Position numbers and translations under genes: made by a program
Shown here: piece by piece, positions 1 through 64,000 of the stretch
Position numbering within the stretch: position 1 is the stretch's first letter
Layout: every line of letters starts with the position of its first letter
Assembly (NCBI GenBank): GCA_016191555.1
Contig: JACPVX010000037.1
Location: forward strand, 62,001 to 126,000
DNA: 64,000 nt
Reading direction: 5' to 3'
Source of the DNA: Bacteroidota bacterium
GTDB taxonomy: Bacteria > Bacteroidota > Bacteroidia > Cytophagales > Cyclobacteriaceae
The notes under the pieces: generated by a model
Database searches by the model: none
The model's input: the letters and a program-made list of their open reading frames with translations, nothing else
What the model was told of the DNA's origin: nothing

Positions 1-1310
1 GTATGGCCACCATTACCAAAGAAAAGGAAAAAATGGAGAAGCTGGATCGGAAGATGGCGGCCGATATAGACTCACTTAACAAAAAACTAAAACCTGCACC
101 CGAGCCATGGCAAGACCCACGCGCACTGGATAACATTGGGTGGAATGCTCCACGTGTTGTCGCCATGGATGCACAGCCACTGGCAGTTGTTTCTACCGGC
201 CAAAGCGACTTGTTTACACATTATGCAAAACCAAAAATTTATGGCGAGGCCTACACACTCGGCTTCTCGGAACTCTCAAACCCCGTTCAACTTTTGTTTG
301 GCAGTTTTGATCTTGCTTTCGTTTGCATCTACCTGCTTCCCTTGCTGGTGTTGGGCTTTAGTTATAACGTGCTTTCGTCCGAGAAAGAATCAGGTGTGTT
401 GCGCTTGACGTTGGCACAGCCCATATCCTTGTACCAATGGTTATTTGGAAAGCTATTACTTCGCTTTTTTATTCTCACCAGTATTGTTGTCGCCTCTATT
501 CTTATTTCGTTGACCATTTTTGATATTGACTGGTTGGGTAATATGGGAGCAGCCACGAAATTAATTCTGCTTGTCACCGTGTATATCTTTTTTTGGTTCT
601 TGATTTCGTTTTTAATAAACCTGTTGGGGAACTCATCCGGCAGCAATGCGGTGACATTAATAGCTGTGTGGGTTGTGTTTGTGCTTTTGATACCGTCTAT
701 TATTTCACAAACGGCAAACTCTTTTTATCCGGTGCCATCGCGCACCATTCTGATTCATGAGTATAGGGATGCAAAATCATTGGCGGAGAAAAAGGCGGAT
801 GACATACTGAGAACGTATTATCGGGAGCATCCGGAATATGCTCCAAAAGATACGACTCAGCAAAACCAGTATAGTTGGTGGCTGGGAAACTTTGCTGCTA
901 GCGATGTCATCAACCAATCAGTACAACCTGTGTTGGATGATTATAATGAAGCGTTGAATAAACAACAAAGCTGGGTCAATCGACTTCGTTTTTTGTCGCC
1001 TGCTATTTTGTTGCAAGACGGGTTGAATGATCTGGCCGGAACTTCACCAGCGGATTACACCGACTTTCGGAATCAAGTGATTGCATTTGCCAATACGTGG
1101 CGCCACTATTTTATTCCACGGATGTTTAATAATGAAAAGATGCAGGCAGAAGACTTTGGTTCTTTGCCAACGCACAGCTATTCTTCGGCTCAAGTGCCTT
1201 CACATTACAATACAGATTTGATGGGCCTTCTTTTCTTCTTAACACTAGCGACTGCCGGAAGTCTGTGGGTGTATCGGAGGAATCGTTTTGAAAATGTTTT
1301 TTCTGTTTAG
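1..1310 (+). CDS. ABC-2 type transporter permease, DUF3526-like (5' end outside window)
   Basis: Membrane subunit of an ABC exporter. The visible part begins with a hydrophilic, probably periplasmic stretch (about residues 1-90), followed by several hydrophobic segments (near residues 100-120, 150-175, 185-215, 220-235) and a last one close to the C-terminus. The EKESGVLRLTLAQP stretch after the first segments is typical of ABC-2 permeases of the DUF3526 group. The usual N-terminal membrane helix is absent, and the frame is open to the window edge, so the Met codon at 3 is probably internal. In Bacteroidota such permeases often come as tandem copies behind an ATPase gene, which would lie to the left. 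Substrate unknown. Confidence 0.8.
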   Translation, partial: MATITKEKEKMEKLDRKMAADIDSLNKKLKPAPEPWQDPRALDNIGWNAPRVVAMDAQPLAVVSTGQSDLFTHYAKPKIYGEAYTLGFSELSNPVQLLFGSFDLAFVCIYLLPLLVLGFSYNVLSSEKESGVLRLTLAQPISLYQWLFGKLLLRFFILTSIVVASILISLTIFDIDWLGNMGAATKLILLVTVYIFFWFLISFLINLLGNSSGSNAVTLIAVWVVFVLLIPSIISQTANSFYPVPSRTILIHEYRDAKSLAEKKADDILRTYYREHPEYAPKDTTQQNQYSWWLGNFAASDVINQSVQPVLDDYNEALNKQQSWVNRLRFLSPAILLQDGLNDLAGTSPADYTDFRNQVIAFANTWRHYFIPRMFNNEKMQAEDFGSLPTHSYSSAQVPSHYNTDLMGLLFFLTLATAGSLWVYRRNRFENVFSV

Positions 1311-1412
1311 AGCAAGAATAGAAAGTGTGGTTTGAACTGGACGGCTATATTTCTAGTGCATCCAACAACATGATCCTTTTCGTAACTTGGGGCAGTTTGA
1401 ATTACTCCCTGT

Positions 1413-2003
1413 ATGACCGATGCCCACTACGAGCTACTCTTAAAAGTTAGAAAGGTAGTTGATATTCAAGCGGCTGAAGAGAGTCATCTGGTAGAGGCCT
1501 TTCGTCCGCTGAAGAAAAAGAAAAATGAATTTTTAATTAAAAAGGGTGACCGCGTAGAAAATCTGTTTTTCATTGGCTCTGGCTTTGTCCGTTTGTTTGA
1601 TATCGATGAATCGGGCAATGAAAATACCAAGCAGTTGGCTTCGCGTTTGGATTTGATCAGCTCCTTTGAAAGTTTTTTAAATGGTGAGCCCGCCACCGAA
1701 AATTTGCAATGCATTTCTGCCTGCACACTGCTCACCATTTCGAAAGAGGACTATAAAAATCTTTATCAACATGTGCGCGAGTGGCCGGCATTTTGCAGAA
1801 GCGTGTATGAAGATTCTATTTTGAAAATGAGCCGTAGGATTCAGGCTTTACAAAGCAAATCGGCCGAGAAACGCTATGAACAATTAATCAAAACGCAGGC
1901 CGACATGGCACTGCATGTTCCGGTAAAATACCTTGCATCCTATTTGGGCATTCGCCCACAATCCCTTTCGCGCATCCGCAACGGACAAAAAAGCGAATCG
2001 TAA
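1413..2003 (+). CDS. Crp/Fnr family transcriptional regulator
   Basis: 196-residue regulator with an N-terminal cyclic-nucleotide-binding-type beta-roll (residues about 25-125, including LFFIGSGFVRLF) and a short C-terminal helix-turn-helix around YLASYLGIRPQSLSRIR. This short form is common in Bacteroidota, where many members do not bind cAMP. It precedes the MBL hydrolase by 84 bases in the same direction, but that gene has a good promoter of its own, so the Crp protein may control it rather than share its mRNA. Effector unknown. It is one of five paralogues of this size in the window. Confidence 0.9.
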   Translation: MTDAHYELLLKVRKVVDIQAAEESHLVEAFRPLKKKKNEFLIKKGDRVENLFFIGSGFVRLFDIDESGNENTKQLASRLDLISSFESFLNGEPATENLQCISACTLLTISKEDYKNLYQHVREWPAFCRSVYEDSILKMSRRIQALQSKSAEKRYEQLIKTQADMALHVPVKYLASYLGIRPQSLSRIRNGQKSES

Positions 2004-2043
2004 GATTTTTTGCCAACGACAATTAAGTAACAAATGTGATCTT

Positions 2044-2071
2044 TTTGGCCAATGAGGCCGGGCTACTTTTG
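2044..2071 (+). promoter_or_regulatory. Bacteroidota-type promoter of the MBL-fold gene
   Basis: TTTG at 2044-2047, a 16-base spacer, then TACTTTTG at 2064-2071, a perfect match to the TAnnTTTG -7 element. It lies 16 bases before the start codon at 2088. Confidence 0.55.
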
Positions 2072-2087
2072 TCAAAAAAAGTAACGT

Positions 2088-2795
2088 ATGAATTCCATCA
2101 TTCCTCTTTCCATTGCCCCGATGGGCATGATCAACTGTTTTCTTATAAAGGGCTCCACCCATTACATTCTGGCAGATACGGGTGTTCCGAATAGTGAAGC
2201 GAACATTCTGAAGCAGTTAAAGGAGCTTCGAATTTCAAAAGAAGAAATTAATTTGATGATTCTAACGCACGCGCACATCGATCATTTTGGCAGTGCAGCT
2301 CGTATGAAGGAAATCTTAAACGTGCCAGTACTCGCCCACCGTTTGGACGAGCCTTATTTCCGCACCGGTCAACCTGATACAACGACCATGAAACCAACCG
2401 AGCCAATCTGGAATCTGCTTCGGAAAAACTTGATCAACAAAAAAACATTACCGGTTTCCATTGATATTGTGATGGAAGCAGACGAAGTTTATTCGCTACA
2501 CCCGTGGGGCGTAGAAGGAGTTGTCATCCACACGCCCGGTCATACGAAAGGATCACTCTCCATCATCTTAGAAAATGGAGAAGCAATAATTATGGACATG
2601 ATGGCATCGGGTATTCTGCTGGGCGGCATCATGCTTCGTTCGCGCGTCAAGCACCCGCCTTTTCATGATGACTTCAAAGCATTACACAATAGTTTCACCA
2701 AAGTATTGTCCTACCCTGGAGATCGCTATTACCTTGGGCATGGTGGACCGGTAACTCGCCAGAAGGTAAAAGAATACCATGAGTTGTTTCTGTAA
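2088..2795 (+). CDS. MBL-fold metallo-hydrolase
   Basis: 235-residue metallo-beta-lactamase-fold hydrolase. The metal ligands are all visible: HAHIDH at residues 61-66, His152 in TPGHTKGS, Asp170 in IIMD, and His218 in YYLGHGG. There is no signal peptide, so it is probably cytoplasmic. The family includes glyoxalase II-like thioesterases, lactonases and other hydrolases, and nothing here decides the substrate. It sits downstream of a Crp/Fnr gene and has its own promoter. Confidence 0.88.
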   Translation: MNSIIPLSIAPMGMINCFLIKGSTHYILADTGVPNSEANILKQLKELRISKEEINLMILTHAHIDHFGSAARMKEILNVPVLAHRLDEPYFRTGQPDTTTMKPTEPIWNLLRKNLINKKTLPVSIDIVMEADEVYSLHPWGVEGVVIHTPGHTKGSLSIILENGEAIIMDMMASGILLGGIMLRSRVKHPPFHDDFKALHNSFTKVLSYPGDRYYLGHGGPVTRQKVKEYHELFL

Positions 2796-2852
2796 ATCAT
2801 ACCCATTAGACCGCTTGACAGATATATTGACGAGGAAACATTTCCTTTTCCC

Positions 2853-2875
2853 TATATTCGCAACTTTGTTGCAAA
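2853..2875 (+). promoter_or_regulatory. Promoter with overlapping palindromic operator (TonB receptor gene)
   Basis: TATATTCG (2853-2860) resembles the -7 element TAnnTTTG. Its last G is the first base of the palindrome GCAAC-TTT-GTTGC (2860-2872), which extends imperfectly to 2857-2875. A TTG lies at about the right upstream distance near 2827. The palindrome ends four bases before the start codon at 2876, so the leader must be very short. A repressor bound here would cover the promoter. The same layout occurs at 5297-5317. A metal-responsive Fur/Zur-type repressor is an inference. Confidence 0.6.
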
Positions 2876-5272
2876 ATGAGGCTTGCCTTTCTTTTATTGA
2901 TTTTTATGCCTTTAGCCGGCTGGGCGCAGCCTTGTACGTTTCGTGTTTCGGGTAAAGTGGAGGATGAACGCGGCATGCCGTTGGTAGGGGCTACTATCCA
3001 ATTAATCAAAGAAAAAAAAGGTACGATTTCCGATGAGGCCGGGAAGTTTGAGTTTACACAACTCTGTGCGGGCAAGTATGAGGTAGAGATTCGGTACGTT
3101 GGCTACCAAACCATTACAACCAGCCTGAAGGTGCCCTTGAATAAATCCTGGATCATTACTATGCAAGGGGACAGCACCTCGCTTAACGAAGTGGTGATCG
3201 AAGATAAACATACCAATGTAGCAGTCACATCTACCTACAGTTCCCTTTCGGGAAAGTTATTAGAAGAAACGATGGGCAAGTCGTTGGGCGAGTCGATGCG
3301 CGAGATTCCGGGTGTCAACAGCATTCAAACAGGCCCCGCCATTTTCAAACCGGTTATTCATGGGGTGCATAGCCAACGTGTATTGATTTTAAATAATGGC
3401 ATTCGGCAAGAAGGACAAAACTGGGGAGTAGAGCACGCTCCGGAAGTAGATCAGTTTATCGCCTCAAATATTATTGTGATCAAAGATGCAGCCGCTATCA
3501 AATACGGAGCGGATGCGCTGGGTGGCGTGGTGCTTGTTAACCCGGCCAAGCTGCCGACTGAAGCAGGTATAGGAGGACAACTCCACACGATTGTTGCTTC
3601 TAATAATGGCTCGGGTGTTATATCCGGATTTTTAGAAGGAGGTTCAAAAAAATGGCCGGGCTTTGGGTGGCGCGCACAAGGCACGATCAAAAAAGCAGGT
3701 GATTCACGAGCAGCAAACTATGTTTTATCCAACACCGGCTTTGAGGAACAAAATTTTTCTTTGTCTACTGCTTATCACACTGAAAAAAGTGGCATTGATA
3801 TTTTTTATAGTCACTTCAACACCTCCATTGGCATTTTAAGAGGTACCGCGGTAGCTACAGCGGAAGATCTGGCCATAGCGCTTGAACGCGATGTACCCCA
3901 ATACACCACTGATTTTACCTACGATATTAAGCAGCCACGCCAATCCGTTCAACACGATCTGATCAAGATCAATGCACATCTGGAAAAAGGAAAAAATGAA
4001 TTTCGGTTGCAATATGGCTTTCAGAGCAATCGCAGAACCGAATATGATTTTCGTCTGGGGGCTCTTACCGAAATTCCAGCTCTGGGATTTCAACTTTATA
4101 CACATACACTCGATGCCGAGTGGCAGCGAACCCATTCCACTCGTTGGCAAAGCAGTTGGGGCATCAATGCTCTCTATCAAACCAATAGCAAGGTAGATGG
4201 CACACAAACCATTCCATTTATTCCCAATTTTGATCACATCACCACCGGGCTATTCTTGGTAGAAAAACTAACGCTTCGAAAGTGGATGCTCGAGTTGGGC
4301 CTGCGCTACGATGTGAAAAAGTATGATGTAGCCGGGTTTGATTTTAAGAATAAACTATACCGGTCGTCCATTGATTTTCAGAATGCCAGCGGAACGGTTT
4401 CAGTGAAGCGAAAACTAAATAACAGTTCTACATTCACCAGTTCGCTCAGCAGTGCCTGGCGTCCGCCCAATATGGCCGAGTTATACAGCATTGGCACACA
4501 CCAAAGTGCCGCGTCAATTGAGTACGGATTATTGTTGAATGAAATCACATCCGAAGTAAAGCCTTATGAAAAATCGGGTGTGAAGGTGGAGAAAGCTCTT
4601 AAATGGGTGGTGGGCTATAAACTCGATCGCCCACGTTTTACAACAGAGATAACCGGCTATGTCAATTATATTTTTGATTTCATCTACCTCCAACCACGCG
4701 GAGTTACACAGGGTCTGCGCGGTATTTTTCCGTACTTCCGCTATACGCAAACCGATGCTTCATTTATAGGCATTGATTTCTTTTCAAATTACAAAATCAA
4801 CTCATTTTGGACCCTTACGGGGAAAGCCTCTTATCTACGCGCAACGGACGAAACGCAAAAAGATTTTCTGGTATTTATTCCGGCCAATCGGATCGATCTC
4901 GGAATCAGGTATGAATCCGATCTTGAAAAAAAATGGAGTTGGAGTGCCGAATCGAAATTGAGGTGGGTAGCCAACCAATCGCGCGCACCGCAGATAATTA
5001 CGCCCCGTCAGATTATCGAAGCACAAGCGCAAGGCATTGATATTGTCGCGCAGCGTCCTGGAAACTTTGACTTTAAAGCTGCTCCGGGTGGTTATGCCTT
5101 GATTTCTCTTTCCGTGAGCACAACATGGAAACTAAAAAGTTCGAAGTTCGAAATTAGGCTCTCTACTGATAATTTGACCAACCAATTGTACCGGGAATAC
5201 ACTAATCGGCTCCGCTATTTTGCCGATGATGTAGGCCGAAACATCACTCTTGGCCTTCATTATAGCTTTTAG
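2876..5272 (+). CDS. TonB-dependent outer-membrane receptor
   Basis: 798-residue TonB-dependent transporter. A signal peptide (residues 1-18, ending GWAQ) is followed by a carboxypeptidase-regulatory-like beta-sandwich (about 25-105, VSGKVEDERGMPLVGATIQL), a plug domain (about 115-225, with IHGVHSQRVLILNNGIRQ and IKYGADALGGVV) and a 22-strand barrel ending in an aromatic residue (LHYSF). The plug sequence with NGIRQEGQNWGVEHAPE resembles receptors for metals such as zinc (ZnuD-like) more than SusC-type glycan receptors. The next gene is a lipoprotein behind a matching operator, which supports a co-regulated uptake pair. The true substrate is not proven. Confidence 0.88.
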   Translation: MRLAFLLLIFMPLAGWAQPCTFRVSGKVEDERGMPLVGATIQLIKEKKGTISDEAGKFEFTQLCAGKYEVEIRYVGYQTITTSLKVPLNKSWIITMQGDSTSLNEVVIEDKHTNVAVTSTYSSLSGKLLEETMGKSLGESMREIPGVNSIQTGPAIFKPVIHGVHSQRVLILNNGIRQEGQNWGVEHAPEVDQFIASNIIVIKDAAAIKYGADALGGVVLVNPAKLPTEAGIGGQLHTIVASNNGSGVISGFLEGGSKKWPGFGWRAQGTIKKAGDSRAANYVLSNTGFEEQNFSLSTAYHTEKSGIDIFYSHFNTSIGILRGTAVATAEDLAIALERDVPQYTTDFTYDIKQPRQSVQHDLIKINAHLEKGKNEFRLQYGFQSNRRTEYDFRLGALTEIPALGFQLYTHTLDAEWQRTHSTRWQSSWGINALYQTNSKVDGTQTIPFIPNFDHITTGLFLVEKLTLRKWMLELGLRYDVKKYDVAGFDFKNKLYRSSIDFQNASGTVSVKRKLNNSSTFTSSLSSAWRPPNMAELYSIGTHQSAASIEYGLLLNEITSEVKPYEKSGVKVEKALKWVVGYKLDRPRFTTEITGYVNYIFDFIYLQPRGVTQGLRGIFPYFRYTQTDASFIGIDFFSNYKINSFWTLTGKASYLRATDETQKDFLVFIPANRIDLGIRYESDLEKKWSWSAESKLRWVANQSRAPQIITPRQIIEAQAQGIDIVAQRPGNFDFKAAPGGYALISLSVSTTWKLKSSKFEIRLSTDNLTNQLYREYTNRLRYFADDVGRNITLGLHYSF

Positions 5273-5296
5273 TTTGCATTATTCAACATTAGGCTT

Positions 5297-5317
5297 TATT
5301 ATTGCAACATTGTTGCA
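5297..5317 (+). promoter_or_regulatory. Promoter with overlapping palindromic operator (lipoprotein gene)
   Basis: TATTATTG (5297-5304) is a -7-like element. It runs into a perfect palindrome TGCAACA-T-TGTTGCA (5303-5317). The GCAAC half begins on the last G of the -7 element, exactly as at 2853-2875. It lies 18 bases before the start codon at 5336. The same repressor probably controls both genes. Confidence 0.62.
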
Positions 5318-5335
5318 TTAAATAAAAAAACTATT

Positions 5336-5938
5336 ATGAAAAGCCTTCGATTTGTCTTTTTGGTGTTGATGTGTGGCACTTTAGTGTTTTTGGGGAGTTG
5401 TTCTAAAGATGATCCGAAACCTGAAAACATTCCGGAAGCGATCACCAAAGCAACATTTACATTTACCCCGGCCTCCGGAAGCCCGATAGTAGTAACCGCA
5501 ACAGATCCGGATGGAGACGGCCCACAGACCAGAGTGCTAAGTGGCCCCATCGCGTTGACAAAAAACACTACCTATACATTAACCATCACCATGATTAATG
5601 AACTGGCTGCCACCACAGCTCCAGAGTATAACGTAACAGCCGAAGTAGAAGAAGAGTCAGATGAGCACATGTTCTTTTTTGCCTGGACGAATAACACATT
5701 TTCAAATCCGGCTGGCAATGGAAACTTCGATACACGTACAGACTTGGTGAATTACAATGATAAGGACGCCAATAATTTGCCGTTGGGTCTCAATACAACC
5801 TGGACAACCATCAACGCAACCGGTAGTGGCAAATTCAGGGCTGTGTTGAAACATCAGCCTGATTTGAAATCGGCCACTAGTACATCTTCAGATGGTGAGA
5901 GTGATTTGGACGTGGAGTTTGACCTTACTGTAAACTAG
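5336..5938 (+). CDS. Lipoprotein paired with the TonB receptor
   Basis: 200-residue lipoprotein: signal peptide with lipobox LGSC at about residues 19-22, followed by an acidic linker (SKDDPKPE) and a beta-rich domain. The sequence EESDEHMFFFAWTN and a final acidic strand are the most distinctive parts. I do not recognise a defined family. Similar lipoproteins sit beside metal or haem TonB receptors in Bacteroidota. It shares a palindromic operator with the receptor gene 63 bases upstream, so a role in binding the same substrate at the cell surface or in the periplasm is plausible. A terminator follows at 5969. Confidence 0.7.
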   Translation: MKSLRFVFLVLMCGTLVFLGSCSKDDPKPENIPEAITKATFTFTPASGSPIVVTATDPDGDGPQTRVLSGPIALTKNTTYTLTITMINELAATTAPEYNVTAEVEEESDEHMFFFAWTNNTFSNPAGNGNFDTRTDLVNYNDKDANNLPLGLNTTWTTINATGSGKFRAVLKHQPDLKSATSTSSDGESDLDVEFDLTVN

Positions 5939-5968
5939 AGATAGCAAAAATATAGATGTAGGTTGGTA

Positions 5969-6003
5969 ATGCCCGGTCGCGAAAGTTGCCGGGTATTTTT
6001 TTT
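5969..6003 (+). terminator. Rho-independent terminator after the lipoprotein gene
   Basis: The stem ATGCCCGG / CCGGGTAT (one wobble pair) with a 12-base loop is followed by a run of eight Ts. Because it lies at 5969-6003, an early start for the next gene at 5986 is unlikely. Confidence 0.75.
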
Positions 6004-6030
6004 GAAGTCAATTCAAATTTACCTTTCGGG

Positions 6031-6621
6031 ATGAACCATTCGGAGGCTACCGAGCATTTGCATCAATTTGTGAACGCAATTCATCCACTAAACCCTAGAG
6101 AGTGGGATCGCTTTTCTACCATCTGGCAACCGGGCGAAGCGAAACGCAAAACCATTCTTACGGCCAAAGGTGAAACCGAACGAACCTTGTATTTTGTTAC
6201 CGAAGGCGTGCAGCGAGCCTATTATCTTACAAAGGATGACAAAGAAGCTACCATTGTGTTTACCTATCCCTTTTCTTTTTCCGGTGTAGCCGATTCTTTT
6301 TTAACGCAAACTCCTTCCAACTACTTTTTTGAAACGCTCACGCAGAGTCAATTTTTAAAAACAACTTATGCACAGGTAAATACCTTGTGCTTGGAGTTTC
6401 CCAATTTTGCAAGGATGCTGAGCACAGCTACGGCCCATGCACTGAAAGGCGCATTGCAACGACAAATTGAGCTACAAACATTTAGTGCAGAAGAGAAGTT
6501 TACCACACTCCTACAGCGAAGTCCGCAAGTGCTACGATTGATTCCGCACAAATACCTGGCATCATATTTAGGAATCGATGCGGCCACATTTAGTAAACTG
6601 TTGGCAACGGTAAGAGTATAA
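6031..6621 (+). CDS. Crp/Fnr family transcriptional regulator
   Basis: 196-residue regulator with a cyclic-nucleotide-binding-type fold (about residues 20-130; TLYFVTEGVQRAYYL) and a C-terminal helix-turn-helix around YLASYLGIDAATFSKLL. The frame is open from 5986, but those first codons fall in the upstream terminator, and starting at 6031 gives the 196-residue length of the paralogue at 1413. It is followed 64 bases later by a DinB-like gene in the same direction, a pairing that suggests co-transcription or local control. Effector unknown. Confidence 0.88.
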   Translation: MNHSEATEHLHQFVNAIHPLNPREWDRFSTIWQPGEAKRKTILTAKGETERTLYFVTEGVQRAYYLTKDDKEATIVFTYPFSFSGVADSFLTQTPSNYFFETLTQSQFLKTTYAQVNTLCLEFPNFARMLSTATAHALKGALQRQIELQTFSAEEKFTTLLQRSPQVLRLIPHKYLASYLGIDAATFSKLLATVRV

Positions 6622-6685
6622 AATCTTTGTCTGCACCAAGATTTATGAAATCGATTGGCTGCTATTTGCTTCAAAATTAGAAACT

Positions 6686-7294
6686 ATGAGCACCTATCGA
6701 CAGCAGCAGCTAATATCCGAACTGGAAACACAGGTTGAGCATTTGCTAACCAAAGCCATAAGCGAATGGCAACTAATTTCCCATTCGCAGTTTGCCAGAA
6801 AACCCACAGCCCAAGGCTGGAGTGCCAATGAGTGTTTGCAACACTTGAATAGTTATGGCCGCTATTATTTACCAGCTATTCAAAAAGCAATTGACGAAGC
6901 CGCAACAGGTTCAACTGAAACTTTCCGTTCGGGTTGGCTTGGAAATTATTTTACAAAAATGATGATGCCGGGAGAGAATGGATCACTTGCCACGAAAATG
7001 AAATCCCCCAAAGATCATGCACCCACAAAAATTTTGGAGAGCCACCAGGCGATTGCGGAGTTTATTGATCAGCAAGAAACACTTTTGAAGTTATTGCATT
7101 CGGCAAAACGCGTTGACCTCAACAAAGTGAAGGTGGGAATTTCTCTTGCTCCTTTTATCAAATTAAAATTGGGAGACGTTTTTATGTTCCTGATTGCGCA
7201 TTTAATCCGCCACAGCCGACAGGCAGATCGAGCGCTGAGCCAAAGTGGTATCACAACCAAACCTTGGCCGCCTGTTTCATTTGCGAATGATTGA
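6686..7294 (+). CDS. DinB-like four-helix protein
   Basis: 202-residue protein of the DinB/YfiT-like superfamily: four long helices with conserved histidines, the first near residue 53 (ECLQHLNSYG) and the last in LIAHLIRHSRQADRAL near the C-terminus. These usually bind a divalent metal and may act as thiol transferases or in detoxification. No signal peptide. It lies just downstream of a Crp/Fnr gene and is convergent with the HisA-like gene (12 bases between the stops). The specific substrate cannot be read from the sequence. Confidence 0.82.
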   Translation: MSTYRQQQLISELETQVEHLLTKAISEWQLISHSQFARKPTAQGWSANECLQHLNSYGRYYLPAIQKAIDEAATGSTETFRSGWLGNYFTKMMMPGENGSLATKMKSPKDHAPTKILESHQAIAEFIDQQETLLKLLHSAKRVDLNKVKVGISLAPFIKLKLGDVFMFLIAHLIRHSRQADRALSQSGITTKPWPPVSFAND

Positions 7295-7306
7295 AGAGTA
7301 AGTGTT

Positions 7307-8041
7307 TTACTTCACTAAAAATGGCTTGAGATCTTCAAGCTTAAGAATACCTTCATAATAGGCTTTGCCAAAGATGACAGCAAACACACCCATGTCGTTG
7401 AGGCGTTTGATATCATCGGCACCGCGTACGCCACCGCTGGCCAGCACTTTTAGATCCGGAAATTTGTCCATGATTTCCTGATAGAAAGAAAAAGCCGGGC
7501 CTTCCAAAACACCATCGCGTGAGATGTCGGTGCACTTGGCGTATTTCAAACCCTTGTCATAGAAGTACTGAAGATGGTCAAATAAGTTAACATCGGATTT
7601 ATTTTGCCATCCGCGGAAAGAAACTTTTTTCGATTGAATATCAGTAACATCCGCACCGAGCGTCATTTTTTCGCGACCATAGGATACAATCCACGATGCA
7701 AATAATTCAGGCTTTGCAATGGCTATGCTGGAGGCTGTAATATAATCGGCACCATAATTATAGGCATTGCCAATATCTCCATCTGTATTGATGCCTCCAG
7801 TAAAATCCAACTTTAAGTCAGTATAGCCTGCAATTTGCTCCAGCACATGAAGGTTTTTAGGTGCACCTGTTTCTGCGCCATCCAGATCCACCAAATGCAA
7901 TACTTCAATGCCATGATCTTCGAATCGCTTGGCAAGGTCTACCGGGTTTTCATCGTACGCTTTTTCGCTGGCCGGATCGCCTTTGCGCATTTTTACAACT
8001 TTGCCTTTGCGGATGGCGATGGAGGGAATTACTTGTATCAT
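7307..8041 (-). CDS. HisA-like TIM-barrel protein lacking the first catalytic Asp
   Basis: 244-residue (beta/alpha)8 barrel clearly related to HisA, the isomerase of histidine biosynthesis that opens the ProFAR sugar. The phosphate-binding loops are recognisable (FTGGI, LASGGVRGADDI, VIFGKAYYEGI), as are the later catalytic region LGADV and the CTDISRDG loop. The motif that carries the general acid/base Asp8 in HisA (PAIDL) reads PSIAI, with Ala at residue 9, and GGGI is changed to TGGI. No other his gene is nearby; the upstream partner is DUF2911, 25 bases away. Either a non-canonical HisA or a paralogue with another function. Confidence 0.75.
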   Translation of the reverse strand: MIQVIPSIAIRKGKVVKMRKGDPASEKAYDENPVDLAKRFEDHGIEVLHLVDLDGAETGAPKNLHVLEQIAGYTDLKLDFTGGINTDGDIGNAYNYGADYITASSIAIAKPELFASWIVSYGREKMTLGADVTDIQSKKVSFRGWQNKSDVNLFDHLQYFYDKGLKYAKCTDISRDGVLEGPAFSFYQEIMDKFPDLKVLASGGVRGADDIKRLNDMGVFAVIFGKAYYEGILKLEDLKPFLVK

Positions 8042-8066
8042 CTACCTAAAAAATTATGACTATAAA

Positions 8067-8621
8067 TTATTTTGATGAAAATGGAGCGGCTACCAATGTT
8101 TTGTCCCAGATAAAGAGCAACTCCATTTCCTCTCCTGCTTTTTCTACCGAGATGGTAAACTGTTCAAATTCTTTTTCTTGCGTAACAGATGGCACCTCGA
8201 TGACTAACGCATCAGTCTCTGGGTTTCGTTGCGCTTGACCATCAAAGCCTACGCCCCAGCCGGGTATTTCTTTATTGAAAATGATTTTCCATGATTGTTC
8301 ACCCGGAATAGTCCATAAGCTGTACTCACCTGCCTCCAAAGTTTTACCACCAAAGTCCAGTGTTTGATTGGTTTTAAAAATGCTCGCTTCATTGGCTCCC
8401 GTTCTCCACACCTTCCCGAAAGGCACCAAACCATCCTTCGCAAAGATAACGCGCCCCTTTTTGGACGGTCGGTTATAATAAACTCCTATTTTGAGGCTCC
8501 CGTTTTCAAAAGCTACTTCGCCTTCAGGGCTAAATGACTTGGTGTAGAAAAAGCGAACATACACCAAGGCGGCTATGATGATCAATGCCACGATTCCGAG
8601 TATCAAAAATAATTTCTTCAT
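8067..8621 (-). CDS. DUF2911 domain protein, membrane-anchored
   Basis: 184-residue protein with one N-terminal transmembrane helix (residues about 4-24) and a DUF2911 domain (about 35-180; YNRPSKKGRVIF, WRTGANEASIF, LEAGEYSLWTIPG). The family is widespread in Bacteroidota, faces the periplasm, and has no established biochemical role. It is immediately upstream of the HisA-like gene on the same strand and likely co-transcribed with it. Confidence 0.85.
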   Translation of the reverse strand: MKKLFLILGIVALIIIAALVYVRFFYTKSFSPEGEVAFENGSLKIGVYYNRPSKKGRVIFAKDGLVPFGKVWRTGANEASIFKTNQTLDFGGKTLEAGEYSLWTIPGEQSWKIIFNKEIPGWGVGFDGQAQRNPETDALVIEVPSVTQEKEFEQFTISVEKAGEEMELLFIWDKTLVAAPFSSK

Positions 8622-8720
8622 GATTAAAGCGCGTTGAACCTTCTAGTTAATATTTAACCTCCAATTTGCAAATATTTAATGTTATCCATTTACTTTTGAC
8701 GAAATAAACGCTTTTTAATT

Positions 8721-8828
8721 ATGGTAGTATTTGGAATTGTATTGGCGCTTTTCGTTTTAGCCGTTGCTTCAATCTGGCTTTTCCCCAATAGCAAAGTCAG
8801 CAAAAATGAGCATGATATAAAGCACTAA
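8721..8828 (+). CDS. Small single-helix membrane peptide (35 residues)
   Basis: A short frame starting ATG at 8721 and ending TAA at 8828. Residues 2-20 are almost wholly hydrophobic (VVFGIVLALFVLAVASIWL), followed by a polar tail FPNSKVSKNEHDIKH. This looks like a real small membrane protein, because the hydrophobic run has a clean boundary and the frame stops just seven bases before the LOG gene, as in an operon. No family recognised. Confidence 0.55.
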   Translation: MVVFGIVLALFVLAVASIWLFPNSKVSKNEHDIKH

Positions 8829-8835
8829 TCGGCTA

Positions 8836-9387
8836 ATGAACATCTGCGTTTTTTGCGGATCTTCAACTGGATCTGAACCAATTTATAAAGAGGCAGCCGA
8901 AGAGTTAGGAACCCTAATGGGTTCGTCTAAAAACACATTGATCTATGGAGGAGGCAATGTTGGCCTCATGGGCGTAGTTGCCGATGCCACCCTGACAGCC
9001 GGTGGGAAAGTGATTGGTGTTATTCCTGAATTCTTACAGCGCAGAGAGGTAGCCCACAACGGCCTTACTCAATTGGAAGTTGTAGACACCATGCACCAGC
9101 GCAAACAACGAATGGCTGAACTGTCAGATGCATTTATCGCCATGCCTGGTGGTTGGGGCACATTGGATGAACTAGCCGAAATTTTAACGTGGCGCCAACT
9201 GGGTCTTATTCAATGCCCCATCGGAATATTAAATACACATTCTTTTTTTGATCACCTGCTCGCACAAATGAGTTTGATGACACGTCATGGCTTTCTGGGA
9301 AATGGAAGTTTAGATGTGCTGAAGGTTGAAGAACACCCAAGGCAGCTTTTAACCCAATTGGGGGCATTTTCCGTACAAGCGAGTTAA
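8836..9387 (+). CDS. LOG family nucleotide phosphoribohydrolase (TIGR00730)
   Basis: 183-residue Rossmann-fold protein of the LOG (lysine decarboxylase-like) family, which removes ribose-5-phosphate from nucleoside monophosphates such as cytokinin riboside monophosphate or AMP. The start has CVFCGSSTG, the family signature MHQRK is at residues 86-90, and the active-site loop PGGWGTLDE is at 104-112. Cytoplasmic. It follows the 35-residue membrane peptide by seven bases. The physiological substrate in bacteria is uncertain. Confidence 0.9.
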   Translation: MNICVFCGSSTGSEPIYKEAAEELGTLMGSSKNTLIYGGGNVGLMGVVADATLTAGGKVIGVIPEFLQRREVAHNGLTQLEVVDTMHQRKQRMAELSDAFIAMPGGWGTLDELAEILTWRQLGLIQCPIGILNTHSFFDHLLAQMSLMTRHGFLGNGSLDVLKVEEHPRQLLTQLGAFSVQAS

Positions 9388-9427
9388 GTTCTGCAAAAAA
9401 GCAGTAGCTTTAAGTATACTCGTTGCT

Positions 9428-10660
9428 ATGAGGCAAATTCTACTCGCAGTTATTTTCCTTTCGGCCATCCCCAGCTATAGCCAACAAACCTTAGGATTTA
9501 CCTTACCGGATGGAGTTCATCGTGTAGATATCCCCATCGAGATTCATAACAACCTGATTGTGGTGCCAGTCATTCTGAACAATCAGTTGCCACTCAAATT
9601 TATTATCGATACGGGAGTGCGCACTGCGATTTTGACACAGAAGGTCTATAGCGATATTTTGAATCTATCCTACACCCGAAAGTACTCGCTCTCGGGTCCG
9701 GGTGGGCAAAAGCTGGTGGACGCATTCATTACCTCCAATGTGACCTTTGATATGCCGGGCGTACATGGACAAGGGCATTCAATGCTGGTGTTGCAAGAAG
9801 ATTACCTTGAGTTGAAGAATTCTATGGGCACCGATGTGCATGGAATTTTGGGATATGAATTATTCAGTCGCTTTGTAGTGATCATTGATTACGAAGGAAA
9901 AAGAATGACTCTTATTCAACCGGATTATTTTAAACCTAAAAAAAGCTATCAGGAATTGCCTATCCGAATCGAAGACACCAAGCCGTTTGTCGAATTGAAA
10001 ATCAGCGTGCGCGATTCATCGGAGATGACGGCTAAGTTTTTAGTAGACACAGGGGCTAGTCATGGTTTGCTGATAGAAGAAGATTCCGACAAGCGCTTGC
10101 GCATGCCAGAGAAACACATTTCCAGCATTTTGGGAAGAGGAATTGCAGGGATTATCACCGGTAAAATAGGACGTACCAAATCGCTCAAGATCGGCAAATA
10201 TGAATTGAACAATCTCATCACCAGCTTTCCCGATGATTATGCTTATCGCGATTCGGTTGGCAGCAAAAGCTATTCCCCACGCAACGGCTCCATCGGTGGC
10301 GATTTGTTGAGTCGCTTTACAGTGATCTTCAATTTTCCTGGCGAAACAATGTATATCAAAAAGAATGCATCGTTTAAGAAAAAATTCTATTACAGCCTAA
10401 GTGGTCTCACCTTGCGTGCTAAAGGATTGAAATTACGTGAATATGAGATTTCGGATGTGCGAGGAAACACCACCGCGGCGGCTGCAGGCTTACTAGTGGG
10501 CGATATTATTGTGTCGGTGAATGGTGTGAACGTGGCAGATTACGAACTAAGCTATGTGAATAACTTTTTCAATTCAAAACCCGGTCGCAAAATCAGAGTA
10601 GAGATTATGCGCAAAGGTGTGCGAATGAAAAAAGAATTTTTACTCGAAAACCAGATCTAG
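9428..10660 (+). CDS. Secreted aspartyl protease-like protein with PDZ domain
   Basis: 410 residues: signal peptide (1-19, ending SYSQ), two retropepsin-like halves, each with an Asp-Thr-Gly motif (DTG at 61-63 and DTGAS at 207-211), and a C-terminal PDZ domain (about 330-405, AAAAGLLVGDIIVSVNGV). Such single-chain proteins are common in Bacteroidota and probably act as periplasmic proteases, although the first motif (DTGVR) departs from the usual DTGAS. The stop codon is only two bases from the stop of the convergent gene at 10663. Confidence 0.82.
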   Translation: MRQILLAVIFLSAIPSYSQQTLGFTLPDGVHRVDIPIEIHNNLIVVPVILNNQLPLKFIIDTGVRTAILTQKVYSDILNLSYTRKYSLSGPGGQKLVDAFITSNVTFDMPGVHGQGHSMLVLQEDYLELKNSMGTDVHGILGYELFSRFVVIIDYEGKRMTLIQPDYFKPKKSYQELPIRIEDTKPFVELKISVRDSSEMTAKFLVDTGASHGLLIEEDSDKRLRMPEKHISSILGRGIAGIITGKIGRTKSLKIGKYELNNLITSFPDDYAYRDSVGSKSYSPRNGSIGGDLLSRFTVIFNFPGETMYIKKNASFKKKFYYSLSGLTLRAKGLKLREYEISDVRGNTTAAAAGLLVGDIIVSVNGVNVADYELSYVNNFFNSKPGRKIRVEIMRKGVRMKKEFLLENQI

Positions 10661-10662
10661 CC

Positions 10663-11127
10663 CTAGAGATGCAATAATCGCGCGAGCTGACTTTTTCTTT
10701 TCCGGAAGGCGTCTTGCAAATATTCCTGCGCCTGGCGGTATTTTAATGAGTGGCTCAATGACTTGTAAAGCGAATCAGGGGAAATGTTTGACTTCAACAC
10801 GTAGTTCAGAATTCCTTCTGTTAATGATTCCTGATAATTTGAATTTTTTAAAACAGTAATCGGAATGTTTTTTGTTTTACGAAAAGATTGCAGCTTGTTG
10901 ACAGATAGCTTCAATTCTGCCTTACCTATATTGTCATCAATGATAATGTGTGAAGGGGAAAAATATGCCAAGCATTGTAGGCTGCTTTTCCAATCAAAGG
11001 CAAATTCGGTGTTTATTTTCCCGCCTCTGGTTTGATTGAGGCGATCTAAGATAGAACTGAGTTCGATGGGATTATTACCAACCATCAGCACGTTCAGTGT
11101 TTCAGAATTCTTAACTTGGGGAACCAT
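10663..11127 (-). CDS. Degenerate response-regulator receiver-like protein
   Basis: 154 residues with the alternating strand/helix layout of a CheY receiver. The strand VLMVGNNP at residues 13-20 lacks the paired acidic residues that bind magnesium, but an Asp remains at the phosphorylation position (IIIDDN, residues 61-66) and a Lys follows YVLK near 112. A basic helical tail (KYRQAQEYLQ, RKRKSQLARLL) ends the protein. No output domain. It may be a pseudo-receiver that works by protein contact rather than phosphorylation. Confidence 0.55.
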   Translation of the reverse strand: MVPQVKNSETLNVLMVGNNPIELSSILDRLNQTRGGKINTEFAFDWKSSLQCLAYFSPSHIIIDDNIGKAELKLSVNKLQSFRKTKNIPITVLKNSNYQESLTEGILNYVLKSNISPDSLYKSLSHSLKYRQAQEYLQDAFRKRKSQLARLLHL

Positions 11128-11223
11128 ACCTTATAGACGTTAGATTGATGAATTAGTTCAGCGCTTGGTAACCATTTGCGAATGAATTGATCGAAAAAAG
11201 ACAATTTTAATTTTAATGTACAT

Positions 11224-12336
11224 TTGAAAACGGTTGTTGTAGTGGGGGGAGGATTGGCAGGGCTAATATCCGCTTATATCTTGGCGCGAAAAAATGTGCC
11301 GGTCATATTAATTGAAAAAAAGCAATATCCTTTTCATCGGGTTTGTGGCGAATATATTTCCAACGAAACCATTCCTTTTTTGAAATCATTGGGTCTTTTT
11401 CCAACGGATTTCCAACCACCGCACATCGACCAACTACAACTGACGTCAGTAAGTGGACGTGAAGCCATTATTCCTCTCGATTTAGGTGGATTTGGCATCA
11501 GCCGTTATGCATTTGATCACTTCATCTATCAAAAGTGCGTAGAAGCCGGTGTTCAATGCCATGTAAATACGGAGGCAGAATCTATTCACTTTCAAAATGA
11601 TCAATTTGAAGTCAGAACAAATCGACAAACTCATGTTGCCGATGTGGTAATTGGTTCTTTTGGCAAACGATCAAAACTTGATGCACACTTGCAGCGTGGA
11701 TTTTTGAAAAAGCGATCGCCTTATGTAGGTGTGAAGTATCACATTCGCACACAACATCCGGCTAATCGAATTGCATTACACAATTTTAAAGATGGCTATT
11801 GTGGTATTAGCAATGTGGAGGATGGAAAAAGCACGTTGTGTTATCTAACGCATCGCGATAATGTAAAGCGATTTGGAAATTTACCGGAGATGGAGAAGCA
11901 AGTATTGTTTCGTAATCCCTATCTAAAAAAGCTGTTTACAGAGTCCGAGTTTTTGTGGGATCGCCCCGAGGTAATTAACGAAATTTCGTTTGCTACCAAG
12001 GCACCGGTGGAGAATCACTTACTCATGTGTGGCGATGCCGCGGGTATGATTACACCATTATGCGGCAACGGTATGGCCATTGCCATTCATGCTTCTAAAA
12101 TTTTATCGGAAGCGGTGGCTGCTTTTTGCAACGAACGCGTCTCCCGTAAGGAGATGGAAGTTAACTACCAAGAACAATGGGATGGTCTTTTCGCCAGACG
12201 ATTGTGGGCCGGGCGACAAATTCAGCAATTGTTTGGCAGCGAGTGGACTTCTAACCTAGCCGTGGATATGGCTCGCTATGTGAAGCCTGTAGCAAACTAT
12301 TTGGTGAAAAGTACGCATGGTCAACCATTTTGGTAA
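11224..12336 (+). CDS. FAD-dependent oxidoreductase (geranylgeranyl reductase-like)
   Basis: 370-residue flavoprotein of the PHBH/geranylgeranyl-reductase group. The N-terminal dinucleotide-binding fold [11 protein letters not shown] (residues 4-14) is followed by an acidic residue at the end of strand 2 (LIEKK), CGEYIS, and the second FAD motif [20 protein letters not shown] near residue 275. The start must be TTG at 11224, since the first strand would be lost with any later start and no upstream ATG is in frame. Homologues often lie beside polyketide or flexirubin genes, but here there is no such neighbour. Substrate unknown. Confidence 0.8.
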
Positions 12337-12389
12337 GTGGTGTTGCCGTTTATCTTTTGTTCATTAACTTTCTAATCAAAACCAACTCT

Positions 12390-13364
12390 ATGAACAATAC
12401 CAACCGAAGAGAATTTATTAAAAACCTGGGCTTGATTGGTGGCTACGGATTGACAGCTGGACTCATAGCAGCCTGCACCACAAAGTCGACAAGTGAATCC
12501 ACGTCAGATTCTACCTCGGTAACAACGGCAGTGGCGAACGATTTATTTTTTAAAATTTCATTGGCTGAGTGGTCGCTACACCGCACCTTATTCGACAAAA
12601 AGATGGACAACCTTGATTTTCCTGTTAAGGCAAAAAATGATTTCGGTATTTCGGCTGTTGAATATGTGAATCAATTTTTCAAAGACAAAGCAAAAGATTC
12701 CTCCTATCTGGCGGAATTGAAAAAGCGTTGCGATGACAACGGTGTGACAAGCGTATTGATTATGTGTGATGGTGAAGGAGCGATGGCCGATGTTGATCCG
12801 AAGAAAAGAAAAGAAGCGGTAGAGAATCATTACAAATGGGTGGAGGCTGCTAAATTTTTAGGCTGTCACTCCATTCGTGTAAACTGTTATGGCGAAGGAA
12901 GCGCGGAAGAGGTATCAAAAGCTGGAATGGATGGGTTGCATGCATTGAGTGAATTTGCATCGCAATCGAATATCAATGTGATTGTTGAAAATCATGGCGG
13001 TTTTTCTTCCAATGGTGAGTGGCTGAGCAAAGTGATTGCAGGCGTGAATCTTCCTAACTGCGGTACCCTACCAGACTTTGGAAATTTTTGTTTGAAGCGC
13101 GAGAAGGATGCATGTGTCGATAACTATGATCGCTACAAAGGCGTAACTGAAATGATGCCGTTTGCCAAAGGCGTGAGTGCAAAAAGCTATGACTTTGACG
13201 AAAATGGAAATTGCATAGAAACAGATTATGCCAAGATGCTTCCGATTGTGAAGGCTGCAGGATACACCGGTCACATTGGTATTGAATATGAAGGAGGTAA
13301 GCTTTCGGAAGAAGAAGGTATCCGCGCCACCAAAAAATTATTGGAACGCCTAGGAAGAATTTGA
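12390..13364 (+). CDS. Sugar phosphate isomerase/epimerase-like TIM barrel, Tat lipoprotein
   Basis: 325 residues from ATG 12390. The N-terminus combines a twin-arginine motif (NRREFIKNL) with a hydrophobic stretch and a lipobox-like LIAAC, so it is probably exported folded and lipidated. The rest is an AP-endonuclease-2-type TIM barrel (about residues 55-320) with metal-ligand-like motifs VENHGG and GIEYEG. Members isomerise or epimerise sugars. An upstream Met at 12330 would place 20 residues before the Arg pair and is less likely. It is followed 11 bases later by a rhodanese lipoprotein gene. Confidence 0.82.
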
Positions 13365-13375
13365 TCAATAACAAA

Positions 13376-13738
13376 ATGAAGAAAATATTTTGGATAGCCA
13401 TATTGGCTATGGCTTGCAGCAAGGCACCATCTGAAAAGGTGCTATCTCCCGCTGAATTTGAAACGAATTACAAAGCTACGGCTAATGCCATTTTGCTAGA
13501 TGTGCGCACAGAAGAGGAGGTAGCCAACGGGAAGATCATGCAAGCAAAAAGCATTGTTTACGATGATGCCTTTGCTACAAAGCTAGATTCATTGGCACAG
13601 CAACCATTATTTGTTTACTGTGGCAGTGGCATTCGCAGTGCAAAAGCGGCTGCTATTTTGCGTGAAAAGGGCTATGAAGTTTTCGAATTGGAAGGTGGCA
13701 TAAAAAATTGGAAAGCGGCAGGTAAGCCTGTTAATTAG
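13376..13738 (+). CDS. Rhodanese-domain lipoprotein
   Basis: 120 residues from ATG 13376: lipoprotein signal MKKIFWIAILAMAC followed by a single rhodanese domain with the active loop CGSGIRS. The Cys is the usual sulfur carrier. Lipidated periplasmic rhodaneses are common in Bacteroidota, and the physiological acceptor is unknown. It lies 11 bases after the TIM-barrel lipoprotein gene and overlaps the convergent dehydratase gene by eight bases. Confidence 0.85.
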   Translation: MKKIFWIAILAMACSKAPSEKVLSPAEFETNYKATANAILLDVRTEEEVANGKIMQAKSIVYDDAFATKLDSLAQQPLFVYCGSGIRSAKAAAILREKGYEVFELEGGIKNWKAAGKPVN

Positions 13739-14681
13739 GGCCAAACCATTTCGCCACTTTTTCCAAGTCTACGTTTCCCCCGGATAGAATAATACCTACG
13801 CGTTTGCCGAGAAATTTTTGCTTGCTCTTTAGCACCGCTGCAAAAGGAACGGCACATGAACTTTCTACAATAATTTTTAATCGTTCCCAGATTAGGCGCA
13901 TGGCAACAATAATTTCTTCATCTGATACGGTGATGATTTCTTTTACGCCATCTTGAATGATAGGGAATGTTTTGTCGCCCAATTTGGTGAGTAAGCCATC
14001 GGCTATTGTGTTGGATTGAGCCTCTTCAATTTTGCCACTTTGTAATGAGCGAAACGCATCGTCTGAACCGGCAGGCTCTGCACCAATCACCATGGTTTTG
14101 GGAGAGAAAAAACCGGCTGCCAGCGCAGTGCCACTCAACAAACCACCGCCACCGACAGGTGCTAAAATATAATCTAACGGACTGACCGCTTCAATTAATT
14201 CTTTTGTAGCAGTCGCTTGCCCTTCCATCACTTTGTAATTGTTGAAAGGATGAATCTCTGTTGCCCCTGTTTTACCAACCACTTCGGCTAATGTTGCTTC
14301 GCGTGCTTGCAGCGTAGGTTCGCATTCAAAAATTTCGCCACCGTAACCGCGAACACCTCGCTTTTTAATTTCAGGAGCAGTGCGCGGCATGACGATATAT
14401 GATTTTGTTCCGAGAATTTTCGCTGCGCGTGCCAGCGCCTGTGCGTGGTTTCCGGAAGAGTGTGTTGCCAATCCTTTTTTCTGTTCATCGTCTGAGAGAG
14501 ATAATGCCGCATTCATAGCACCTCTCGCTTTGAAAGCGCCCACCTTCTGAAAATTTTCACACTTAAAAAAAATTCGACAACCGGCCAGATCATCTAAGCT
14601 CTCGCTGGTGAGCACCGGAGTGTGGTGAATGTAGGGTTTGATTCGTTCGTGTGCTTCGATGATACTTTCTTTGGTAATCAT
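13731..14681 (-). CDS. PLP-dependent threonine/serine dehydratase (serine racemase-like)
   Basis: 316 residues of the fold-type II PLP family. The Schiff-base Lys is Lys51 in AFKARGA, the substrate loop SSGNHA is at 75-80, and the phosphate-binding glycine loop VGGGGL is at 176-181. There is no C-terminal ACT regulatory domain, so it is not a biosynthetic IlvA of the long type and is closer to catabolic dehydratases or serine racemases. Reaction: deamination of Thr/Ser to the 2-oxo acid, or Ser racemisation. It overlaps the rhodanese stop. Confidence 0.87.
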   Translation of the reverse strand: MITKESIIEAHERIKPYIHHTPVLTSESLDDLAGCRIFFKCENFQKVGAFKARGAMNAALSLSDDEQKKGLATHSSGNHAQALARAAKILGTKSYIVMPRTAPEIKKRGVRGYGGEIFECEPTLQAREATLAEVVGKTGATEIHPFNNYKVMEGQATATKELIEAVSPLDYILAPVGGGGLLSGTALAAGFFSPKTMVIGAEPAGSDDAFRSLQSGKIEEAQSNTIADGLLTKLGDKTFPIIQDGVKEIITVSDEEIIVAMRLIWERLKIIVESSCAVPFAAVLKSKQKFLGKRVGIILSGGNVDLEKVAKWFGPN

Positions 14682-14719
14682 GTAAGAGAATTTGTCAGTG
14701 AGAAAACTAAAAGTGTTGA

Positions 14720-15262
14720 TTAATCTTGTATCGCCTCTTCAAGCGCATCCATTTTTGCTTCGGAGAAGGCACCGGATGTAGCGTAAACGATCTTGCCTTC
14801 AGGATCTAAAACGAAAAAATAGGGAATGTCACGCTTTTCGAAATCGAGGGCCTCTTTGTATTTTTTTAATTCTCCCCGATAAAAGAGGATGTAAGGAAGT
14901 AATTGCGGATCTGTATTTTTTAATGCTTTCTTTTTGGCCGTGCCGGTGGCCGCAGCATTTACACCAGTAAACATGGGAACGAAATATACATTTACATCGT
15001 AGGCAAAACTGGCCATCATGCCTTCTTGTTTGCGAATAAATTTGCCAAAAATTGGATTGAACCAACCATTTAGCTCATCTTCTGATTTCTTAGAATAAGC
15101 CAAACCAAGCAGCGTGTATTTTCCCTTCGTATCGTTAGGTAGAACAACTTCTTTATCGGCAACCGTCTCGGCCTTCATCTCAGGGAAAAACTTTCCAATT
15201 ACCTGCGCGTGGGTGCTGGATAGTATCACTATTGAAATTATAAGTGTTAGAAATACTTTCAT
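14720..15262 (-). CDS. Secreted thioredoxin-fold protein without CxxC
   Basis: 180 residues with a signal peptide ending STHAQ. The region from residue 25 has a thioredoxin/peroxiredoxin-like order (GKYTLLGLAYS, PYFFVLDPEGKIVYATSGAFS), but no cysteine pair is present, so it cannot act as a disulfide reductase. A loose similarity to ATP10-type assembly factors is possible. Function unknown. It is 38 bases upstream of the dehydratase gene on the same strand. Confidence 0.6.
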   Translation of the reverse strand: MKVFLTLIISIVILSSTHAQVIGKFFPEMKAETVADKEVVLPNDTKGKYTLLGLAYSKKSEDELNGWFNPIFGKFIRKQEGMMASFAYDVNVYFVPMFTGVNAAATGTAKKKALKNTDPQLLPYILFYRGELKKYKEALDFEKRDIPYFFVLDPEGKIVYATSGAFSEAKMDALEEAIQD

Positions 15263-15327
15263 TTTATGGGTTTATTGAATTGTTAAATTTAATGAATTTG
15301 ATTCGACCAGAATTTAAAGTTGCTACT

Positions 15328-15335
15328 TATCTTTG
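15328..15335 (+). promoter_or_regulatory. -7 promoter element before the broken DUF3857-like gene
   Basis: TATCTTTG is a perfect TAnnTTTG element 23 bases before the start codon at 15359. A TTCG lies 22 bases upstream, so the -33 part is weak. Confidence 0.4.
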
Positions 15336-15358
15336 ATCCCTTTACACAATTCCAACCG

Positions 15359-16025
15359 ATGCAACTTGCCGTTCGATCCTTTTCCAAAACGCTATTTGTT
15401 AGCACAATCGTATTGGTGCAACTGACTTTTGACAGTTATGGTCAGAAAATAAGTGAGGCTGCGGCTATCGAAGCTGCGGCCATGAAAAAGATATTTGAAA
15501 AAGATGAAATAGCTGCGGTGCGATCGGTAGTAAACTATGAATACTTTATCAATCCGGAAGGCTATCTTCAAGCACGGGAGAAAAACAAGAATCAATACAT
15601 AGCTCTCAAGCCAAACTCTTCTTTAGTGTTGCGAAATTATTCCAACAATCATGTAAGCATTGAAAGCTATTCACTGAAAACAGAGAAGGACAGAAATCAA
15701 CTTCATGACAAATATTGCGGAAGCTCAGTAAGACAGAAAATTTAATGTCTATTTGCCATCTGCACGTGCTCTGGAGTATGAAGTGAAAGTAAAAATACCT
15801 GCTGGCTTTAAAGTGACAGGTGTTGAGAAACTGAATACCAAAGTGGAAAATCAATATGGTTTATTTTCAAGCAACGCTACGGTAGCAGACGACCAACTCG
15901 TCATCAAGGCATCGAAAATTTATAAAACTAATTTCGTGAAGAAAGAAGACTGGAAGTTGCTGGTTGACTTTGTACAAGCGGCCTACGACTTCACGAATTT
16001 GCAAGTAGTGTTTGAAAAGCAGTAA
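15359..16025 (+). pseudogene. DUF3857/DUF3858-like secreted protein, broken by one-base frameshift
   Basis: The first frame (ATG 15359) has a signal peptide and runs to a TAA at 15743-15745. The rest of the domain continues in another frame to 16025. Removing one A from the AAAA run at 15737-15740 joins them as SVRQK-FNVYLPSARALEYEV without a stop, giving about 221 residues. The C-terminal part (IPAGFKVTGVEKLN, NQYGLFSS, YKTNFVKKEDW) resembles the end of DUF3857 transglutaminase-like proteins. The transglutaminase core itself is absent, so the gene may already be an internally deleted relic. A sequencing error cannot be excluded. Confidence 0.7.
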
Positions 16026-16035
16026 TCTTACTGCT
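16018..16035. terminator. Palindrome over two converging stop codons
   Basis: AGCAGTAA-TC-TTACTGCT is a perfect inverted repeat that contains both the TAA of the plus-strand frame and the stop of the PhoD gene. It may end transcription in both directions, though no strong T-run follows. Confidence 0.4.
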
Positions 16036-17557
16036 CTTTCAAACGACTGCTGCCTTTCGTTACGATAAATCTTTTTGCAAGAAATTCTTTTGACTCGGGC
16101 GTTTTCAACGTTTCCACAAAAAACCATTCCGCTTTGGTTTGGTTGGGATAAAGCGTCAATAAGAGGTACCCATGATCGCGGTGATTGTTGTATTTGATGT
16201 GTGGATTACGTTTTAGCAATGCCTGTTCCATGATCTTCACTGTATCAGCTGATTTACGCTCATCTAAATTTCCGGAAGAGATACTTGTTACGCCAAGCTC
16301 AACAGCAAATGGCTGATAATTTTTTGTGATATCAACGGCAGCTTCGAAAGCCCAAGAGGCATGCGTATCACCAGAAGTTATTACAATGTCTTGAATTTTA
16401 TTTGCGCGAATAAAGTCAACGAGTTTTTTCTTCTCAGACGGGAAACCATCCCACGAGTCGAGGTTACGCTGCATTTTTGGATAGATATCTTGGATAAATA
16501 CATCGGAGAAAATCACCTGATTGCCAATCACCTTCCATGTTGCCTTTGATGATTTAAGGGCATTTTCAAACCACTGCAATTGTGCAGCGCCCAACATCGA
16601 GCGCTCATCACTCTTCAAAGATGGATTGTTGATATCCGTAATTTCCGGATCTCGACCCGCTAAACGCTCATCGAGCATGATCACATCGGCTAAAGAACCA
16701 AATGAAAATGATCTGTATAATTCCTTGCTTTCGCGAATCGGCATCCATTCATAGTACGTTTGTTTGGCAGCCGCTTTTCTTTTTTCGTAATCGCCATCTT
16801 CGGGTTGGTGATTTTGTGCGCCTGTCACTGTGGAGTTGTTCGCAATTTCATGATCATCCCAAATGGTGATAAACGGATGTTGCTGATGTACCCTGCGCAA
16901 ACCCTTGTCTAATCGATAGAGTGAGTAACGTGTACGATAATCTTGCAAACTCACGATTTCGTATGGAGGAATATTGATTCTTCCTAGTGTAGTATCGCCA
17001 TAACGACCTACGCCATACTCATAAATATAATCGCCCAAATGCAACACCGCATCCAACACGGGTCGGTCCGCGATTTTATCATACGCGGAAAAATAGCCGA
17101 ACTCCCAATTAGCACAGCTGGCGATGGCAAACTTCAAACTGTCTTTGGTAGTAACCGGAGCTGTTTTAGTTCTACCTACGATGGAAGTTTTTCCCAGCGC
17201 AGTGAAGCGGTAGTAGTAAACCCGATCAGGTTTTAGCGCATCTACATCCACTTTTACCGTATAATCACGTCCCGCGGAAGCGGAAGTAGTATCGGTTTGA
17301 TAGATTGAAGAGAAGCTTTCATCTTCGGCCACCTCCCATTTTACCGGCACAGAGCTAACCGAGTCTTCAGGGGTGACACGCGTCCAAATAATCACACGAT
17401 CCGGCAAGGGATCGCCAGAAGCAACACCATGATAGAACGGTTTCATCGCTTCATCAAAATGAATAGAAACGGCTTGCTTAAGTTTAGGCAGCGTTTCTTT
17501 TTTTGGAGTGCAACAAATAATCAAAAGACTGGATAATGCTAGGAGATACTTAGTCAT
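16028..17557 (-). CDS. PhoD-like alkaline phosphatase/phosphodiesterase lipoprotein
   Basis: About 509 residues from ATG 17557. The signal peptide ends in a lipobox (LLIICC). A fibronectin-like N-terminal domain (about 40-135, FYHGVASGDPLPDRVIIWTR) is followed by the PhoD metallophosphatase domain, with metal-binding motifs ASCANWEFG, HLGDYIYEYG, WDDHEIANN and a late SGDTHASW. It hydrolyses phosphate mono- or diesters in the periplasm with Fe/Ca. An ATG seven codons upstream (17578) is possible, but MTKYLLALSS makes a better signal start. Convergent with the broken gene, with two bases between the stops. Confidence 0.87.
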   Translation of the reverse strand: MTKYLLALSSLLIICCTPKKETLPKLKQAVSIHFDEAMKPFYHGVASGDPLPDRVIIWTRVTPEDSVSSVPVKWEVAEDESFSSIYQTDTTSASAGRDYTVKVDVDALKPDRVYYYRFTALGKTSIVGRTKTAPVTTKDSLKFAIASCANWEFGYFSAYDKIADRPVLDAVLHLGDYIYEYGVGRYGDTTLGRINIPPYEIVSLQDYRTRYSLYRLDKGLRRVHQQHPFITIWDDHEIANNSTVTGAQNHQPEDGDYEKRKAAAKQTYYEWMPIRESKELYRSFSFGSLADVIMLDERLAGRDPEITDINNPSLKSDERSMLGAAQLQWFENALKSSKATWKVIGNQVIFSDVFIQDIYPKMQRNLDSWDGFPSEKKKLVDFIRANKIQDIVITSGDTHASWAFEAAVDITKNYQPFAVELGVTSISSGNLDERKSADTVKIMEQALLKRNPHIKYNNHRDHGYLLLTLYPNQTKAEWFFVETLKTPESKEFLAKRFIVTKGSSRLKEQ

Positions 17558-17744
17558 GAGTAGTGTGTTTGGATGCAAGCTAAGACAAAGAGTTAAATCT
17601 TTGGATACCCGAAAGTTAACTTGCTATTAACTATTTAGAAAATTGAAAGAGGGAATGGTAGCTGTTGATTAACATTCGTCAGAATGGGAATCTATTAATT
17701 TTTCAATGAATCAGACAACCAATTGCCTACATTTCCAGTCTTAG

Positions 17745-18725
17745 ATGAAACTGTTAAAACTTATGAATCGAACTTCGCTATTAACCACCCTTTTATTGCT
17801 GACCTTTTGTGTCAACGCCATAGCTCAGCCCAAAATAGAGCAAGCCAAAGGATTGTATGAACAAGGAAAACTAGAGCAAGTAAAGAAGTTATTAGCTCCT
17901 ATTGGCGAAAAAGATGCGGACTATGCTGCGGCTCGTTATTATTTGGGCCGTGTAGCCTTTGATGAAAAAAACTATGACGATGCTTCCGATTATTTTGAAG
18001 AAGCTGTGGAAGCCAACGACAAGGTAGCAGATTATCACAATTGGCTGGGCAATACCTATGGCACCATTGCACAGGACGCAAATGTCCTTAAGCAAGGAAT
18101 GCTAGCTCCGAAAATGAAAAAAGCTTGGGAAAACGCAATAGCCTTAGATGCTAAAAATCTGGATGCGCGCACATCGCTGATTCAATATTATTTACAAGCC
18201 CCCGGCTTCATGGGCGGAAGTGTTGACAAAGCAAAAGAAGTAGCTAATCAAATTATCAAGATAAAGCCCGCGGAAGGACATCGCCAGTTGGGGAACGTGT
18301 ACATGCATGAAAAGAAGACAGCCGAAGCAGAGAAGGAGTTTATAGAAATGACAAAGGTTGATCCAGCCTATGTTTCGGGGCTCGCCAATTTTTACACAGG
18401 TCAAAAACAATACGACAAAGCTTTTACGCTTTTTGAGGAGGTACTTAAAAAGAACCCTGACGATTACATTTCTATTTATCAATTAGGAAAAACGAGTGCC
18501 CTTAGTGGATTAAAACTCGATCGGGGTGAAGAGTGTTTGAAAAAATATCTAACCTACAGTCCCAAGCAAAACGAACCATCTCATGCCGGAGCAAATATGC
18601 GATTGGCGCAGATCAAAGAAAAGAAAGGCAGTAAGGCTGAAGCTAAGAAATTATTTGAGATAGCTTTAAAAATGGATAGCAATTTGAAAGAGGCGAAGGA
18701 AGGGTTGGAAAGAATATCAAAATAA
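17745..18725 (+). CDS. Secreted tetratricopeptide-repeat protein
   Basis: 326 residues: signal peptide ending NAIAQ at about residue 28, then a series of TPR units (for example EQGKLEQVKKLL, AARYYLGRVAFDEKNYDDASDYFEEAVE, KQYDKAFTLFEEVLKKNPDD, KAEAKKLFEIALKMDSNLKEA). TPR proteins form helical scaffolds for protein contacts, and in the periplasm they may help envelope assembly. No catalytic domain is seen. The DUF418 membrane protein gene follows by 21 bases, so the two likely form one transcript. Confidence 0.82.
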   Translation: MKLLKLMNRTSLLTTLLLLTFCVNAIAQPKIEQAKGLYEQGKLEQVKKLLAPIGEKDADYAAARYYLGRVAFDEKNYDDASDYFEEAVEANDKVADYHNWLGNTYGTIAQDANVLKQGMLAPKMKKAWENAIALDAKNLDARTSLIQYYLQAPGFMGGSVDKAKEVANQIIKIKPAEGHRQLGNVYMHEKKTAEAEKEFIEMTKVDPAYVSGLANFYTGQKQYDKAFTLFEEVLKKNPDDYISIYQLGKTSALSGLKLDRGEECLKKYLTYSPKQNEPSHAGANMRLAQIKEKKGSKAEAKKLFEIALKMDSNLKEAKEGLERISK

Positions 18726-18746
18726 AAAGATGAACCTGCCTAATGC

Positions 18747-19937
18747 ATGAGTAACCGCCAGGAAAGAATTGAAATTATTGATGTTTTGAGAGGATTCACT
18801 TTACTGGGAATAATTCTCGTGCATTTTACTGAGCAATATTATGCAGGCCCACCGCCAAAGATTCATGAGAACTATGGCATGCATAATCTGGCGGATATGA
18901 TTGTGCAGGTGATTATCGGCATTTTTATTTCAGGTAAGTTTTTCATGATTTTCTCCTTTTTGTTTGGGCTCAGCTTTTTTATTCAATTGAATAAAAGTGA
19001 TGGCTCCAAATCATTTCTGATTCGGTTTGCCTGGCGATTGATTTGCCTATTTGTTATAGGAATGATCCACCATTTGCATTATCGTGGAGACATCCTTACC
19101 ATTTACGCTGTGTTGGGATTTGGTTTGCTGTTATTTTATAAACTTCCCGATAAGGCATTACTCGTTGTTTCCTTGCTGTTGGTATTAAACATTCCTTCTG
19201 TTGCAATGCGTTTGTTTGACCTGGTTTCGGGTGCAACACCAAATGTGATGATGGATATGGAACAGAAACCATTGGAGATTTATTACGATACGGTGAAATC
19301 TGGAACCTACTTTGAAATACTGAAGGCCAATTGGTATGAACTCAAAAGTAAATTCGAGTTTCAAGTGGTGATCGGCAGAATATACATTACGATGGGTTTG
19401 TTTTTGTTGGGCTTATATGCGGGAAGAAAAAAATGGTTTGATCAAATTCAGATTTTTAAGAAATTAATTCGCTATGGTTTATGGGCACTGCTGGGCTGCG
19501 TAATTGCTGCGGGAGTATCGGCTCTTATCATTTTTATTGCAAAAATTGAAATGACACAAGGTTTGCAATTTTTAGTTGGCGGATTTATATATGATGTGTT
19601 TAATGCTGCCTTGGCATCAATATATGTGGGCCTGATTGTATTGGCATTTCAAAAGGAAAGAAGGCATAGGCTCCTCATGAATTTTTATGAAGTTGGAAGA
19701 ATGGGGCTAACAACCTATCTGATGCAAGCACTTGTAGGAACGTTACTGTTGTTTTCATTTGGCTTGGGATTACTTGGCGAATATGGTGCTGCCATATGGA
19801 CTGTCATTGCCTTTTTGGTTTTTGGCTTGCAAATTGTTTTTAGCAAATGGTGGTTATCAAGATTTCAATATGGACCGGCAGAATGGCTGTGGCGAAGTAT
19901 GACCTACTTGAAACTACAACCCATGAAAAAGCATTAG
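18747..19937 (+). CDS. DUF418 family membrane protein
   Basis: 396-residue polytopic inner-membrane protein. It begins with the family start RIEIIDVLRGFTLLGIILVH and shows about eight to ten hydrophobic segments. The C-terminal DUF418 part includes MGLTTYLMQALVGTLL and a final PAEWLWRSMTYLK. The family resembles acyltransferase-like heparan-alpha-glucosaminide acetyltransferase relatives, but its activity is unknown. Transcribed with the TPR gene upstream. Confidence 0.88.
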   Translation: MSNRQERIEIIDVLRGFTLLGIILVHFTEQYYAGPPPKIHENYGMHNLADMIVQVIIGIFISGKFFMIFSFLFGLSFFIQLNKSDGSKSFLIRFAWRLICLFVIGMIHHLHYRGDILTIYAVLGFGLLLFYKLPDKALLVVSLLLVLNIPSVAMRLFDLVSGATPNVMMDMEQKPLEIYYDTVKSGTYFEILKANWYELKSKFEFQVVIGRIYITMGLFLLGLYAGRKKWFDQIQIFKKLIRYGLWALLGCVIAAGVSALIIFIAKIEMTQGLQFLVGGFIYDVFNAALASIYVGLIVLAFQKERRHRLLMNFYEVGRMGLTTYLMQALVGTLLLFSFGLGLLGEYGAAIWTVIAFLVFGLQIVFSKWWLSRFQYGPAEWLWRSMTYLKLQPMKKH

Positions 19938-20001
19938 AAAATTCTGATGCTTGGCTGTAACCGATTTTCGCACTTTTTAGTCTAAGCATAAATAAAATTT
20001 C

Positions 20002-20787
20002 ATGAAGCTTAGATTAACCCATAGCATTCTTTTAGCACTGATCATGGTGTCTGCATTTTCGCCAGCAGATTGGAAATCAGAAAAACGCACTGGCTATATC
20101 GTGCGATTTACTCAACAAGATGAGGCAACACGAGCTGAGTATGTTTCACTTTTAGATCAAGGCAAAAAAGATGTGCAAACCTTTTTCAAAAAAGCATACC
20201 GCACGGACTTTGAAGTGTATATTCATCCTAATCGGCAATCGCTGGACGCGCAATGGCAAGCCGATTGGAAAATGCCTGATTTTAAATCGGAGTGTTGGAT
20301 GGTAGCGAGTGGAGTGGCCACAAAACTCGATTTACTTTCGCCTAGCCGATGGAAGGAAGATGCGTGTGAACACTCCTACGAAGACAAAGAGAAAACACAA
20401 GAACTAATAACCCACGAAATGGTGCATGTATTCCATGGTCAATGGAATAAGAGTCCGGATTTTAGTGAAGTAGAGCAATTGGATTGGTGGGTAGAAGGAT
20501 TGGCTACGTATGCTTCTGGTCAATGCGATCGATCGCGAATGGAAGAAGTACACAAGGCTTTAGTTGAAAATAAGGTACCAATTACATTGGATAAATTTTG
20601 GAGTGGAAAAAACCGATATGGCCAATCCGGTTCAGTGGTGATGTACATCGATCAGCACTACGGAAGGGAAAAGATTATAGAGTTGTTACCGCTGTCAAAG
20701 AAAACAGAATTGCTTGACGCATTGAAAATAACCGAAGAGCAGCTTTTAGCTGATTGGAAAAAATTTGTTTTGAGTAAGCGGAATTAA
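20002..20787 (+). CDS. Peptidase MA-like gluzincin metalloprotease
   Basis: 261 residues with a signal-like N-terminus (about residues 1-22). The zinc motif HEMVH at 138-142 is followed 23 residues later by WWVEGLATY, whose Glu165 would be the third ligand. This spacing is that of the gluzincin (peptidase MA) group. Two Cys pairs (Cys98, Cys122 region and Cys174) may form disulfides in the periplasm. Its stop overlaps the convergent barrel gene by four bases. Substrate unknown. Confidence 0.75.
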   Translation: MKLRLTHSILLALIMVSAFSPADWKSEKRTGYIVRFTQQDEATRAEYVSLLDQGKKDVQTFFKKAYRTDFEVYIHPNRQSLDAQWQADWKMPDFKSECWMVASGVATKLDLLSPSRWKEDACEHSYEDKEKTQELITHEMVHVFHGQWNKSPDFSEVEQLDWWVEGLATYASGQCDRSRMEEVHKALVENKVPITLDKFWSGKNRYGQSGSVVMYIDQHYGREKIIELLPLSKKTELLDALKITEEQLLADWKKFVLSKRN

Positions 20788-21485
20788 TTTTTTTTACTTA
20801 ACCCCAATTTGTAAACAAAAAACACATTGATGCTGGGCAAGTAACCATAGCTGGAGTAGTCCGACTTTAATTCGGTATCAATCAATTCACTCAGCTTTTC
20901 AAGGGATCGTTGTGGAGATTCTACATAACTCGATGAGGCGAGTGTTTTTGCAAAGCTGAATTCGGTGTGCAATTCGATCCTTGGATTCTTAAAAGTAAAT
21001 CTTCGACCATAAAGAATGCCTGCATTGTATAAATCTGAGGACAATGTCATGGAGATAGGAGTTTGTGAATTTTGCTTTGGCCTGGTGGGGTAGGAGGCCA
21101 CATTCACATTAAATGCTGATTGAATAGCGCTGATCGGTGTATCGGCTGCTTGTAAATGAATCCACGATCCGGTAACGCCCACATAGTTTTTCCCAAAGTG
21201 ATAATTGGTACCTACCTGGGTAATAACGCCAAAATTAAAAGCGTTGGTCAACACATTTACAATTGATTGCTCAACACCAAAAGCTTTAAGCACATCTAAA
21301 ATCACCTGATCGTAGGGCTTGGTAAGTACGCCTGCCTGCGCATTAGCCGACCAATGCTTATGAAATTGATAGTCGTACTGCACAGCATACTGAATGGGTA
21401 TTTGCGTACCAATTTTCAAGGAGTGTTGCGCTTCAGCCCAATAAGACGATACTAGGCAAAACAAGAGTAGGCTAAAATGTTTCAT
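20784..21485 (-). CDS. Probable outer-membrane beta-barrel protein
   Basis: 233 residues with a signal peptide ending WAEAQ. The remainder has alternating amphipathic strands with many aromatics (IQYAVQYDYQFHKHW, GTNYHFGKNYVGVTGSW, GILYGRRF) and a near-terminal strand INVFFVYKLGLS. The pattern suggests a small outer-membrane barrel of roughly 8 to 12 strands. No family recognised. It overlaps the metalloprotease stop by four bases. Confidence 0.55.
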   Translation of the reverse strand: MKHFSLLLFCLVSSYWAEAQHSLKIGTQIPIQYAVQYDYQFHKHWSANAQAGVLTKPYDQVILDVLKAFGVEQSIVNVLTNAFNFGVITQVGTNYHFGKNYVGVTGSWIHLQAADTPISAIQSAFNVNVASYPTRPKQNSQTPISMTLSSDLYNAGILYGRRFTFKNPRIELHTEFSFAKTLASSSYVESPQRSLEKLSELIDTELKSDYSSYGYLPSINVFFVYKLGLSKKN

Positions 21486-21591
21486 AAAGCGGTAGACACT
21501 ATTTATTATAAAAGGTTTAATAACGACCCAGTAAGGTTTAGTTGAAAGTGGTGAATTAAGTTTTTAATATTGAATGATCAAAATGTCAACC

Positions 21592-23406
21592 ATGAAAAAA
21601 ATCTTTCTTTACATGCTCTTGCTCTGCGCTGGGGTGGCTGCCTGTACCATCATGAAGAATGATCAATTAGATAAGGATGCGGAGCAATTCTTAAGCGAGT
21701 TTAAGGCCATGCTTACTAAATCTGATTCGGAAATACTGGCTATGTTTCTTTCGGGCCAAAGTGAAGAGGAAATTTTGAAGGGAGTCGCTGTTCTCCAAAA
21801 TAAAGACGGAGCATCTGTAAAAACCCGAGTTCGCTATGCAGAAGCCACCGGGAAGTGGGACGCTGGCTATCTATTTATCGATTTGCCTGTAGACCTTTCA
21901 GCAGAAGGAGAAGAGATGGTTGTCAAGCACCTTACTTTGAAATTGGTGCAAAAGAAGGCTGGTAAATTTTACATCAACCGCCTTGGCGGTGAAGAAGTTT
22001 ATACGGCCTATCACTCGTTAAAATATAAAGTAGAGAACAGAGACCTGCTGGCTCAACGATCACGAGATTTAAAAGTGTATTACGACCGAGCTATGGAATT
22101 GCAAAAAAATTATGACTCGGTAGTGTGGTACACACAATACGAAGACACGACATATTACGTTGCCGTAAACGGAACGTATGTGCTCGATTCCTTGAACAAA
22201 AAATCGCCAGCTACTTTCAAAATGGGCTTGCTACATGAAAATGGCAAAGTCGTTATACCTGTAGAGTATGACTTGATCGGCAATCCGAGCATCAACATTC
22301 CCGGTGCGGTAGAAGTAAAGCGCGAAGGGAAAGTAGGGTATTTTGATTTGAATGGTAAGATGCTGGTGCCAACCGAATACACGTGGGTTGTTCCCTATGA
22401 AGAAGGCCAGTCGAAAGCATTGGTAAAAAAAGATACCGTGTTTGGATGGCTTGATGCTTCGTATCAATTCCATGAAAATTTTCCTTCTGAAAAAGCGGAA
22501 AAATACATTCGCGACTTTACGTATTTGACAGAAAAGAAATTTGTGTTTGGAGGCGACCACCAACAGCTCATTATTAATCTGGCGCAAAATGAGCGGTACA
22601 ACTATGAATCAAGAGGTATTATTATAGCACCCGGCTTTTTGGTCAACAATAATATTTTCAACTGGGTAACACAAGATTTCACCACTAGGTTATCCAGTGA
22701 AGATGAGGTTTATGAGTCTGGAAATGTCTATAAAGAAAATAGCAGTCAATATTCATTTAGTTTATCTGAAACTATTGATGTTTTGGTCAACAGTATAAAA
22801 ACGAGGTATATCGGTGGCCGTGGTGAGTTTTACACAGAAAATAAAATCAATCTGATCGACAAAAGTCAAAATTTAGTAGGCTCTATTGATACTTGGGGCG
22901 AAGGGGATTTTACTCTAAAGCGTCTAAATGAAAAACTATTGCAAGCTTCTTTTCTTTATGATGGAGAAGAAGGCCCTTCAGCCAATTTTAAAGAACTCAA
23001 TCTTCCGTATTACAATTATTTCAAAATAGAGGAAAATAATCTGACACAATTACAAAGGAATCGAATTTTTGGGTTTACCGAATACTTAAAAATCGATAGC
23101 AGCTTCTTATCAGGCAACTTTAAAACTTATAATCAAGAGTTACCTGAAAATCAGCGAGAGCAATTCACTTCTTTCTTGTCAAAAGAAACAATTGAATACA
23201 TGAGGGTAGAGATACTCGCAAATTATGGTTTCGTCATAACCAACGAGGATTACCTAGATAATTATCGATTTTTTGGCAAGGGTGAAGATAAGAATCAAAC
23301 AATCACAACAGATTACGAAACCGTCTACGCCAAAGCCTCTGAAATCGATAAGTACAATCTCGATTTTCTGGCGAAGATTCTTGGCCCGATTGCGAAGCCC
23401 ATCTAA
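21592..23406 (+). CDS. WG-repeat lipoprotein
   Basis: About 604 residues from ATG 21592. The signal peptide MKKIFLYMLLLCAGVAAC ends in a lipobox. Residues about 200-310 carry WG-type repeats (KMGLLHENGKVVIPVEYD, KVGYFDLNGKMLVPTEYTWV, VFGWLDASYQF), which form small beta units that usually mediate protein contact. The rest is hydrophilic and without a recognised domain. ATGs six codons upstream exist but would put charge before the signal. The DUF2306 gene starts five bases after its stop, so the two are one operon. Confidence 0.72.
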   Translation: MKKIFLYMLLLCAGVAACTIMKNDQLDKDAEQFLSEFKAMLTKSDSEILAMFLSGQSEEEILKGVAVLQNKDGASVKTRVRYAEATGKWDAGYLFIDLPVDLSAEGEEMVVKHLTLKLVQKKAGKFYINRLGGEEVYTAYHSLKYKVENRDLLAQRSRDLKVYYDRAMELQKNYDSVVWYTQYEDTTYYVAVNGTYVLDSLNKKSPATFKMGLLHENGKVVIPVEYDLIGNPSINIPGAVEVKREGKVGYFDLNGKMLVPTEYTWVVPYEEGQSKALVKKDTVFGWLDASYQFHENFPSEKAEKYIRDFTYLTEKKFVFGGDHQQLIINLAQNERYNYESRGIIIAPGFLVNNNIFNWVTQDFTTRLSSEDEVYESGNVYKENSSQYSFSLSETIDVLVNSIKTRYIGGRGEFYTENKINLIDKSQNLVGSIDTWGEGDFTLKRLNEKLLQASFLYDGEEGPSANFKELNLPYYNYFKIEENNLTQLQRNRIFGFTEYLKIDSSFLSGNFKTYNQELPENQREQFTSFLSKETIEYMRVEILANYGFVITNEDYLDNYRFFGKGEDKNQTITTDYETVYAKASEIDKYNLDFLAKILGPIAKPI

Positions 23407-23411
23407 TCGCT

Positions 23412-24029
23412 GTGAAAAAATTTGCGTGGGGATTTCTCTTTTTGTTGGGAGCTGCGTTGACGATCAACGCGCTCACCTATCTGAATTTTGACTCGCATTA
23501 CGGTTTTTTAGAAATCAAAAAACAAGCTGTGGCCTCTGGCTACTATCTGCCCTTTTACTACATGCATGTTGTAATTGGCGGGCTTATTCTCTTGGTCGGA
23601 TTTGTGCAAGTATCTACCTGGTTTCGCAACAAGTGGACTCGCCTTCATCGGGCTCTTGGCAAATTTTATGTGTATGGCGTTTTGTTTTTTGCCGTACCGG
23701 GTGGGTGTGTAATGAGTTTTTTTGTCGACCGCGGCACGGCCGTGCTCATCAGTTTTCTCTTGCAAACCGCGTTGTGGTTTTACTTTACCAGCGTAGCTGT
23801 TGTTAAAATTAAGCAAGGCAATGTAGCAGAGCACGAAGTATGGATGTGGCGCAGCTTCGCGCTTACATTGGCAGCCATTGCGTTGCGGTTATATATTTTC
23901 TTCGCTTCGTACTTTTTTGATTTAGGCCAGCCCATTGCGTACGCGATCATTGCGTGGGCAAGTTGGGTACCCAATTGGCTGGCCGTTGAATTTTACTTCC
24001 GCGATAGACACATCTTGCGCCCAAAATAG
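23412..24029 (+). CDS. DUF2306 family membrane protein
   Basis: 205 residues with about five or six membrane helices. It starts with GTG at 23412, directly after the preceding stop. Family features include the HxxxG-like helix LPFYYMHVVIGGLILLVGFVQ, RLHRALGKFYVYG and AEHEVWMWRSFALTLAAIALR, whose histidines and Arg could serve haem or quinone contacts. Function unknown. A strong terminator follows at 24085. Confidence 0.82.
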   Translation: MKKFAWGFLFLLGAALTINALTYLNFDSHYGFLEIKKQAVASGYYLPFYYMHVVIGGLILLVGFVQVSTWFRNKWTRLHRALGKFYVYGVLFFAVPGGCVMSFFVDRGTAVLISFLLQTALWFYFTSVAVVKIKQGNVAEHEVWMWRSFALTLAAIALRLYIFFASYFFDLGQPIAYAIIAWASWVPNWLAVEFYFRDRHILRPK

Positions 24030-24084
24030 GGGTAACGCTTAGCCAACCACGCGTATGTCTTTCACTACGATAACTCGCTATAAA

Positions 24085-24116
24085 AAAAGCTCTGTCACTT
24101 GCGCAACAGAGCTTTT
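24085..24116. terminator. Bidirectional rho-independent terminator
   Basis: A perfect 11-base stem AAAAGCTCTGT / ACAGAGCTTTT with a 10-base loop lies between the converging DUF2306 and TonB-receptor genes. A-rich and T-rich arms allow it to work in both directions. Confidence 0.85.
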
Positions 24117-24134
24117 ACCTACTACAGTTTTAAA

Positions 24135-26525
24135 CTAGAATGTGTATCGCACGTAAGGCACAGGAAAAAATCCCTGCTGGTATTGATTGGCAATGGAGTT
24201 GGTGCGGGTGTTATACGTTTGCGAGAAAATGTTTTGGTTGCCCGTTATATTTTGTAAGTCGATGGCCATTTCGAGTGTACTCTTTTTGTATTCTTTGCGA
24301 TACGCAATTCTGAAATCGGTACGGAAATACGGACTTTGCTTTTCGCTGAAAGCGCGGGCACGATCATACACAGCCTGACCTTGTGTTGCTGATGCTGTTA
24401 CGTTGAGCGGAGTGAGGTAGCGACCGCCAATCGTAGTCACTTTTAAATTGAAGCTAAGGAAGTTGCGATTTTTGCCCACGCGGAATTCTTTCCCCGCCAA
24501 TCCATTCACTACATACTGGGTGTTGTAAGCCGTGTTGCGCTCAACGCCATCGCTGCCTTTATATTTGGAATCAAACAAAGAGGTAGTGACTAAAAAATAA
24601 TATCCTTTACTGAAGAATCTTTCGAGCGTAAATTCTACTCCGTAATTTCTGCCGCTGCCCTTGCTCACCAAATTTACTTCATCATCAGGACCAAAGCTAA
24701 TGCCCGTGTTGACGGAAGAGAAGGCGGACAATTTCTGTTCTACTGGCAAGTTGCTCAACTCCTGATAATATGCCTCTGCTTTGAAGCGCAGGCTTTCGTT
24801 GATATTCCAATCGTAGGTAAGCACATAGTGCTGACTTTTGATGAAATCTAAACTCTTGTTGGGGAAAGAAGCACCCGCATTGGTAGTAAGTTGCGCATAC
24901 GATGTTGTGATGAGCGGAGTCTGATGGTGCAAGCCATAACCAAAACTCAATGAGTTCTTTGCGTTTATTTGATAACTCACGCTGGCGCGAGGTTCTACCA
25001 CGGTCTGATTATTTAAACTGTAATGCTGCACGTGCGCACCGGCAATAAACGAAAACTGATTGTTGAAGCGATGCCTCCATTGCGAGTAAGCTTGCGTAAG
25101 CCAGTTGTTGTCTTTTGCGTTTAGTCGCACCGAGTCTTTGTTTACATTAGCAAAGAGTTCGCGTCTGAATAAATCGAAATTCAGGTAATCCATATATAAT
25201 CCCGAAGTGAGTGAATTTTTTGAATTGAACTTGGTGCGCGTATAAACGACAAATGAAGTTTTGCGGGTGGTGAACTCGGCTTCCACACGTCTGAATTTTC
25301 CCACTACATCTAAATTGGCATTACGCGTTAGTGAGTCATTGTAAAATGATTCATTCGTTGAGCTGTATCCTAAGGTTGCCTTTAAAAAGCTCTTTTTTGA
25401 TAAGTTCTTTTCATAACTCGCTCCTGTGATGTTGGTGGTGTAACGTGGAAAAGCATCGAGGTTTTCATCGCCATACAAATCGTTTGATTTTTTCTTGAGA
25501 TCCACTTTGCTTCCTAACAAATCGATGGAGCTGTTTCCCGCGATACCAAACACGGTGAACTTTCCATTCTTTGCCGTAGGGAAAGTGAATTTGTAATTCA
25601 CGTCCTGATAATTAGGTGTGTTACCTCCCGTTCCAAATTCAATTCCCAACTTTTGAAATACCCCTAGCGTGGAATAGCGATAGTTGATGATGAACGAACT
25701 TTTTTTGTTTTTGGAAAGCGGTCCTTCGGCACCTAACTCAAAACCGTTGAACCCAATTTGCGCTACCTTTTCTAACTTTTGGTTGTTGCCATCCTTCAGC
25801 TTAATATCAAACACACCGGCCACAGCATTTCCATATTGTGCAGGAAATGCACTCGTCATAAAATCAGATTTATCAAGGTTGTTATTATTTAGCATGCTTA
25901 CTGGCCCACCTGTGCTCACGAGCGCACCAAAGTGATTGGGGTTAGGGATGTTGAGTCCTTCCAATTGCCACAACATTCCGGTAGGCGAATTTCCGCGCAC
26001 CACAATATCGTTTCGCGAATCGTTGCCTCCTACCACACCGGCAAAGTTGGAAGCCATGCGAGAAGGGTCGCCCAACGCACCGGCATAGCGCTTGGTGTCA
26101 TCGATGTTGAAGGAGCGTGAGCTTACAACAGCCAAGTCATTGTTGGTGGCTGTTTTATCTTCTTTGGTATTGGCCGTAATCACTACCTCATTGAGTTGAT
26201 TGGCACTTTCTGTAAGTGATAAATTCATCACCACTTCTTTTCCCGCTGTTACAATGATGTTAGGAATGAGTTGCTCTTCATAGCCAATGTAACTTACCTT
26301 AATGGTTTGGCGACCCAGTGGCACATTGGTGATGCGGTAGTCGCCATTTTCATCGCTGGATGCACCCAGTAATGTTCCACCTTCAGATACAATAACAACG
26401 TTCACTCCAATCAAAGGAGTTTTGCTTACCTCGTCTGTCACTTTGCCACGAATGGTTTGCGTGGTTTGCGCCCAAAGTTGAGCGCTGAGGAATAGGATTG
26501 TGGATAGTAAAGTCGTTCGCTTCAT
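24135..26525 (-). CDS. TonB-dependent outer-membrane receptor with carboxypeptidase-like domain
   Basis: 796 residues: signal peptide ending LWAQ, carboxypeptidase-regulatory-like domain (about 22-110, IRGKVTDEVSKTPLIGVNVVI), plug domain (about 125-235, RNDIVVRGNSPTGMLWQLEGLNIPNPNHFG) and a barrel ending with VRYTF. No SusD partner gene follows, so it is not a typical glycan locus. The Crp/Fnr gene 145 bases upstream on the same strand may control it. The substrate cannot be read from the sequence. Confidence 0.87.
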   Translation of the reverse strand: MKRTTLLSTILFLSAQLWAQTTQTIRGKVTDEVSKTPLIGVNVVIVSEGGTLLGASSDENGDYRITNVPLGRQTIKVSYIGYEEQLIPNIIVTAGKEVVMNLSLTESANQLNEVVITANTKEDKTATNNDLAVVSSRSFNIDDTKRYAGALGDPSRMASNFAGVVGGNDSRNDIVVRGNSPTGMLWQLEGLNIPNPNHFGALVSTGGPVSMLNNNNLDKSDFMTSAFPAQYGNAVAGVFDIKLKDGNNQKLEKVAQIGFNGFELGAEGPLSKNKKSSFIINYRYSTLGVFQKLGIEFGTGGNTPNYQDVNYKFTFPTAKNGKFTVFGIAGNSSIDLLGSKVDLKKKSNDLYGDENLDAFPRYTTNITGASYEKNLSKKSFLKATLGYSSTNESFYNDSLTRNANLDVVGKFRRVEAEFTTRKTSFVVYTRTKFNSKNSLTSGLYMDYLNFDLFRRELFANVNKDSVRLNAKDNNWLTQAYSQWRHRFNNQFSFIAGAHVQHYSLNNQTVVEPRASVSYQINAKNSLSFGYGLHHQTPLITTSYAQLTTNAGASFPNKSLDFIKSQHYVLTYDWNINESLRFKAEAYYQELSNLPVEQKLSAFSSVNTGISFGPDDEVNLVSKGSGRNYGVEFTLERFFSKGYYFLVTTSLFDSKYKGSDGVERNTAYNTQYVVNGLAGKEFRVGKNRNFLSFNLKVTTIGGRYLTPLNVTASATQGQAVYDRARAFSEKQSPYFRTDFRIAYRKEYKKSTLEMAIDLQNITGNQNIFSQTYNTRTNSIANQYQQGFFPVPYVRYTF

Positions 26526-26670
26526 TTTCTTCTTTTTATTTTGTGTGCAATATGTGTGTGCATCATACGATTCGAAATTGATTCGGGTTAAGAAGAAACG
26601 GAAGATTCCCCATTTCTTAACTTAGATCAATAAAATCAGTAGAGGCCGAGATAGATTAAAAGAAAATAGA

Positions 26671-27273
26671 TCACTTTTTGGATTCACTCAATCGCTTGCG
26701 AATGCGGCTGAGTGATTCGGGTTGTATGCCAAGATAAGAAGCGATGTAGTGCTGCGGAATTTTTTCAAACACCTTAGGTCGTGATTTCATCAGGTTGAGA
26801 TATTGCTCTTCCGGACTTAAAAACAACATGGCTCGGTTTCGTTCGGCAATGCGAATTAAAATAAATTCGGCAATCAGCCTTCCGAATTTTTCCCACACCG
26901 GCATTTGCTGGTACGTGCGCTGCATCTTTTCGTATGAGACCACCAGTACTTCCGAATCGACCAGTGCCTGATGGTATTCCAAAGAAGGCTGTCGGGTAAG
27001 AAAGCTGGGATAGTCTGTGTAGAAGTTTCCTTCAAACGAAAAATTGTAAGTCACCTCTTCCTGATTGATGATGCAAAAGGTTCGGAAATGCCCTTTGTTG
27101 ATAAAGGCTACGTAGTCGCAGACCTGACCCGCTTCCATCAGGCAACTTCCTTTCGGCACACGCTTCTTTTCCATCGTTTGCAAAAAAGCACACAGTTGTT
27201 CATCATTAAATGATACAAACCGACCGATGTACTCTTTTACCTTTTCTAAATCTTCCGGACTGGGGATCGCCAC
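26671..27273 (-). CDS. Crp/Fnr family transcriptional regulator
   Basis: 200 residues: cyclic-nucleotide-binding-type domain (about 15-125; DYVAFINKGHFRTFCII) and C-terminal helix-turn-helix around YIASYLGIQPESLSRIR. It is directly upstream of the TonB receptor gene on the same strand, which is the likely target. Effector unknown. Start chosen at ATG 27273, giving the family's usual length. Confidence 0.9.
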   Translation of the reverse strand: MAIPSPEDLEKVKEYIGRFVSFNDEQLCAFLQTMEKKRVPKGSCLMEAGQVCDYVAFINKGHFRTFCIINQEEVTYNFSFEGNFYTDYPSFLTRQPSLEYHQALVDSEVLVVSYEKMQRTYQQMPVWEKFGRLIAEFILIRIAERNRAMLFLSPEEQYLNLMKSRPKVFEKIPQHYIASYLGIQPESLSRIRKRLSESKK

Positions 27274-27310
27274 GCTTATATAATAATGCTACGTCTTTCG
27301 TTAACAAGTT

Positions 27311-27337
27311 CCTCTCCTGAAAGTTTGTCAGGAGAGG
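27311..27337 (-). terminator. Hairpin after the secreted Ig-like gene
   Basis: Perfect 10-base stem CCTCTCCTGA / TCAGGAGAGG with a seven-base loop, 37 bases past the stop of the gene at 27375. No clear T-run follows, so it may be a weak terminator or an mRNA-stabilising hairpin. Confidence 0.45.
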
Positions 27338-27374
27338 GTTACAAGCTTACGAATTTTAGACGAAATCGGCATTA

Positions 27375-27758
27375 TTACTTAGCGGCTACCTGGTCTGAGC
27401 CTACTGTCACTTTTAAGATGGAGCCTTTGCGCTTCGTATTGAGCGTTGCGCTTAACACAATATTATAAGTGCCGGGTGTAGCATCGGGAGCAACGGAAAT
27501 CAATGCATTGCTGTTTTCAAAATTACCTTCTTTGGGTTCGTAGGTGAGTGTAACCCCTTGTGGTAATGCGCTCTGTAAACCAAGCGTGGCTTTCTCTTTT
27601 GCAAAATACTTTGACCGCACGATAGAAACAGTTACCTGCTTGCTTTCTCCGGGCTTGATCGATACACTGCTTTCTGACAAATCAATTGCAAAATCTTTGG
27701 TTTGCGCAAAGGCTACAACAGACGCTAGAAGAAAAAGGGAAGTAATAAATGTTTTCAT
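27375..27758 (-). CDS. Small secreted Ig-like beta-sandwich protein
   Basis: 127 residues with signal peptide ending VVAFAQ. The mature part resembles a single NEW3/COG1470-type sandwich domain (SVSIKPGESKQVTVSIVRSK, LPQGVTLTYEPKEG, DATPGTYNIVLSATL). No catalytic residues are apparent. Such domains usually bind other proteins or polymers in the periplasm. It lies downstream of the LytTR regulator on the same strand (141 bases), so it could be one of its targets. Confidence 0.6.
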   Translation of the reverse strand: MKTFITSLFLLASVVAFAQTKDFAIDLSESSVSIKPGESKQVTVSIVRSKYFAKEKATLGLQSALPQGVTLTYEPKEGNFENSNALISVAPDATPGTYNIVLSATLNTKRKGSILKVTVGSDQVAAK

Positions 27759-27899
27759 AAAAGGTTGTTTATTTTTTTTATGAAAACGGATTGACTTGGC
27801 GGCCGATCGATTATTTACCGGCTTTGGGGCGATGGGTGTAGTGTTTTGAAGTAAATGAACGCGGGCTGTGGCGAACGGAAATGAAACTGGGGCAAGCGG

Positions 27900-28823
27900 T
27901 TAACTCACCTCCATCATATTTCGCAACTGACTGATTTTTTCCATCACTTCTTTTCCTTTGGGCCGGGAGACGGGAATGGAGAAATCTGAACCGTTCATTT
28001 TTAGCTTATAGCCATTGGTATTTCCGGTAATGGCGCTGATGGCATTTACATTTACAATATAAGAGCGATGGCATCGCAATGTGAACGAATTGTTAAGTTG
28101 CGATTCCAGGTTTTTTAAATTTACACGCAAAAGTTTTTTCTGGATAGCGCTTTCTTCTTTCCAATGAATGGTGGAATAATTATCATCGGCCTCAATAAAA
28201 AGTAAGTCTGGCAGATTGAAAGTGAGGCTTTCGCTGGTATCTGAATACAGGGTGACTACCGTGGCTGTTTTTACTGCTTCTTTAGATTCTTTCTTTAAGG
28301 TTTGAATTTTTTGCAGTTCCTGATTGGTTTTAATTGCCTCATGGAGATTCTGCTGAAGCATTTGCGCTTTTAAAAATAAGGTGCAAAGTGTGATGGGTAT
28401 CACGCCTTTGATAGCTACCTGCGCGCTCGTATGCGCTGATACTTCCAGCCACGACATATTAAGCGGACAGAAAAACAGTTTTTCCATCACAGTAGAAATC
28501 AACCAAATGAGCACCAGGTGTAAAATATTCAAATAAATGTATTTTTTGATAGTCCATGTGGTTGGATCCATCATGACAGGAAAAATGCGCGGCAATAGCA
28601 GAACATTAAAAAAAAGAACTGCCAACGTAATTAGGCCATGAAGCCAGCCTAAATCGTTCGCAAAGGTGAGTTCCGATTCAGTTTTAAATAAATAAAGGAA
28701 TGCAGTTACAAACCCACTAATAAACAGCCCCAATAGAAAATTTTTGCGTTCATCATTGAGGTAAAATGGAAATGGAGCGTTTAGCCAGTCAGCCAGCTGC
28801 TTCGATAACGAGCGTTCTTCCAT
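27900..28823 (-). CDS. Membrane-anchored LytTR transcriptional regulator
   Basis: 307 residues from ATG 28823. Four hydrophobic segments fill about residues 20-165, a coiled region follows (QQNLHEAIKTNQELQKIQTLKKE), and a C-terminal LytTR DNA-binding domain covers about 205-300 (LPDLLFIEADDNYSTIHW, FTLRCHRSYIVNVNAISAI). Earlier ATGs at 28862 and 28883 exist, but a good promoter (TTG, 20 bases, TAAGTTTG) would start transcription at about 28862, so 28823 is the better start. A LytTR-type direct repeat lies just upstream of that promoter, suggesting autoregulation. Confidence 0.85.
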   Translation of the reverse strand: MEERSLSKQLADWLNAPFPFYLNDERKNFLLGLFISGFVTAFLYLFKTESELTFANDLGWLHGLITLAVLFFNVLLLPRIFPVMMDPTTWTIKKYIYLNILHLVLIWLISTVMEKLFFCPLNMSWLEVSAHTSAQVAIKGVIPITLCTLFLKAQMLQQNLHEAIKTNQELQKIQTLKKESKEAVKTATVVTLYSDTSESLTFNLPDLLFIEADDNYSTIHWKEESAIQKKLLRVNLKNLESQLNNSFTLRCHRSYIVNVNAISAITGNTNGYKLKMNGSDFSIPVSRPKGKEVMEKISQLRNMMEVS

Positions 28824-28868
28824 ATTCGAGGCCGGGGAATTGATTGCCTGATATTGATCCATACACCA

Positions 28869-28901
28869 CAAACTTAAAAACAACTCCCAAAGTTGCCAAT
28901 T
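28869..28901 (-). promoter_or_regulatory. Promoter of the LytTR gene
   Basis: On the minus strand ATTG (28898-28901), a 21-base spacer, then TAAGTTTG (28869-28876), a perfect -7 element. Transcription would begin near 28862, leaving a leader of about 40 bases before ATG 28823. Confidence 0.55.
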
Positions 28902-28913
28902 GCTGCCAACTGC

Positions 28914-28943
28914 GTGGTGAAAAGAGCAGGGTTTGTGGTGAAA
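28914..28943 (-). promoter_or_regulatory. LytTR-type direct repeat
   Basis: TTTCACCAC occurs twice on the minus strand (28935-28943 and 28914-28922) separated by exactly 12 bases, a 21-base period. LytTR proteins such as AgrA and ComE bind pairs of nine-base direct repeats with 12-13 bases between them. The pair lies about 52-81 bases before the predicted transcription start, a place suited to an activator. An inverted near-copy, CACCACAAA, is at 28864-28872. Confidence 0.55.
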
Positions 28944-28994
28944 TGCTTTGCTCTTTTGGTGGATTGATTCCGATAGTAATGCTTTTTACAAGGC

Positions 28995-29843
28995 CTAATT
29001 CAAAGATTTTGGGGTAGATAGTTCGCCCATGCCCATCCGATCGCACTTCATCAGCAAATCTTGTAAGTCGGCACCTTTTCCCCGCAAAGGGTCGATGGCT
29101 TTTACCAATCTGGTTCGCATGTCAAAAAGTTCATCACGATCAAATTTTTTAGAGCCTCTAACGAGATCGAGTTGATTCAATGCCTCTTGTTGATTTTGCT
29201 TAGGATTGAACATGCCATTAAGCTCAGAGCATTGGTTGCACACGCCATTTTTGTTGATCAGCGCACAGCGGTTGTCGAAGATGTCCATCATCGTATGGCG
29301 TGCATCCTGCAATAGATGTTTTACCACATCTTGCGATTTGTCCATGATGACGGCAATTTCTTTGACAGAGAAATCATAGATGTCCTTTAAGATCAGCGCT
29401 ACTTGTTTTTCGATGGCTAGTGTTTTGCCCATGCAGGTGAAGCAGTGGTCGATGTGGTCGCGCATATCGAACGTTCCTTCGGGAGATTCTTGTCCTTTTT
29501 TCAGAATGGAGTTGCGTACCGTTTCATTGCTCATCACTATGCCTTTGGCGATCTCTTTCGTGTTCACAGTCCAGCGTTTGAATTGTCGCAAGTGATCGTA
29601 CGCCAGGTTAGTAGCAATTTGAAACATCCATGTTTTGAAAGACGATTTGCCCTTGAAGGTAGACACCTTGTCAAACCCGCGAATGAAGGCATCGTGTGCA
29701 ATGTCTTCTGCGTCCTCACGACTGGCCACCAATCGATACAAATACGTAGTGAGCTGCGGTTGAAATTCGGCATACAATTTTTGAAACGCATGAATATCGC
29801 CACCCATGGCGAGCTTTAAGGTTTGTTCGTTGGAGTTTTCCAT
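28995..29843 (-). CDS. ECF sigma factor with cysteine-rich linker and C-terminal extension
   Basis: 282 residues. The sigma2 region is at about 10-90 (YLYRLVASREDAEDIAHDAFIRGF, FKTWMFQIATNLAYDHLR) and sigma4 at about 140-188 (LILKDIYDFSVKEIAVIMDKS). The linker between them holds HCFTC (Cys134, Cys137), and an extension of about 95 residues after sigma4 holds Cys193, Cys202, Cys205 and Cys267. No anti-sigma gene is adjacent. Paired cysteines in the linker plus a cysteine-rich tail recall CorE-type (ECF44) sigma factors, which sense metal redox state directly. It is the last gene of the operon NTF2-like / SDR / sigma, nine bases after the SDR stop. Confidence 0.87.
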   Translation of the reverse strand: MENSNEQTLKLAMGGDIHAFQKLYAEFQPQLTTYLYRLVASREDAEDIAHDAFIRGFDKVSTFKGKSSFKTWMFQIATNLAYDHLRQFKRWTVNTKEIAKGIVMSNETVRNSILKKGQESPEGTFDMRDHIDHCFTCMGKTLAIEKQVALILKDIYDFSVKEIAVIMDKSQDVVKHLLQDARHTMMDIFDNRCALINKNGVCNQCSELNGMFNPKQNQQEALNQLDLVRGSKKFDRDELFDMRTRLVKAIDPLRGKGADLQDLLMKCDRMGMGELSTPKSLN

Positions 29844-29852
29844 GGTATAAAA

Positions 29853-30599
29853 TTAACGAATTGGATTTTTAGGATTGACAATCGAAAAGGCAAGCGAAGA
29901 AAAAAAACGATGCAAATAAGAAAAAGATTTTGCGATAGAAACATGAATTGTAGAGCGATTGTTTTTCAAGCCATTCACTACGTCTTTCGCCACGCGCTCC
30001 GCTGAAACTTTCGCTGACGTAAAAATTTTTGTGGCTTCTGTGTCTACCGTGGGTGGTATCAACTCTATCACGCTTATATTCTTGTACAACTCGCGTAGTT
30101 GATAGCGAAGCGATAATACATACGAATGCAACGCAGCCTTTGAGGCGGAGTAAGTGGGTATAAAAGCGGCAGGCAAATACGCTACTGCCGAAGTTGTAAA
30201 AACAAACGCTGCTTCTTTTCGCTTTGCTAGTTCCGGTAAAAACAAACTGGTGAGCCGTACAGCCGATAAATAATTCGTTTCCATTTCGTTAGTCGCAATA
30301 GTAATGGCTGTTTTTTCAACGAGCGAATTCACACTCACAACACCTGCATTGTGATACAAAATATCGATACCGCCACTGCTCATGACCAACTGATGCATCA
30401 AACTCACGTCTTCTTCTTTGGTGATGTCACAACTAATAGTGGCGATGGATGGAAATTTACTTTTTGCCAATTGTAATTTAAGGCCATCTCGACCGCAAAT
30501 GATAACCTTCATTCCTTCCGTTAAAAAGTGTTTGATGCTTTCCAGTCCAATACCCGAAGAGCCACCGGTGATCAAAATGGTTTTGTCCTTCAGTTGCAT
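29853..30599 (-). CDS. Short-chain dehydrogenase/reductase (classical)
   Basis: 248 residues. The NAD(P)-binding motif TGGSSGIG is at 11-18, HNAGVVS near 83-89, and the catalytic Tyr150 and Lys154 are in YSASK. The pattern is that of DltE-like classical SDRs, with a C-terminal hydrophobic tail. It probably oxidises or reduces a carbonyl/alcohol. It lies two bases after the NTF2-like gene and nine before the sigma factor, so all three share the element at 30969. Confidence 0.9.
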   Translation of the reverse strand: MQLKDKTILITGGSSGIGLESIKHFLTEGMKVIICGRDGLKLQLAKSKFPSIATISCDITKEEDVSLMHQLVMSSGGIDILYHNAGVVSVNSLVEKTAITIATNEMETNYLSAVRLTSLFLPELAKRKEAAFVFTTSAVAYLPAAFIPTYSASKAALHSYVLSLRYQLRELYKNISVIELIPPTVDTEATKIFTSAKVSAERVAKDVVNGLKNNRSTIHVSIAKSFSYLHRFFSSLAFSIVNPKNPIR

Positions 30600-30601
30600 T
30601 C

Positions 30602-30946
30602 TTAATAGAAATATTTTTCCAAAATCACTTTTCCTTCCTTCACTTCGTATACACCAATTTCTTTCCAGCCTCCGCGCGGTTGGCCTTTGTAGGTTACATC
30701 CCAGGTAAAAGCCACGCTAAAAAAGTTTCCATTCACTAACGGCTTTGAGATTTTTAGGCTGTGGATTTTCTCCATGCTGCCCATCCAGGCCTTTTGTTTT
30801 TTGTCGAGTGCCTTCAGGCCTTTCATTTTTTTCTTGTCGGCCTCTTGGCATACTACCTCCTCGGCAAACAATTCGTGGCGGGCTTCGCTGAATTTTTTCT
30901 TCGCACAGAGCGCAATCATGCGCGTAGCAATTTGTTTTGTTGTCAT
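30602..30946 (-). CDS. NTF2/SnoaL-like small protein
   Basis: 114 residues with the cone-shaped alpha+beta NTF2 layout: N-terminal helices (ARHELFAEEVVCQEADK) followed by strands (FFSVAFTWDVTY, IGVYEVKEGKVILEKYFY). The family includes polyketide cyclases, ketosteroid isomerases and non-enzymatic ligand binders. First gene of the sigma factor operon, with a conserved promoter-like element 22 bases before its start. Confidence 0.82.
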   Translation of the reverse strand: MTTKQIATRMIALCAKKKFSEARHELFAEEVVCQEADKKKMKGLKALDKKQKAWMGSMEKIHSLKISKPLVNGNFFSVAFTWDVTYKGQPRGGWKEIGVYEVKEGKVILEKYFY

Positions 30947-30968
30947 CGTATTTTCGTCTTTGGGATTT

Positions 30969-30998
30969 AGACGAACAGGTCGGCCAAAACGGGCGGAA
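30969..30998 (-). promoter_or_regulatory. Conserved 30-base element A (putative ECF promoter)
   Basis: On the minus strand it reads TTCCGCCCGTTTTGG, then CCGACCTG, then TTCGTCT. CCGCCC and CGTC lie 17 bases apart, as ECF -35 and -10 elements do. The element ends 22 bases before the start codon of the NTF2-like gene, so it would drive the operon that encodes the sigma factor. It agrees at 21 of 30 positions in common with elements B and C. Confidence 0.65.
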
Positions 30999-31013
30999 CT
31001 TTAATAAAAAAGA

Positions 31014-31033
31014 TTGCCCGCATTGGCGAGCAA
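31014..31033 (-). terminator. Terminator of the SDR-like gene
   Basis: Stem TTGCTCGC / GCGGGCAA (one mismatch) around a four-base loop, followed on the minus strand by TCTTTTTT. It lies between the stop of the SDR-like gene at 31178 and element A. The opposite side also has a T-run, so it may work both ways. Confidence 0.65.
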
Positions 31034-31177
31034 CTCTTTTTTTGGTTTAAATACATAGAACTTCCTGTTTTCATATTCTGACATGCTGGTTTTACGGGTT
31101 GTTTTTCCCCCAACTAAACCGTGGAAATCAATATGAAGCCCAATGAGTTCTTGTTTCTTGCTTTTAGGATTGGTGAT

Positions 31178-31987
31178 TTAGATCACCATCATACTGCCAA
31201 AGTCTACATCAATGATGTGGCTGTTCAATGCAGCTCCTGCATCAGAGACAAGGAAGGAAGCTACATCGCCTACTTCTGTAAGGGTTGGCGTGCGTTTGCC
31301 TGCCAACAAGTGCGCGCCTGTTTGCATTCCTTTCAAAGCCTCACCGGGTATGCCCATGGTCTTCGCTAAGTTGGCGTTCGACTCTTGAATAGAGCGCGAC
31401 TCAAACAAGGCGGTAGAATTCAAACCGATTACTTTAATTCCAAAATTTCCAAACTCGGCAGCCAATACACGCGTCAATCCTTCTACCGCTGTGCTGGCTG
31501 ATGAAATGCCCGCCATGAACGGCAACTTTAATCGCGACAAGCTGGAAGTAAGCGTGAGAATGGTTCCTTCGCTTTTCGTTTCAACCATATACCGGGCTGC
31601 AATTTTGGAGGTGAGAAACTGCGATCCAACAATTGTTGTGAGTGGCTCGAGAAAATGCTCTAACGATGTGATGGCGGTTGGTAGACCCATGCTGACATCA
31701 TTGGCACGTACACCAATACCATTAAACACAATGTGTAGTTTGCCATTGTCATCTGAAATCTTTTTCAGATAGGTGTCGATCTGACTTTCGTTCAGTGCAT
31801 CTACCTGATGTGCTTCGGCTTTGCCACCGGCTTGATTGATTTCTTCGGCAATTTTTTTTACTTCCTTCAGGTTTCTACCGGACAAGTAAACTTTTGCACC
31901 GTGTTGTGCAAATGATTTTGCGACTGCACTAGCAATCGCTCCGTTGGCTGCAAACACAGCCGCTACTTTGTTTTGTAAAGTTGACAT
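31178..31987 (-). CDS. SDR-fold protein lacking the catalytic Tyr and Lys
   Basis: 269 residues from ATG 31987. The Rossmann start VAAVFAANGAIASAVA replaces the usual TGxxxGIG. The place of the catalytic YxxxK is taken by ISSAS (Ile161, Ser165), just before the well-kept AVEGLTRVLAAEFG. It therefore cannot use the classical proton relay. Non-catalytic or altered-mechanism SDRs of this type exist. An earlier Met at 32029 falls inside element B, which supports the start used here. Element B lies 27 bases upstream. Confidence 0.8.
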   Translation of the reverse strand: MSTLQNKVAAVFAANGAIASAVAKSFAQHGAKVYLSGRNLKEVKKIAEEINQAGGKAEAHQVDALNESQIDTYLKKISDDNGKLHIVFNGIGVRANDVSMGLPTAITSLEHFLEPLTTIVGSQFLTSKIAARYMVETKSEGTILTLTSSLSRLKLPFMAGISSASTAVEGLTRVLAAEFGNFGIKVIGLNSTALFESRSIQESNANLAKTMGIPGEALKGMQTGAHLLAGKRTPTLTEVGDVASFLVSDAGAALNSHIIDVDFGSMMVI

Positions 31988-32014
31988 AAATTGATTTTTT
32001 GGTTTATGCGGTTG

Positions 32015-32044
32015 AGACGAATAGCTCAACCAAAATGGGCGGAA
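32015..32044 (-). promoter_or_regulatory. Conserved 30-base element B (putative ECF promoter)
   Basis: Minus strand: TTCCGCCCATTTTGG, then TTGAGCTA, then TTCGTCT. Same length and spacing as elements A and C. It stands 27 bases before the start of the SDR-like gene. Confidence 0.65.
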
Positions 32045-32174
32045 TATTTTACAATGATTCCCTCACGTTGCTGCAATTAGGTTGTTGATTTTGTCGATTG
32101 ACGGACAATTGTCTTTTTTCTCACGCGATGGTGAAGGGAAAACACTTTCTTTGAGAAATAAATTTAAAAGCTAA

Positions 32175-32633
32175 ATGATTCGACTAACAATCCAACAAGA
32201 CCTGCATGCATTGAAACAGGTAATTGATTCCACCGGCTTGTTCCCATCGGAATTATTAGAGGGCATGACTGCGGATTTTTTATCGAACCCCGAATCCTCA
32301 GATAAATGGTTGACGAAAGAAGAAGGAGGTGTGCCTATAGGTGTAGCGTATTATGCGCCCGAGCGACTTACCGAAGGAACGTACAATCTATATCTGATAG
32401 CAGTTCGTACAGAAGATCAGGGAAAAGGCATAGGCGCGGAGATCATGAAATATGTCGAAAAGAAACTTCTTCGGGAAGGTCATCGGGTTTTAATTGTGGA
32501 GACATCGTCATTGCCTGAGTTTGAAGCCACCCGAAATTTTTACAAAAAACTTGACTATACCCAAGAGGCCACCATCCACGATTTCTACAAGCAAGGCGAG
32601 CATAAAATTATCTTTTGGAAAAAATTGATATAG
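32175..32633 (+). CDS. GNAT family N-acetyltransferase
   Basis: 152 residues with a GNAT fold. The acetyl-CoA pyrophosphate loop is in LIAVRTEDQGKGIGAEIMKYVEKKL (about residues 74-98), and a late EATRNFYKKLDYTQEATIHDFY matches the family's C-terminal strand region. Acceptor unknown. It is the only plus-strand gene among the elements, and it is bounded by a bidirectional terminator at 32659. Confidence 0.88.
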   Translation: MIRLTIQQDLHALKQVIDSTGLFPSELLEGMTADFLSNPESSDKWLTKEEGGVPIGVAYYAPERLTEGTYNLYLIAVRTEDQGKGIGAEIMKYVEKKLLREGHRVLIVETSSLPEFEATRNFYKKLDYTQEATIHDFYKQGEHKIIFWKKLI

Positions 32634-32658
32634 GATAAGTTTCGTACGCTGAATAGCA

Positions 32659-32688
32659 AAAGCCATTCTCAGCATAGAGAATGGCTTT
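32659..32688. terminator. Bidirectional rho-independent terminator
   Basis: Perfect 12-base stem AAAGCCATTCTC / GAGAATGGCTTT with a six-base loop between the converging GNAT and APCDD1-like genes. Confidence 0.85.
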
Positions 32689-32710
32689 ATTTATTTCAAC
32701 AAACTGACTT

Positions 32711-33298
32711 CTACTTTTTCACAACAGCTGGAGTCAATTTAGTAGGCCTTTTTTCAGGAGAACACATATTGTTATCAGAAGGGCGCTCGCCAAAATAAAG
32801 TTTGCCTTCTTTATCCAACGAAAGCAAATCGTAATCGCCCGGACAATCGGCAACAGATTGCCATGCTGAGCAGCCTGTAATCGAAATATCTTTTTCTACA
32901 TCTTTTGTCAAGTTGCAGGCGGCAAAGCCAAAGGCTTGAATCAAATTAGCATCAGCTGTTTTAAGCGTTACCCATTTTTTGTCTTCATAGAACACAGCAT
33001 TGTACGCGTTGTCAACTGCTTTGGATTTGTCTAACACTTTGTAAGTGCCTTCGGTTCGGAAAGTGAAGACTTGCATCTTCAATTCGGGGTCGAGCCCCAG
33101 CGTGAAGTGAAGTGTCCACTTTCCTTTATCAAAAGTGAATACGCGTTTGCCCCACGCTTTACCGTAGTTGTACGGAGCAGGGTCGGCATAGGTGCCTGAT
33201 AATTTTTCCAACGCAGTTTTGCTGTCGGTGGTATTGGTGAAACTGAATGCGAGGGCAATGGCTACCATCAGCCCCACTGCAAAAAATAGTTTTTTCAT
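32711..33298 (-). CDS. Secreted APCDD1-like protein
   Basis: 195 residues with signal peptide (about 1-22). The mature part has distinctive runs GTYADPAPYNYGKAWGKRVF, KMQVFTFRTEGTYKVL, FGFAACNL, KLYFGERPSDNNMC and KRPTKL, with four cysteines. I believe this matches bacterial relatives of APCDD1, a domain first known from vertebrate Wnt inhibitors, but I could not check. It acts outside the cytoplasm, and its ligand is unknown. Element C, 24 bases before its start, ties it to the sigma factor operon. Confidence 0.6.
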   Translation of the reverse strand: MKKLFFAVGLMVAIALAFSFTNTTDSKTALEKLSGTYADPAPYNYGKAWGKRVFTFDKGKWTLHFTLGLDPELKMQVFTFRTEGTYKVLDKSKAVDNAYNAVFYEDKKWVTLKTADANLIQAFGFAACNLTKDVEKDISITGCSAWQSVADCPGDYDLLSLDKEGKLYFGERPSDNNMCSPEKRPTKLTPAVVKK

Positions 33299-33322
33299 AT
33301 TGTTTTGGTTTGTTTGTCCTTC

Positions 33323-33352
33323 AGACGAACGAGTGAACCAAAACGGGCGGGA
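33323..33352 (-). promoter_or_regulatory. Conserved 30-base element C (putative ECF promoter)
   Basis: Minus strand: TCCCGCCCGTTTTGG, then TTCACTCG, then TTCGTCT. It lies between the stop of the SnoaL-like gene and the start of the APCDD1-like gene, 24 bases before the latter. Confidence 0.65.
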
Positions 33353-33375
33353 TTCCAGAAACTAATTAATCCCTT

Positions 33376-33729
33376 TCAGGCGATGAATCTCTCTCTCATA
33401 ATCTTACCGTCTTTCCAATCCTGAATGGCGACTTGCACTACTTTGATGGATCCATTTATAGCGTGATCGAAGTCCAGTGACCACACAAGAAAACTGCGAT
33501 TGCCTTTAATGATTTTACCTACGGCTGTAAAATCGCGGATTGCTTTTACATTCGATAAGAGTTCATTCCCGATTTTTGTGTTGAGTATTTTTCCATGGTG
33601 CGTCACACCATCTAAATCCGTTTTTTCGATTTCATCATGATAAAATTTGTCAAAAGCCTCCATAGGTTTGCCTTGCGACACCAGTGAAATCAATTCTTCC
33701 AATGATTGTGCGATTTGTTGTTCTGTCAT
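33376..33729 (-). CDS. SnoaL/NTF2-like protein
   Basis: 117 residues from ATG 33729. N-terminal helices (IAQSLEELISLVSQGKPMEAFDKFYHDEIE) are followed by GVTHHGK and strands ending VQVAIQDWKDGKIMRERFIA, the SnoaL-like pattern. It is divergent from the HxlR gene, with a shared 161-base control region that holds the palindrome at 33864, so HxlR control is likely. The upstream in-frame Met at 33771 is less likely. Confidence 0.78.
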   Translation of the reverse strand: MTEQQIAQSLEELISLVSQGKPMEAFDKFYHDEIEKTDLDGVTHHGKILNTKIGNELLSNVKAIRDFTAVGKIIKGNRSFLVWSLDFDHAINGSIKVVQVAIQDWKDGKIMRERFIA

Positions 33730-33863
33730 AATAGTTGATTTTAAATGGTTAATAAGATTTTCACAGAGCAACTTTTTGCTTGCGCTTTGAGTTGTTCCGT
33801 AATTAGCGGAGCAAAACTATTTGCCGTGTAGGCGCCTCACAAGAAGGCACTAAATTGTAGACA

Positions 33864-33881
33864 GGTTACTAAAAAGTTACC
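33864..33881. promoter_or_regulatory. Palindrome before the HxlR gene (putative HxlR operator)
   Basis: GGTTACT-AAAA-AGTTACC, six of seven arm positions complementary, nine bases before ATG 33891. It resembles the TTACTA...TAGTAA boxes of the HxlR proteins YodB/CatR. Binding would repress the HxlR gene and could also affect the divergent SnoaL-like gene. Confidence 0.5.
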
Positions 33882-33890
33882 AAGCTGGAT

Positions 33891-34274
33891 ATGAATAAAT
33901 TGACTTCTACTTTTTCTGTAAACAAAGAGCGCATTACCAACAATTGCCCTTTGACCAGTTCATTACTTTTGATTAGCGGCCGATGGAAGCTGATCATCAT
34001 CTGGCAATTGAAGGATGGCACCTTGCGATTTAGCGATTTGCAAAAAGCCATTCCGCACACCTCCAAAAAAATGCTGACACAACAATTAAAAGAGCTGGAA
34101 AACGATGGATTAGTAAGTAGAAAAGTTTACCCGGAGGTACCTCCAAGGGTTGAGTACACATTAACCGATTTAGCGAGCTCGTTGATGCCGATTTTGGAAA
34201 GTCTTTTAAATTGGGGGGTGGATCACAACATTATCGAACATGTAAAAAAGGGAGACAGCCAAAACTCTTTATAA
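33891..34274 (+). CDS. HxlR family winged-helix regulator
   Basis: 127 residues of the HxlR/MarR-like winged helix: CPLTSSLLLISGRWKLIIIWQL near the start, FSDLQKAIPHTSKKMLTQQLKELENDGLV as recognition region, and the wing VPPRVEYTLTDLA. Cys19 is in the position of the conserved redox Cys of HxlR proteins that sense quinones and other electrophiles. Divergent from a SnoaL-like gene, with a palindrome at its own start. Confidence 0.9.
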   Translation: MNKLTSTFSVNKERITNNCPLTSSLLLISGRWKLIIIWQLKDGTLRFSDLQKAIPHTSKKMLTQQLKELENDGLVSRKVYPEVPPRVEYTLTDLASSLMPILESLLNWGVDHNIIEHVKKGDSQNSL

Positions 34275-34510
34275 GGCAGTTGCTTTTCCTTGTAAATCTA
34301 TTTTGCAAAGTGATCCATTGTTCAATTGTTACTTCTATTTCTTGAACACACCTGCCGTTCCCAGTAAATGACCCGTCATCTATTTGGTGCCGCTGATGGC
34401 AAGATCAGGTCGTTGGCCAAAAACTCTTCGAATCGCAATCTACTAGCCCGTATCTCCCATTGAAGATGAAGTAGGGCGAGGTTTGATTTAATACTTCCGA
34501 TGGTTGAAGG

Positions 34511-36049
34511 TTACATCCCTTGCTCATGTCTACGCATCGCTTCGTTGGTCGCCTCGAGTTCCTCCATATTTTGGCGCAGCTCTTCTTCCTGCGCCTTTAG
34601 CGTTTCGGCTTGTTCTAGCGACTGAGTCAGCAAGCGTTGCATTTCCATATTATTGTTTACCGTTTGCAATGTCCCAGCCAGGAATTCTCCAGCCTTTTTC
34701 AAAAAGTCAATTTGGTGTTGTTCGAATTTTGTAAAGCTGGCCACCTCAAAAAGCGCTTCCGTTTTATCATTGTAAGTAAAAGGCATCACCAACAGACACC
34801 TTGGCATCGCTTGCCCTAGCCCTGATGTAATTTGAAGATAATTGGCGGGGATGTCCGTCATTAAAATAGAGCTTCCTTCTTGGTACGCTTGCCCTATCAG
34901 CCCTTCATCAAATTCAATCCGTTTTTCAATCCATTTTTTTCTATCAAAGGCATAGGTGGCTACTAATTTCAGATAAGGACTTTCTTCGCTGGTTACGGGT
35001 AGATATAAGCTTGCCTGTTGCGCCTTCAAATACTTTACTAAAAAGGATACCGTCTTGTCTGCCAGCTTTGTAAGATCATCCTGTTGTGTGCGTACAATTT
35101 CATAGAATTGGTTAAGTCCTTCAGTGATCCATTGCCGTTGCGACTCCGCCTCTTCATTTTCCTTTAGCTTGCTGCTCATCTCAAACAATGCACCCATCAA
35201 CGTATTTACATTTTGCTCGCGTAGATTAACCGGAATCAGCCGGTGTGCCTCTTGATGCATGCCTTTGGCAACCAATTGAACAAAATCCGATGCTATCCGG
35301 AGGTTTGATATTGATTTCTCCACCACAGTCGTTGCATTTACTTCCGTTTTTTCTCCATCATCATAAAGGTATAATCGATTGCTGCCGCTCAGTTCATTCA
35401 ATAAGCTTGCATTATTTTGCACTTCGCGCGCCAATCGCTTGGAGGCTATCAATAAAATAGGAACACTCAGCAAGACCAATATGATTTGAATAATGGCGTT
35501 GTCAAGAATAGACCATTCATAATCTGACTGTGCTGATTCTTGAATTTTACTTTCGAAGGCAGTAACATCGGCAACAAACCTGTTATAAACTTGGGAATCT
35601 TTAAAACTAAATTCCTTTAATTTTATCAAAGCTTCTCCACTCGTATCAGCCTGGATAAAAGCCATCAACTCTTTTGCTTCATTGTAATGGTTATCGATTT
35701 TTTGCTTCACGCGAAGGACGGTATTCAATTCATAACCTTGCCGTGTCAGCAGTGCAACGAGATCTCGAAAAATAGAATCCTTTTTTTGTTTAATATTCTC
35801 AAACTGCACTAATCTATCGGCTTTAGCTGTTGTTGCATAGCCATAAATACCACGATCGATGGGCGCGATGATTTCAGTCTCGATGGCCATTAAAAGATCA
35901 CGTGTTGTTTCGCATCTTTCGATAATTGAGCGAGTATCATTGGTAACGTATCTGTTCCAAAAGGAGAGAACGGTGCTGAGCACGATAAAGCCAATGGTGA
36001 GATAGACCGCATAGTGGACTACATTCTCACGGAATTTTTTTGCAGTCAT
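34511..36049 (-). CDS. Membrane GAF-domain sensor without output domain
   Basis: 512 residues. Two membrane helices (about 13-33 and 185-205) enclose a helical periplasmic domain of the CHASE3/four-helix type (ERCETTRDLLMAIETEI). Then follow a linker, a GAF domain (about 325-460, LYLPVTSEESPYLKLVATYAFDR) and a final coiled coil (EEELRQNMEELEATNEA). In similar Bacteroidota sensors this coiled coil leads into PAS and histidine kinase domains, but here the frame stops right after it. The PAS kinase at 36789 lies upstream in the same direction and could be its partner. Confidence 0.75.
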   Translation of the reverse strand: MTAKKFRENVVHYAVYLTIGFIVLSTVLSFWNRYVTNDTRSIIERCETTRDLLMAIETEIIAPIDRGIYGYATTAKADRLVQFENIKQKKDSIFRDLVALLTRQGYELNTVLRVKQKIDNHYNEAKELMAFIQADTSGEALIKLKEFSFKDSQVYNRFVADVTAFESKIQESAQSDYEWSILDNAIIQIILVLLSVPILLIASKRLAREVQNNASLLNELSGSNRLYLYDDGEKTEVNATTVVEKSISNLRIASDFVQLVAKGMHQEAHRLIPVNLREQNVNTLMGALFEMSSKLKENEEAESQRQWITEGLNQFYEIVRTQQDDLTKLADKTVSFLVKYLKAQQASLYLPVTSEESPYLKLVATYAFDRKKWIEKRIEFDEGLIGQAYQEGSSILMTDIPANYLQITSGLGQAMPRCLLVMPFTYNDKTEALFEVASFTKFEQHQIDFLKKAGEFLAGTLQTVNNNMEMQRLLTQSLEQAETLKAQEEELRQNMEELEATNEAMRRHEQGM

Positions 36050-36104
36050 TGTTTCGATTATTGCCTTACTATTAAAATAGATGTAGGGAACTTTTCCAAA
36101 AAAC

Positions 36105-36689
36105 CTAGGCAGCGATTAACAGTCTGTTCCAAGCCAAAACGAACGTCATGATCATAATGATCAGAAAAAAAACAGCCATCATTTTATGGATCCACTCGCT
36201 CTTCTTTTTACCAATGGCAACTATGAGCAGTGTAATCAACACAAGAAATTGTGGGATTTGTTCATTGAGCCCATATTCACCAATGAAATGGTTATCAATA
36301 ATAGAGTGAACCGGTAAAAAGATCATGAATAGGTATATCTTCCTAAAATTGAGAAAATAGAAAGCTTTCAAGTCGTTGGCAGAAGTCGACCACCTTAGCG
36401 GGAAGAGGATTCGAGTGAGGATGTAAAGATTTACGGGATAAAGGATGAGAAACAAAAATGTGGGAAGCCTCCATTGGTTAAACTTGAGCAATTCATAAGT
36501 AGCCCACCAATCTTGGATATGCAGGATAAAAACCAAAATACAAAGTACCGTATGCGGCCAATATGTTTTTACTTTTTCCCATCGTATAACTATGTTGGCA
36601 AAACCTGAGACTATCTGAGTGATGCCCATACCAAGCACAATGGATATCAGCACGGTAACATACTCGAAGGGGGACATGAGTGAAGTCAT
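36105..36689 (-). CDS. Hypothetical multi-pass membrane protein
   Basis: 194 residues from ATG 36689, with about six hydrophobic segments (YVTVLISIVLGMGITQIVSGF, HTVLCILVFILHI, FLFLILYPVNLYIL, a stretch ending IIDNHF, FLVLITLLIVAIG and a final MAVFFLIIMIMTFVLAWN). I do not recognise the family. It sits between the histidine kinase and the GAF sensor on the same strand. Confidence 0.6.
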   Translation of the reverse strand: MTSLMSPFEYVTVLISIVLGMGITQIVSGFANIVIRWEKVKTYWPHTVLCILVFILHIQDWWATYELLKFNQWRLPTFLFLILYPVNLYILTRILFPLRWSTSANDLKAFYFLNFRKIYLFMIFLPVHSIIDNHFIGEYGLNEQIPQFLVLITLLIVAIGKKKSEWIHKMMAVFFLIIMIMTFVLAWNRLLIAA

Positions 36690-36788
36690 AGTTGATTTTG
36701 ATGGCAAGCGCTGCAAAGTAAATAGTAATTATCGACCCTGATCTTCTAGAAAATGTCCTGTGAATTACATTTTGCTTTATTTTTCCAT

Positions 36789-38030
36789 CTAAGATTCATT
36801 AAATGATGGAAGGCAATGGGCAACCTTTGAGTAAACCCTTTTCGGATGATTGCGCTTGGCAACGGTGAACTTTTCAATAATTTTTTTTTGCACCCTCTCG
36901 ATGGGTTGGTCGTCCATTGTTTCAACACTGCAATTGTCGATACCATTGGGCACAACAATAGTAAATTTGCTTCCTTTTCCTAACTCGCTTTGCACTTGGA
37001 TCTTTCCTCCCACTTTGTCCAATGCTTTCCGTACAATGTATAACCCAAGACCCGAGCCTTGTGCTTTGTCTGTCGCACGCTCAAACATTCCAAATATTTT
37101 GTCAATACTGTTGGCAGCAATACCTGTCCCGTTATCTTTAACTTCTATAGTAAAAAACGAACTGTCTCCATTTACAGTCAGGCGGATGAAGGGATGGGAT
37201 TGTTGTAGGTTGTGAAACTTGATAGCATTTGAAACCAAATTATTCAAAATGATTTTAAGCCTGAAGCTATCAGAACAGGAAGTGGGGGCTTGATCAACGT
37301 CAATCTCAAACTTTATTTTTTCAGCATTGGGAAGAAACTTATAGTTCTCTACTATTTCTGCTAGCATCTCGTTGAAATTGACACGGCCATTGTCGATGCC
37401 TATGTTATTGTTTCTGGCGTAGTGGGTAAGTTGACCTATAAATTGATCGAGCCGCCCTATGCTTTTTCGCAGCAAATGAGAATACTCTTTTGCCTCTTGG
37501 TTGTCAGCTACCACCTTATCCATAAGGTTGACCAATCCCTGCATCGACAAAAGCGGAGCACGTAAATCATGAGAGGCTTTGTAGATAAAGCTGTCTAGCT
37601 CTAAGTTCAACAACGACAATTTTTCTGATTCGGTTTTGCGTTGTGTTACATCGTGCATGTAAATAAGATAGCGAATGCCCTGCGGAAATAATTTAGCCAC
37701 CATCACTCCGTCAAAGAAATGGCGAAGGCAGTAGGTGCAATGAAGACCTAGATCTTCAAAATAGTGCGGTGTTTCATGATTCTCCTTTGCAAGCTCAAAT
37801 ACCTGGCGCAATTTAGCGGCACTTTCCAATTCAGTGATATTGTAAAGGCTGCTTCCTGTTAAGTCGGCCTGTTTGTAGTGAAGGATGTCTTCCACATAGC
37901 TGCTTACGTATTCTATCGTCCCGTCTTCATCAGCTAGCAAAAAAATCACTTTGCCTTGTTCAACGGTGTTGATAAACTGCGACCGAAGATTCATTGCAGC
38001 TTTTTGCAGAGTTCCTTTAACAAATTCCAT
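36789..38030 (-). CDS. PAS-domain sensor histidine kinase
   Basis: 413 residues, soluble. PAS domain at about 20-130 (LLADEDGTIEYVSSYVEDIL), HisKA with phospho-acceptor His154 in SHDLRAPL, and HATPase with N-box NNLVSNAIKF, DNGTGIAAN and GSGLGLYIV. A tail of about 50 residues follows the ATPase. It lies 11 bases after the tetR stop, so it is co-transcribed with that regulator. No response regulator is nearby. A role as cytoplasmic redox or small-molecule sensor is possible: two Cys in HCTYC (residues about 97-101) of the PAS region could bind a metal or cofactor. Confidence 0.87.
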   Translation of the reverse strand: MEFVKGTLQKAAMNLRSQFINTVEQGKVIFLLADEDGTIEYVSSYVEDILHYKQADLTGSSLYNITELESAAKLRQVFELAKENHETPHYFEDLGLHCTYCLRHFFDGVMVAKLFPQGIRYLIYMHDVTQRKTESEKLSLLNLELDSFIYKASHDLRAPLLSMQGLVNLMDKVVADNQEAKEYSHLLRKSIGRLDQFIGQLTHYARNNNIGIDNGRVNFNEMLAEIVENYKFLPNAEKIKFEIDVDQAPTSCSDSFRLKIILNNLVSNAIKFHNLQQSHPFIRLTVNGDSSFFTIEVKDNGTGIAANSIDKIFGMFERATDKAQGSGLGLYIVRKALDKVGGKIQVQSELGKGSKFTIVVPNGIDNCSVETMDDQPIERVQKKIIEKFTVAKRNHPKRVYSKVAHCLPSFNES

Positions 38031-38041
38031 AGGTATTCATT

Positions 38042-38629
38042 TTATTGCTCGATCGCTTGAAAATTAAACTCGATAATATCTGAAAGTGTCTTTTGGTCCG
38101 GATACATCCTTCGCGTTACATTAATTCCATTCCATAATGTGATTAGATGCTTAGCTATCGCTTTAGCAGGCAGTTTTTTGCTCAGATGCCCTTCTATCTG
38201 CGATCTCCTAGCATGCACGTAGAAGACTTCTTCTAATGCCATCAATTTATCGGAAGCACTTTTCGAAAGTCCTGGCTCAATGCTGGCTAGCTCTACAAGT
38301 GAATTGCCCATAAAGCAACCTTTGCGATGTTTCTCTAAATCGCCATAGGAGGCTCGGAGCATAAACTCTTTGATCAATTGCATCGGTGTTTCGCTTTGCT
38401 CAAGAGAGCTATTAAATTCCTCCAAGAAGAGATCCACGTACCTGTCCAACGCCTGCTTAAACAATTCCTTTTTGCTGCCAAAGGAGTGGTACACGCTGCT
38501 TTTTCCTAGCTTCATGGCTTTCAGTAAGTCCTCCATACTAGATGCCTCATAGCCTCTTTTGCAAAAAACATCCAATGCTCTATCTAATGCCTGCTTTTCG
38601 TCAAATTGCTTGGGTCTGCCTTGTGTCAT
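38042..38629 (-). CDS. TetR/AcrR family transcriptional repressor
   Basis: 195 residues. N-terminal helix-turn-helix: ALDRALDVFCKRGYEASSMEDLLKAMKLGKSSVYHSFGSKKELF (residues about 12-57, helix 3 GKSSVYHSF). The C-terminal half is a helical ligand-binding domain. Its own start is preceded at 14 bases by a TGTAC-N6-GTACA palindrome, and a close copy stands before the small lipoprotein gene, so both are likely direct targets. Ligand unknown. Confidence 0.9.
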   Translation of the reverse strand: MTQGRPKQFDEKQALDRALDVFCKRGYEASSMEDLLKAMKLGKSSVYHSFGSKKELFKQALDRYVDLFLEEFNSSLEQSETPMQLIKEFMLRASYGDLEKHRKGCFMGNSLVELASIEPGLSKSASDKLMALEEVFYVHARRSQIEGHLSKKLPAKAIAKHLITLWNGINVTRRMYPDQKTLSDIIEFNFQAIEQ

Positions 38630-38643
38630 GATAAGTGATTAAA

Positions 38644-38659
38644 TGTACTAAACGGTACA
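38644..38659. promoter_or_regulatory. TetR operator copy 1
   Basis: TGTACTAAACGGTACA, perfect five-base arms, 14 bases before tetR. 13 of 16 bases, and the next six (ATAATA side), match copy 2 at 38860. Confidence 0.6.
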
Positions 38660-38666
38660 ATAATAG

Positions 38667-38822
38667 TTAAAATTTTCGGTGCCTGTAGTGTGCTTGAGCC
38701 TTCGTACCATAAGAGGTACTTTTATTAAAGCTATACGCAGGGCAAACCTGATTCTCCTGCAAGGAAGGCGCACAGGATGCTAACAAAAGGGCTCCAAAAA
38801 TGAATAATGCAATCTTTTTCAT
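38667..38822 (-). CDS. Small lipoprotein (51 residues)
   Basis: ATG at 38822 to TAA at 38667-38669. The sequence MKKIALFIFGALLLASC is a textbook lipoprotein signal, and the mature chain of 35 residues is short, Tyr- and His-rich (CPAYSFNKSTSYGTKAQ). It lies just upstream of tetR on the same strand, and a TetR-type operator copy stands 37 bases before its start. Similar tiny lipoproteins occur in Bacteroidota without known roles. Confidence 0.65.
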   Translation of the reverse strand: MKKIALFIFGALLLASCAPSLQENQVCPAYSFNKSTSYGTKAQAHYRHRKF

Positions 38823-38859
38823 GTTCTTTTCTCGTTTCAACGGTAAAATTAATCATTAG

Positions 38860-38875
38860 TAGACTAATCGGTACA
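38860..38875. promoter_or_regulatory. TetR operator copy 2
   Basis: TAGACTAATCGGTACA, followed by ATAAT as in copy 1. Differs from copy 1 at three of 16 positions. It lies 37 bases before the small lipoprotein start. Confidence 0.55.
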
Positions 38876-38943
38876 ATAATGTTTGTTCTTTGTACTTGTT
38901 TGTCTTTGACTTGACATTTTTGCTAAAGGGTTAACTAGTAGAA

Positions 38944-39345
38944 TCAGTTCAAACTGCTGTTAATCTGGATGCCTTTCGATAAAAGTTTATGTGTTGGGCA
39001 TTTGCTAGCCACCGCCAAAACACGTTTTAGCTGATCGGGTTGAAGGTCACTCTTGATTAAAATTTCCTTTGTGATAATCGGCTCGCTATCATCGCTGCTC
39101 TCAAGTTGCACTTTCACGTTAATAGATTCTACTGCCCACCCCTTTCTATCAAGGTACATTTTGATGGTTGCAATGGTGCAAGATGCCAAGCCGGCTATGA
39201 CCAACTCAAATGGATTAAATCCTTTATTCTGGCCTCCCACCGATTCTGGTTCATCGGATACCAATTGATTTCCATTAGCTATGATAGTCGACACATAGTT
39301 TGTGCCTTCATACCGTGCCTCTACTATGTCATATTCTGTTTCCAT
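38944..39345 (-). CDS. OsmC family peroxide-reducing protein
   Basis: 133 residues. The two redox cysteines of the OsmC/Ohr family are at Cys56 (GLASCTIATIKMYLDRKGW) and Cys116 (SKCPTHKLL), so thiol-dependent reduction of organic hydroperoxides is expected. Cytoplasmic. It starts 11 bases after the carbonic anhydrase stop and so ends a three-gene operon. Confidence 0.9.
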   Translation of the reverse strand: METEYDIVEARYEGTNYVSTIIANGNQLVSDEPESVGGQNKGFNPFELVIAGLASCTIATIKMYLDRKGWAVESINVKVQLESSDDSEPIITKEILIKSDLQPDQLKRVLAVASKCPTHKLLSKGIQINSSLN

Positions 39346-39356
39346 TGGTTTAGGTT

Positions 39357-40013
39357 TTACTTTGTTAATAATTGAGGGGGTACTACTATTTGAATAGAGC
39401 CATCTTCAATATGATAAACAGCTCCTGCTATTATAATTTGATTGCGCAGAGCCGAGTCTAGCAGTGCACTGTCACGCATGACTTCGCTCATAGAATGCCT
39501 CACGTTTTCAATAACGGTCAGATCAATTATATCACCCTGCATTTCTTTTGTCCTTTGATAGCTGGGTAAAATCTTATCGGTTAACCATGAGATATGGCCC
39601 GCTGGCTTTTGGCCAGAAATAGTAGCTGTAACAGCTCCGCATTTAGTATGACCCAGAATTAAGATAAATCGAACACCAAGATGTTCTACTGCGTACTCCA
39701 TGCTTCCGAGTCCTCCATCTCCCATCACATTACCCGCTACGCGGGTTACAAATAAATCGCCAATGCCCTGATCGAAGATAAGTTCAGGAGAAACACGCGA
39801 ATCGGAACAGGTATGAACAATAGCAAAAGGCCTTTGCGATTTGGATGTTTTCAATATGGTATTCCTATCATCGTTTGGATGAATCGCCATCTGATTCATA
39901 AAACGTCTATTTCCATTGAGCAACCGCGTCATCACACTATCCATAGTTTGTGCATAACCCAACTGAAATGAGAACAGGACAAGGAAAATAGAAAATAGTA
40001 TAAATCGATTCAT
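39357..40013 (-). CDS. Periplasmic beta-class carbonic anhydrase
   Basis: 218 residues with a signal peptide (about 1-22, ending GYAQT). Zinc ligands Cys69, His122 and Cys125, and the Asp71/Arg73 dyad (CSDSR, GHTKCG), define the beta class. It hydrates CO2 reversibly, here in the periplasm. Middle gene of an operon with a putative outer-membrane protein and OsmC, with gaps of nine and 11 bases. Confidence 0.92.
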   Translation of the reverse strand: MNRFILFSIFLVLFSFQLGYAQTMDSVMTRLLNGNRRFMNQMAIHPNDDRNTILKTSKSQRPFAIVHTCSDSRVSPELIFDQGIGDLFVTRVAGNVMGDGGLGSMEYAVEHLGVRFILILGHTKCGAVTATISGQKPAGHISWLTDKILPSYQRTKEMQGDIIDLTVIENVRHSMSEVMRDSALLDSALRNQIIIAGAVYHIEDGSIQIVVPPQLLTK

Positions 40014-40022
40014 AGGTCCTCG

Positions 40023-40682
40023 TTAAAATTCATAACGCAGAAAAAGTCCTGTGTTAAGTGTGCTTGTAAATTTTTCTTTTCCGACTTCGGTAAGATCCAT
40101 TGCCAATCCAAACTGTACTTGACTCTGTTTAATTCCAAATCGAATTCGTTGCGTATAACTGGTATTGCCCTCCAACTGTGTTGGCCAACTATTCAGCAGC
40201 TCAAGTTGAGAATATAAATGGAGCTTGTCTGTGATGGCAGGCGTAAATCGAGTCACCACAAAAATATCAAAGGCCGGCTGGTTGCTGAGATCGGAGACAG
40301 CCCAACTGAACAAAGTAAACTGAGAGCGCTGGCGCAAGTACTGAATACCTGCTTTAAGGAAAGTGCCGCGGTTAAAAATCTGAACAACCGTGACAGGTGC
40401 GAATCCTTTCCAACTCTTTATGTTGTAACTCAACGCCTCTGTCAGTGCAAACTGTGGAAGATTGGAATGACTATTTTCTTTATAATCCAGAGTGACACTG
40501 CTGCGGGTAAAGAATAAGAAATGAGATTTTGTTTCATCGGCTCGCTTCAAATTTCGCATGAGTAACAGATCTAGCGTTGCCTTGCTATCGCCCGCAAAAA
40601 TTTCCAATGGAACTGTCTGTGCAGATACTTGAATGCGGAGAACCAGAGTTAAGGTTAATAGGATGACCAGAATACGTTTCAT
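40023..40682 (-). CDS. Probable outer-membrane barrel protein
   Basis: 219 residues with signal peptide ending VSAQ. Amphipathic strands rich in aromatics (SHFLFFTRSSVTLDY, FTLFSWAVSD, TQRIRFGIKQSQVQFGLAMDLTEVG) and a terminal strand GLFLRYEF point to a barrel of about ten to twelve strands in the outer membrane. No family name. First gene of the operon with carbonic anhydrase and OsmC. Confidence 0.6.
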   Translation of the reverse strand: MKRILVILLTLTLVLRIQVSAQTVPLEIFAGDSKATLDLLLMRNLKRADETKSHFLFFTRSSVTLDYKENSHSNLPQFALTEALSYNIKSWKGFAPVTVVQIFNRGTFLKAGIQYLRQRSQFTLFSWAVSDLSNQPAFDIFVVTRFTPAITDKLHLYSQLELLNSWPTQLEGNTSYTQRIRFGIKQSQVQFGLAMDLTEVGKEKFTSTLNTGLFLRYEF

Positions 40683-40707
40683 AGGTACGTGATTTTGGGT
40701 GGGAAAT

Positions 40708-40736
40708 AAAGAGCATGACCTGAGATCATGCTCTTT
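40708..40736 (-). terminator. Terminator after the SMP-30-like gene
   Basis: Perfect 11-base stem AAAGAGCATGA / TCATGCTCTTT with a seven-base loop. It lies six bases past the stop at 40743 and only 25 bases before the start of the next operon. Confidence 0.8.
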
Positions 40737-40742
40737 TATAGG

Positions 40743-41759
40743 TTACTTCAAGAGTTCGCGCAATGGAACACCTATTACTTTGAAAGGAAGAACGGGAGGG
40801 GTATTCAACTTACCATCTTTATCATCGATGATATGGTTAAGTTGGCTATTCACGGTGTACAGTTTTCCATTGCGAATAGCTGACGCAGTAGGACGATCGT
40901 ACACGGATTGAAATTTATTTCGAATGGTTAAGCTGGCTTCTGAATAATCTTTGTTGAATTGAGCGGTGAAGATTGCTCCCGATTGTGAGTATACATTTAC
41001 CATAAGCAATTCTCCATTGTGAAAAAACATGCCGTCCGAACCTGAGAAGGCTTTTGTAGCTTCATCGTTTTTCAGAGTGACCGATTTTACTTCTTTGCTC
41101 GCCAAATTTATTCGCACCAATGTGCCACCTCCCTGAATGGTTCTGTTCATGACAGATGCTATCAGATATTTTTTATCCGGTGTAATGGTCAAGCCATTTA
41201 ATCCAAAAGGCTGATCGGGTGAAGGATTCTTGAGCAACGCTGCATCGGTCACAAAAACGCTGGCCTCCGTAGAAGTGTAGTTGGCTGTCCAGATATTGGG
41301 GGCAAACGTGTCAGATACATACACATTTCCTTTTTCGTCCAATGTTACTTCGTTGAAGAAAGCGCCTGGAATAAATTTTTCCGGAATGGTCTTTAATAGC
41401 TTGCCCGTTGTGTAATCAAATACTTTCAAGTTGCTGCCCGGCTTGCCACTTTCTGTTTTAAAATTAAAATTAGCTACCCATAATCTGTTTGTCTTTTTGT
41501 CTAGTGCCATCCCTACGGCAATCACCATTCCGTTTTCACCCGGTTTGCTGAAGTAGGTAGATTTATTCTTGCTATCGAGTCGTTGAATGGAGCCATCACC
41601 AAAGCCGCCAACCAATAAATCATTGTTGGGGAGAGTCAAAATTCCTTCGGGGAATAATTGATTTCCCTGAAGTTCGATGGTTTCTGTTGTTTGAGCTGAA
41701 GCATGGATGATGCTTGCAAATGCGAAAAATAAGCCGAATACGATTTTAATGGTTTTCAT
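40743..41759 (-). CDS. Secreted SMP-30/NHL-like beta-propeller
   Basis: 338 residues with signal peptide ending SAQ. The repeats (LFPEGILTLPNNDLLVGGFGDGSIQRLD, MALDKKTNRLWVANFN, VTLDEKGNVYVSDTFAPNIWTANY) give a six-bladed propeller like SMP-30/gluconolactonase or NHL proteins. It could be a lactonase or a sugar-binding scaffold. Ligand residues cannot be fixed from sequence alone. It ends at a strong terminator. Confidence 0.75.
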   Translation of the reverse strand: MKTIKIVFGLFFAFASIIHASAQTTETIELQGNQLFPEGILTLPNNDLLVGGFGDGSIQRLDSKNKSTYFSKPGENGMVIAVGMALDKKTNRLWVANFNFKTESGKPGSNLKVFDYTTGKLLKTIPEKFIPGAFFNEVTLDEKGNVYVSDTFAPNIWTANYTSTEASVFVTDAALLKNPSPDQPFGLNGLTITPDKKYLIASVMNRTIQGGGTLVRINLASKEVKSVTLKNDEATKAFSGSDGMFFHNGELLMVNVYSQSGAIFTAQFNKDYSEASLTIRNKFQSVYDRPTASAIRNGKLYTVNSQLNHIIDDKDGKLNTPPVLPFKVIGVPLRELLK

Positions 41760-41876
41760 AATGTATGCTGTTTAAATGGTTAATTGTTTTTTTAATTTCT
41801 GTGAGGTTTAACAAAAGCACGTCTCGTCTTTCGTCAGTAGGTGCATGTGTTTCCGAGCGCGGATCAATCGGCAGGC

Positions 41877-41916
41877 AATTAAAAACCGGAGTACCTGACT
41901 ACCGATTTTTAATTGA
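41877..41916 (-). terminator. Long hairpin between the AhpD-like and SMP-30-like genes
   Basis: Arms CAATTAAAAATCGG and CCGGTTTTTAATTG (minus strand; 13 of 14 pairs) with a 12-base loop. It lies 77 bases past the AhpD-like stop. The T-rich end fits a terminator, although the loop is large. Confidence 0.5.
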
Positions 41917-41992
41917 CTGTTTATGTATCGCCACTTGTTAATTGGAAGCAATGCCTGAAGAAAGAAATCGAAGAGTAGCATTTGAGAGAGAA

Positions 41993-42541
41993 TTACATTT
42001 TGTCTGCTAGAGGGAAATCGATTTCCAGATTGGTAAGTGCGTGCAAATAGTTGCTCATGATTTTATCGCCCACTACGATTACCACATCAATCAGATTGGC
42101 TTCTGTGTAGCCTGCTTGAAAGAAGGCTTCTTTAGCCAACTCACTTGCGCGTCCGCGGTTGATAACCACTTCTTCAGTAAGCTTTGCCAGTGCATCTAAT
42201 TTGTTGTTAAAGCTGGCTTCGCCTCCGCGTATTTCCAGAATTTGTTCTTCCGTGAATCCAACCATTTTACCGAGAGCGGTATGTGCACTTTGGCAATAGC
42301 GGCAATCATTGAGTTGACTGGTTACTAAGTTGATTACTTCTCTTTCTTTTAGTGAGAGTGTGCTCTTTCTGTTTTGAAGCGTGAGGTAATCAGCCAGCGC
42401 TGTTTTATTCTTGCCAAAATAGGCATAGAGGTTTGGAACAAAGCCCAGGTTCTTTTTGAGATTGTCAAAAATCCCTTGGTTGTTAGCTGATACTTCTTCT
42501 CTTGTTGGGACTGCGAAAGTCCGTGTTTCTGTTGCTGTCAT
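41993..42541 (-). CDS. Carboxymuconolactone decarboxylase/AhpD-like peroxidase
   Basis: 182 residues. The active site Cys80-x2-Cys83-x3-His87 (CRYCQSAH) and the upstream Glu in EREVINLVTSQL are those of AhpD-type alkylhydroperoxidases in the CMD family. It reduces peroxides with a thiol donor. It lies downstream of a Crp/Fnr gene on the same strand, with a perfect palindrome between them. Confidence 0.9.
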   Translation of the reverse strand: MTATETRTFAVPTREEVSANNQGIFDNLKKNLGFVPNLYAYFGKNKTALADYLTLQNRKSTLSLKEREVINLVTSQLNDCRYCQSAHTALGKMVGFTEEQILEIRGGEASFNNKLDALAKLTEEVVINRGRASELAKEAFFQAGYTEANLIDVVIVVGDKIMSNYLHALTNLEIDFPLADKM

Positions 42542-42630
42542 TTTTGTATGGTTTAAAATTTTGTGTCGTTATTGACGATACAAAAGTGAGGCAATGCCAA
42601 CCGGATAAAAATGAAGTAGATTAGGAAAGG

Positions 42631-42650
42631 AAGTTGAACTAGTTCAACTT
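42631..42650. promoter_or_regulatory. Perfect 20-base palindrome (regulator site)
   Basis: AAGTTGAACTAGTTCAACTT is fully self-complementary and lies 89 bases before the AhpD-like start codon, inside the Crp-AhpD gap. A dimeric regulator, most simply the neighbouring Crp/Fnr protein, is the likely ligand. Confidence 0.6.
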
Positions 42651-42717
42651 TTGTAATGGGAAACTTGCTGCAAATGCTATTGCAGTGTCGGAAAGGGTTG
42701 AAAACAGAAGAAATGGA

Positions 42718-43308
42718 TTACTTTTTTCTAGTGCGCTGATTGCGCAGCTTCGAAAGGTATTCGGTAGTCATACCAAGAAAAGATGCGAGTGCATATTGAG
42801 GAACACGCTGTGAAATCTGCGGGTACTTGAACTCAAATTCATTGTATCGCTCTTCGGCTGTTTGAGTAAGATTCGAGATGAGCCTACGTTGATAAAACGC
42901 GAGGCCGCGTTCTGCAATCGTTCTGAAAAAAGTTTCAAACCTGTGGTGCAGCGCCTTTAGCTCTTTTTCTTTTTCAAAGTCAACCTGCATCACAATGCTA
43001 TCTTCCAGCGCAACTACGAACATAGTGGCGGGCTTTTGAAAAATGTAGCTGTTGTAGTCGGTAATCCACCAATCGTCAATCGCAAAAGCAATGGTATGCT
43101 CTTGTCCTTCATCGGCAACTACATACGACCGAAAGGCACCATTCACTACATAATTGCGATGCGCAGCAACAAAATTCGGCTGCACAACAAATTGTCTCTT
43201 TTTGATTCGCACTTCTTTAAAAGATGAACGTATCGCTTTTCGATCTTCATCCGATAAAGGAATGAATCTTTCAAAGTAGGCCTCAATGGCGGTAAAGTTG
43301 TTCTGCAT
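42718..43308 (-). CDS. Crp/Fnr family transcriptional regulator
   Basis: 196 residues: cyclic-nucleotide-binding-type domain (about 20-125, RNYVVNGAFRSYVV) and C-terminal helix-turn-helix around YALASFLGMTTEYLSKLR. It follows a chlorite-dismutase-family gene by 35 bases and precedes the AhpD-like gene, so a role in oxidative or chlorine stress is likely. Confidence 0.9.
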   Translation of the reverse strand: MQNNFTAIEAYFERFIPLSDEDRKAIRSSFKEVRIKKRQFVVQPNFVAAHRNYVVNGAFRSYVVADEGQEHTIAFAIDDWWITDYNSYIFQKPATMFVVALEDSIVMQVDFEKEKELKALHHRFETFFRTIAERGLAFYQRRLISNLTQTAEERYNEFEFKYPQISQRVPQYALASFLGMTTEYLSKLRNQRTRKK

Positions 43309-43343
43309 GCTTACCTGTAAATATAACGAGGGCGGAATAATTT

Positions 43344-43877
43344 TTAAACTCGCGTCAACCGTATGTCAATTTCCCTGTCTACATATTTCCACTCGTCCGT
43401 CTCGCGAAGTTTGCCTACTAAATCTTCAAAAGCATTGGCATGCGAAGGCGTGTACTCAAACCAGGTTAAAAAATCAAATGGTTCACCCATGTCGCGGCAG
43501 TGAAATACCTTGCGTGCAATCGCGGGTAGATATTGTAAGCCGATGGCAGTATGATGCGATTGTTCCTCGAAGATGGCTCGTCTTTCGTCTTGCGCTAAAT
43601 TCCACCACGCTTCATTTTTGCGAATCGGTATCAACGCGGCACAAGTTGCTTCCGGCCGACCCAAGCCTTGCTGCACAGCAATTAGTTTTTCTTTTTCGAC
43701 TTTTTGCGCATAACGAATATTGCTACTAAAGCCACGAAGCATCCAGGTGCCTGAATATGTCTGCGATATTTTTTCAATAACCCGCAAGTGAGTAACAACA
43801 GCCAGCGATTCTCCGGTAATTGCTTTCAACTCATGTACACGCCATGTTCCGGTAGACCCGCCAATAAATTGTATCAT
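43344..43877 (-). CDS. Chlorite dismutase family haem protein (clade 2 length)
   Basis: 177 residues, the short dimeric form of the family. The proximal haem ligand is His109 in QSHHTAIG, and the distal Arg122 in AIARKVFH follows 13 residues later, the spacing of functional enzymes such as DaCld (His170/Arg183). DFLTWFEY follows. The family decomposes chlorite to chloride and O2, or includes related haem peroxidases. No perchlorate or chlorate reductase gene is seen here, so detoxification of chlorite or a peroxide is more likely than respiration. No signal peptide. It is the first gene of the run with Crp and AhpD. Confidence 0.85.
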   Translation of the reverse strand: MIQFIGGSTGTWRVHELKAITGESLAVVTHLRVIEKISQTYSGTWMLRGFSSNIRYAQKVEKEKLIAVQQGLGRPEATCAALIPIRKNEAWWNLAQDERRAIFEEQSHHTAIGLQYLPAIARKVFHCRDMGEPFDFLTWFEYTPSHANAFEDLVGKLRETDEWKYVDREIDIRLTRV

Positions 43878-43962
43878 TGTATGAGTTTAATATACCGTTG
43901 AAAGGTAGTTATAGCTCAGGCAGATTTCAGTCGGGTTAAAGACAAGTAAAGTGATTACCTTT

Positions 43963-44400
43963 TTATAAAGTTGAAGGGCGGGCTGGCACCCACAAGGGGC
44001 CAACTGCAAGCAATAAGACCAGAATATTGATAAGCGCATTTGATGGATTGCCCGAAGCTATAGAACCGACACTGTCTAAGAAGAACCAACTTAAAATTCC
44101 GATGAGTACGGATTTACGAACGGCTTCAGGAGCATGATCATATACCCAAATGGACAAGCACCAGATCATAACACCCCAACCCAACAGAAATCCACTTGTA
44201 AGCGCAGAGAGAAAACGCGTGTCGGGTGATTGATACGTAGTGAGGCCATCTATCGGCCAACTTAGTAAATCAAGTGTGAGGCGAGCTGGCTCCATAGTTG
44301 AGGTCATGGTGCCTAAGAAAAATATCGGCCCAAAGGAGCCCACTACTATGGCAGTAATCTTTAGCCAGAATTTGTGGAATTGGTGCGTCCTTATTTTCAT
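43963..44400 (-). CDS. Hypothetical four-helix membrane protein
   Basis: 145 residues with four hydrophobic segments (about 13-33, 65-85, 95-110 and 120-137). A short motif SPDTRFLSALTSGFLLGWG is the most distinctive run. Family not recognised. Its start is one base after the stop of the small membrane protein gene upstream, so the two are one operon. Confidence 0.6.
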   Translation of the reverse strand: MKIRTHQFHKFWLKITAIVVGSFGPIFFLGTMTSTMEPARLTLDLLSWPIDGLTTYQSPDTRFLSALTSGFLLGWGVMIWCLSIWVYDHAPEAVRKSVLIGILSWFFLDSVGSIASGNPSNALINILVLLLAVGPLWVPARPSTL

Positions 44401-44401
44401 A

Positions 44402-44743
44402 TCAACTTTTCAGGCTGTTCTTTCCTACCAGCAGTTCTTGAATGGTTTTTACCCGGTAGCTAAGAATAAATAAATATACAGAGAGCAGAATCATTCCTAT
44501 CACAAGAGCACTCAAAGCAAGTGCAATTCCGAAGAACGAAAAATTATTTCGCCATGCAATCCAAGTAGCTGAAAGAAAAAGGTATAGCGAAAAATCCAAG
44601 TTAAATTGGCCTGGCCAATTCAAGGATAAAATAGAAGAAGTGAAGACTGGGAAAATACCCCACCCGTGATGGCTAATTACAATAACAGTATAGACCGCAA
44701 TGGATAAAAACGAAAATGTTACTAGTATTCGAAATGCATTCAT
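44402..44743 (-). CDS. Hypothetical small membrane protein
   Basis: 113 residues from ATG 44743 with three hydrophobic segments (MNAFRILVTFSFLSIAVYTVIV, LYLFLSATWIAWR, FGIALALSALVIGMILLSVYLFIL). An ATG nine codons upstream exists, but the helix starts naturally here. Family not recognised; translationally coupled to the gene at 43963. Confidence 0.55.
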   Translation of the reverse strand: MNAFRILVTFSFLSIAVYTVIVISHHGWGIFPVFTSSILSLNWPGQFNLDFSLYLFLSATWIAWRNNFSFFGIALALSALVIGMILLSVYLFILSYRVKTIQELLVGKNSLKS

Positions 44744-44825
44744 AGTGGTGGTAAGTATTAGTATCCACAAACATTGATAGAATAATCGTTTGTTTTTAGA
44801 CGCTACCGTACAACCCGCTATTGAA

Positions 44826-45380
44826 TTAGTAAGTCGCTTCTGCTTTTTTCATTTCTTCCACCATCGTGCCCAACTCAGCAAAATAATTCAAGAGCCAAGG
44901 GTAGGTCAGATTTTTTTCTGATATCTGCAGATAGAAGTTGTCCATCACAAGCTTAAATAAAAGACCTGCCAGTTTTTGATTGTCGGCCAAACCCAGTTCG
45001 ATCACCCAAAGTTTCATCAATGCCTGACTGGCAAGCTCGTTGGACTGTTCGAAGCATTTTTTAAAAGCAGGAATATCACGGTGAATTCGCAGTTGACGGT
45101 TGAAGAGCAAATCTGTTTTCGCGTTGACTAGCACGTTCAACAATTCGGGCACAATCGTTTTGCAAGATCGTTCGAGCTCAGCAACTTGTTTGGCTCGTAC
45201 CATATGAAAGAAAAGCAACTCTTCCGTGAATACCTCCAAGTCTGAGAAGTGGTGGTAAAAGGAAGATTTACTTTTCTTCACGTGCTTTGCGATCACTTCT
45301 ACCTTCAGTCCCTTCGGACCTTGTTCCGCAAACAAGTGATACCCAGCCTCAACCCAAGGAAGTTTAATGACACCGTTCAT
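44826..45380 (-). CDS. TetR/AcrR family transcriptional regulator
   Basis: 184 residues. N-terminal helix-turn-helix in AGYHLFAEQGPKGLKVEVIAKHVKKSKSSFYHHFSDLEVF (about residues 12-51; recognition helix SKSSFYHHF), then a helical ligand domain. It lies 51 bases after the SDR gene on the same strand. A short inverted repeat, AACAC-N7-GTGTT, lies near 45419 and could be its operator. Confidence 0.88.
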   Translation of the reverse strand: MNGVIKLPWVEAGYHLFAEQGPKGLKVEVIAKHVKKSKSSFYHHFSDLEVFTEELLFFHMVRAKQVAELERSCKTIVPELLNVLVNAKTDLLFNRQLRIHRDIPAFKKCFEQSNELASQALMKLWVIELGLADNQKLAGLLFKLVMDNFYLQISEKNLTYPWLLNYFAELGTMVEEMKKAEATY

Positions 45381-45431
45381 AATTCATAATTCTAACGCAG
45401 GCAATTTATGGAAAAGAACACGAACGTGGTG

Positions 45432-46244
45432 TTAACTTCGCTGATGCTCCGTCATTCCACCCATCACCAACTTCATAATTTTTACTTTGCTCCAACGCGG
45501 CACCATGCCCAGCGAGTAGACTAAGAATTTAGTGAGGAAGCCAGGCAAAACAGTTGTCTTTCTGCCGAGTGCTTTTAAAATAGGAATGCCTACCTGTTGA
45601 GGTGTGAGCGACATGCTCATTTTCATATTTGCGCGTTGACCAAAACCACTTGCTACAGGGCCAGGTGCTGCGGCTAAAACATCAACACCGTGTGGCTTCA
45701 TCTCTTCTGCCAAAGCCTCTGCCAAAGATTGCACATACGCTTTGGTTGCAGCATAGTTGGCCGAATAGGGAACTCCTTGAAAGGCCACCATCGAACTTAA
45801 TAAAATAATACCGCCTCGTTTTTGTTCACTAAACTTTTGCGCGAAGTGATGTGTCAACGTAAGCAGTGCCTCGCAGTTTACGCGCAGCATGTTGATTTCG
45901 GAGTGAACGGAGGTATGGATGAATTCACCTGATGTACCAAATCCGGCAGAGGCTACCAGCATGCCAATTGGCAGAGAGGCGGTGGCTTGAATTAGTTTTT
46001 GAACTCCTTCGGCTGTTGCCACATCGGCAGCTACAATTTCTACCTTCACATGATAAGCGGATTTTAATCGTTTTGCTAGATCATTGAGCACACTTTCATT
46101 GCGCGAGTGAATCAATAAGTTAAGTCCAGATTCAGCCAATCGTTCGGCTAATTCTAATCCAATGCCGGAAGAGGCTCCTGTCACTAGCGCCCACGAACCG
46201 TAGCGGGTTGCTAAGCGGTTTTTTTCATTTTCTGTTAATTTCAT
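45432..46244 (-). CDS. Short-chain dehydrogenase/reductase (classical)
   Basis: 270 residues. Cofactor motif TGASSGIG at 22-29, ASAGFG, and catalytic YAATK are all present, so it should be an active NAD(P)-dependent oxidoreductase of the DltE/YqjQ type. The C-terminus has a hydrophobic stretch (FLTKFLVYSLGMVPRW). It follows the DUF2141 gene by 39 bases and precedes tetR by 51, suggesting one regulated cluster. Confidence 0.9.
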   Translation of the reverse strand: MKLTENEKNRLATRYGSWALVTGASSGIGLELAERLAESGLNLLIHSRNESVLNDLAKRLKSAYHVKVEIVAADVATAEGVQKLIQATASLPIGMLVASAGFGTSGEFIHTSVHSEINMLRVNCEALLTLTHHFAQKFSEQKRGGIILLSSMVAFQGVPYSANYAATKAYVQSLAEALAEEMKPHGVDVLAAAPGPVASGFGQRANMKMSMSLTPQQVGIPILKALGRKTTVLPGFLTKFLVYSLGMVPRWSKVKIMKLVMGGMTEHQRS

Positions 46245-46283
46245 TTTTCGTATGATTATCTTTTTGAAAGAATTAAGTAAAAA

Positions 46284-46709
46284 TTAGTTGAGTATGATCG
46301 TAAGGGTGAGTGTCTTGCCCGCTTCTACTTTCACTTTCGCATCGTCAAAGTCGGGTGGACCGAATTTTATTTTTGCATCGTTCGAAAAACCAATGGGCTC
46401 TTTGGGAAACCCCACGAAATTGGTTTTCAAATCTTTGTTCTTGTCAATGTCTTGAAAGACAACTACACCGTATTCGCCCACGGGCACTTTTTCAAAAACC
46501 AATTGCATCGATTTTCCGATAACGGATTTTTCCTGCCCTACTAATTGCTTTCCTACTTTCGGGAAATTTTCACGAATAAAAATGGCGGCTGAAATTTCAC
46601 CGCCTTTATCTGTTTGAATTTGCGTAACATCTAAAATGACGGTTCCTGTTTGCGCAAAGCCTTGGGCGGCTATCCATGCAAAAAGGACTGCTCCAATTAA
46701 TTTTTTCAT
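46284..46709 (-). CDS. DUF2141 secreted protein
   Basis: 141 residues with signal peptide ending GFAQ. The DUF2141 domain covers most of the rest (GTVILDVTQIQTDKGGEIS, VPVGEYGVVVFQDIDKNKDLKTNFVGFPKEPIGFSNDAKIKFGPPDFDDAKV). The family is periplasmic and without known activity. A perfect nine-base inverted repeat abuts its start codon. It lies 68 bases after a Crp/Fnr gene, the probable regulator. Confidence 0.88.
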   Translation of the reverse strand: MKKLIGAVLFAWIAAQGFAQTGTVILDVTQIQTDKGGEISAAIFIRENFPKVGKQLVGQEKSVIGKSMQLVFEKVPVGEYGVVVFQDIDKNKDLKTNFVGFPKEPIGFSNDAKIKFGPPDFDDAKVKVEAGKTLTLTIILN

Positions 46710-46739
46710 TTTGCTTCATTTAAAATTTTGTGAAGCAAA
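46710..46739. repeat. Inverted repeat abutting the DUF2141 start codon
   Basis: TTTGCTTCA / TGAAGCAAA, perfect arms, 12-base spacer. Either an operator in the leader region or an RNA hairpin that could hide the start site of translation. The spacer contains CACAAAATTTTAAA, also present before the AhpD-like gene at 42551. Confidence 0.5.
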
Positions 46740-46777
46740 GGTGTCGCGCTGCGGCAGCCTAAAACGATAACAAATGT

Positions 46778-47356
46778 TTATGCTTTTGAATAGTCGCCTT
46801 TTTTAATGCGGCTGAGGTGCACCGGGGTAATGCCAAGATACGAGGCAATCATATGTTGCGGCACGCGGTTATGAATATTGGGAAAGACTTCAGTGATCGT
46901 GTCGTATCGCTCCTTCGGTGTGCGCGCATACATGTTTTTAATCCGGTTGTCATGATAAATGAAATAAAACTCAGCAATCAGCCGCCCAAGCCGGTCGCCT
47001 TGCCGTAAATTTTGATAGCTCCACTCGATGATGGAGCGTGGCATTACCACCACTTCGGTTTCTTCCAAAGCTTGCAATGTGTAAAGGGAGGGCTGCCGCA
47101 ACATGAAGCTGGAATAATCGGCAATGAATTGGTTTTCGAGGGCAAAGTGAATGGTGTGTTCTACTCCGCCATTATCAGAAACGATCACGCGGATGATTCC
47201 CTTATTGATAAAAAATATTTCATTGGGGGCAATGCCCGGGTTGCTCACGACAGCCTGACGCGGAAAGGTTTTTTCAAAACATCCGTTCAACAACTCTTTC
47301 ATTTCATTTTCTGAAATGGGAATCATCTGTTGGATCGCTTGACGAATGGCTTGCAT
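46778..47356 (-). CDS. Crp/Fnr family transcriptional regulator
   Basis: 192 residues: cyclic-nucleotide-binding-type domain (about 18-120; EIFFINKGIIRVIVS) and C-terminal helix-turn-helix around MIASYLGITPVHLSRIK. It starts a same-strand run Crp / DUF2141 / SDR / TetR. Effector unknown. Fifth paralogue in the window. Confidence 0.9.
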   Translation of the reverse strand: MQAIRQAIQQMIPISENEMKELLNGCFEKTFPRQAVVSNPGIAPNEIFFINKGIIRVIVSDNGGVEHTIHFALENQFIADYSSFMLRQPSLYTLQALEETEVVVMPRSIIEWSYQNLRQGDRLGRLIAEFYFIYHDNRIKNMYARTPKERYDTITEVFPNIHNRVPQHMIASYLGITPVHLSRIKKGDYSKA

Positions 47357-47468
47357 AGACTCAAAATAAACAAACGCTTTCGCTTTTTGTTTGCCTGACT
47401 AACAAGAGGAGACTTTTCTTCATGTCAAGCATCGCCTCTCGTAGAACGATCGGTATCACAAATAACGA

Positions 47469-48599
47469 TTAGCGTTGCGAAACAGCCACTGCAATTTTTG
47501 AATCGGCTGTGCCAAAATACAAAAACCATTTCCCACGAAAGTGAACAAGACCTTCTACAAAACAAACCTGATTAATTTGTCCGGTAATTTCGCAAGGCTT
47601 ATCCGGGCGCAGGAAATTTTTTTCGAGGCGGTCGATCAATCGCGTTGGATCTTGCGCATCAAATAATGCCTGACCCGCACAATATGCTCCACTTGCCAAC
47701 GTGCTGTCGCCACCTTGGTCTAAATTCATTCCATTGTACATCAACACAATTCCTTTTTGAGTGAGCAATGCAAAGGCACCGCTTTCCACAAGCCGGCTAT
47801 CAAAGTAGCCTTTGCGCGGTTGAAGCACCGATTGAAGTTTCCCGCTTTCTTCCAGAGGTTGCCAGTGAATCAAATCATCGGATGTTGCCAGAAACAAATC
47901 CGTATCGCCAAAGTACATCCAAAACTTTCCGTTGATCTTTTGAGCCACCATTCGCTCGCCCACTTGCTTCGCCACAATCGCTCCCGATTTACTCCACGTA
48001 TCGCTGTATTTATCTTGCAACACCAAGCCTTCTTTTTTCCAATGGATTAAATCGTGCGAAGTAGCCAGACACAATCGTGCCAACTTACCATCATAGGCGG
48101 TGTATGTCATGATGTACAATCCATCTTCACTTTCTACAATACGAGGATCTTCTACGCCACCTTCCCACTCATAAATTTTCATGGCATCCTCTTGCGGATA
48201 AAATACAGGTTCTGCTTTGCGTGTAAAGTGAAGCCCATCGGTACTAGTCGCTAAACCCAACCGCGATGTGCCTGCATACTTCCCAATGACATCTTCGGCA
48301 CGGAAAATCAAGAATACGGTATCATTCCTCACTACAGCTGCCGGATTGAAAACATCTTTCTCTTCCCAATTCACTTCTTTTTTCAAAATGGGGCACATAA
48401 ATTTTCCTGAGCCCGCAGAAAGTATTGGATTGACACTATCTACTTTTTGAAAAGGCAACAATGCCCAGGTGGTATCGCGGATTTCGGTGCGTGTGGATGG
48501 ACTTGAGCAGCCCATCCACGCAAACACAGCTAACAACAATATGCTCTTTGCGATGGAAGCGGAATGTTTCACAGCTTCCAATATACCGATTAGAATCAA
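47469..48599 (-). CDS. GH130-like five-bladed propeller lipoprotein
   Basis: 376 residues. The signal ends in a lipobox-like WMGC. The domain has the five-bladed GH43/GH130-type layout: FNPAAVVRNDTVFLIFRAED, WEGGVEDPRIVESEDGLYIMTYTAYDG, ATSHDLIHWKKEG, KFWMYFGD, VLMYNGMN. GEDPRI-like runs are typical of beta-mannoside phosphorylases and mannosidases. A GTG at 48572 (MKHSASIAKSILLLAVFAWMGC) would make a more typical lipoprotein signal than the ATG used here. Probably active on glycans outside the inner membrane. Confidence 0.78.
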   Translation of the reverse strand: MILIGILEAVKHSASIAKSILLLAVFAWMGCSSPSTRTEIRDTTWALLPFQKVDSVNPILSAGSGKFMCPILKKEVNWEEKDVFNPAAVVRNDTVFLIFRAEDVIGKYAGTSRLGLATSTDGLHFTRKAEPVFYPQEDAMKIYEWEGGVEDPRIVESEDGLYIMTYTAYDGKLARLCLATSHDLIHWKKEGLVLQDKYSDTWSKSGAIVAKQVGERMVAQKINGKFWMYFGDTDLFLATSDDLIHWQPLEESGKLQSVLQPRKGYFDSRLVESGAFALLTQKGIVLMYNGMNLDQGGDSTLASGAYCAGQALFDAQDPTRLIDRLEKNFLRPDKPCEITGQINQVCFVEGLVHFRGKWFLYFGTADSKIAVAVSQR

Positions 48600-48612
48600 A
48601 TGATGAAGACTC

Positions 48613-49473
48613 TCAAGAACCTTCTTTCAGTTTTTTCAACCTTTCCTGAATTCCAGTGTTGGTTGGGTCGAGACGTTGCGCAACCTCGTAAGCATGAATG
48701 GCTTTGTCGGTTAATCCCGCTTTGGCATATGCTTCACCAAGGCTATCGTAGCAATTGGCAGATTGCGAATATATATTTGCATTGATGCGAAACACTGTGA
48801 TCGCTTCTTTCAGTTCGCCACTAGCCATCATCACATAGCCACAAGCATTCAATTCCGATTCGTTTGAAACACTTCCTTTGATCTTCATAGCTAAACCACG
48901 CGCACTAATATTTTCATCAGTAAGCATACCTTCTTTTTTCCACTGATTGATTTGCTGATAAGCTGCATAGTTAGGTTGATACGCTTGACGAGAAAAGATT
49001 TTTAGAAGGTCACGCTCCAAGGTTTCAACCGGATATTCAACAATGCGCGAAACTTCATTTTTACCATCGTAGATAATGAATGTAGGTACACGATAAATAT
49101 TCAAACCAGCCTCCAATCGTTTGGGTGATTGTTTGTACACTTCCGTGGAATCGTCTACACCAATCAACGCAATATTCTTTTCGAGGAAGTTTATTTCTTT
49201 CAACAACCGCATCATTCGCGGCAGCTCGCGCTTACTATCCCCACACCACGATCCGAAATAAAATTTTATGGAATAGTTCGAAAGCTTCTGTTTCTTTAAA
49301 GCATCTACGATAGTAGGATTTGGATGATACGAATCAAAGTTCGCTGCATACCAGGAATTGTAGGGTTCTTGTTTGAGTTGCGCAAGATCAACTTCATTCA
49401 AAAGTTTTTTCTCATGCGTCTGCGCGAGTGAAGAAACGGTTAAAAACAAAAGAATAGCGGGTAGGTATTTCAT
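48613..49473 (-). CDS. Secreted thioredoxin-like protein with TPR tail
   Basis: 286 residues with signal peptide (about 1-18). A TlpA-type thioredoxin domain at about 50-160 has WCGDS (Cys77, Ser80), so only one of the two active-site cysteines remains, as in monothiol forms. A C-terminal TPR region (ANCYDSLGEAYAKAGLTDKAIHAYEVAQRLDPTN) follows. It may act as a monothiol exchanger or as a protein-contact factor. It is 13 bases upstream of the GH130-like gene and likely co-transcribed. Confidence 0.78.
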   Translation of the reverse strand: MKYLPAILLFLTVSSLAQTHEKKLLNEVDLAQLKQEPYNSWYAANFDSYHPNPTIVDALKKQKLSNYSIKFYFGSWCGDSKRELPRMMRLLKEINFLEKNIALIGVDDSTEVYKQSPKRLEAGLNIYRVPTFIIYDGKNEVSRIVEYPVETLERDLLKIFSRQAYQPNYAAYQQINQWKKEGMLTDENISARGLAMKIKGSVSNESELNACGYVMMASGELKEAITVFRINANIYSQSANCYDSLGEAYAKAGLTDKAIHAYEVAQRLDPTNTGIQERLKKLKEGS

Positions 49474-49570
49474 AACATCATGGTTTATGTACGCGCAAAA
49501 GTAGCGGAGTACTTTTCCAGGAGATGTTAATGCGATCCTAATGAATTGCTAATGGGATGTTAAATATAAC

Positions 49571-50467
49571 CTAACCAATAGTAGAGCTGATCTCGCGCAC
49601 ATGAAGATCAATTTTGCGTGCGAGTGATTTTAATTTGGTGAGTTGTTCAACAGAATATTTATCCGGTTCTTTTTCCATCAAATGAATCAGGCCAATCATT
49701 CGACAAAGTGGCCCTCGCAACATGTGCGCATTGATAAATGCATATTCGGCCAACTCTTGATTTTTTGTTTCGGCTTCCAGCGTTCGTTCGGCCACTAGCG
49801 CTTCGAGGTTTTCGTTGATGGATCGTGTCTCTTCTTGCCGTGTGGCCAATTCCTGATTTTGCTGATGAAGCGTTTTAGAAATCTGATCGAGTTGCCGATA
49901 CTTTTCAGAAACCTGTTGCCGATAAAAAACAAATTTACGCTTCATGTAGAGAATGAACGCTATCAGTAGCGCACTCATAATCAAGTAATCAATTCCTTGT
50001 TGAAGGCTGTTAATTTTTTCAGGCTCCCACACCGACTTCATTCCAAGAAAAGAAGAAAATCCCAGGAACAAACAAATAATGCCACTCAGCGAAAGGACAA
50101 AGAGCCAACGCCAATAGCCACTGGAACATACAATAATAAAAGCGGTGTAGATACATAAGAAGCTCGGCACTGTGCCGGCCAATCCACCGAAACTCACCCA
50201 GAAAAAAGTAAATCCGCCCAAAGCCAAACCATGCACCGCCAAGAGCACTGCCGGATGAGCGCCTACGCGTTGTGCCAGCAAATACAAGAAGATCAGCATC
50301 ATGGTTACAAACAGATTGAACATGACCATTTCCGCTAGAAAAACCGGAACCATGCTCATCAATACCATGAATAATTGGTAGGCAACGGCTACCAGTATGC
50401 CGTACTGTAATAAATCACGCTCCAGTTTTGGGCGATCGTTAAACTTTAGTGCGGTTGAGTTCTTCAT
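49571..50467 (-). CDS. Kinase-like membrane protein lacking the ATPase domain
   Basis: 298 residues. About six membrane helices (residues 20-185) are followed by a coiled coil (LDQISKTLHQQNQELATRQEE) and a HisKA-like helix (YAFINAHMLRGPLCRMIGLIHLM), in which the His is in HMLRGPL. The frame then ends, with no HATPase. It could be a dimerisation partner or phosphotransfer adapter for another kinase. Its start lies 29 bases inside the gene upstream, so translation is coupled. Confidence 0.72.
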   Translation of the reverse strand: MKNSTALKFNDRPKLERDLLQYGILVAVAYQLFMVLMSMVPVFLAEMVMFNLFVTMMLIFLYLLAQRVGAHPAVLLAVHGLALGGFTFFWVSFGGLAGTVPSFLCIYTAFIIVCSSGYWRWLFVLSLSGIICLFLGFSSFLGMKSVWEPEKINSLQQGIDYLIMSALLIAFILYMKRKFVFYRQQVSEKYRQLDQISKTLHQQNQELATRQEETRSINENLEALVAERTLEAETKNQELAEYAFINAHMLRGPLCRMIGLIHLMEKEPDKYSVEQLTKLKSLARKIDLHVREISSTIG

Positions 50468-51431
50468 TCGCTTTAAGGGTGGCCGTAATATTTTTCAACA
50501 CTTCATTCAATTCTGCATGTGAAGCAATCAGCATCGAATCCATTAGATTTGTTCCTGGGAAACGACTCATTTCGCGATTCAACTCATGAACCGGATCATG
50601 AATAACTTCGGTGTTGAGTTGAATGTATCGTTGGATTGCGTTTTGCTGTTCTAGCAGTAATCGTGATTTCTTGTTTACCTCTTCTTCCAAATGCGCTTGT
50701 GCTTTCATCAATTCCTTCCCCTGCGTTACTAATTCATGATTCAAATCTTTGGCATGTGCCACCTGCTCGTTGAGCTTGTTGGAAAGTTGTTGCCATCGGC
50801 CGATTTCATTCTCAGTGATGTTTTTCAAATAAAATGATAACGCCCCCAATGCGATCAGTATAAAAACAAAGTCGGTAAAGTCCGAATCATTCGATACAAA
50901 TAATGCGGTGCGGCCACCTTCCTGAAAAACAGTTATCCCGGTGAGGGCGACTAAAAAGAGACACTGAAAAGTTAAGAGCACTACCAGTGTGCGGCCTTGG
51001 TAAAGTAAAATCACAAAGAAGAAGCCGCCATAATAATTGAAACGGGAGTTGCCCTGCACTCCGCCAAACTCCATATAGTTTAGCCCAAGTAAAATGATAA
51101 GAATCACGCCAAACAATGGATGCACTTTGGTAAAATGGGCTCTGTTAAAAGCCAACCACGCAATCGCTACGAATACGATCAGAATGGTTATATCCGTCAT
51201 TACTTCACCCCATCGAATGGATTCACGCAGAAAGTCGATCAATAGTGCTACGACCAACCGGAGAATAGCCACGATCGAAATCAGCAAAACAAGTTGCGTT
51301 TCGTAAGTACGCTTGGAGAATGCTTCTAATCGGTTCAACGTGGGGGAGCTTAACAAATGAAATTTAATGAATTCGTTTTTCAAATAAAAAGGCAATTTGA
51401 GATGTGTGTTTATAACTATTACCCGAAGCAC
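50439..51431 (-). CDS. Kinase-like membrane protein with degenerate helix
   Basis: 330 residues, about six membrane helices (45-215), coiled coil (LSNKLNEQVAHAKDLNHELVTQGKELMKAQAHLEEEV) and a HisKA-like end (YIQLNTEVIHDPVHELNREMS). The catalytic ATPase is absent. It shares layout with the protein encoded next (49571), with which it overlaps by 29 bases, so they likely form a pair. The start may also be TTG at 51383 (LKNEFIKFH), since the ATG at 51431 lies nearly against the mutS promoter. Confidence 0.65.
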   Translation of the reverse strand: MLRVIVINTHLKLPFYLKNEFIKFHLLSSPTLNRLEAFSKRTYETQLVLLISIVAILRLVVALLIDFLRESIRWGEVMTDITILIVFVAIAWLAFNRAHFTKVHPLFGVILIILLGLNYMEFGGVQGNSRFNYYGGFFFVILLYQGRTLVVLLTFQCLFLVALTGITVFQEGGRTALFVSNDSDFTDFVFILIALGALSFYLKNITENEIGRWQQLSNKLNEQVAHAKDLNHELVTQGKELMKAQAHLEEEVNKKSRLLLEQQNAIQRYIQLNTEVIHDPVHELNREMSRFPGTNLMDSMLIASHAELNEVLKNITATLKANEELNRTKV

Positions 51432-51433
51432 CT

Positions 51434-51441
51434 TATCTTTG
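51434..51441 (+). promoter_or_regulatory. -7 promoter element of mutS
   Basis: TATCTTTG is a perfect TAnnTTTG element 20 bases before the mutS start. The -33 element is weak (GTTT at about 21 bases upstream). Confidence 0.5.
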
Positions 51442-51461
51442 ACTATTACTTGAATTAGAAA

Positions 51462-54062
51462 ATGGCAGGAGCAGGCGCAATGGACACCCCGTTAATGAAG
51501 CAATACAACGCTATCAAGGCGAAGTACCCAGGTGCTTTGTTGCTTTTTCGCGTGGGCGATTTTTACGAAACTTTTGGTGAGGATGCCATCAAAGCCAGCA
51601 AAGCGCTGGACATCACGCTCACCAAGCGCGGCAGTGGCTCTGCTTCTGAAATTGAATTAGCCGGATTTCCACACCACTCGCTGGACAACTATCTGCCTAA
51701 ACTCGTTCGAGCGGGTAACCGCGTAGCTATCTGCGATCAGCTCGAAGATCCTCGCTTCGTAAAAGGTATTGTGAAACGTGGCGTCACGGAATTGGTAACG
51801 CCAGGTGTTTCCTTCAACGACAATGTGCTGGAGAAAAAGCAGAATAACTTTCTGGCTTCTGTTCAAGTCACTAAAACGACTTGGGGCGGTTCGTTTTTAG
51901 ATATCAGCACAGGCGATTTTTACACCGCCCAAGGCACAGAAACATATATCAACAAACTCATCCAAAGTTTTAGCCCGGCAGAAATTCTTTTTTCAAAAAC
52001 ACAGCGCGAAAAGCTGGAAAATCAATTTGCCGAAGGCTACGCCACGTTTGCACTGGATGAATGGGTTTATGCCTTTGACTTTGCACACGAACGGCTGATC
52101 AACCAGTTTAAAACCAACTCACTGAAGGGCTTTGGTATTGATGGCATGAACGAAGCCATCATTGCAGCCGGAGCGATCTTACATTATCTCGAAGCCACCG
52201 AACATAAAGAGACCAATCACATTGCCACCATTTCCCGCATCGATGAAGAAAAATACGTTTGGCTTGATCGCTTTACCATTCGCAATTTAGAAATCGTACA
52301 TTCTTCCAACGAAGGCGGTGTGCCCTTGTTACAAGTGCTCGACCAAACCATCACGCCCATGGGCTCGCGTCAATTGCGCCAGTGGATGCTGCTTCCTTTA
52401 AAAGAAAAAGTCGCCATCGATGAGCGCTTGCAAACCGTGGCACACTTTTACAACTCCACCGAGTTAGCAGAAAGCGTGAGTGAACATCTGCATCAGATTG
52501 CCGATTTGGAACGGCTTATTTCGAAGGTGGCGGTGGGCCGTATCAACCCGCGCGAGTTGCAACAACTAAAACGTTCGCTGCAGGCGATTATTCCCATCAA
52601 AGATGTATTGGCCACAGCTGGCAAACCTGAGCTTACCAAGCTGAGCGATCAACTGCATCGCTGTGAATTTCTGCTTGAGAAAATTGAAAAAGAATTGAAG
52701 GAAGATGCACCCATGCTCATTCACATGGGTGGCATTATCAAAGAAGGAGTGAATGCAGAGTTGGATGAGTTACGCAGTATCGCTTTCGCGGGAAAGGATT
52801 ATTTGCTGCAAGTGCAGAAACGTGAGGTAGAACGCACGGGTATCAACTCGCTCAAGGTGTCGTACAACAAAGTGTTTGGCTATTACTTGGAAGTAAGCAA
52901 TGCGAACAAAGACAAAGTGCCGACCGATTGGATTCGTAAGCAGACGTTGGTGAATGCAGAGCGGTACATTACCGAAGAGTTGAAAGTGTACGAGGAGAAA
53001 ATTCTGACGGCCGAAGAAAAACTGGGCTCGATTGAACAGAAATTATTTTTGGAATTAGTACAGCACACGGCCGATTACATTTCGCAGATCCAGCAAAACG
53101 CCAAAGTAATTGCAGTGTTAGATTGCTTACTCTCGTTTGCGCTTACCGCGAAAGCGAATAAATATGCGCAACCGGAGATTAGCGAGTCAACCCGTTTGGC
53201 CATCAAAGCAGGTCGCCATCCCGTTATTGAAAAGCAGTTGCCTGTTGGCGAGAGCTATGTGCCCAACGATATTTATCTGGACACAGAAACGCAACAGATT
53301 CTCATTATCACCGGACCGAATATGGCGGGTAAGTCTGCATTGCTACGACAAACTGCATTGATTGTGTTGATGGCGCAGATGGGAAGTTTTGTTCCGGCCG
53401 AAGCTGCTACCATTGGCATTGTCGATAAAATTTTTACGCGTGTAGGTGCCAGCGACAACCTCTCTAGAGGCGAATCGACTTTTATGGTAGAGATGACGGA
53501 AACCGCCAGCATTTTAAATAATCTGAGCGATCGTAGTTTGATTTTGATGGATGAAATTGGCCGTGGCACGTCTACATACGATGGTGTTTCAATTGCGTGG
53601 GCGATTGTAGAGTACTTACATCAGCACAAAGAGTTTAAACCAAAAACATTGTTTGCCACACACTACCACGAACTCAATCAACTGGCAGAAGATTTTGTGC
53701 GTGTAAAAAATTTCAACGTCAGTGTGAAAGAGATTGGCGATAAAATCATTTTCATGCGCAAGCTGAAAGAAGGTGGCAGTGAGCATAGCTTCGGTATTCA
53801 CGTGGCCCAAATTGCAGGCATGCCCAACAAGGTGGTGCTACGTGCGAACGAAATTTTACAGTTCCTCGAAAAAGACAAACACAAAGACAAGCAACGTGAT
53901 TTTGCGGAATTACCCAAAGCAACACAGCAAATGAGCTTATTCGAAATAGACCCCAAGTCAAAAGCCATCCATGAAATGCTCAGCAAAATCGACATCAATA
54001 CCATTAGTCCTGTGGAGGCATTGCTTAAATTGAATGAGGTGTTGAGTGTTTTAAAGAAATAA
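51462..54062 (+). CDS. mutS: DNA mismatch repair protein MutS
   Basis: 866 residues, the usual MutS length. Mismatch-recognition Phe34-Tyr35-Glu36 (FYE) in the first domain, clamp and lever helices through the middle, and the ABC-type ATPase with Walker A TGPNMAGKS near residue 618, then GESTFMVEMTE, DEIGRGTSTYDG and FATHYHEL. A short C-terminal tail follows (KLNEVLSVLKK). It binds mismatched bases and starts repair with MutL. An alternative start is Met7. A small membrane protein gene follows after 11 bases. Confidence 0.97.
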   Translation: MAGAGAMDTPLMKQYNAIKAKYPGALLLFRVGDFYETFGEDAIKASKALDITLTKRGSGSASEIELAGFPHHSLDNYLPKLVRAGNRVAICDQLEDPRFVKGIVKRGVTELVTPGVSFNDNVLEKKQNNFLASVQVTKTTWGGSFLDISTGDFYTAQGTETYINKLIQSFSPAEILFSKTQREKLENQFAEGYATFALDEWVYAFDFAHERLINQFKTNSLKGFGIDGMNEAIIAAGAILHYLEATEHKETNHIATISRIDEEKYVWLDRFTIRNLEIVHSSNEGGVPLLQVLDQTITPMGSRQLRQWMLLPLKEKVAIDERLQTVAHFYNSTELAESVSEHLHQIADLERLISKVAVGRINPRELQQLKRSLQAIIPIKDVLATAGKPELTKLSDQLHRCEFLLEKIEKELKEDAPMLIHMGGIIKEGVNAELDELRSIAFAGKDYLLQVQKREVERTGINSLKVSYNKVFGYYLEVSNANKDKVPTDWIRKQTLVNAERYITEELKVYEEKILTAEEKLGSIEQKLFLELVQHTADYISQIQQNAKVIAVLDCLLSFALTAKANKYAQPEISESTRLAIKAGRHPVIEKQLPVGESYVPNDIYLDTETQQILIITGPNMAGKSALLRQTALIVLMAQMGSFVPAEAATIGIVDKIFTRVGASDNLSRGESTFMVEMTETASILNNLSDRSLILMDEIGRGTSTYDGVSIAWAIVEYLHQHKEFKPKTLFATHYHELNQLAEDFVRVKNFNVSVKEIGDKIIFMRKLKEGGSEHSFGIHVAQIAGMPNKVVLRANEILQFLEKDKHKDKQRDFAELPKATQQMSLFEIDPKSKAIHEMLSKIDINTISPVEALLKLNEVLSVLKK

Positions 54063-54073
54063 ATTCTCTAACA

Positions 54074-54586
54074 ATGAAAAAATCCTCCCTCAAACTTGAT
54101 CTGGTTATCGCCCTAATGGCATTGGTAATTGGTATTGGCACCATGGCGGTGTACATCTATCAGGCGCGCATTATGAGCAAGCAACAGCACGCTTCTGTGT
54201 GGCCTTTTTTGGAAGTGTCCATTTCACAAGGACAACTAGGCACTTATATCAGCGTAGAGAATAAGGGCGTTGGCCCTGCTATTGTAAAGTCAACTAAAAT
54301 TCAAGTGGACAGCATGACGTACCAGGAAAATCAAATCGATGAAATCATTCTTAAAATAGTGGGTAAACCGTTGGCTCATCATTACACCACCGTTGCCAAC
54401 CGCGTCATGAAATCCGGAGAGGCGATACGAATGTTTCATATAGAAAATCTGGAAGAAGCCGCTCTGTTGGATAGCGCGATGGCAAAGCACATGCTTCGAT
54501 TAAGTATTAGCTATTGCTCCATCTATGACGAGTGCTGGACAGTTTCTGGAAATAAATTAACTCCCTGCGAAAATTGTGAGGAGTGA
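54074..54586 (+). CDS. Hypothetical single-pass membrane protein
   Basis: 170 residues: one membrane helix (about 8-28, LVIALMALVIGIGTMAVYIYQA) and a periplasmic beta-rich domain (ASVWPFLEVSISQGQLGTYISVENKGVGPAIVKSTKIQVD) with a CSIYDEC pair and a final CENC. Family not recognised. It follows mutS by 11 bases and may share its transcript, though a functional link is unlikely. Confidence 0.6.
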   Translation: MKKSSLKLDLVIALMALVIGIGTMAVYIYQARIMSKQQHASVWPFLEVSISQGQLGTYISVENKGVGPAIVKSTKIQVDSMTYQENQIDEIILKIVGKPLAHHYTTVANRVMKSGEAIRMFHIENLEEAALLDSAMAKHMLRLSISYCSIYDECWTVSGNKLTPCENCEE

Positions 54587-54761
54587 TTTCACCGTTTGCA
54601 TCTTTGGATAATTTGGATTGCTGTTTAGCTTTCCAGCGAAAACAGTTTCTGCCGTTCAACATCTTCTTTACAAATTACTCGTCATGACCACTTGTTACAA
54701 CTCGTGACAAACCATTGGGTTACGTTTGTGTTCTTTCTTGCGAACAAAAACATAACCATCT

Positions 54762-55112
54762 ATGAACCAAAAAACCTTTGTACTTCTCGCAATCTCCAGC
54801 CTCTTTTCGGCTTGTAGCTCCGTTTTTTCTGTGACTAGTATCGCTGCCAATGAAAGCTTTGTGTTGGGAAACAATGCTCACGGATACTTTAATGTCAAGC
54901 TCAAGAATCTTTCTGCACATCCCATAACGGTGTATCAGAAGACCCTTACTGATAGTATCCATTCATTTTCAGTAATCAAGTCAAAAGAAACGGTGCACGT
55001 CTATGCCGATAAAAACACGGCACTGATTATTGAAAACAAATCCGAGGACCCAGCAAGTGTAAAACTGGATTTGGGCGGAGATGTTAAATTATCCATGGGC
55101 TATAAAAACTAA
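54762..55112 (+). CDS. Small lipoprotein
   Basis: 116 residues with a signal peptide and lipobox-like SACS (about residue 18). The mature part is one beta-rich domain (HGYFNVKLKNLSAHPITVYQKTLT, VHVYADKNTALIIENKSEDPASVKLDLGGDVKLS). Family not recognised. It is followed 19 bases later by another small secreted protein of similar size and composition. Confidence 0.6.
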   Translation: MNQKTFVLLAISSLFSACSSVFSVTSIAANESFVLGNNAHGYFNVKLKNLSAHPITVYQKTLTDSIHSFSVIKSKETVHVYADKNTALIIENKSEDPASVKLDLGGDVKLSMGYKN

Positions 55113-55131
55113 ACTTAAACTAAATTATATA

Positions 55132-55470
55132 ATGAAAACTAAATCATTCTTCACACTGATCTTAATCTTTGCTGTTATAGCATGCTACTCACAAAGTACT
55201 GAACCAATTAAATTCAAGATTAAGAACACCTCCATTCTCCCTAAGAAAGTAACACTCATTTCCTATACACCTGGGGATAACGGAAATGGAACTCAGGGCT
55301 ATTGGATATGGCCGGGTGGCACGAAAGAACTGTCTTTTAAGGTTGGGACAAAACTTTTTCTTGCCAACCAAAAGGAAGTAAACACTGTTATGAGTGGTAA
55401 CAGCATTGAAAATGGGAAGCCGTATTTAATTGTAAAAAAGGAAGACCAGGATAAAACCTTTATACTTTAA
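55132..55470 (+). CDS. Small secreted protein
   Basis: 112 residues from ATG 55132 with a signal peptide ending ACYSQ. The mature part, KFKIKNTSILPKKVTLISYTPGDN followed by YWIWPGGTKELSFKVG, resembles an Ig-like fold in layout. Family not recognised. It is likely co-transcribed with the lipoprotein gene upstream, and its last bases overlap the stop of the gene at 55460. Confidence 0.55.
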   Translation: MKTKSFFTLILIFAVIACYSQSTEPIKFKIKNTSILPKKVTLISYTPGDNGNGTQGYWIWPGGTKELSFKVGTKLFLANQKEVNTVMSGNSIENGKPYLIVKKEDQDKTFIL

Positions 55471-55672
55471 CGCCCAACAACCGGAAGGGCAACATCAAAA
55501 TAGTGCCGATTAACTTAAACACCGCTTCGAGGGTAAAACCAACAATGCGAAAGGGCAGTAGAAGAAGCCAGATCAGTGGAAAGAAAATCAATATGAAAAG
55601 CGCCAGTGGCCAGCAAAGCACAAAAAGCAAACACCAAAGCACGAGAGTAAGTAGCGTTTTCATCTGGTTCAA
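55460..55672 (-). CDS. Small membrane protein
   Basis: 70 residues, very hydrophobic (MKTLLTLVLWCLLFVLCWPLALFILIFFPLIWLLLLPF) with two or three helices. Resembles small membrane proteins annotated as conserved hypotheticals in Bacteroidota. The ATG at 55672 could be replaced by Met4. Convergent with the gene at 55132. Confidence 0.55.
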   Translation of the reverse strand: MNQMKTLLTLVLWCLLFVLCWPLALFILIFFPLIWLLLLPFRIVGFTLEAVFKLIGTILMLPFRLLGVKV

Positions 55673-55683
55673 TTTTTAATCAG

Positions 55684-55716
55684 AGGTGTCAGACACATTC
55701 AACGTGTTTGGCACCT
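55684..55716. repeat. REP-like hairpin
   Basis: AGGTGTCAGACAC and GTGTTTGGCACCT form a 13-base stem with two mismatches around a seven-base loop. The GGTGTCAGACAC core is that of many bacterial REP hairpins. A decayed relative, GGTGCCAGACAT, lies at 55933-55944. The region 55673-55979 has no gene: it holds this hairpin, the repeat at 55836 and the decayed copy. Confidence 0.55.
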
Positions 55717-55835
55717 AGGTCAATTACTTGCAAAATAGCTGCCAATAATTAAATCCATTATTTCAATGCGCTGTGCACCTATTCCTTTGGGATGTGTTGC
55801 AGTTTTGAACAGTGCAGTGCACAGAATGGAACATC

Positions 55836-55886
55836 CTGACGCTTCGATTAGTATTCGATATACTGACGCTTCGGTCAGTATCCAAT
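55836..55886. repeat. Tandem repeat with perfect hairpin
   Basis: Two units 27 bases apart: CTGACGCTTCGATTAGTATT and CTGACGCTTCGGTCAGTATC, each followed by C(G/A)AT. The second contains the perfect stem ATACTGAC / GTCAGTAT with loop GCTTCG; in the first the stem has decayed. Confidence 0.55.
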
Positions 55887-55979
55887 AAAATTACCTGAAT
55901 GACATTTTTGGGATTAACTTGCTTTCGTAAATGGTGCCAGACATATTGAAAATGTTACGACACTTAAATTGCAATACCC

Positions 55980-56978
55980 ATGAACAAAACCATTCGCTGG
56001 GGCATACTCGGCTGCGGAAAGATTGCCCGAAAATTTGCCAGCGATTTAGCGCTGGTGAAGCAAGCGGAGTTGTATGCAGTAGCTGCCCGCTCAACTGAAA
56101 CCGCCTCATCTTTTGCGGAAGAATTCCGCGCGACAAAAGCATACCCCTCGTATCAAGAATTAGTAGCCGACAAGGATGTTGATGTTATTTACATTGCTAC
56201 ACCGCATGCACTACATTACGAGCATGTCATGCTCTGCCTGCAACACAAAAAAGCTGTGCTTTGCGAAAAAGCGTTTGCCATGAATGCATCACAAGCAAAG
56301 GAAATGATTGCCTTGGCGCGATCACAAAATCTGTTTTTGATGGAAGCATTTTGGACGCGGTTTCTGCCGCATTATGTAAAAGTGAAAGAACTCATTCGCG
56401 AACAGAAAATTGGGACAATTCAATATGTTCACGCAGAGTTTGGATTTAAACCATCAGAACCTATTGCGCCTCGAATCTATGATCTCAATTTAGGAGGAGG
56501 TTCGCTACTCGATATCGGTGTTTATCCTATTTTTCTGGCGTTGGATTTATTGGGCGCTCCTGATGAAATTTTCGCCAATGGATTTTTCGCTTCCACCGGT
56601 GCGGATGAACAATGTGCGATGCAATTTCGCTATCGCCATGGTGCCACCGCTCAACTATTTTCCAGCTTTCAATCAAACCTTGCCACCGGAGCTGATATTG
56701 TGGGAGACCGAGGAAGATTACGGCTCACACATCGCTTTCATGGCCCCACTACGGAACTCGAGTTTTACCCATCCACGGTCGACACACGAGAAGTAATTCC
56801 GTTTGAATCAGCAAAAGGTTTTGGTTATGAATATGAGGCACAACATGTAACGGATTGTTTGTTGAACAGTCTCACAGAAAGCCCGCTCCGGAAATTAGAT
56901 GATACACTTTTGCTAATGGAAACACTCGATCGCATCCGCGAAAAAATAGAGCTCCACTATCCGGCCGACAGCGCATAA
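55980..56978 (+). CDS. Gfo/Idh/MocA family oxidoreductase
   Basis: 332 residues. N-terminal Rossmann fold (GILGCGKIARKFA at about 8-20, YIATPHALHYEHV) and the catalytic EKAF motif (residues about 95-98), then the C-terminal alpha/beta domain (GGGSLLDIGVYPIFLALDLLG). NAD(P)-dependent, typically acting on sugars or cyclitols; closest in look to trans-dihydrodiol dehydrogenase-like members. A terminator follows directly. Confidence 0.9.
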   Translation: MNKTIRWGILGCGKIARKFASDLALVKQAELYAVAARSTETASSFAEEFRATKAYPSYQELVADKDVDVIYIATPHALHYEHVMLCLQHKKAVLCEKAFAMNASQAKEMIALARSQNLFLMEAFWTRFLPHYVKVKELIREQKIGTIQYVHAEFGFKPSEPIAPRIYDLNLGGGSLLDIGVYPIFLALDLLGAPDEIFANGFFASTGADEQCAMQFRYRHGATAQLFSSFQSNLATGADIVGDRGRLRLTHRFHGPTTELEFYPSTVDTREVIPFESAKGFGYEYEAQHVTDCLLNSLTESPLRKLDDTLLLMETLDRIREKIELHYPADSA

Positions 56979-57009
56979 AAAAACCCGGGCGATTACGCTC
57001 GGGTTTTTT
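56978..57009. terminator. Bidirectional rho-independent terminator
   Basis: 14-base stem AAAAAACCCGGGCG / CGCTCGGGTTTTTT (one wobble) with loop ATTA, between two converging genes. Confidence 0.88.
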
Positions 57010-57031
57010 GTTAATAATAATACGCAACCTA

Positions 57032-60000
57032 CTAAGGCTCTCTCTTGAACTCTTCAAAGGTTTTAAGAATGAGCGGTTGCAAAGCTCCATCTTTTGATTT
57101 GAAGCCGGTGATCTTTGGTAAGTTTTTATCCTTGATCTTTTTGAACTCGGCCTTGCTTTCGGTAAAGCGAGATTCAATGGCTTCTAAGTTTGAAAGCTCG
57201 GCTTGATTTGGCTTATAATAACTATCAGCCACTTTCGCGTAAAGTTCTGCCATCTTCTCACGCAATTGAGGTTCGGCAGCGCCTACATAATTGTCTCCTT
57301 TCGTTACAACTAATTTTTCTTTCAAACCATTCAGGTCTTTAATAAAAGGCTCAGCAATCTTCTTGCCTTGCGCATTTGCCACCTTTACTTCTTCAGAAAT
57401 TTTAATGTACTCATCCAGCGTGTAAACCATGTATGCCAATTCTTCGGCCATGTTAAACAACTTTTTGGTTGCTTCTTCTTGCGCTTTGCGATCAGCCAAA
57501 GAAACCTCCGATTTCGGATCGTATTGTACAACCAAATCATTGGTGTAGGTTTCCTTTCCTTTCTGAATAATTACTTTATAAGTTCCAGCGGGCACACGAG
57601 GCGATGTGAATCCACCAAACGCAAATGTTTTGGCGGCCGCCATCTTAGGTGGCTTAGTGTTGTAATTCCACTCTACTACGTTGATACCTTTTGATTTGCC
57701 TGGACCTAATTCAGTAATTTTATTTCCATTGGCATCCTGAATTTCTAATGACATTTTACCAAGTGTGTGGCGTTTTTTCAAGTAGTACATAATCTTGGCT
57801 GCACGACTTGGGTTTTCACCTACAAATTGGGTTTCAGTACTACCACCACCAAAGCCATTCGATTCAGAAATTGAAGTTGGCTTCATGGTAAAGAAGTGAA
57901 GATCTTTATTCATGTTTTCTTCAGTGAGTTGACGTAACGGGCTGATGTCATCCAAAATGATGATACCTCTTCCGTGGGTAGCCACCACTAAATCGTTGGT
58001 CTTCTTATGCAACTCAATGAAGTGAACATTAGCAGCAGGCATGTTGTTGGTAAACTTGTACCAGTTTTTGCCTCCGTTTAAAGTAATGTACAAACCAAAC
58101 TCAGTTCCTAAGAACAACAAGTTTTCGTTTTCATAATCTTCTTGAATGTTGCGCGCAAAACCATAAATCTCAGGTGTTACGATTGACTTCCACGTAGCAC
58201 CAAAGTCAGTTGTCTTGTACACATAAGTGTTCTTGTCTCCGGTTTGATATCCCGTGAAAACGGCATAGGCATTTCCTTTACCAAATACACTGGCTTCAAT
58301 ATGATACACCAAAGTGTTTTTAGGAAGACCCGGCACATTGGCTACCACGTTGGTCCACGTCTTGCCTCCATCTTTTGTGATTTGCAAATTACCATCATCA
58401 GTACCCGCCCACACAATGTTTTCATCCAAAGGTGATTCTGCGATGGTGAATACTGTGCAATGATTTTCTGCACCTGAGTTATCACGTGAAAGTCCACCTG
58501 AGTCTTCTTGATTTTGTTTGCTTGGATCGTTGGTGGTTAGATCGGGTGAAATTTTCACCCAAGTCTCGCCCATGTCCTCAGAGCGATGCACAAATTGGCT
58601 ACCCATGTAAAAACGATCAGGCTTGTGCGCACTGATGGCCATCGCAGCATTCCAGTTGAAGCGAAGCTTTGGATCACCCTTTCCCGCTAACGGCTGAACT
58701 GTTTTAGCCTGGTCTTTGGCCACATCAAAACGCCAAACGTTTTCGGCACCTTGCATCTCCGAGTAAATCAACTTTTTAGTAGGATGCGCATATACGCGGT
58801 AACCATCACCTACACCAACGCGCTTCCAATCGCGAGCCTCTACACCACCGGGTGATTGCGAAGGACCAAACCAGCAACCATTGTCTTGCAGTCCACCGTA
58901 TACGTTGTAAGGCTCTTCGTTATCCACACTTACGTGATAGAATTGACATACCGGCATGTTTTCCACCATCTCTAAAGTGGTTCCACCATCCCATGAGCGA
59001 TAAATACCTCCATCGGTAGCGGCAAACATCCTGTCAGAATTTTTAATGTCAAATACAATGTCATGCACATCTGAGTGATTAGGCCCAAGGTTTTTAAAAG
59101 TTTTGCCACCATCACGTGAGATGGAGCCAAGTAAACCTGCTTTCACTACTACATCCGGATTGCGAGGATCTACTTCAATGCGTGAGAAATAAAACGGACG
59201 AACCACAATTCCGAAATCATTATTCAATTGCTTCCAGCTTGCACCCGCATCATCGCTTCTATATAAACCTTTGTCTTTATCTTCTTTGGATTCAATGACA
59301 GTATAAAGAATGTTTGTATTGGATGGAGCAACGGCAATAGCCAAGCGACCGAGCGCTCCTTTGGGGAAGCCATTGTGAATTTTTGCGAATGTCTTACCAC
59401 CATCAGTTGATTTGTACAATGCACTGCTCTCTCCACCCGAGCTAAACGACCAAGGCTGTCTTCTGAATTCCCAGAAACTTGCGTAGACGATATTTGGATC
59501 TTTCGGATCGAGCGTCAAATCGCTGCAACCCGTTTTTTGATTGACATAGAGAATTTTGTTCCAGGTTGCACCACCATCTGTTGTTTTGTAGAGGCCGCGC
59601 TCTTCGCTGTCATTCCAAAGTGGTCCGAGTACCGCCACATAAATTTCGTTGGGATTTTTAGGATTTACCTGAACACCAGCAATGCGCTCCGATTTCTCGA
59701 AACCTATTTTTTTCCAGTTGGTTCCGCCATCAACAGTTTTATACAAACCATCACCAACGGAAACACTATTGCGAGTCCATGTTTCTCCGGTGCCCACCCA
59801 GATCACATTGTCAGGATTGGATGGATCGATTTCTACAGCACCAATCGATTGGCAGTAGTCGTCAAAAATAGGATTGAACGTAGCGCCACCATTGCTACTT
59901 TTCCATACACCGCCACCGGCAGTGCCTGCAAAAATCACACGATCATTGGTAGGGTGAAGTTCGATGTCAGTAATACGGCCGCTCATCAATGCGGGGCCGA

Positions 60001-60115
60001 TGTGTCGGGCTCTTAAATCGCCAAACAATTCTTTGCCTTTCGTAACTGCATCCTGACTAAATGCAGAGGAAACGCTCAGAAAAAGAGAAGCGACAATCAG
60101 ATAGTGTTTCTTCAT
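57032..60115 (-). CDS. Large secreted Asp-box beta-propeller (VPS10/sortilin-like)
   Basis: 1027 residues with signal peptide (about 1-20). Many Asp-box/BNR repeats (GLYKTVDGGTNWKKI, GLYKTTDGGATWNKI, ALYKSTDGGKTF, LYRSDDAGASW, QITKDGGKTWTN) form two seven- or ten-bladed propellers like sortilin VPS10 and xyloglucanase-type domains. A C-terminal beta domain (FGGFTSPRVPAGTYKVIIQKG) and a helical end follow. Annotators often call the family glycosyl hydrolase, but catalytic acids cannot be confirmed from these motifs. Secreted or surface-bound. Confidence 0.82.
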   Translation of the reverse strand: MKKHYLIVASLFLSVSSAFSQDAVTKGKELFGDLRARHIGPALMSGRITDIELHPTNDRVIFAGTAGGGVWKSSNGGATFNPIFDDYCQSIGAVEIDPSNPDNVIWVGTGETWTRNSVSVGDGLYKTVDGGTNWKKIGFEKSERIAGVQVNPKNPNEIYVAVLGPLWNDSEERGLYKTTDGGATWNKILYVNQKTGCSDLTLDPKDPNIVYASFWEFRRQPWSFSSGGESSALYKSTDGGKTFAKIHNGFPKGALGRLAIAVAPSNTNILYTVIESKEDKDKGLYRSDDAGASWKQLNNDFGIVVRPFYFSRIEVDPRNPDVVVKAGLLGSISRDGGKTFKNLGPNHSDVHDIVFDIKNSDRMFAATDGGIYRSWDGGTTLEMVENMPVCQFYHVSVDNEEPYNVYGGLQDNGCWFGPSQSPGGVEARDWKRVGVGDGYRVYAHPTKKLIYSEMQGAENVWRFDVAKDQAKTVQPLAGKGDPKLRFNWNAAMAISAHKPDRFYMGSQFVHRSEDMGETWVKISPDLTTNDPSKQNQEDSGGLSRDNSGAENHCTVFTIAESPLDENIVWAGTDDGNLQITKDGGKTWTNVVANVPGLPKNTLVYHIEASVFGKGNAYAVFTGYQTGDKNTYVYKTTDFGATWKSIVTPEIYGFARNIQEDYENENLLFLGTEFGLYITLNGGKNWYKFTNNMPAANVHFIELHKKTNDLVVATHGRGIIILDDISPLRQLTEENMNKDLHFFTMKPTSISESNGFGGGSTETQFVGENPSRAAKIMYYLKKRHTLGKMSLEIQDANGNKITELGPGKSKGINVVEWNYNTKPPKMAAAKTFAFGGFTSPRVPAGTYKVIIQKGKETYTNDLVVQYDPKSEVSLADRKAQEEATKKLFNMAEELAYMVYTLDEYIKISEEVKVANAQGKKIAEPFIKDLNGLKEKLVVTKGDNYVGAAEPQLREKMAELYAKVADSYYKPNQAELSNLEAIESRFTESKAEFKKIKDKNLPKITGFKSKDGALQPLILKTFEEFKREP

Positions 60116-60150
60116 GTTTCGTATTTTAAATTGAATGAACTCGGTATAAA

Positions 60151-60186
60151 AAAAGAATACTTCAAGGGTTGTTGAAGTATTCTTTT
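60151..60186 (-). terminator. Rho-independent terminator of the LolA-like gene
   Basis: Perfect 15-base stem AAAAGAATACTTCAA / TTGAAGTATTCTTTT with a six-base loop, 15 bases past the stop at 60202. Confidence 0.88.
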
Positions 60187-60201
60187 ATGCTGCTGTTTTG
60201 A

Positions 60202-60951
60202 TTAGTTACCTTCTGGGTAAGTGAAAAGTTTATCGTCCACTTTTGGATTTACTTCTACACTAGTTATCGTGAGGGGTTGGCTTCCTCCGCCCTTTACGCC
60301 TTGAGCCATAGAGAAGGGAACCAATAGACCTCCTGCATCTTGATAATCGCTCATTTTATTTTGTGCGATTTGACCTTTGGCAGGGCCTGACTTTATTTCA
60401 GATTCTGACATCAGCGGAACGAAATTTTCTGCATCAAAATAGTAGAATACTACATTGTCAGTTTCTACTCCATCCACCTTAATTGGCTTTTTGGTTAGCT
60501 TGATTTTGAATGTCTCAGTTCCATCCACTGTTTCTTTACCAAGTAATTCTACTTTGTAACCTTTTTCCTTGTAATTCAAAAATGGATCTGGAAACTCGCC
60601 AATTTCTTTTTTGAAATTTTCAGTTGCCTCGGCATCGCTCTTTTCAGCTTTCATATTCATGAAGTTGTGCGACCAAAGGGTTTTGCCATCATACACACCT
60701 TGCATAACATCTTTGCCTTGAAAAGTAATTTTAGTTGCTTGGCGACCGTCTTTCAACTGAATAATCTCTAATGGTATTTCCATACCACCCTGATTCACCT
60801 TTGCAGACATTTTAAAGCCTTGCACTGCCTTCCATTTTGCTATACCACCTGTATTCTCAAAATACTTGGCAATAATTTCATCTGCCGTTTGAGCCTGCAC
60901 CATTAAAGCGCTCGCAAATGCGATGACTGAAAAAATCAATTTACGTTTCAT
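60202..60951 (-). CDS. LolA-like outer-membrane lipoprotein-sorting family protein
   Basis: 249 residues with signal peptide ending VQAQ. The region QTADEIIAKYFENTGGIAKWKAVQGFKMSAKVNQGG and DVMQGVYDGKTLWSHNFMN, then VFYYFDAENFVPLMSESEIKSG, matches the half-barrel of LolA/LppX-type proteins in Bacteroidota. These bind lipids or lipoproteins in the periplasm. It is not near lol genes and probably has a separate lipid-binding role. Confidence 0.75.
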   Translation of the reverse strand: MKRKLIFSVIAFASALMVQAQTADEIIAKYFENTGGIAKWKAVQGFKMSAKVNQGGMEIPLEIIQLKDGRQATKITFQGKDVMQGVYDGKTLWSHNFMNMKAEKSDAEATENFKKEIGEFPDPFLNYKEKGYKVELLGKETVDGTETFKIKLTKKPIKVDGVETDNVVFYYFDAENFVPLMSESEIKSGPAKGQIAQNKMSDYQDAGGLLVPFSMAQGVKGGGSQPLTITSVEVNPKVDDKLFTYPEGN

Positions 60952-61074
60952 GTGTTTGGGTTAAAGTTGTTGTTTTTGATTTGGATATTGAGACGTTTAA
61001 GCCTGCAATTAGTTGCAGCTATAGGTCTAAAATTACAGTTTAATTTCTGTTGATCACAAGGTAAAGTGAACCAA

Positions 61075-61107
61075 TTGACCTGATTTGACCTTACTTGATT
61101 ACTTTTA
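61075..61107 (+). promoter_or_regulatory. Promoter of dsbD
   Basis: TTG (61075-61077), a 22-base spacer, then TACTTTTA (61100-61107), one base from TAnnTTTG. Transcription would start near 61114, so the first in-frame ATG at 61085 is not the real start. Confidence 0.4.
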
Positions 61108-61126
61108 CCGTTTAATTGTGGACAAG

Positions 61127-63199
61127 ATGTTTATAAACCGCCTACTCATAGCCCTTTGTTTAATCTCCTGTGGCGCTACTTCGCAAGTTCTTAAACCTGC
61201 AAAATGGAGTTATTCTGCTCCTAAATCGGTTCAAGTAGGACAGGAAATTGAATTGATTTTTAAAGCTACCATCGATAAAAACTGGTATTTGTATTCGTCT
61301 GAATTTGTTTGCGATGGCCCAACGCAAACTTCGTTTACTTTCACTCCTCATCCGAGCTACGAATTGGTTGGTAAATTGATTCCAATCAAACCTCTTGATA
61401 AACATGATGACATTTTTGAATGCGACCTGAAAATATTTAAAGGCACCGGAGAGTTTAGGCAAAAAGTAAAAGTGCTAAGTGCTCCGCTAAAAATCGAAGG
61501 CACTTATGAATACCAAGTTTGTACCGATTTAACCGGCCAATGTGTTCCGGGTGATGGTGAGTTTTCTTTTACCAAAATAAAGGTTATCGGCAAAAGTACC
61601 CTCGTACCGGAAAGCAAACCGGACGAGAGCGAGCAAAAACCCGAAGAAGAAAAAGTGCAAACCGAGAGCAATAATCAACCAACGTCAGCTATTGCAGTTT
61701 CATCACCTCAACAATGGCCTCCGATAACAGGTCCGGTACTAGATCCTTCATTAAAACAAGACGCCAATCAAAATCAATCTCTTTGGGGATTTTTCATTTT
61801 AGCATTTATAGCGGGTTTAGCCGCGCTACTTACTCCCTGCGTCTTCCCGATGATCCCAATGACAGTGAGTTTCTTCACGGGGCGTGGCACCAAGTTTCAA
61901 GCGCTGATTTATGGCTTATCCATTATTTTTATTTATACAATCATTGGTGCAGTACTGGCACCATTGATGGGACCTGAAACGGCCAACCATCTTTCCACCG
62001 AGTGGATTCCGAATTTGATTTTCTTCGCGGTGTTTATTGTTTTCGGATTATCTTTTCTGGGCTTGTTTGAAATTACGTTGCCTAATAGGTTTATCAACAA
62101 AGTAGATCAGCAGGCAGAAAAAGGAGGATTGGGCGGTGTATTTTTCATGGCCTTTACGCTCGTACTCGTTTCATTTTCTTGCACAGGCCCTTTGGTGGGT
62201 AGTATTCTGGTTTCATCAGCTGGTGGTGAGGTAATCAAACCGATTGTAGGCATGTTTGGATTTGCGCTAGCATTCGCTATTCCATTTACACTCTTTGCTT
62301 TTTTTCCTGGGTGGTTGAAGTCGCTTCCAAAATCCGGAGGGTGGCTCAACACCATTAAAGTTGTGTTAGGCTTTATTGAAATTGCACTCGCCTTTAAATT
62401 TTTGAGCATTGCCGATCAGGCATTTCACTGGCGCATTTTAGATCGTGAAATAAATCTGGCCATTTGGATCGTGATCACGGCATTGATTGGTATCTACCTG
62501 ATGAAAGGATTTCGTATGCCGGGCGATACAGGCAAAGATGCAGAAGATAAAACAATCAGTGTATTGCGCGTTTCAATGGCAATCGCTGTGTTTACCTTTT
62601 TGGTCTATCTTATTCCGGGCATGTGGGGTGCACCGCTGAAATCATTAGCCGGTTATCTTCCTCCAGTTTCTACCCACGACTTTGATTTGATTTCGGCCGC
62701 TAAAAAAGAGAAGGCAACAGAAATTTGTGATGCTCCCAAATTTGCTGAATTTCTGCATTTGCCGCACGGCATCAACGGTTATTTTGATTACAAGCAGGCG
62801 ATGATGTGTGCACGTCAGCAAAACAAACCACTCTTCATTGACTTCACTGGCCATGGCTGCACAAACTGTCGCGAAATGGAAGCGCGTGTGTGGAGTGACC
62901 CTCAAGTATTACAGCGATTAAAAAATGATTTTGTAGTAGTTGCCTTGTATGTCGATGATAAAACGGTGCTACCTGAAAACGAATGGTACACGTCCACCTA
63001 CGATAACAAAGTGAAGAAAACCATCGGCAAACAAAATGCGGATTTACAAATAGCCAAATTGAACAACAACGCGCAGCCGTTTTATGTAATTGTGGGTTTA
63101 GATGAACATGTATTGGTAGCTCCCAAAACATATGATCTCAAAGCTGAAAACTTCGTGAAGTTTTTAGAAAGTGGCAAGGCAAGGTTTAAAGGGCTGTGA
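61127..63199 (+). CDS. dsbD: DsbD-type thiol:disulfide interchange protein
   Basis: 690 residues from ATG 61127. Signal peptide, an N-terminal Ig-like domain with the Cys pair in CTDLTGQC, an eight-helix membrane domain with the two redox Cys (LLTPCVFPMIP and VSFSCTGPLVGS), and a C-terminal thioredoxin domain with GHGCTNC. It carries electrons from cytoplasmic thioredoxin to periplasmic disulfide proteins. The start follows from the promoter at 61075. Confidence 0.92.
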   Translation: MFINRLLIALCLISCGATSQVLKPAKWSYSAPKSVQVGQEIELIFKATIDKNWYLYSSEFVCDGPTQTSFTFTPHPSYELVGKLIPIKPLDKHDDIFECDLKIFKGTGEFRQKVKVLSAPLKIEGTYEYQVCTDLTGQCVPGDGEFSFTKIKVIGKSTLVPESKPDESEQKPEEEKVQTESNNQPTSAIAVSSPQQWPPITGPVLDPSLKQDANQNQSLWGFFILAFIAGLAALLTPCVFPMIPMTVSFFTGRGTKFQALIYGLSIIFIYTIIGAVLAPLMGPETANHLSTEWIPNLIFFAVFIVFGLSFLGLFEITLPNRFINKVDQQAEKGGLGGVFFMAFTLVLVSFSCTGPLVGSILVSSAGGEVIKPIVGMFGFALAFAIPFTLFAFFPGWLKSLPKSGGWLNTIKVVLGFIEIALAFKFLSIADQAFHWRILDREINLAIWIVITALIGIYLMKGFRMPGDTGKDAEDKTISVLRVSMAIAVFTFLVYLIPGMWGAPLKSLAGYLPPVSTHDFDLISAAKKEKATEICDAPKFAEFLHLPHGINGYFDYKQAMMCARQQNKPLFIDFTGHGCTNCREMEARVWSDPQVLQRLKNDFVVVALYVDDKTVLPENEWYTSTYDNKVKKTIGKQNADLQIAKLNNNAQPFYVIVGLDEHVLVAPKTYDLKAENFVKFLESGKARFKGL

Positions 63200-63280
63200 G
63201 AGGCTTCAGACAAAGAGATTTCGGTTGTTCTTTTTTTAGCCTTAACTTACAGTCGATTCATTGATTAATTACAAAAAACT

Positions 63281-64000
63281 GTGTCGCGCCAAAAAACACT
63301 TATTCTAGCTGCTCTTTTGTTTATAGCAGCTTTCGTTTGGTTCGCCCAAAGTCGCAACTCTTTTATTTTCTCGGGTAATCGTGTAAGTGCATCCGATTCT
63401 TCTCAGATAAAGAAAACGGAGAAAGAACCGGTAGTCTTGTACGGAATGACGGTCACCGATTTTGGTGTTATTGAAGATCATGTGAAACGCGATCAGCGTT
63501 TTTTTGATTTGTTTGATTCTGTGCATGTCCCTTCCCGCATTTTCCAACAACTCAATACGCTCTCAAAAAAAATATTCGACTTTCGAAAAATTGGGGCGAA
63601 TAAAAAATATACACTCATTCATGAGCACGATTCCGCAAAAACAGTGCGTGCCCTCATCTACGAACCCAATCCAATTGATTATGTGATTTTTCACCTCCAC
63701 GATTCATTGAAAGTAGAACTCTGCCAGCGGCAAGTCATCACTGTTGAAAAAAATGTGTCCGGCAGAATCGAATCTTCCCTATCTGAAACCATCGAGCAAC
63801 TCAATATATCGCATGAGCTCACCAACAAATTTGTCGACATTTTTGGTTGGCAGGTAGATTTTCAACGGCTGCAAAAGGGTGACCAGTTTAAGTTGATTTA
63901 TGAAGAACACCTAGTGGAAAATCAACCCATTGGTATTGGAAATATTCTGGGCATTTATTTCGAACATTTTGGTAAGGGTGAGTATGCCATTCCGTTTGAT
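63281..64000 (+). CDS. M23-type peptidoglycan peptidase, N-terminal part (3' end outside window)
   Basis: Open frame from GTG 63281 to the window edge, 240 codons. One membrane helix (about 5-22, TLILAALLFIAAFVWFA) is followed by the OapA/LysM-like N-terminal part of Csd3-type peptidases (YGMTVTDFGVIEDHVKRDQ, IGANKKYTLIHEHDS, VDIFGWQVDFQRLQKGDQFKLIYEE, IGIGNILGIYFEHFG). The zinc-binding catalytic domain would lie beyond 64000. A stop at 63266-63268 in the same frame leaves GTG as the only reasonable start. It probably cuts cross-links in peptidoglycan. Confidence 0.82.
   Translation, partial: MSRQKTLILAALLFIAAFVWFAQSRNSFIFSGNRVSASDSSQIKKTEKEPVVLYGMTVTDFGVIEDHVKRDQRFFDLFDSVHVPSRIFQQLNTLSKKIFDFRKIGANKKYTLIHEHDSAKTVRALIYEPNPIDYVIFHLHDSLKVELCQRQVITVEKNVSGRIESSLSETIEQLNISHELTNKFVDIFGWQVDFQRLQKGDQFKLIYEEHLVENQPIGIGNILGIYFEHFGKGEYAIPFD

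Follow-up and report, generated by a model that had tools for sequence, protein, structure and literature searches.

The window, a 64-kb stretch of DNA to whose positions all coordinates refer, contains a gene for an ECF sigma factor in an operon with genes for a SnoaL_5 protein and an SDR oxidoreductase. A second SDR-family protein and a small protein with a signal-like N-terminus are encoded in two further units. Each unit is preceded by a copy of the same sequence element, and all of the elements and units lie on the minus strand (Table 1).

Table 1. Features of the sigma factor locus (window coordinates)
Feature	Position	Strand	Description and evidence
Predicted promoter 1	30969..30996	-	-35 CCGCCCG 30990-30996, 16-base spacer, -10 CGTC 30970-30973; precedes SnoaL_5/SDR/sigma operon; exact match
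Predicted promoter 2	32015..32042	-	-35 CCGCCCA 32036-32042, -10 CGTC 32016-32019; precedes second SDR gene; exact match
Predicted promoter 3	33323..33350	-	-35 CCGCCCG 33344-33350, -10 CGTC 33324-33327; precedes APCDD1-like protein gene; exact match
SnoaL_5 protein, gene 1 of sigma operon	30602..30946	-	Pfam SnoaL_5 2.6e-28
SDR oxidoreductase, gene 2 of sigma operon	29853..30599	-	Pfam adh_short 1.2e-35
ECF sigma factor, 282 aa	28995..29843	-	Region 2, region 4 and C-terminal extension of about 100 residues; Pfam Sigma70_r2 8.3e-18, Sigma70_r4_2 2.5e-6
CFTC motif (C134, C137), linker between sigma regions 2 and 4	29433..29444	-	Both Cys in 24/24 sequences
C193 and C202-x-x-C205, after region 4	29229..29267	-	All three Cys in 24/24 sequences
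Second SDR-family protein, predicted target of promoter 2	31178..31987	-	Pfam adh_short_C2 6.1e-29
Small protein, predicted target of promoter 3	32711..33298	-	Signal-like N-terminus (by eye); resembles C-terminal half of animal APCDD1

A scripted pattern search found three 28-base copies that fit CCGCCCRTTTTGG-N7-RTTCGTCT exactly. A recount by script gave the values of the original prediction: 21 of 30 positions agree among the 30-base elements, which precede the ATGs at 30946, 31987 and 33298 by 22, 27 and 24 bases. The prediction's spacing of 17 bases between CCGCCC and CGTC is better written as CCGCCCG followed by 16 bases and CGTC. Of its block TTTTGG, TTTT is kept across relatives and GG is not; the letters conserved across relatives are CCG plus TTTT and GTC. 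The two blocks are constant among the three window copies while the spacer letters vary, and in a matrix built from distant sites the information is concentrated in two blocks. The 100 bases upstream of the three starts contained no housekeeping promoter (TTTG/TAnnTTTG), even when one substitution was allowed.

The 28-base pattern had no fourth match in the 64 kb at up to three mismatches and none in 100 dinucleotide shuffles. A 27-base form was used for the organism's own genome (4.12 Mb, 76.7% complete), where it matched three times with no mismatch, never with one or two and six times with three, the reversed control giving three. Thus the whole-genome search that the original prediction had called for revealed no other good copy, and a chance origin of the three copies is excluded in both the window and the genome. 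As to whether the motif is equally common elsewhere, the full motif is not, but the bare core is not enriched genome-wide: in 20 whole genomes CCGTTTT-N12-HGTC fell below the reversed control in 18 and equalled it in 2, so the regulon cannot be listed from the bare core.

Homologues of the sigma gene were collected at 24 loci, 23 of which could be read for a site. Two matches were dropped, one from a planctomycete (L029, 31% identical over about 58 residues) and one taken as the same record as L025 (L056); the loci retained include near copies (L043/L044 and L045/L046). At 19 of the 23 loci the sigma gene has the exact core YCGTTTT-N12-HGTC close by on the same strand. When the spacer was varied from 6 to 20 bases, every length other than 12 gave 0 or 1 locus, and the opposite strand at 12 gave 1 of 23. 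A weaker form was present at three further loci (L039, L040 and L046), and a site that has lost TTTT was recognized by eye at L047. At L027 only 34 bases were available before the sigma gene, and the exact core was absent from the remainder. The motif is therefore not missing from orthologous loci, which would have spoken against the original prediction.

The same relationship was recovered with matrices. One built from nine sites at distant loci, whose sigma factors are 38-43% identical, ranked window promoters 1, 3 and 2 first, second and third of 127,934 positions. Conversely, with a matrix of the three window sites, 12 of 19 distant sigma genes had a match at p<0.05 in their surroundings (Fisher 2.9e-12); on the opposite strand, a control that was itself slightly non-random (Fisher p 0.04), 2 of 19 did. 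Among the seven distant loci that missed p<0.05, the site was not the top match of its region in four (L040, L044, L047 and L052), and with a ten-site matrix the site was the best match of both strands in only 14 of 19 loci. Model R1, which counts all three window sites among its training sites, scored promoters 1, 2 and 3 at E values of 8.1e-6, 4.5e-4 and 7.8e-5; it omitted the L039 site in genome G227 and scored that in G097 at only E 0.13. The 25-site alignment excludes the sites of L039, L044 and L047 and the L026 site before the APCDD1-like gene.

The same two blocks at the same spacing are thus kept beside divergent sigma factors in other families and classes. High identity of three copies within one locus could also point to a dispersed repeat or to recent duplications devoid of regulatory meaning. 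We regard this as almost inconceivable, since the spacers differ between constant blocks and since blocks and spacing persist beside 38-43% identical sigmas across the phylum.

It is also very improbable that a transcription factor with its gene nearby uses the elements as operators. Genes for HxlR-type (33891-34274), CRP-like and LytTR regulators do lie close to the elements and are common to locus L026 as well (HxlR and LytTR by Pfam, CRP-like by eye), but elsewhere matches to them are scattered and mostly weak (L025, L028, L039, L040 and L041); what the loci share instead is the sigma gene. Moreover, the motif lacks a dyad (its best centre is 40% complementary), which rules out a dyad operator, and its two blocks stand at ECF -35/-10 spacing at three sites where a housekeeping-type promoter was not found.

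A third reading assigns the elements to a different ECF sigma factor, or to several that share them. ECF promoters commonly have CGT in the -10, as stated in the relevant part of PMC8103513, and each of the genomes listed has between 11 and 73 first-look candidates for the sigma protein, which suggests that other ECF genes may exist. We nevertheless consider this reading very unlikely. The motif stands beside this sigma gene and is absent in 14 relatives without it: in 14 of 14 genomes of the same genus or family that lacked a sigma match, R1 gave no hit better than E 0.114, although all 14 still have first-look candidates. In addition, the -35 is not the generic AAC; it is GC-rich, and this deviation from the usual ECF sequence also weighs against the reading as ECF promoters. 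One further genome, G066, carries a related cluster of target-like genes but neither a sigma match nor the motif in the 3.5 kb read.

The placement of the site relative to the sigma gene tracks the sigma tree, from which, as from the sigma alignment, L042 was excluded because its sigma gene lies in two frames. In the window's clade the site is upstream of the unit containing the sigma gene, whereas in the other clade it is downstream of that gene. At L024 and L026 the core starts 53-54 bases upstream of the sigma start itself. The autoregulation put forward in the original prediction is consequently supported in the window's clade but not in the other. Because promoter 1 would drive the operon that holds the sigma gene, the system is predicted to be positively autoregulated.

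The sigma protein has the domains of ECF (group IV) factors, with Pfam r2 and r4_2 and nothing else above cut-off, and scores 73.3 bits against a cut-off of 42.9 with the NCBIfam sigma70-ECF superfamily model. Its best PDB matches are ECF-type sigma factors and span regions 2-4. No anti-sigma factor was found among the ten neighbouring genes scanned, and the last 101 sigma residues matched no Pfam family at E values up to 5. AlphaFold on six sigma sequences gave an unusable model, with a mean pLDDT of 46 that fell below 50 from residue 134 on. Across 24 aligned sequences, 27 residues are invariant, including H130, C134, C137, C193, C202 and C205. One invariant histidine and five invariant cysteines thus lie in the linker and the C-terminal extension, so the sigma factor probably senses its signal itself, and metal binding or thiol chemistry at these positions would hold it inactive or activate it.

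Predicted targets across the sigma family comprise SDR proteins, a zinc-type quinone reductase, DoxX, SnoaL and SRPBCC proteins and an APCDD1-like barrel. Homologues of the second SDR protein occur in L042 and L049, where they separate the site from the sigma gene, and four of the five genomes of the order that have the APCDD1-like protein also have the sigma gene. With oxidoreductases, DoxX and small ligand-pocket folds as its targets, the sigma factor most likely responds to a metal, to a thiol-reactive compound or to an organic compound that is hydrophobic.

The likeness of the small protein to APCDD1 was seen when a profile of nine homologues was compared with the PDB (8e0r_A, E 5.3e-8). 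APCDD1 also came first in a Foldseek ranking, obtained from a weak model. Pfam APCDDC matched only one of the nine members (E 0.061), and the window protein itself gave no match. The part of the APCDD1 structure paper cited here mentions homologues in animals (PMC10193966). If confirmed, the link to this barrel would be of interest beyond the present locus.

On sequence conservation alone, the elements have the features of ECF promoters, which are bipartite, contain CGT in the -10 and are often autoregulated. The predicted promoter type is bipartite ECF, CCGCCCG-n16-CGTC, with a non-AAC -35. From these data we conclude that the ECF sigma factor encoded beside them very probably uses the three elements as its promoters, which supports the original interpretation. 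Region 4 of the sigma factor would read the -35 (CCGCCCG plus TTTT) and region 2 would melt the -10 (CGTC), with the 16-base spacer fixed. One promoter would drive the sigma operon, giving positive autoregulation, and the remaining two would drive the SDR-family enzyme and the APCDD1-like, probably secreted, protein. The cysteines and histidine of the linker and extension would switch the sigma factor by metal binding or thiol chemistry. The sequences themselves establish the sites, their constant spacing, their conservation next to the sigma gene and the pattern of cysteines; we infer the binding of sigma to the sites, the start sites and the cysteine switch. Taken as one whole, promoters read by a local, autoregulated ECF sigma with a probable cysteine sensor of its own are an explanation in which we have high confidence.

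More speculatively, and with rather less expectation of being right than wrong, we suggest that the system might represent a Bacteroidota family of self-sensing ECF factors. A site formed by H130/CFTC and C193/CxxC might bind a metal or be modified by electrophiles, so that sensor, switch and sigma are joined in one protein with its own -35 class, YNNCCGTTTT. The compact cassette that it might control would be one for small molecules of a hydrophobic or reactive kind, and its products would include a bacterial relative of the lipid-binding barrel found in APCDD1, an animal Wnt inhibitor. To our knowledge, few ECF regulons have been mapped in Bacteroidota. The analysis predicts a promoter and a small regulon for this sigma factor, here known from genome sequences alone, and names the residues of its putative sensor. 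The predicted promoter is compact, and its -35 is unlike that usual for ECF factors.

Open-licence papers on CCGTTTT with sigma factor and promoter were, by title, only unrelated work, and the sigma family was not named in titles or abstract starts among the open-licence matches listed. Indibacter is a genus of Cytophagales. ECF248, whose type member comes from Indibacter, does not fit, as its conserved neighbours are described as glycosyltransferases in the pertinent section of PMC8999054. Judged from its sequence, the present sigma factor would work like ECF41 or CorE, yet it fails to show a defining feature of each.

As portrayed in excerpts of PMC3426412, ECF41 factors resemble it in having no anti-sigma gene and a fused C-terminal regulatory extension, in a regulon limited to adjoining genes (there decarboxylase, oxidoreductase and epimerase genes), and in a non-AAC -35 of their own with a 16 +/- 1 base spacer and a CGTC -10. 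The ECF41 promoter of Bacillus licheniformis and Rhodobacter sphaeroides, TGTCACA-n16-CGTC, agrees in n16 and CGTC but differs from CCGCCCG in the -35. The extension here is without SnoaL or any other Pfam domain and has invariant cysteines, and SnoaL-type proteins are encoded by separate genes beside the sigma gene. The SnoaL-like extension of ECF41 was not found, and the SigJ model gave 55.7 bits against a cut-off of 271.

CorE and CorE2, formerly ECF44 and now partly ECF238, likewise lack an anti-sigma factor and have cysteines both in a C-terminal extension and in the linker that joins regions 2 and 4, according to the passages cited (PMC8999054). Compared by description rather than by sequence, their linker has CxC, whereas CxxC is present here in 24 of 24, and the neighbour genes seen here are not metal-efflux genes. 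CorE has a cysteine-rich C-terminal domain, again compared by description; here three invariant cysteines follow region 4 in 24 of 24 sequences. Matches to the CorE family model have been counted in marine bacteria, as an excerpt of PMC10141476 reports. OrbS of Burkholderia cenocepacia, also compared by description and not sequence, is similar in being an ECF sigma factor whose C-terminal cysteines act as a built-in iron sensor, but it serves siderophore genes and is under Fur, as summarized in part of PMC9023288. Within Bacteroidota, the motif SM6 of Flavobacterium psychrophilum likewise defines a class of ECF-type promoters that have a CGT box, but in the portion of PMC9723704 cited the genes served are those of type IX secretion and of an ECF/anti-sigma pair.

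The original prediction was that a 30-base element shared by three minus-strand transcription units is the promoter of the ECF sigma factor encoded in one of them. The observation of three elements is confirmed. On recounting, they are identical at 21 of 30 positions and lie 22, 27 and 24 bases 5′ of the ATG codons. The 64,000 bases of the window contain the 28-base pattern CCGCCCRTTTTGG-N7-RTTCGTCT three times, each time without mismatch (30969-30996, 32015-32042 and 33323-33350), and no further match with up to 3 mismatches; 100 dinucleotide shuffles contained none. When the genome of origin (91 contigs, 4.12 Mb, 76.7% complete) was searched with a 27-base form, three matches without mismatch were found, all of them the window's elements. 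None had 1-2 mismatches, and six had 3 mismatches versus three for a reversed control.

Genes of the transcription units behind the three elements, and the gene lying between two of them
Feature	Position	Strand	Unit
SnoaL_5 gene	30602-30946	minus	with SDR and ECF sigma genes
SDR gene	29853-30599	minus	with SnoaL_5 and ECF sigma genes
ECF sigma gene	28995-29843	minus	with SnoaL_5 and SDR genes
Second SDR gene	31178-31987	minus	own unit
Small protein with signal-like start (APCDD1-like)	32711-33298	minus	own unit
Acetyltransferase gene	32175-32633	plus	between two of the units

The sigma gene has relatives (E <=1e-40) in 14 of 241 genomes of the order, the window genome counted, and in 8 of 395 genomes of the phylum, two of which are among the 14; G484, a phylum genome, carries it twice. 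Among contigs from named genomes there were five close relatives (76-97% identical) under the labels Flammeovirgaceae, Cyclobacteriaceae or Bacteroidetes; a weak planctomycete match from the same scan was dropped. Stretches of up to 20 kb were taken at 20 places. Besides the window's gene, 24 homologues were available (loci L024-L028 and L037-L055; L056 repeats L025). In L042 (9919-10748, genome G161) the sigma gene is split over two overlapping frames, through assembly error or decay.

The motif recurs beside these genes at a fixed spacing. With YCGTTTT-N(s)-HGTC searched between 2500 bases before and 1200 bases after the sigma start in 23 loci (L027, without upstream DNA, was left out), s=12 occurred on the sigma strand in 19 loci and each remaining value of s between 6 and 20 in 0 or 1; on the opposite strand s=12 occurred in 1 of 23. 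This test is sharper than a strand count with a first pattern, which gave 25 same-strand and 7 opposite-strand matches in 25 loci, L056 being included though a repeat of L025 and L045 being entered twice. The expectation that the motif would be conserved near homologous sigma genes was thus borne out by the exact core in 19 of 23 loci and by weaker sites in L039, L040 and L046, which have no exact core and whose sites are each the top same-strand match of their own locus. In L047 we noted by eye CGTCCGAAAG-N12-TGTCTAAG just 3′ of the sigma gene, with CCG and GTC kept and TTTT lost. At this same locus the gene 3′ of the sigma gene (3373-3884, minus) reads as two open frames, 62 and 110 aa long, which by eye resemble pieces of a single SRPBCC-like protein.

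Matrices from the window's side and from distant loci were tested on each other's sites. A matrix from the window's three sites alone, applied to about 3.7 kb around distant sigma genes with 500 dinucleotide shuffles each, reached p<0.05 in 12 of 19 loci (Fisher 2.9e-12, a value that is too optimistic because near copies such as L043/L044 and L045/L046 are among the loci) and in 2 of 19 on the opposite strand (Fisher 0.04); its top match was not the site in L040, L044, L047 and L052. With a matrix of ten sites from the window's clade, the site came first among same-strand matches in 17 of the 19 distant loci, ranked second in L053 and was missing in L047; it was on top in 14 of 19 when both strands were considered. 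In the converse test, which addresses a separate question, a nine-site matrix from loci whose sigma factors are 38-43% identical to the window's (L046 is absent from the identity alignment) ranked the window's sites 1, 2 and 3 of 127,934 positions, with scores of 26.7, 22.0 and 20.7; the next was 14.2.

Among 17 thinned sites the information falls in two blocks, C5 with C8-T14 and G28-T29-C30 with A33, whereas columns 15-20 hold <=0.3 bits each; the total is 34 bits, uncorrected for sample size. The first letter of the -10 element is mostly C, with T in L037, L038, L040, L041 and L050 and A in L042 and L043. Letters before CCG partly track sigma subclades by eye, with CTATCG in L052-L054 and CGCCCG in the window's own clade, but CATCCG and CGACCG are found in both main clades. 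In genome G000, the distances between bare-core matches on contig C30 (27816-28132) and on contig C32 (143850-144082) are multiples of 42 bases, as would be expected of arrays of a 42-base repeat.

The position of the site divides the family. In the window, L024-L026, L028, L037-L042, L049 and L050 it lies 5′ of the sigma gene or of a unit ending in it, all intervening genes being on the same strand; in L024 and L026 it precedes the sigma gene itself, the core starting 53-54 bases 5′ of the start. In L043-L048 and L051-L055 it lies 3′ of the sigma gene, with a same-strand gene next in all but L043, where the contig ends. In the tree (L042 left out, L027 included without a label) the latter set forms one side of a branch with support of 100/99, and shuffled labels need about 8 changes. 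Support for the predicted autoregulation is therefore confined to the window's clade, in which the site precedes the sigma unit, and does not extend to the whole family. Judged from sequence, the elements are very probably ECF promoters, including one through which the window's factor would control its own gene.

A sequence-only model from 25 sites was applied to 24 genomes, of which 10 have the sigma gene and 14 lack it. It finds its own training sites by construction, and weak sites may be missed because 150 first-look candidates were scored per genome. All 12 matches with E <0.05 sit at sigma loci, and the 14 genomes without a sigma match, of the same genus or family, gave nothing better than E 0.114. 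The L039 site of G227 was missing from the matches, and values were weak for the G097 site (E 0.13) and the second G484 copy (E 0.077). G064, which is 100% complete, has one more site outside the training set, a third, before the second SDR gene (E 0.0016); this genome therefore has the window's same three sites and no further one at the threshold of E 0.05. In L025 (about 5150-5430), a close relative whose contig is as long as G064:C9, the tblastn match to the second SDR begins at residue 42; the gene seems broken by a frame slip, although the promoter site is kept.

Neighbours across the family, with one or two examples of each kind scanned, are SDR, zinc-type quinone reductase (ADH_zinc_N), SnoaL_5, DUF6855, TfoX_N, alpha/beta hydrolase and beta-lactamase-like hydrolase genes, as well as DoxX (L039; below cut-off in L049) and SRPBCC genes (L044 and L051, as Polyketide_cyc2; under the cut-off in L053). 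The second SDR (E <=1e-40) occurs in 4 of 241 order genomes, 3 of them with the sigma gene. The APCDD1-like gene (E <=1e-10) occurs in 5 of 241, with the sigma gene nearby in 4. The exception is G066, where its neighbours are a SnoaL-like gene, at 36% to that of the window, and, by eye, SDR-like genes, with no sigma match listed and no motif with <=2 substitutions in 3.5 kb. In L026 no gene separates the APCDD1-like gene from the sigma gene that follows it, and both have a site of their own; in the window the acetyltransferase, two SDR and SnoaL_5 genes intervene, and this stretch also holds two of the three promoter copies. Divergent SnoaL_5 (minus) and HxlR-type regulator (plus) genes at 33376-34274, a pair also found in L026, have no copy of the sigma motif between them.

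A profile of nine APCDD1-like proteins matched mouse APCDD1, an animal Wnt inhibitor, in the PDB (8e0r_A, E 5.3e-8, chain residues 285-441 of 468, presumably the second barrel), and two cysteines line up in the match. Foldseek with a weak model (pLDDT 55), which shares sequences with the profile, also ranked APCDD1 first (E 6e-4, TM 0.39, rmsd 10), and Pfam APCDDC reached only E 0.061, in 1 of the 9 proteins. According to the APCDD1 structure paper, ABD2 contains a large hydrophobic pocket; the same source mentions homologues in animals (PMC10193966). The profile match falls in the C-terminal half of APCDD1, and the window's protein is a possible bacterial relative.

In the sigma factor itself, Pfam recognises regions 2 and 4 only, and the last 101 residues have no Pfam match. 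H130, C134 and C137 (the latter two in the linker), C193, C202 and C205 are present in all 24 aligned sequences (window counted, L042 left out). Their closeness in space found no support in any structure model. CorE-like factors are reported to need both a linker CxC and a cysteine-rich C-terminal domain (PMC8999054), and OrbS to sense Fe(II) via C-terminal cysteines (PMC9023288). By analogy with these factors, the six residues probably constitute the sensor. We infer, with the balance about even, that the factor may carry a self-sensing cysteine switch.

A review names AAC and CGT as features by which ECF promoters were characterised early on (PMC8103513); the -35 element here differs in having no AAC. 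In the notation used by the authors of the ECF41 work, the window's promoter would read CCGCCCG-n16-CGTC, compared with TGTCACA-n16-CGTC for ECF41 (PMC3426412). By the features tested, the sigma system described here is a member of neither ECF41 nor CorE, and it would work like both.
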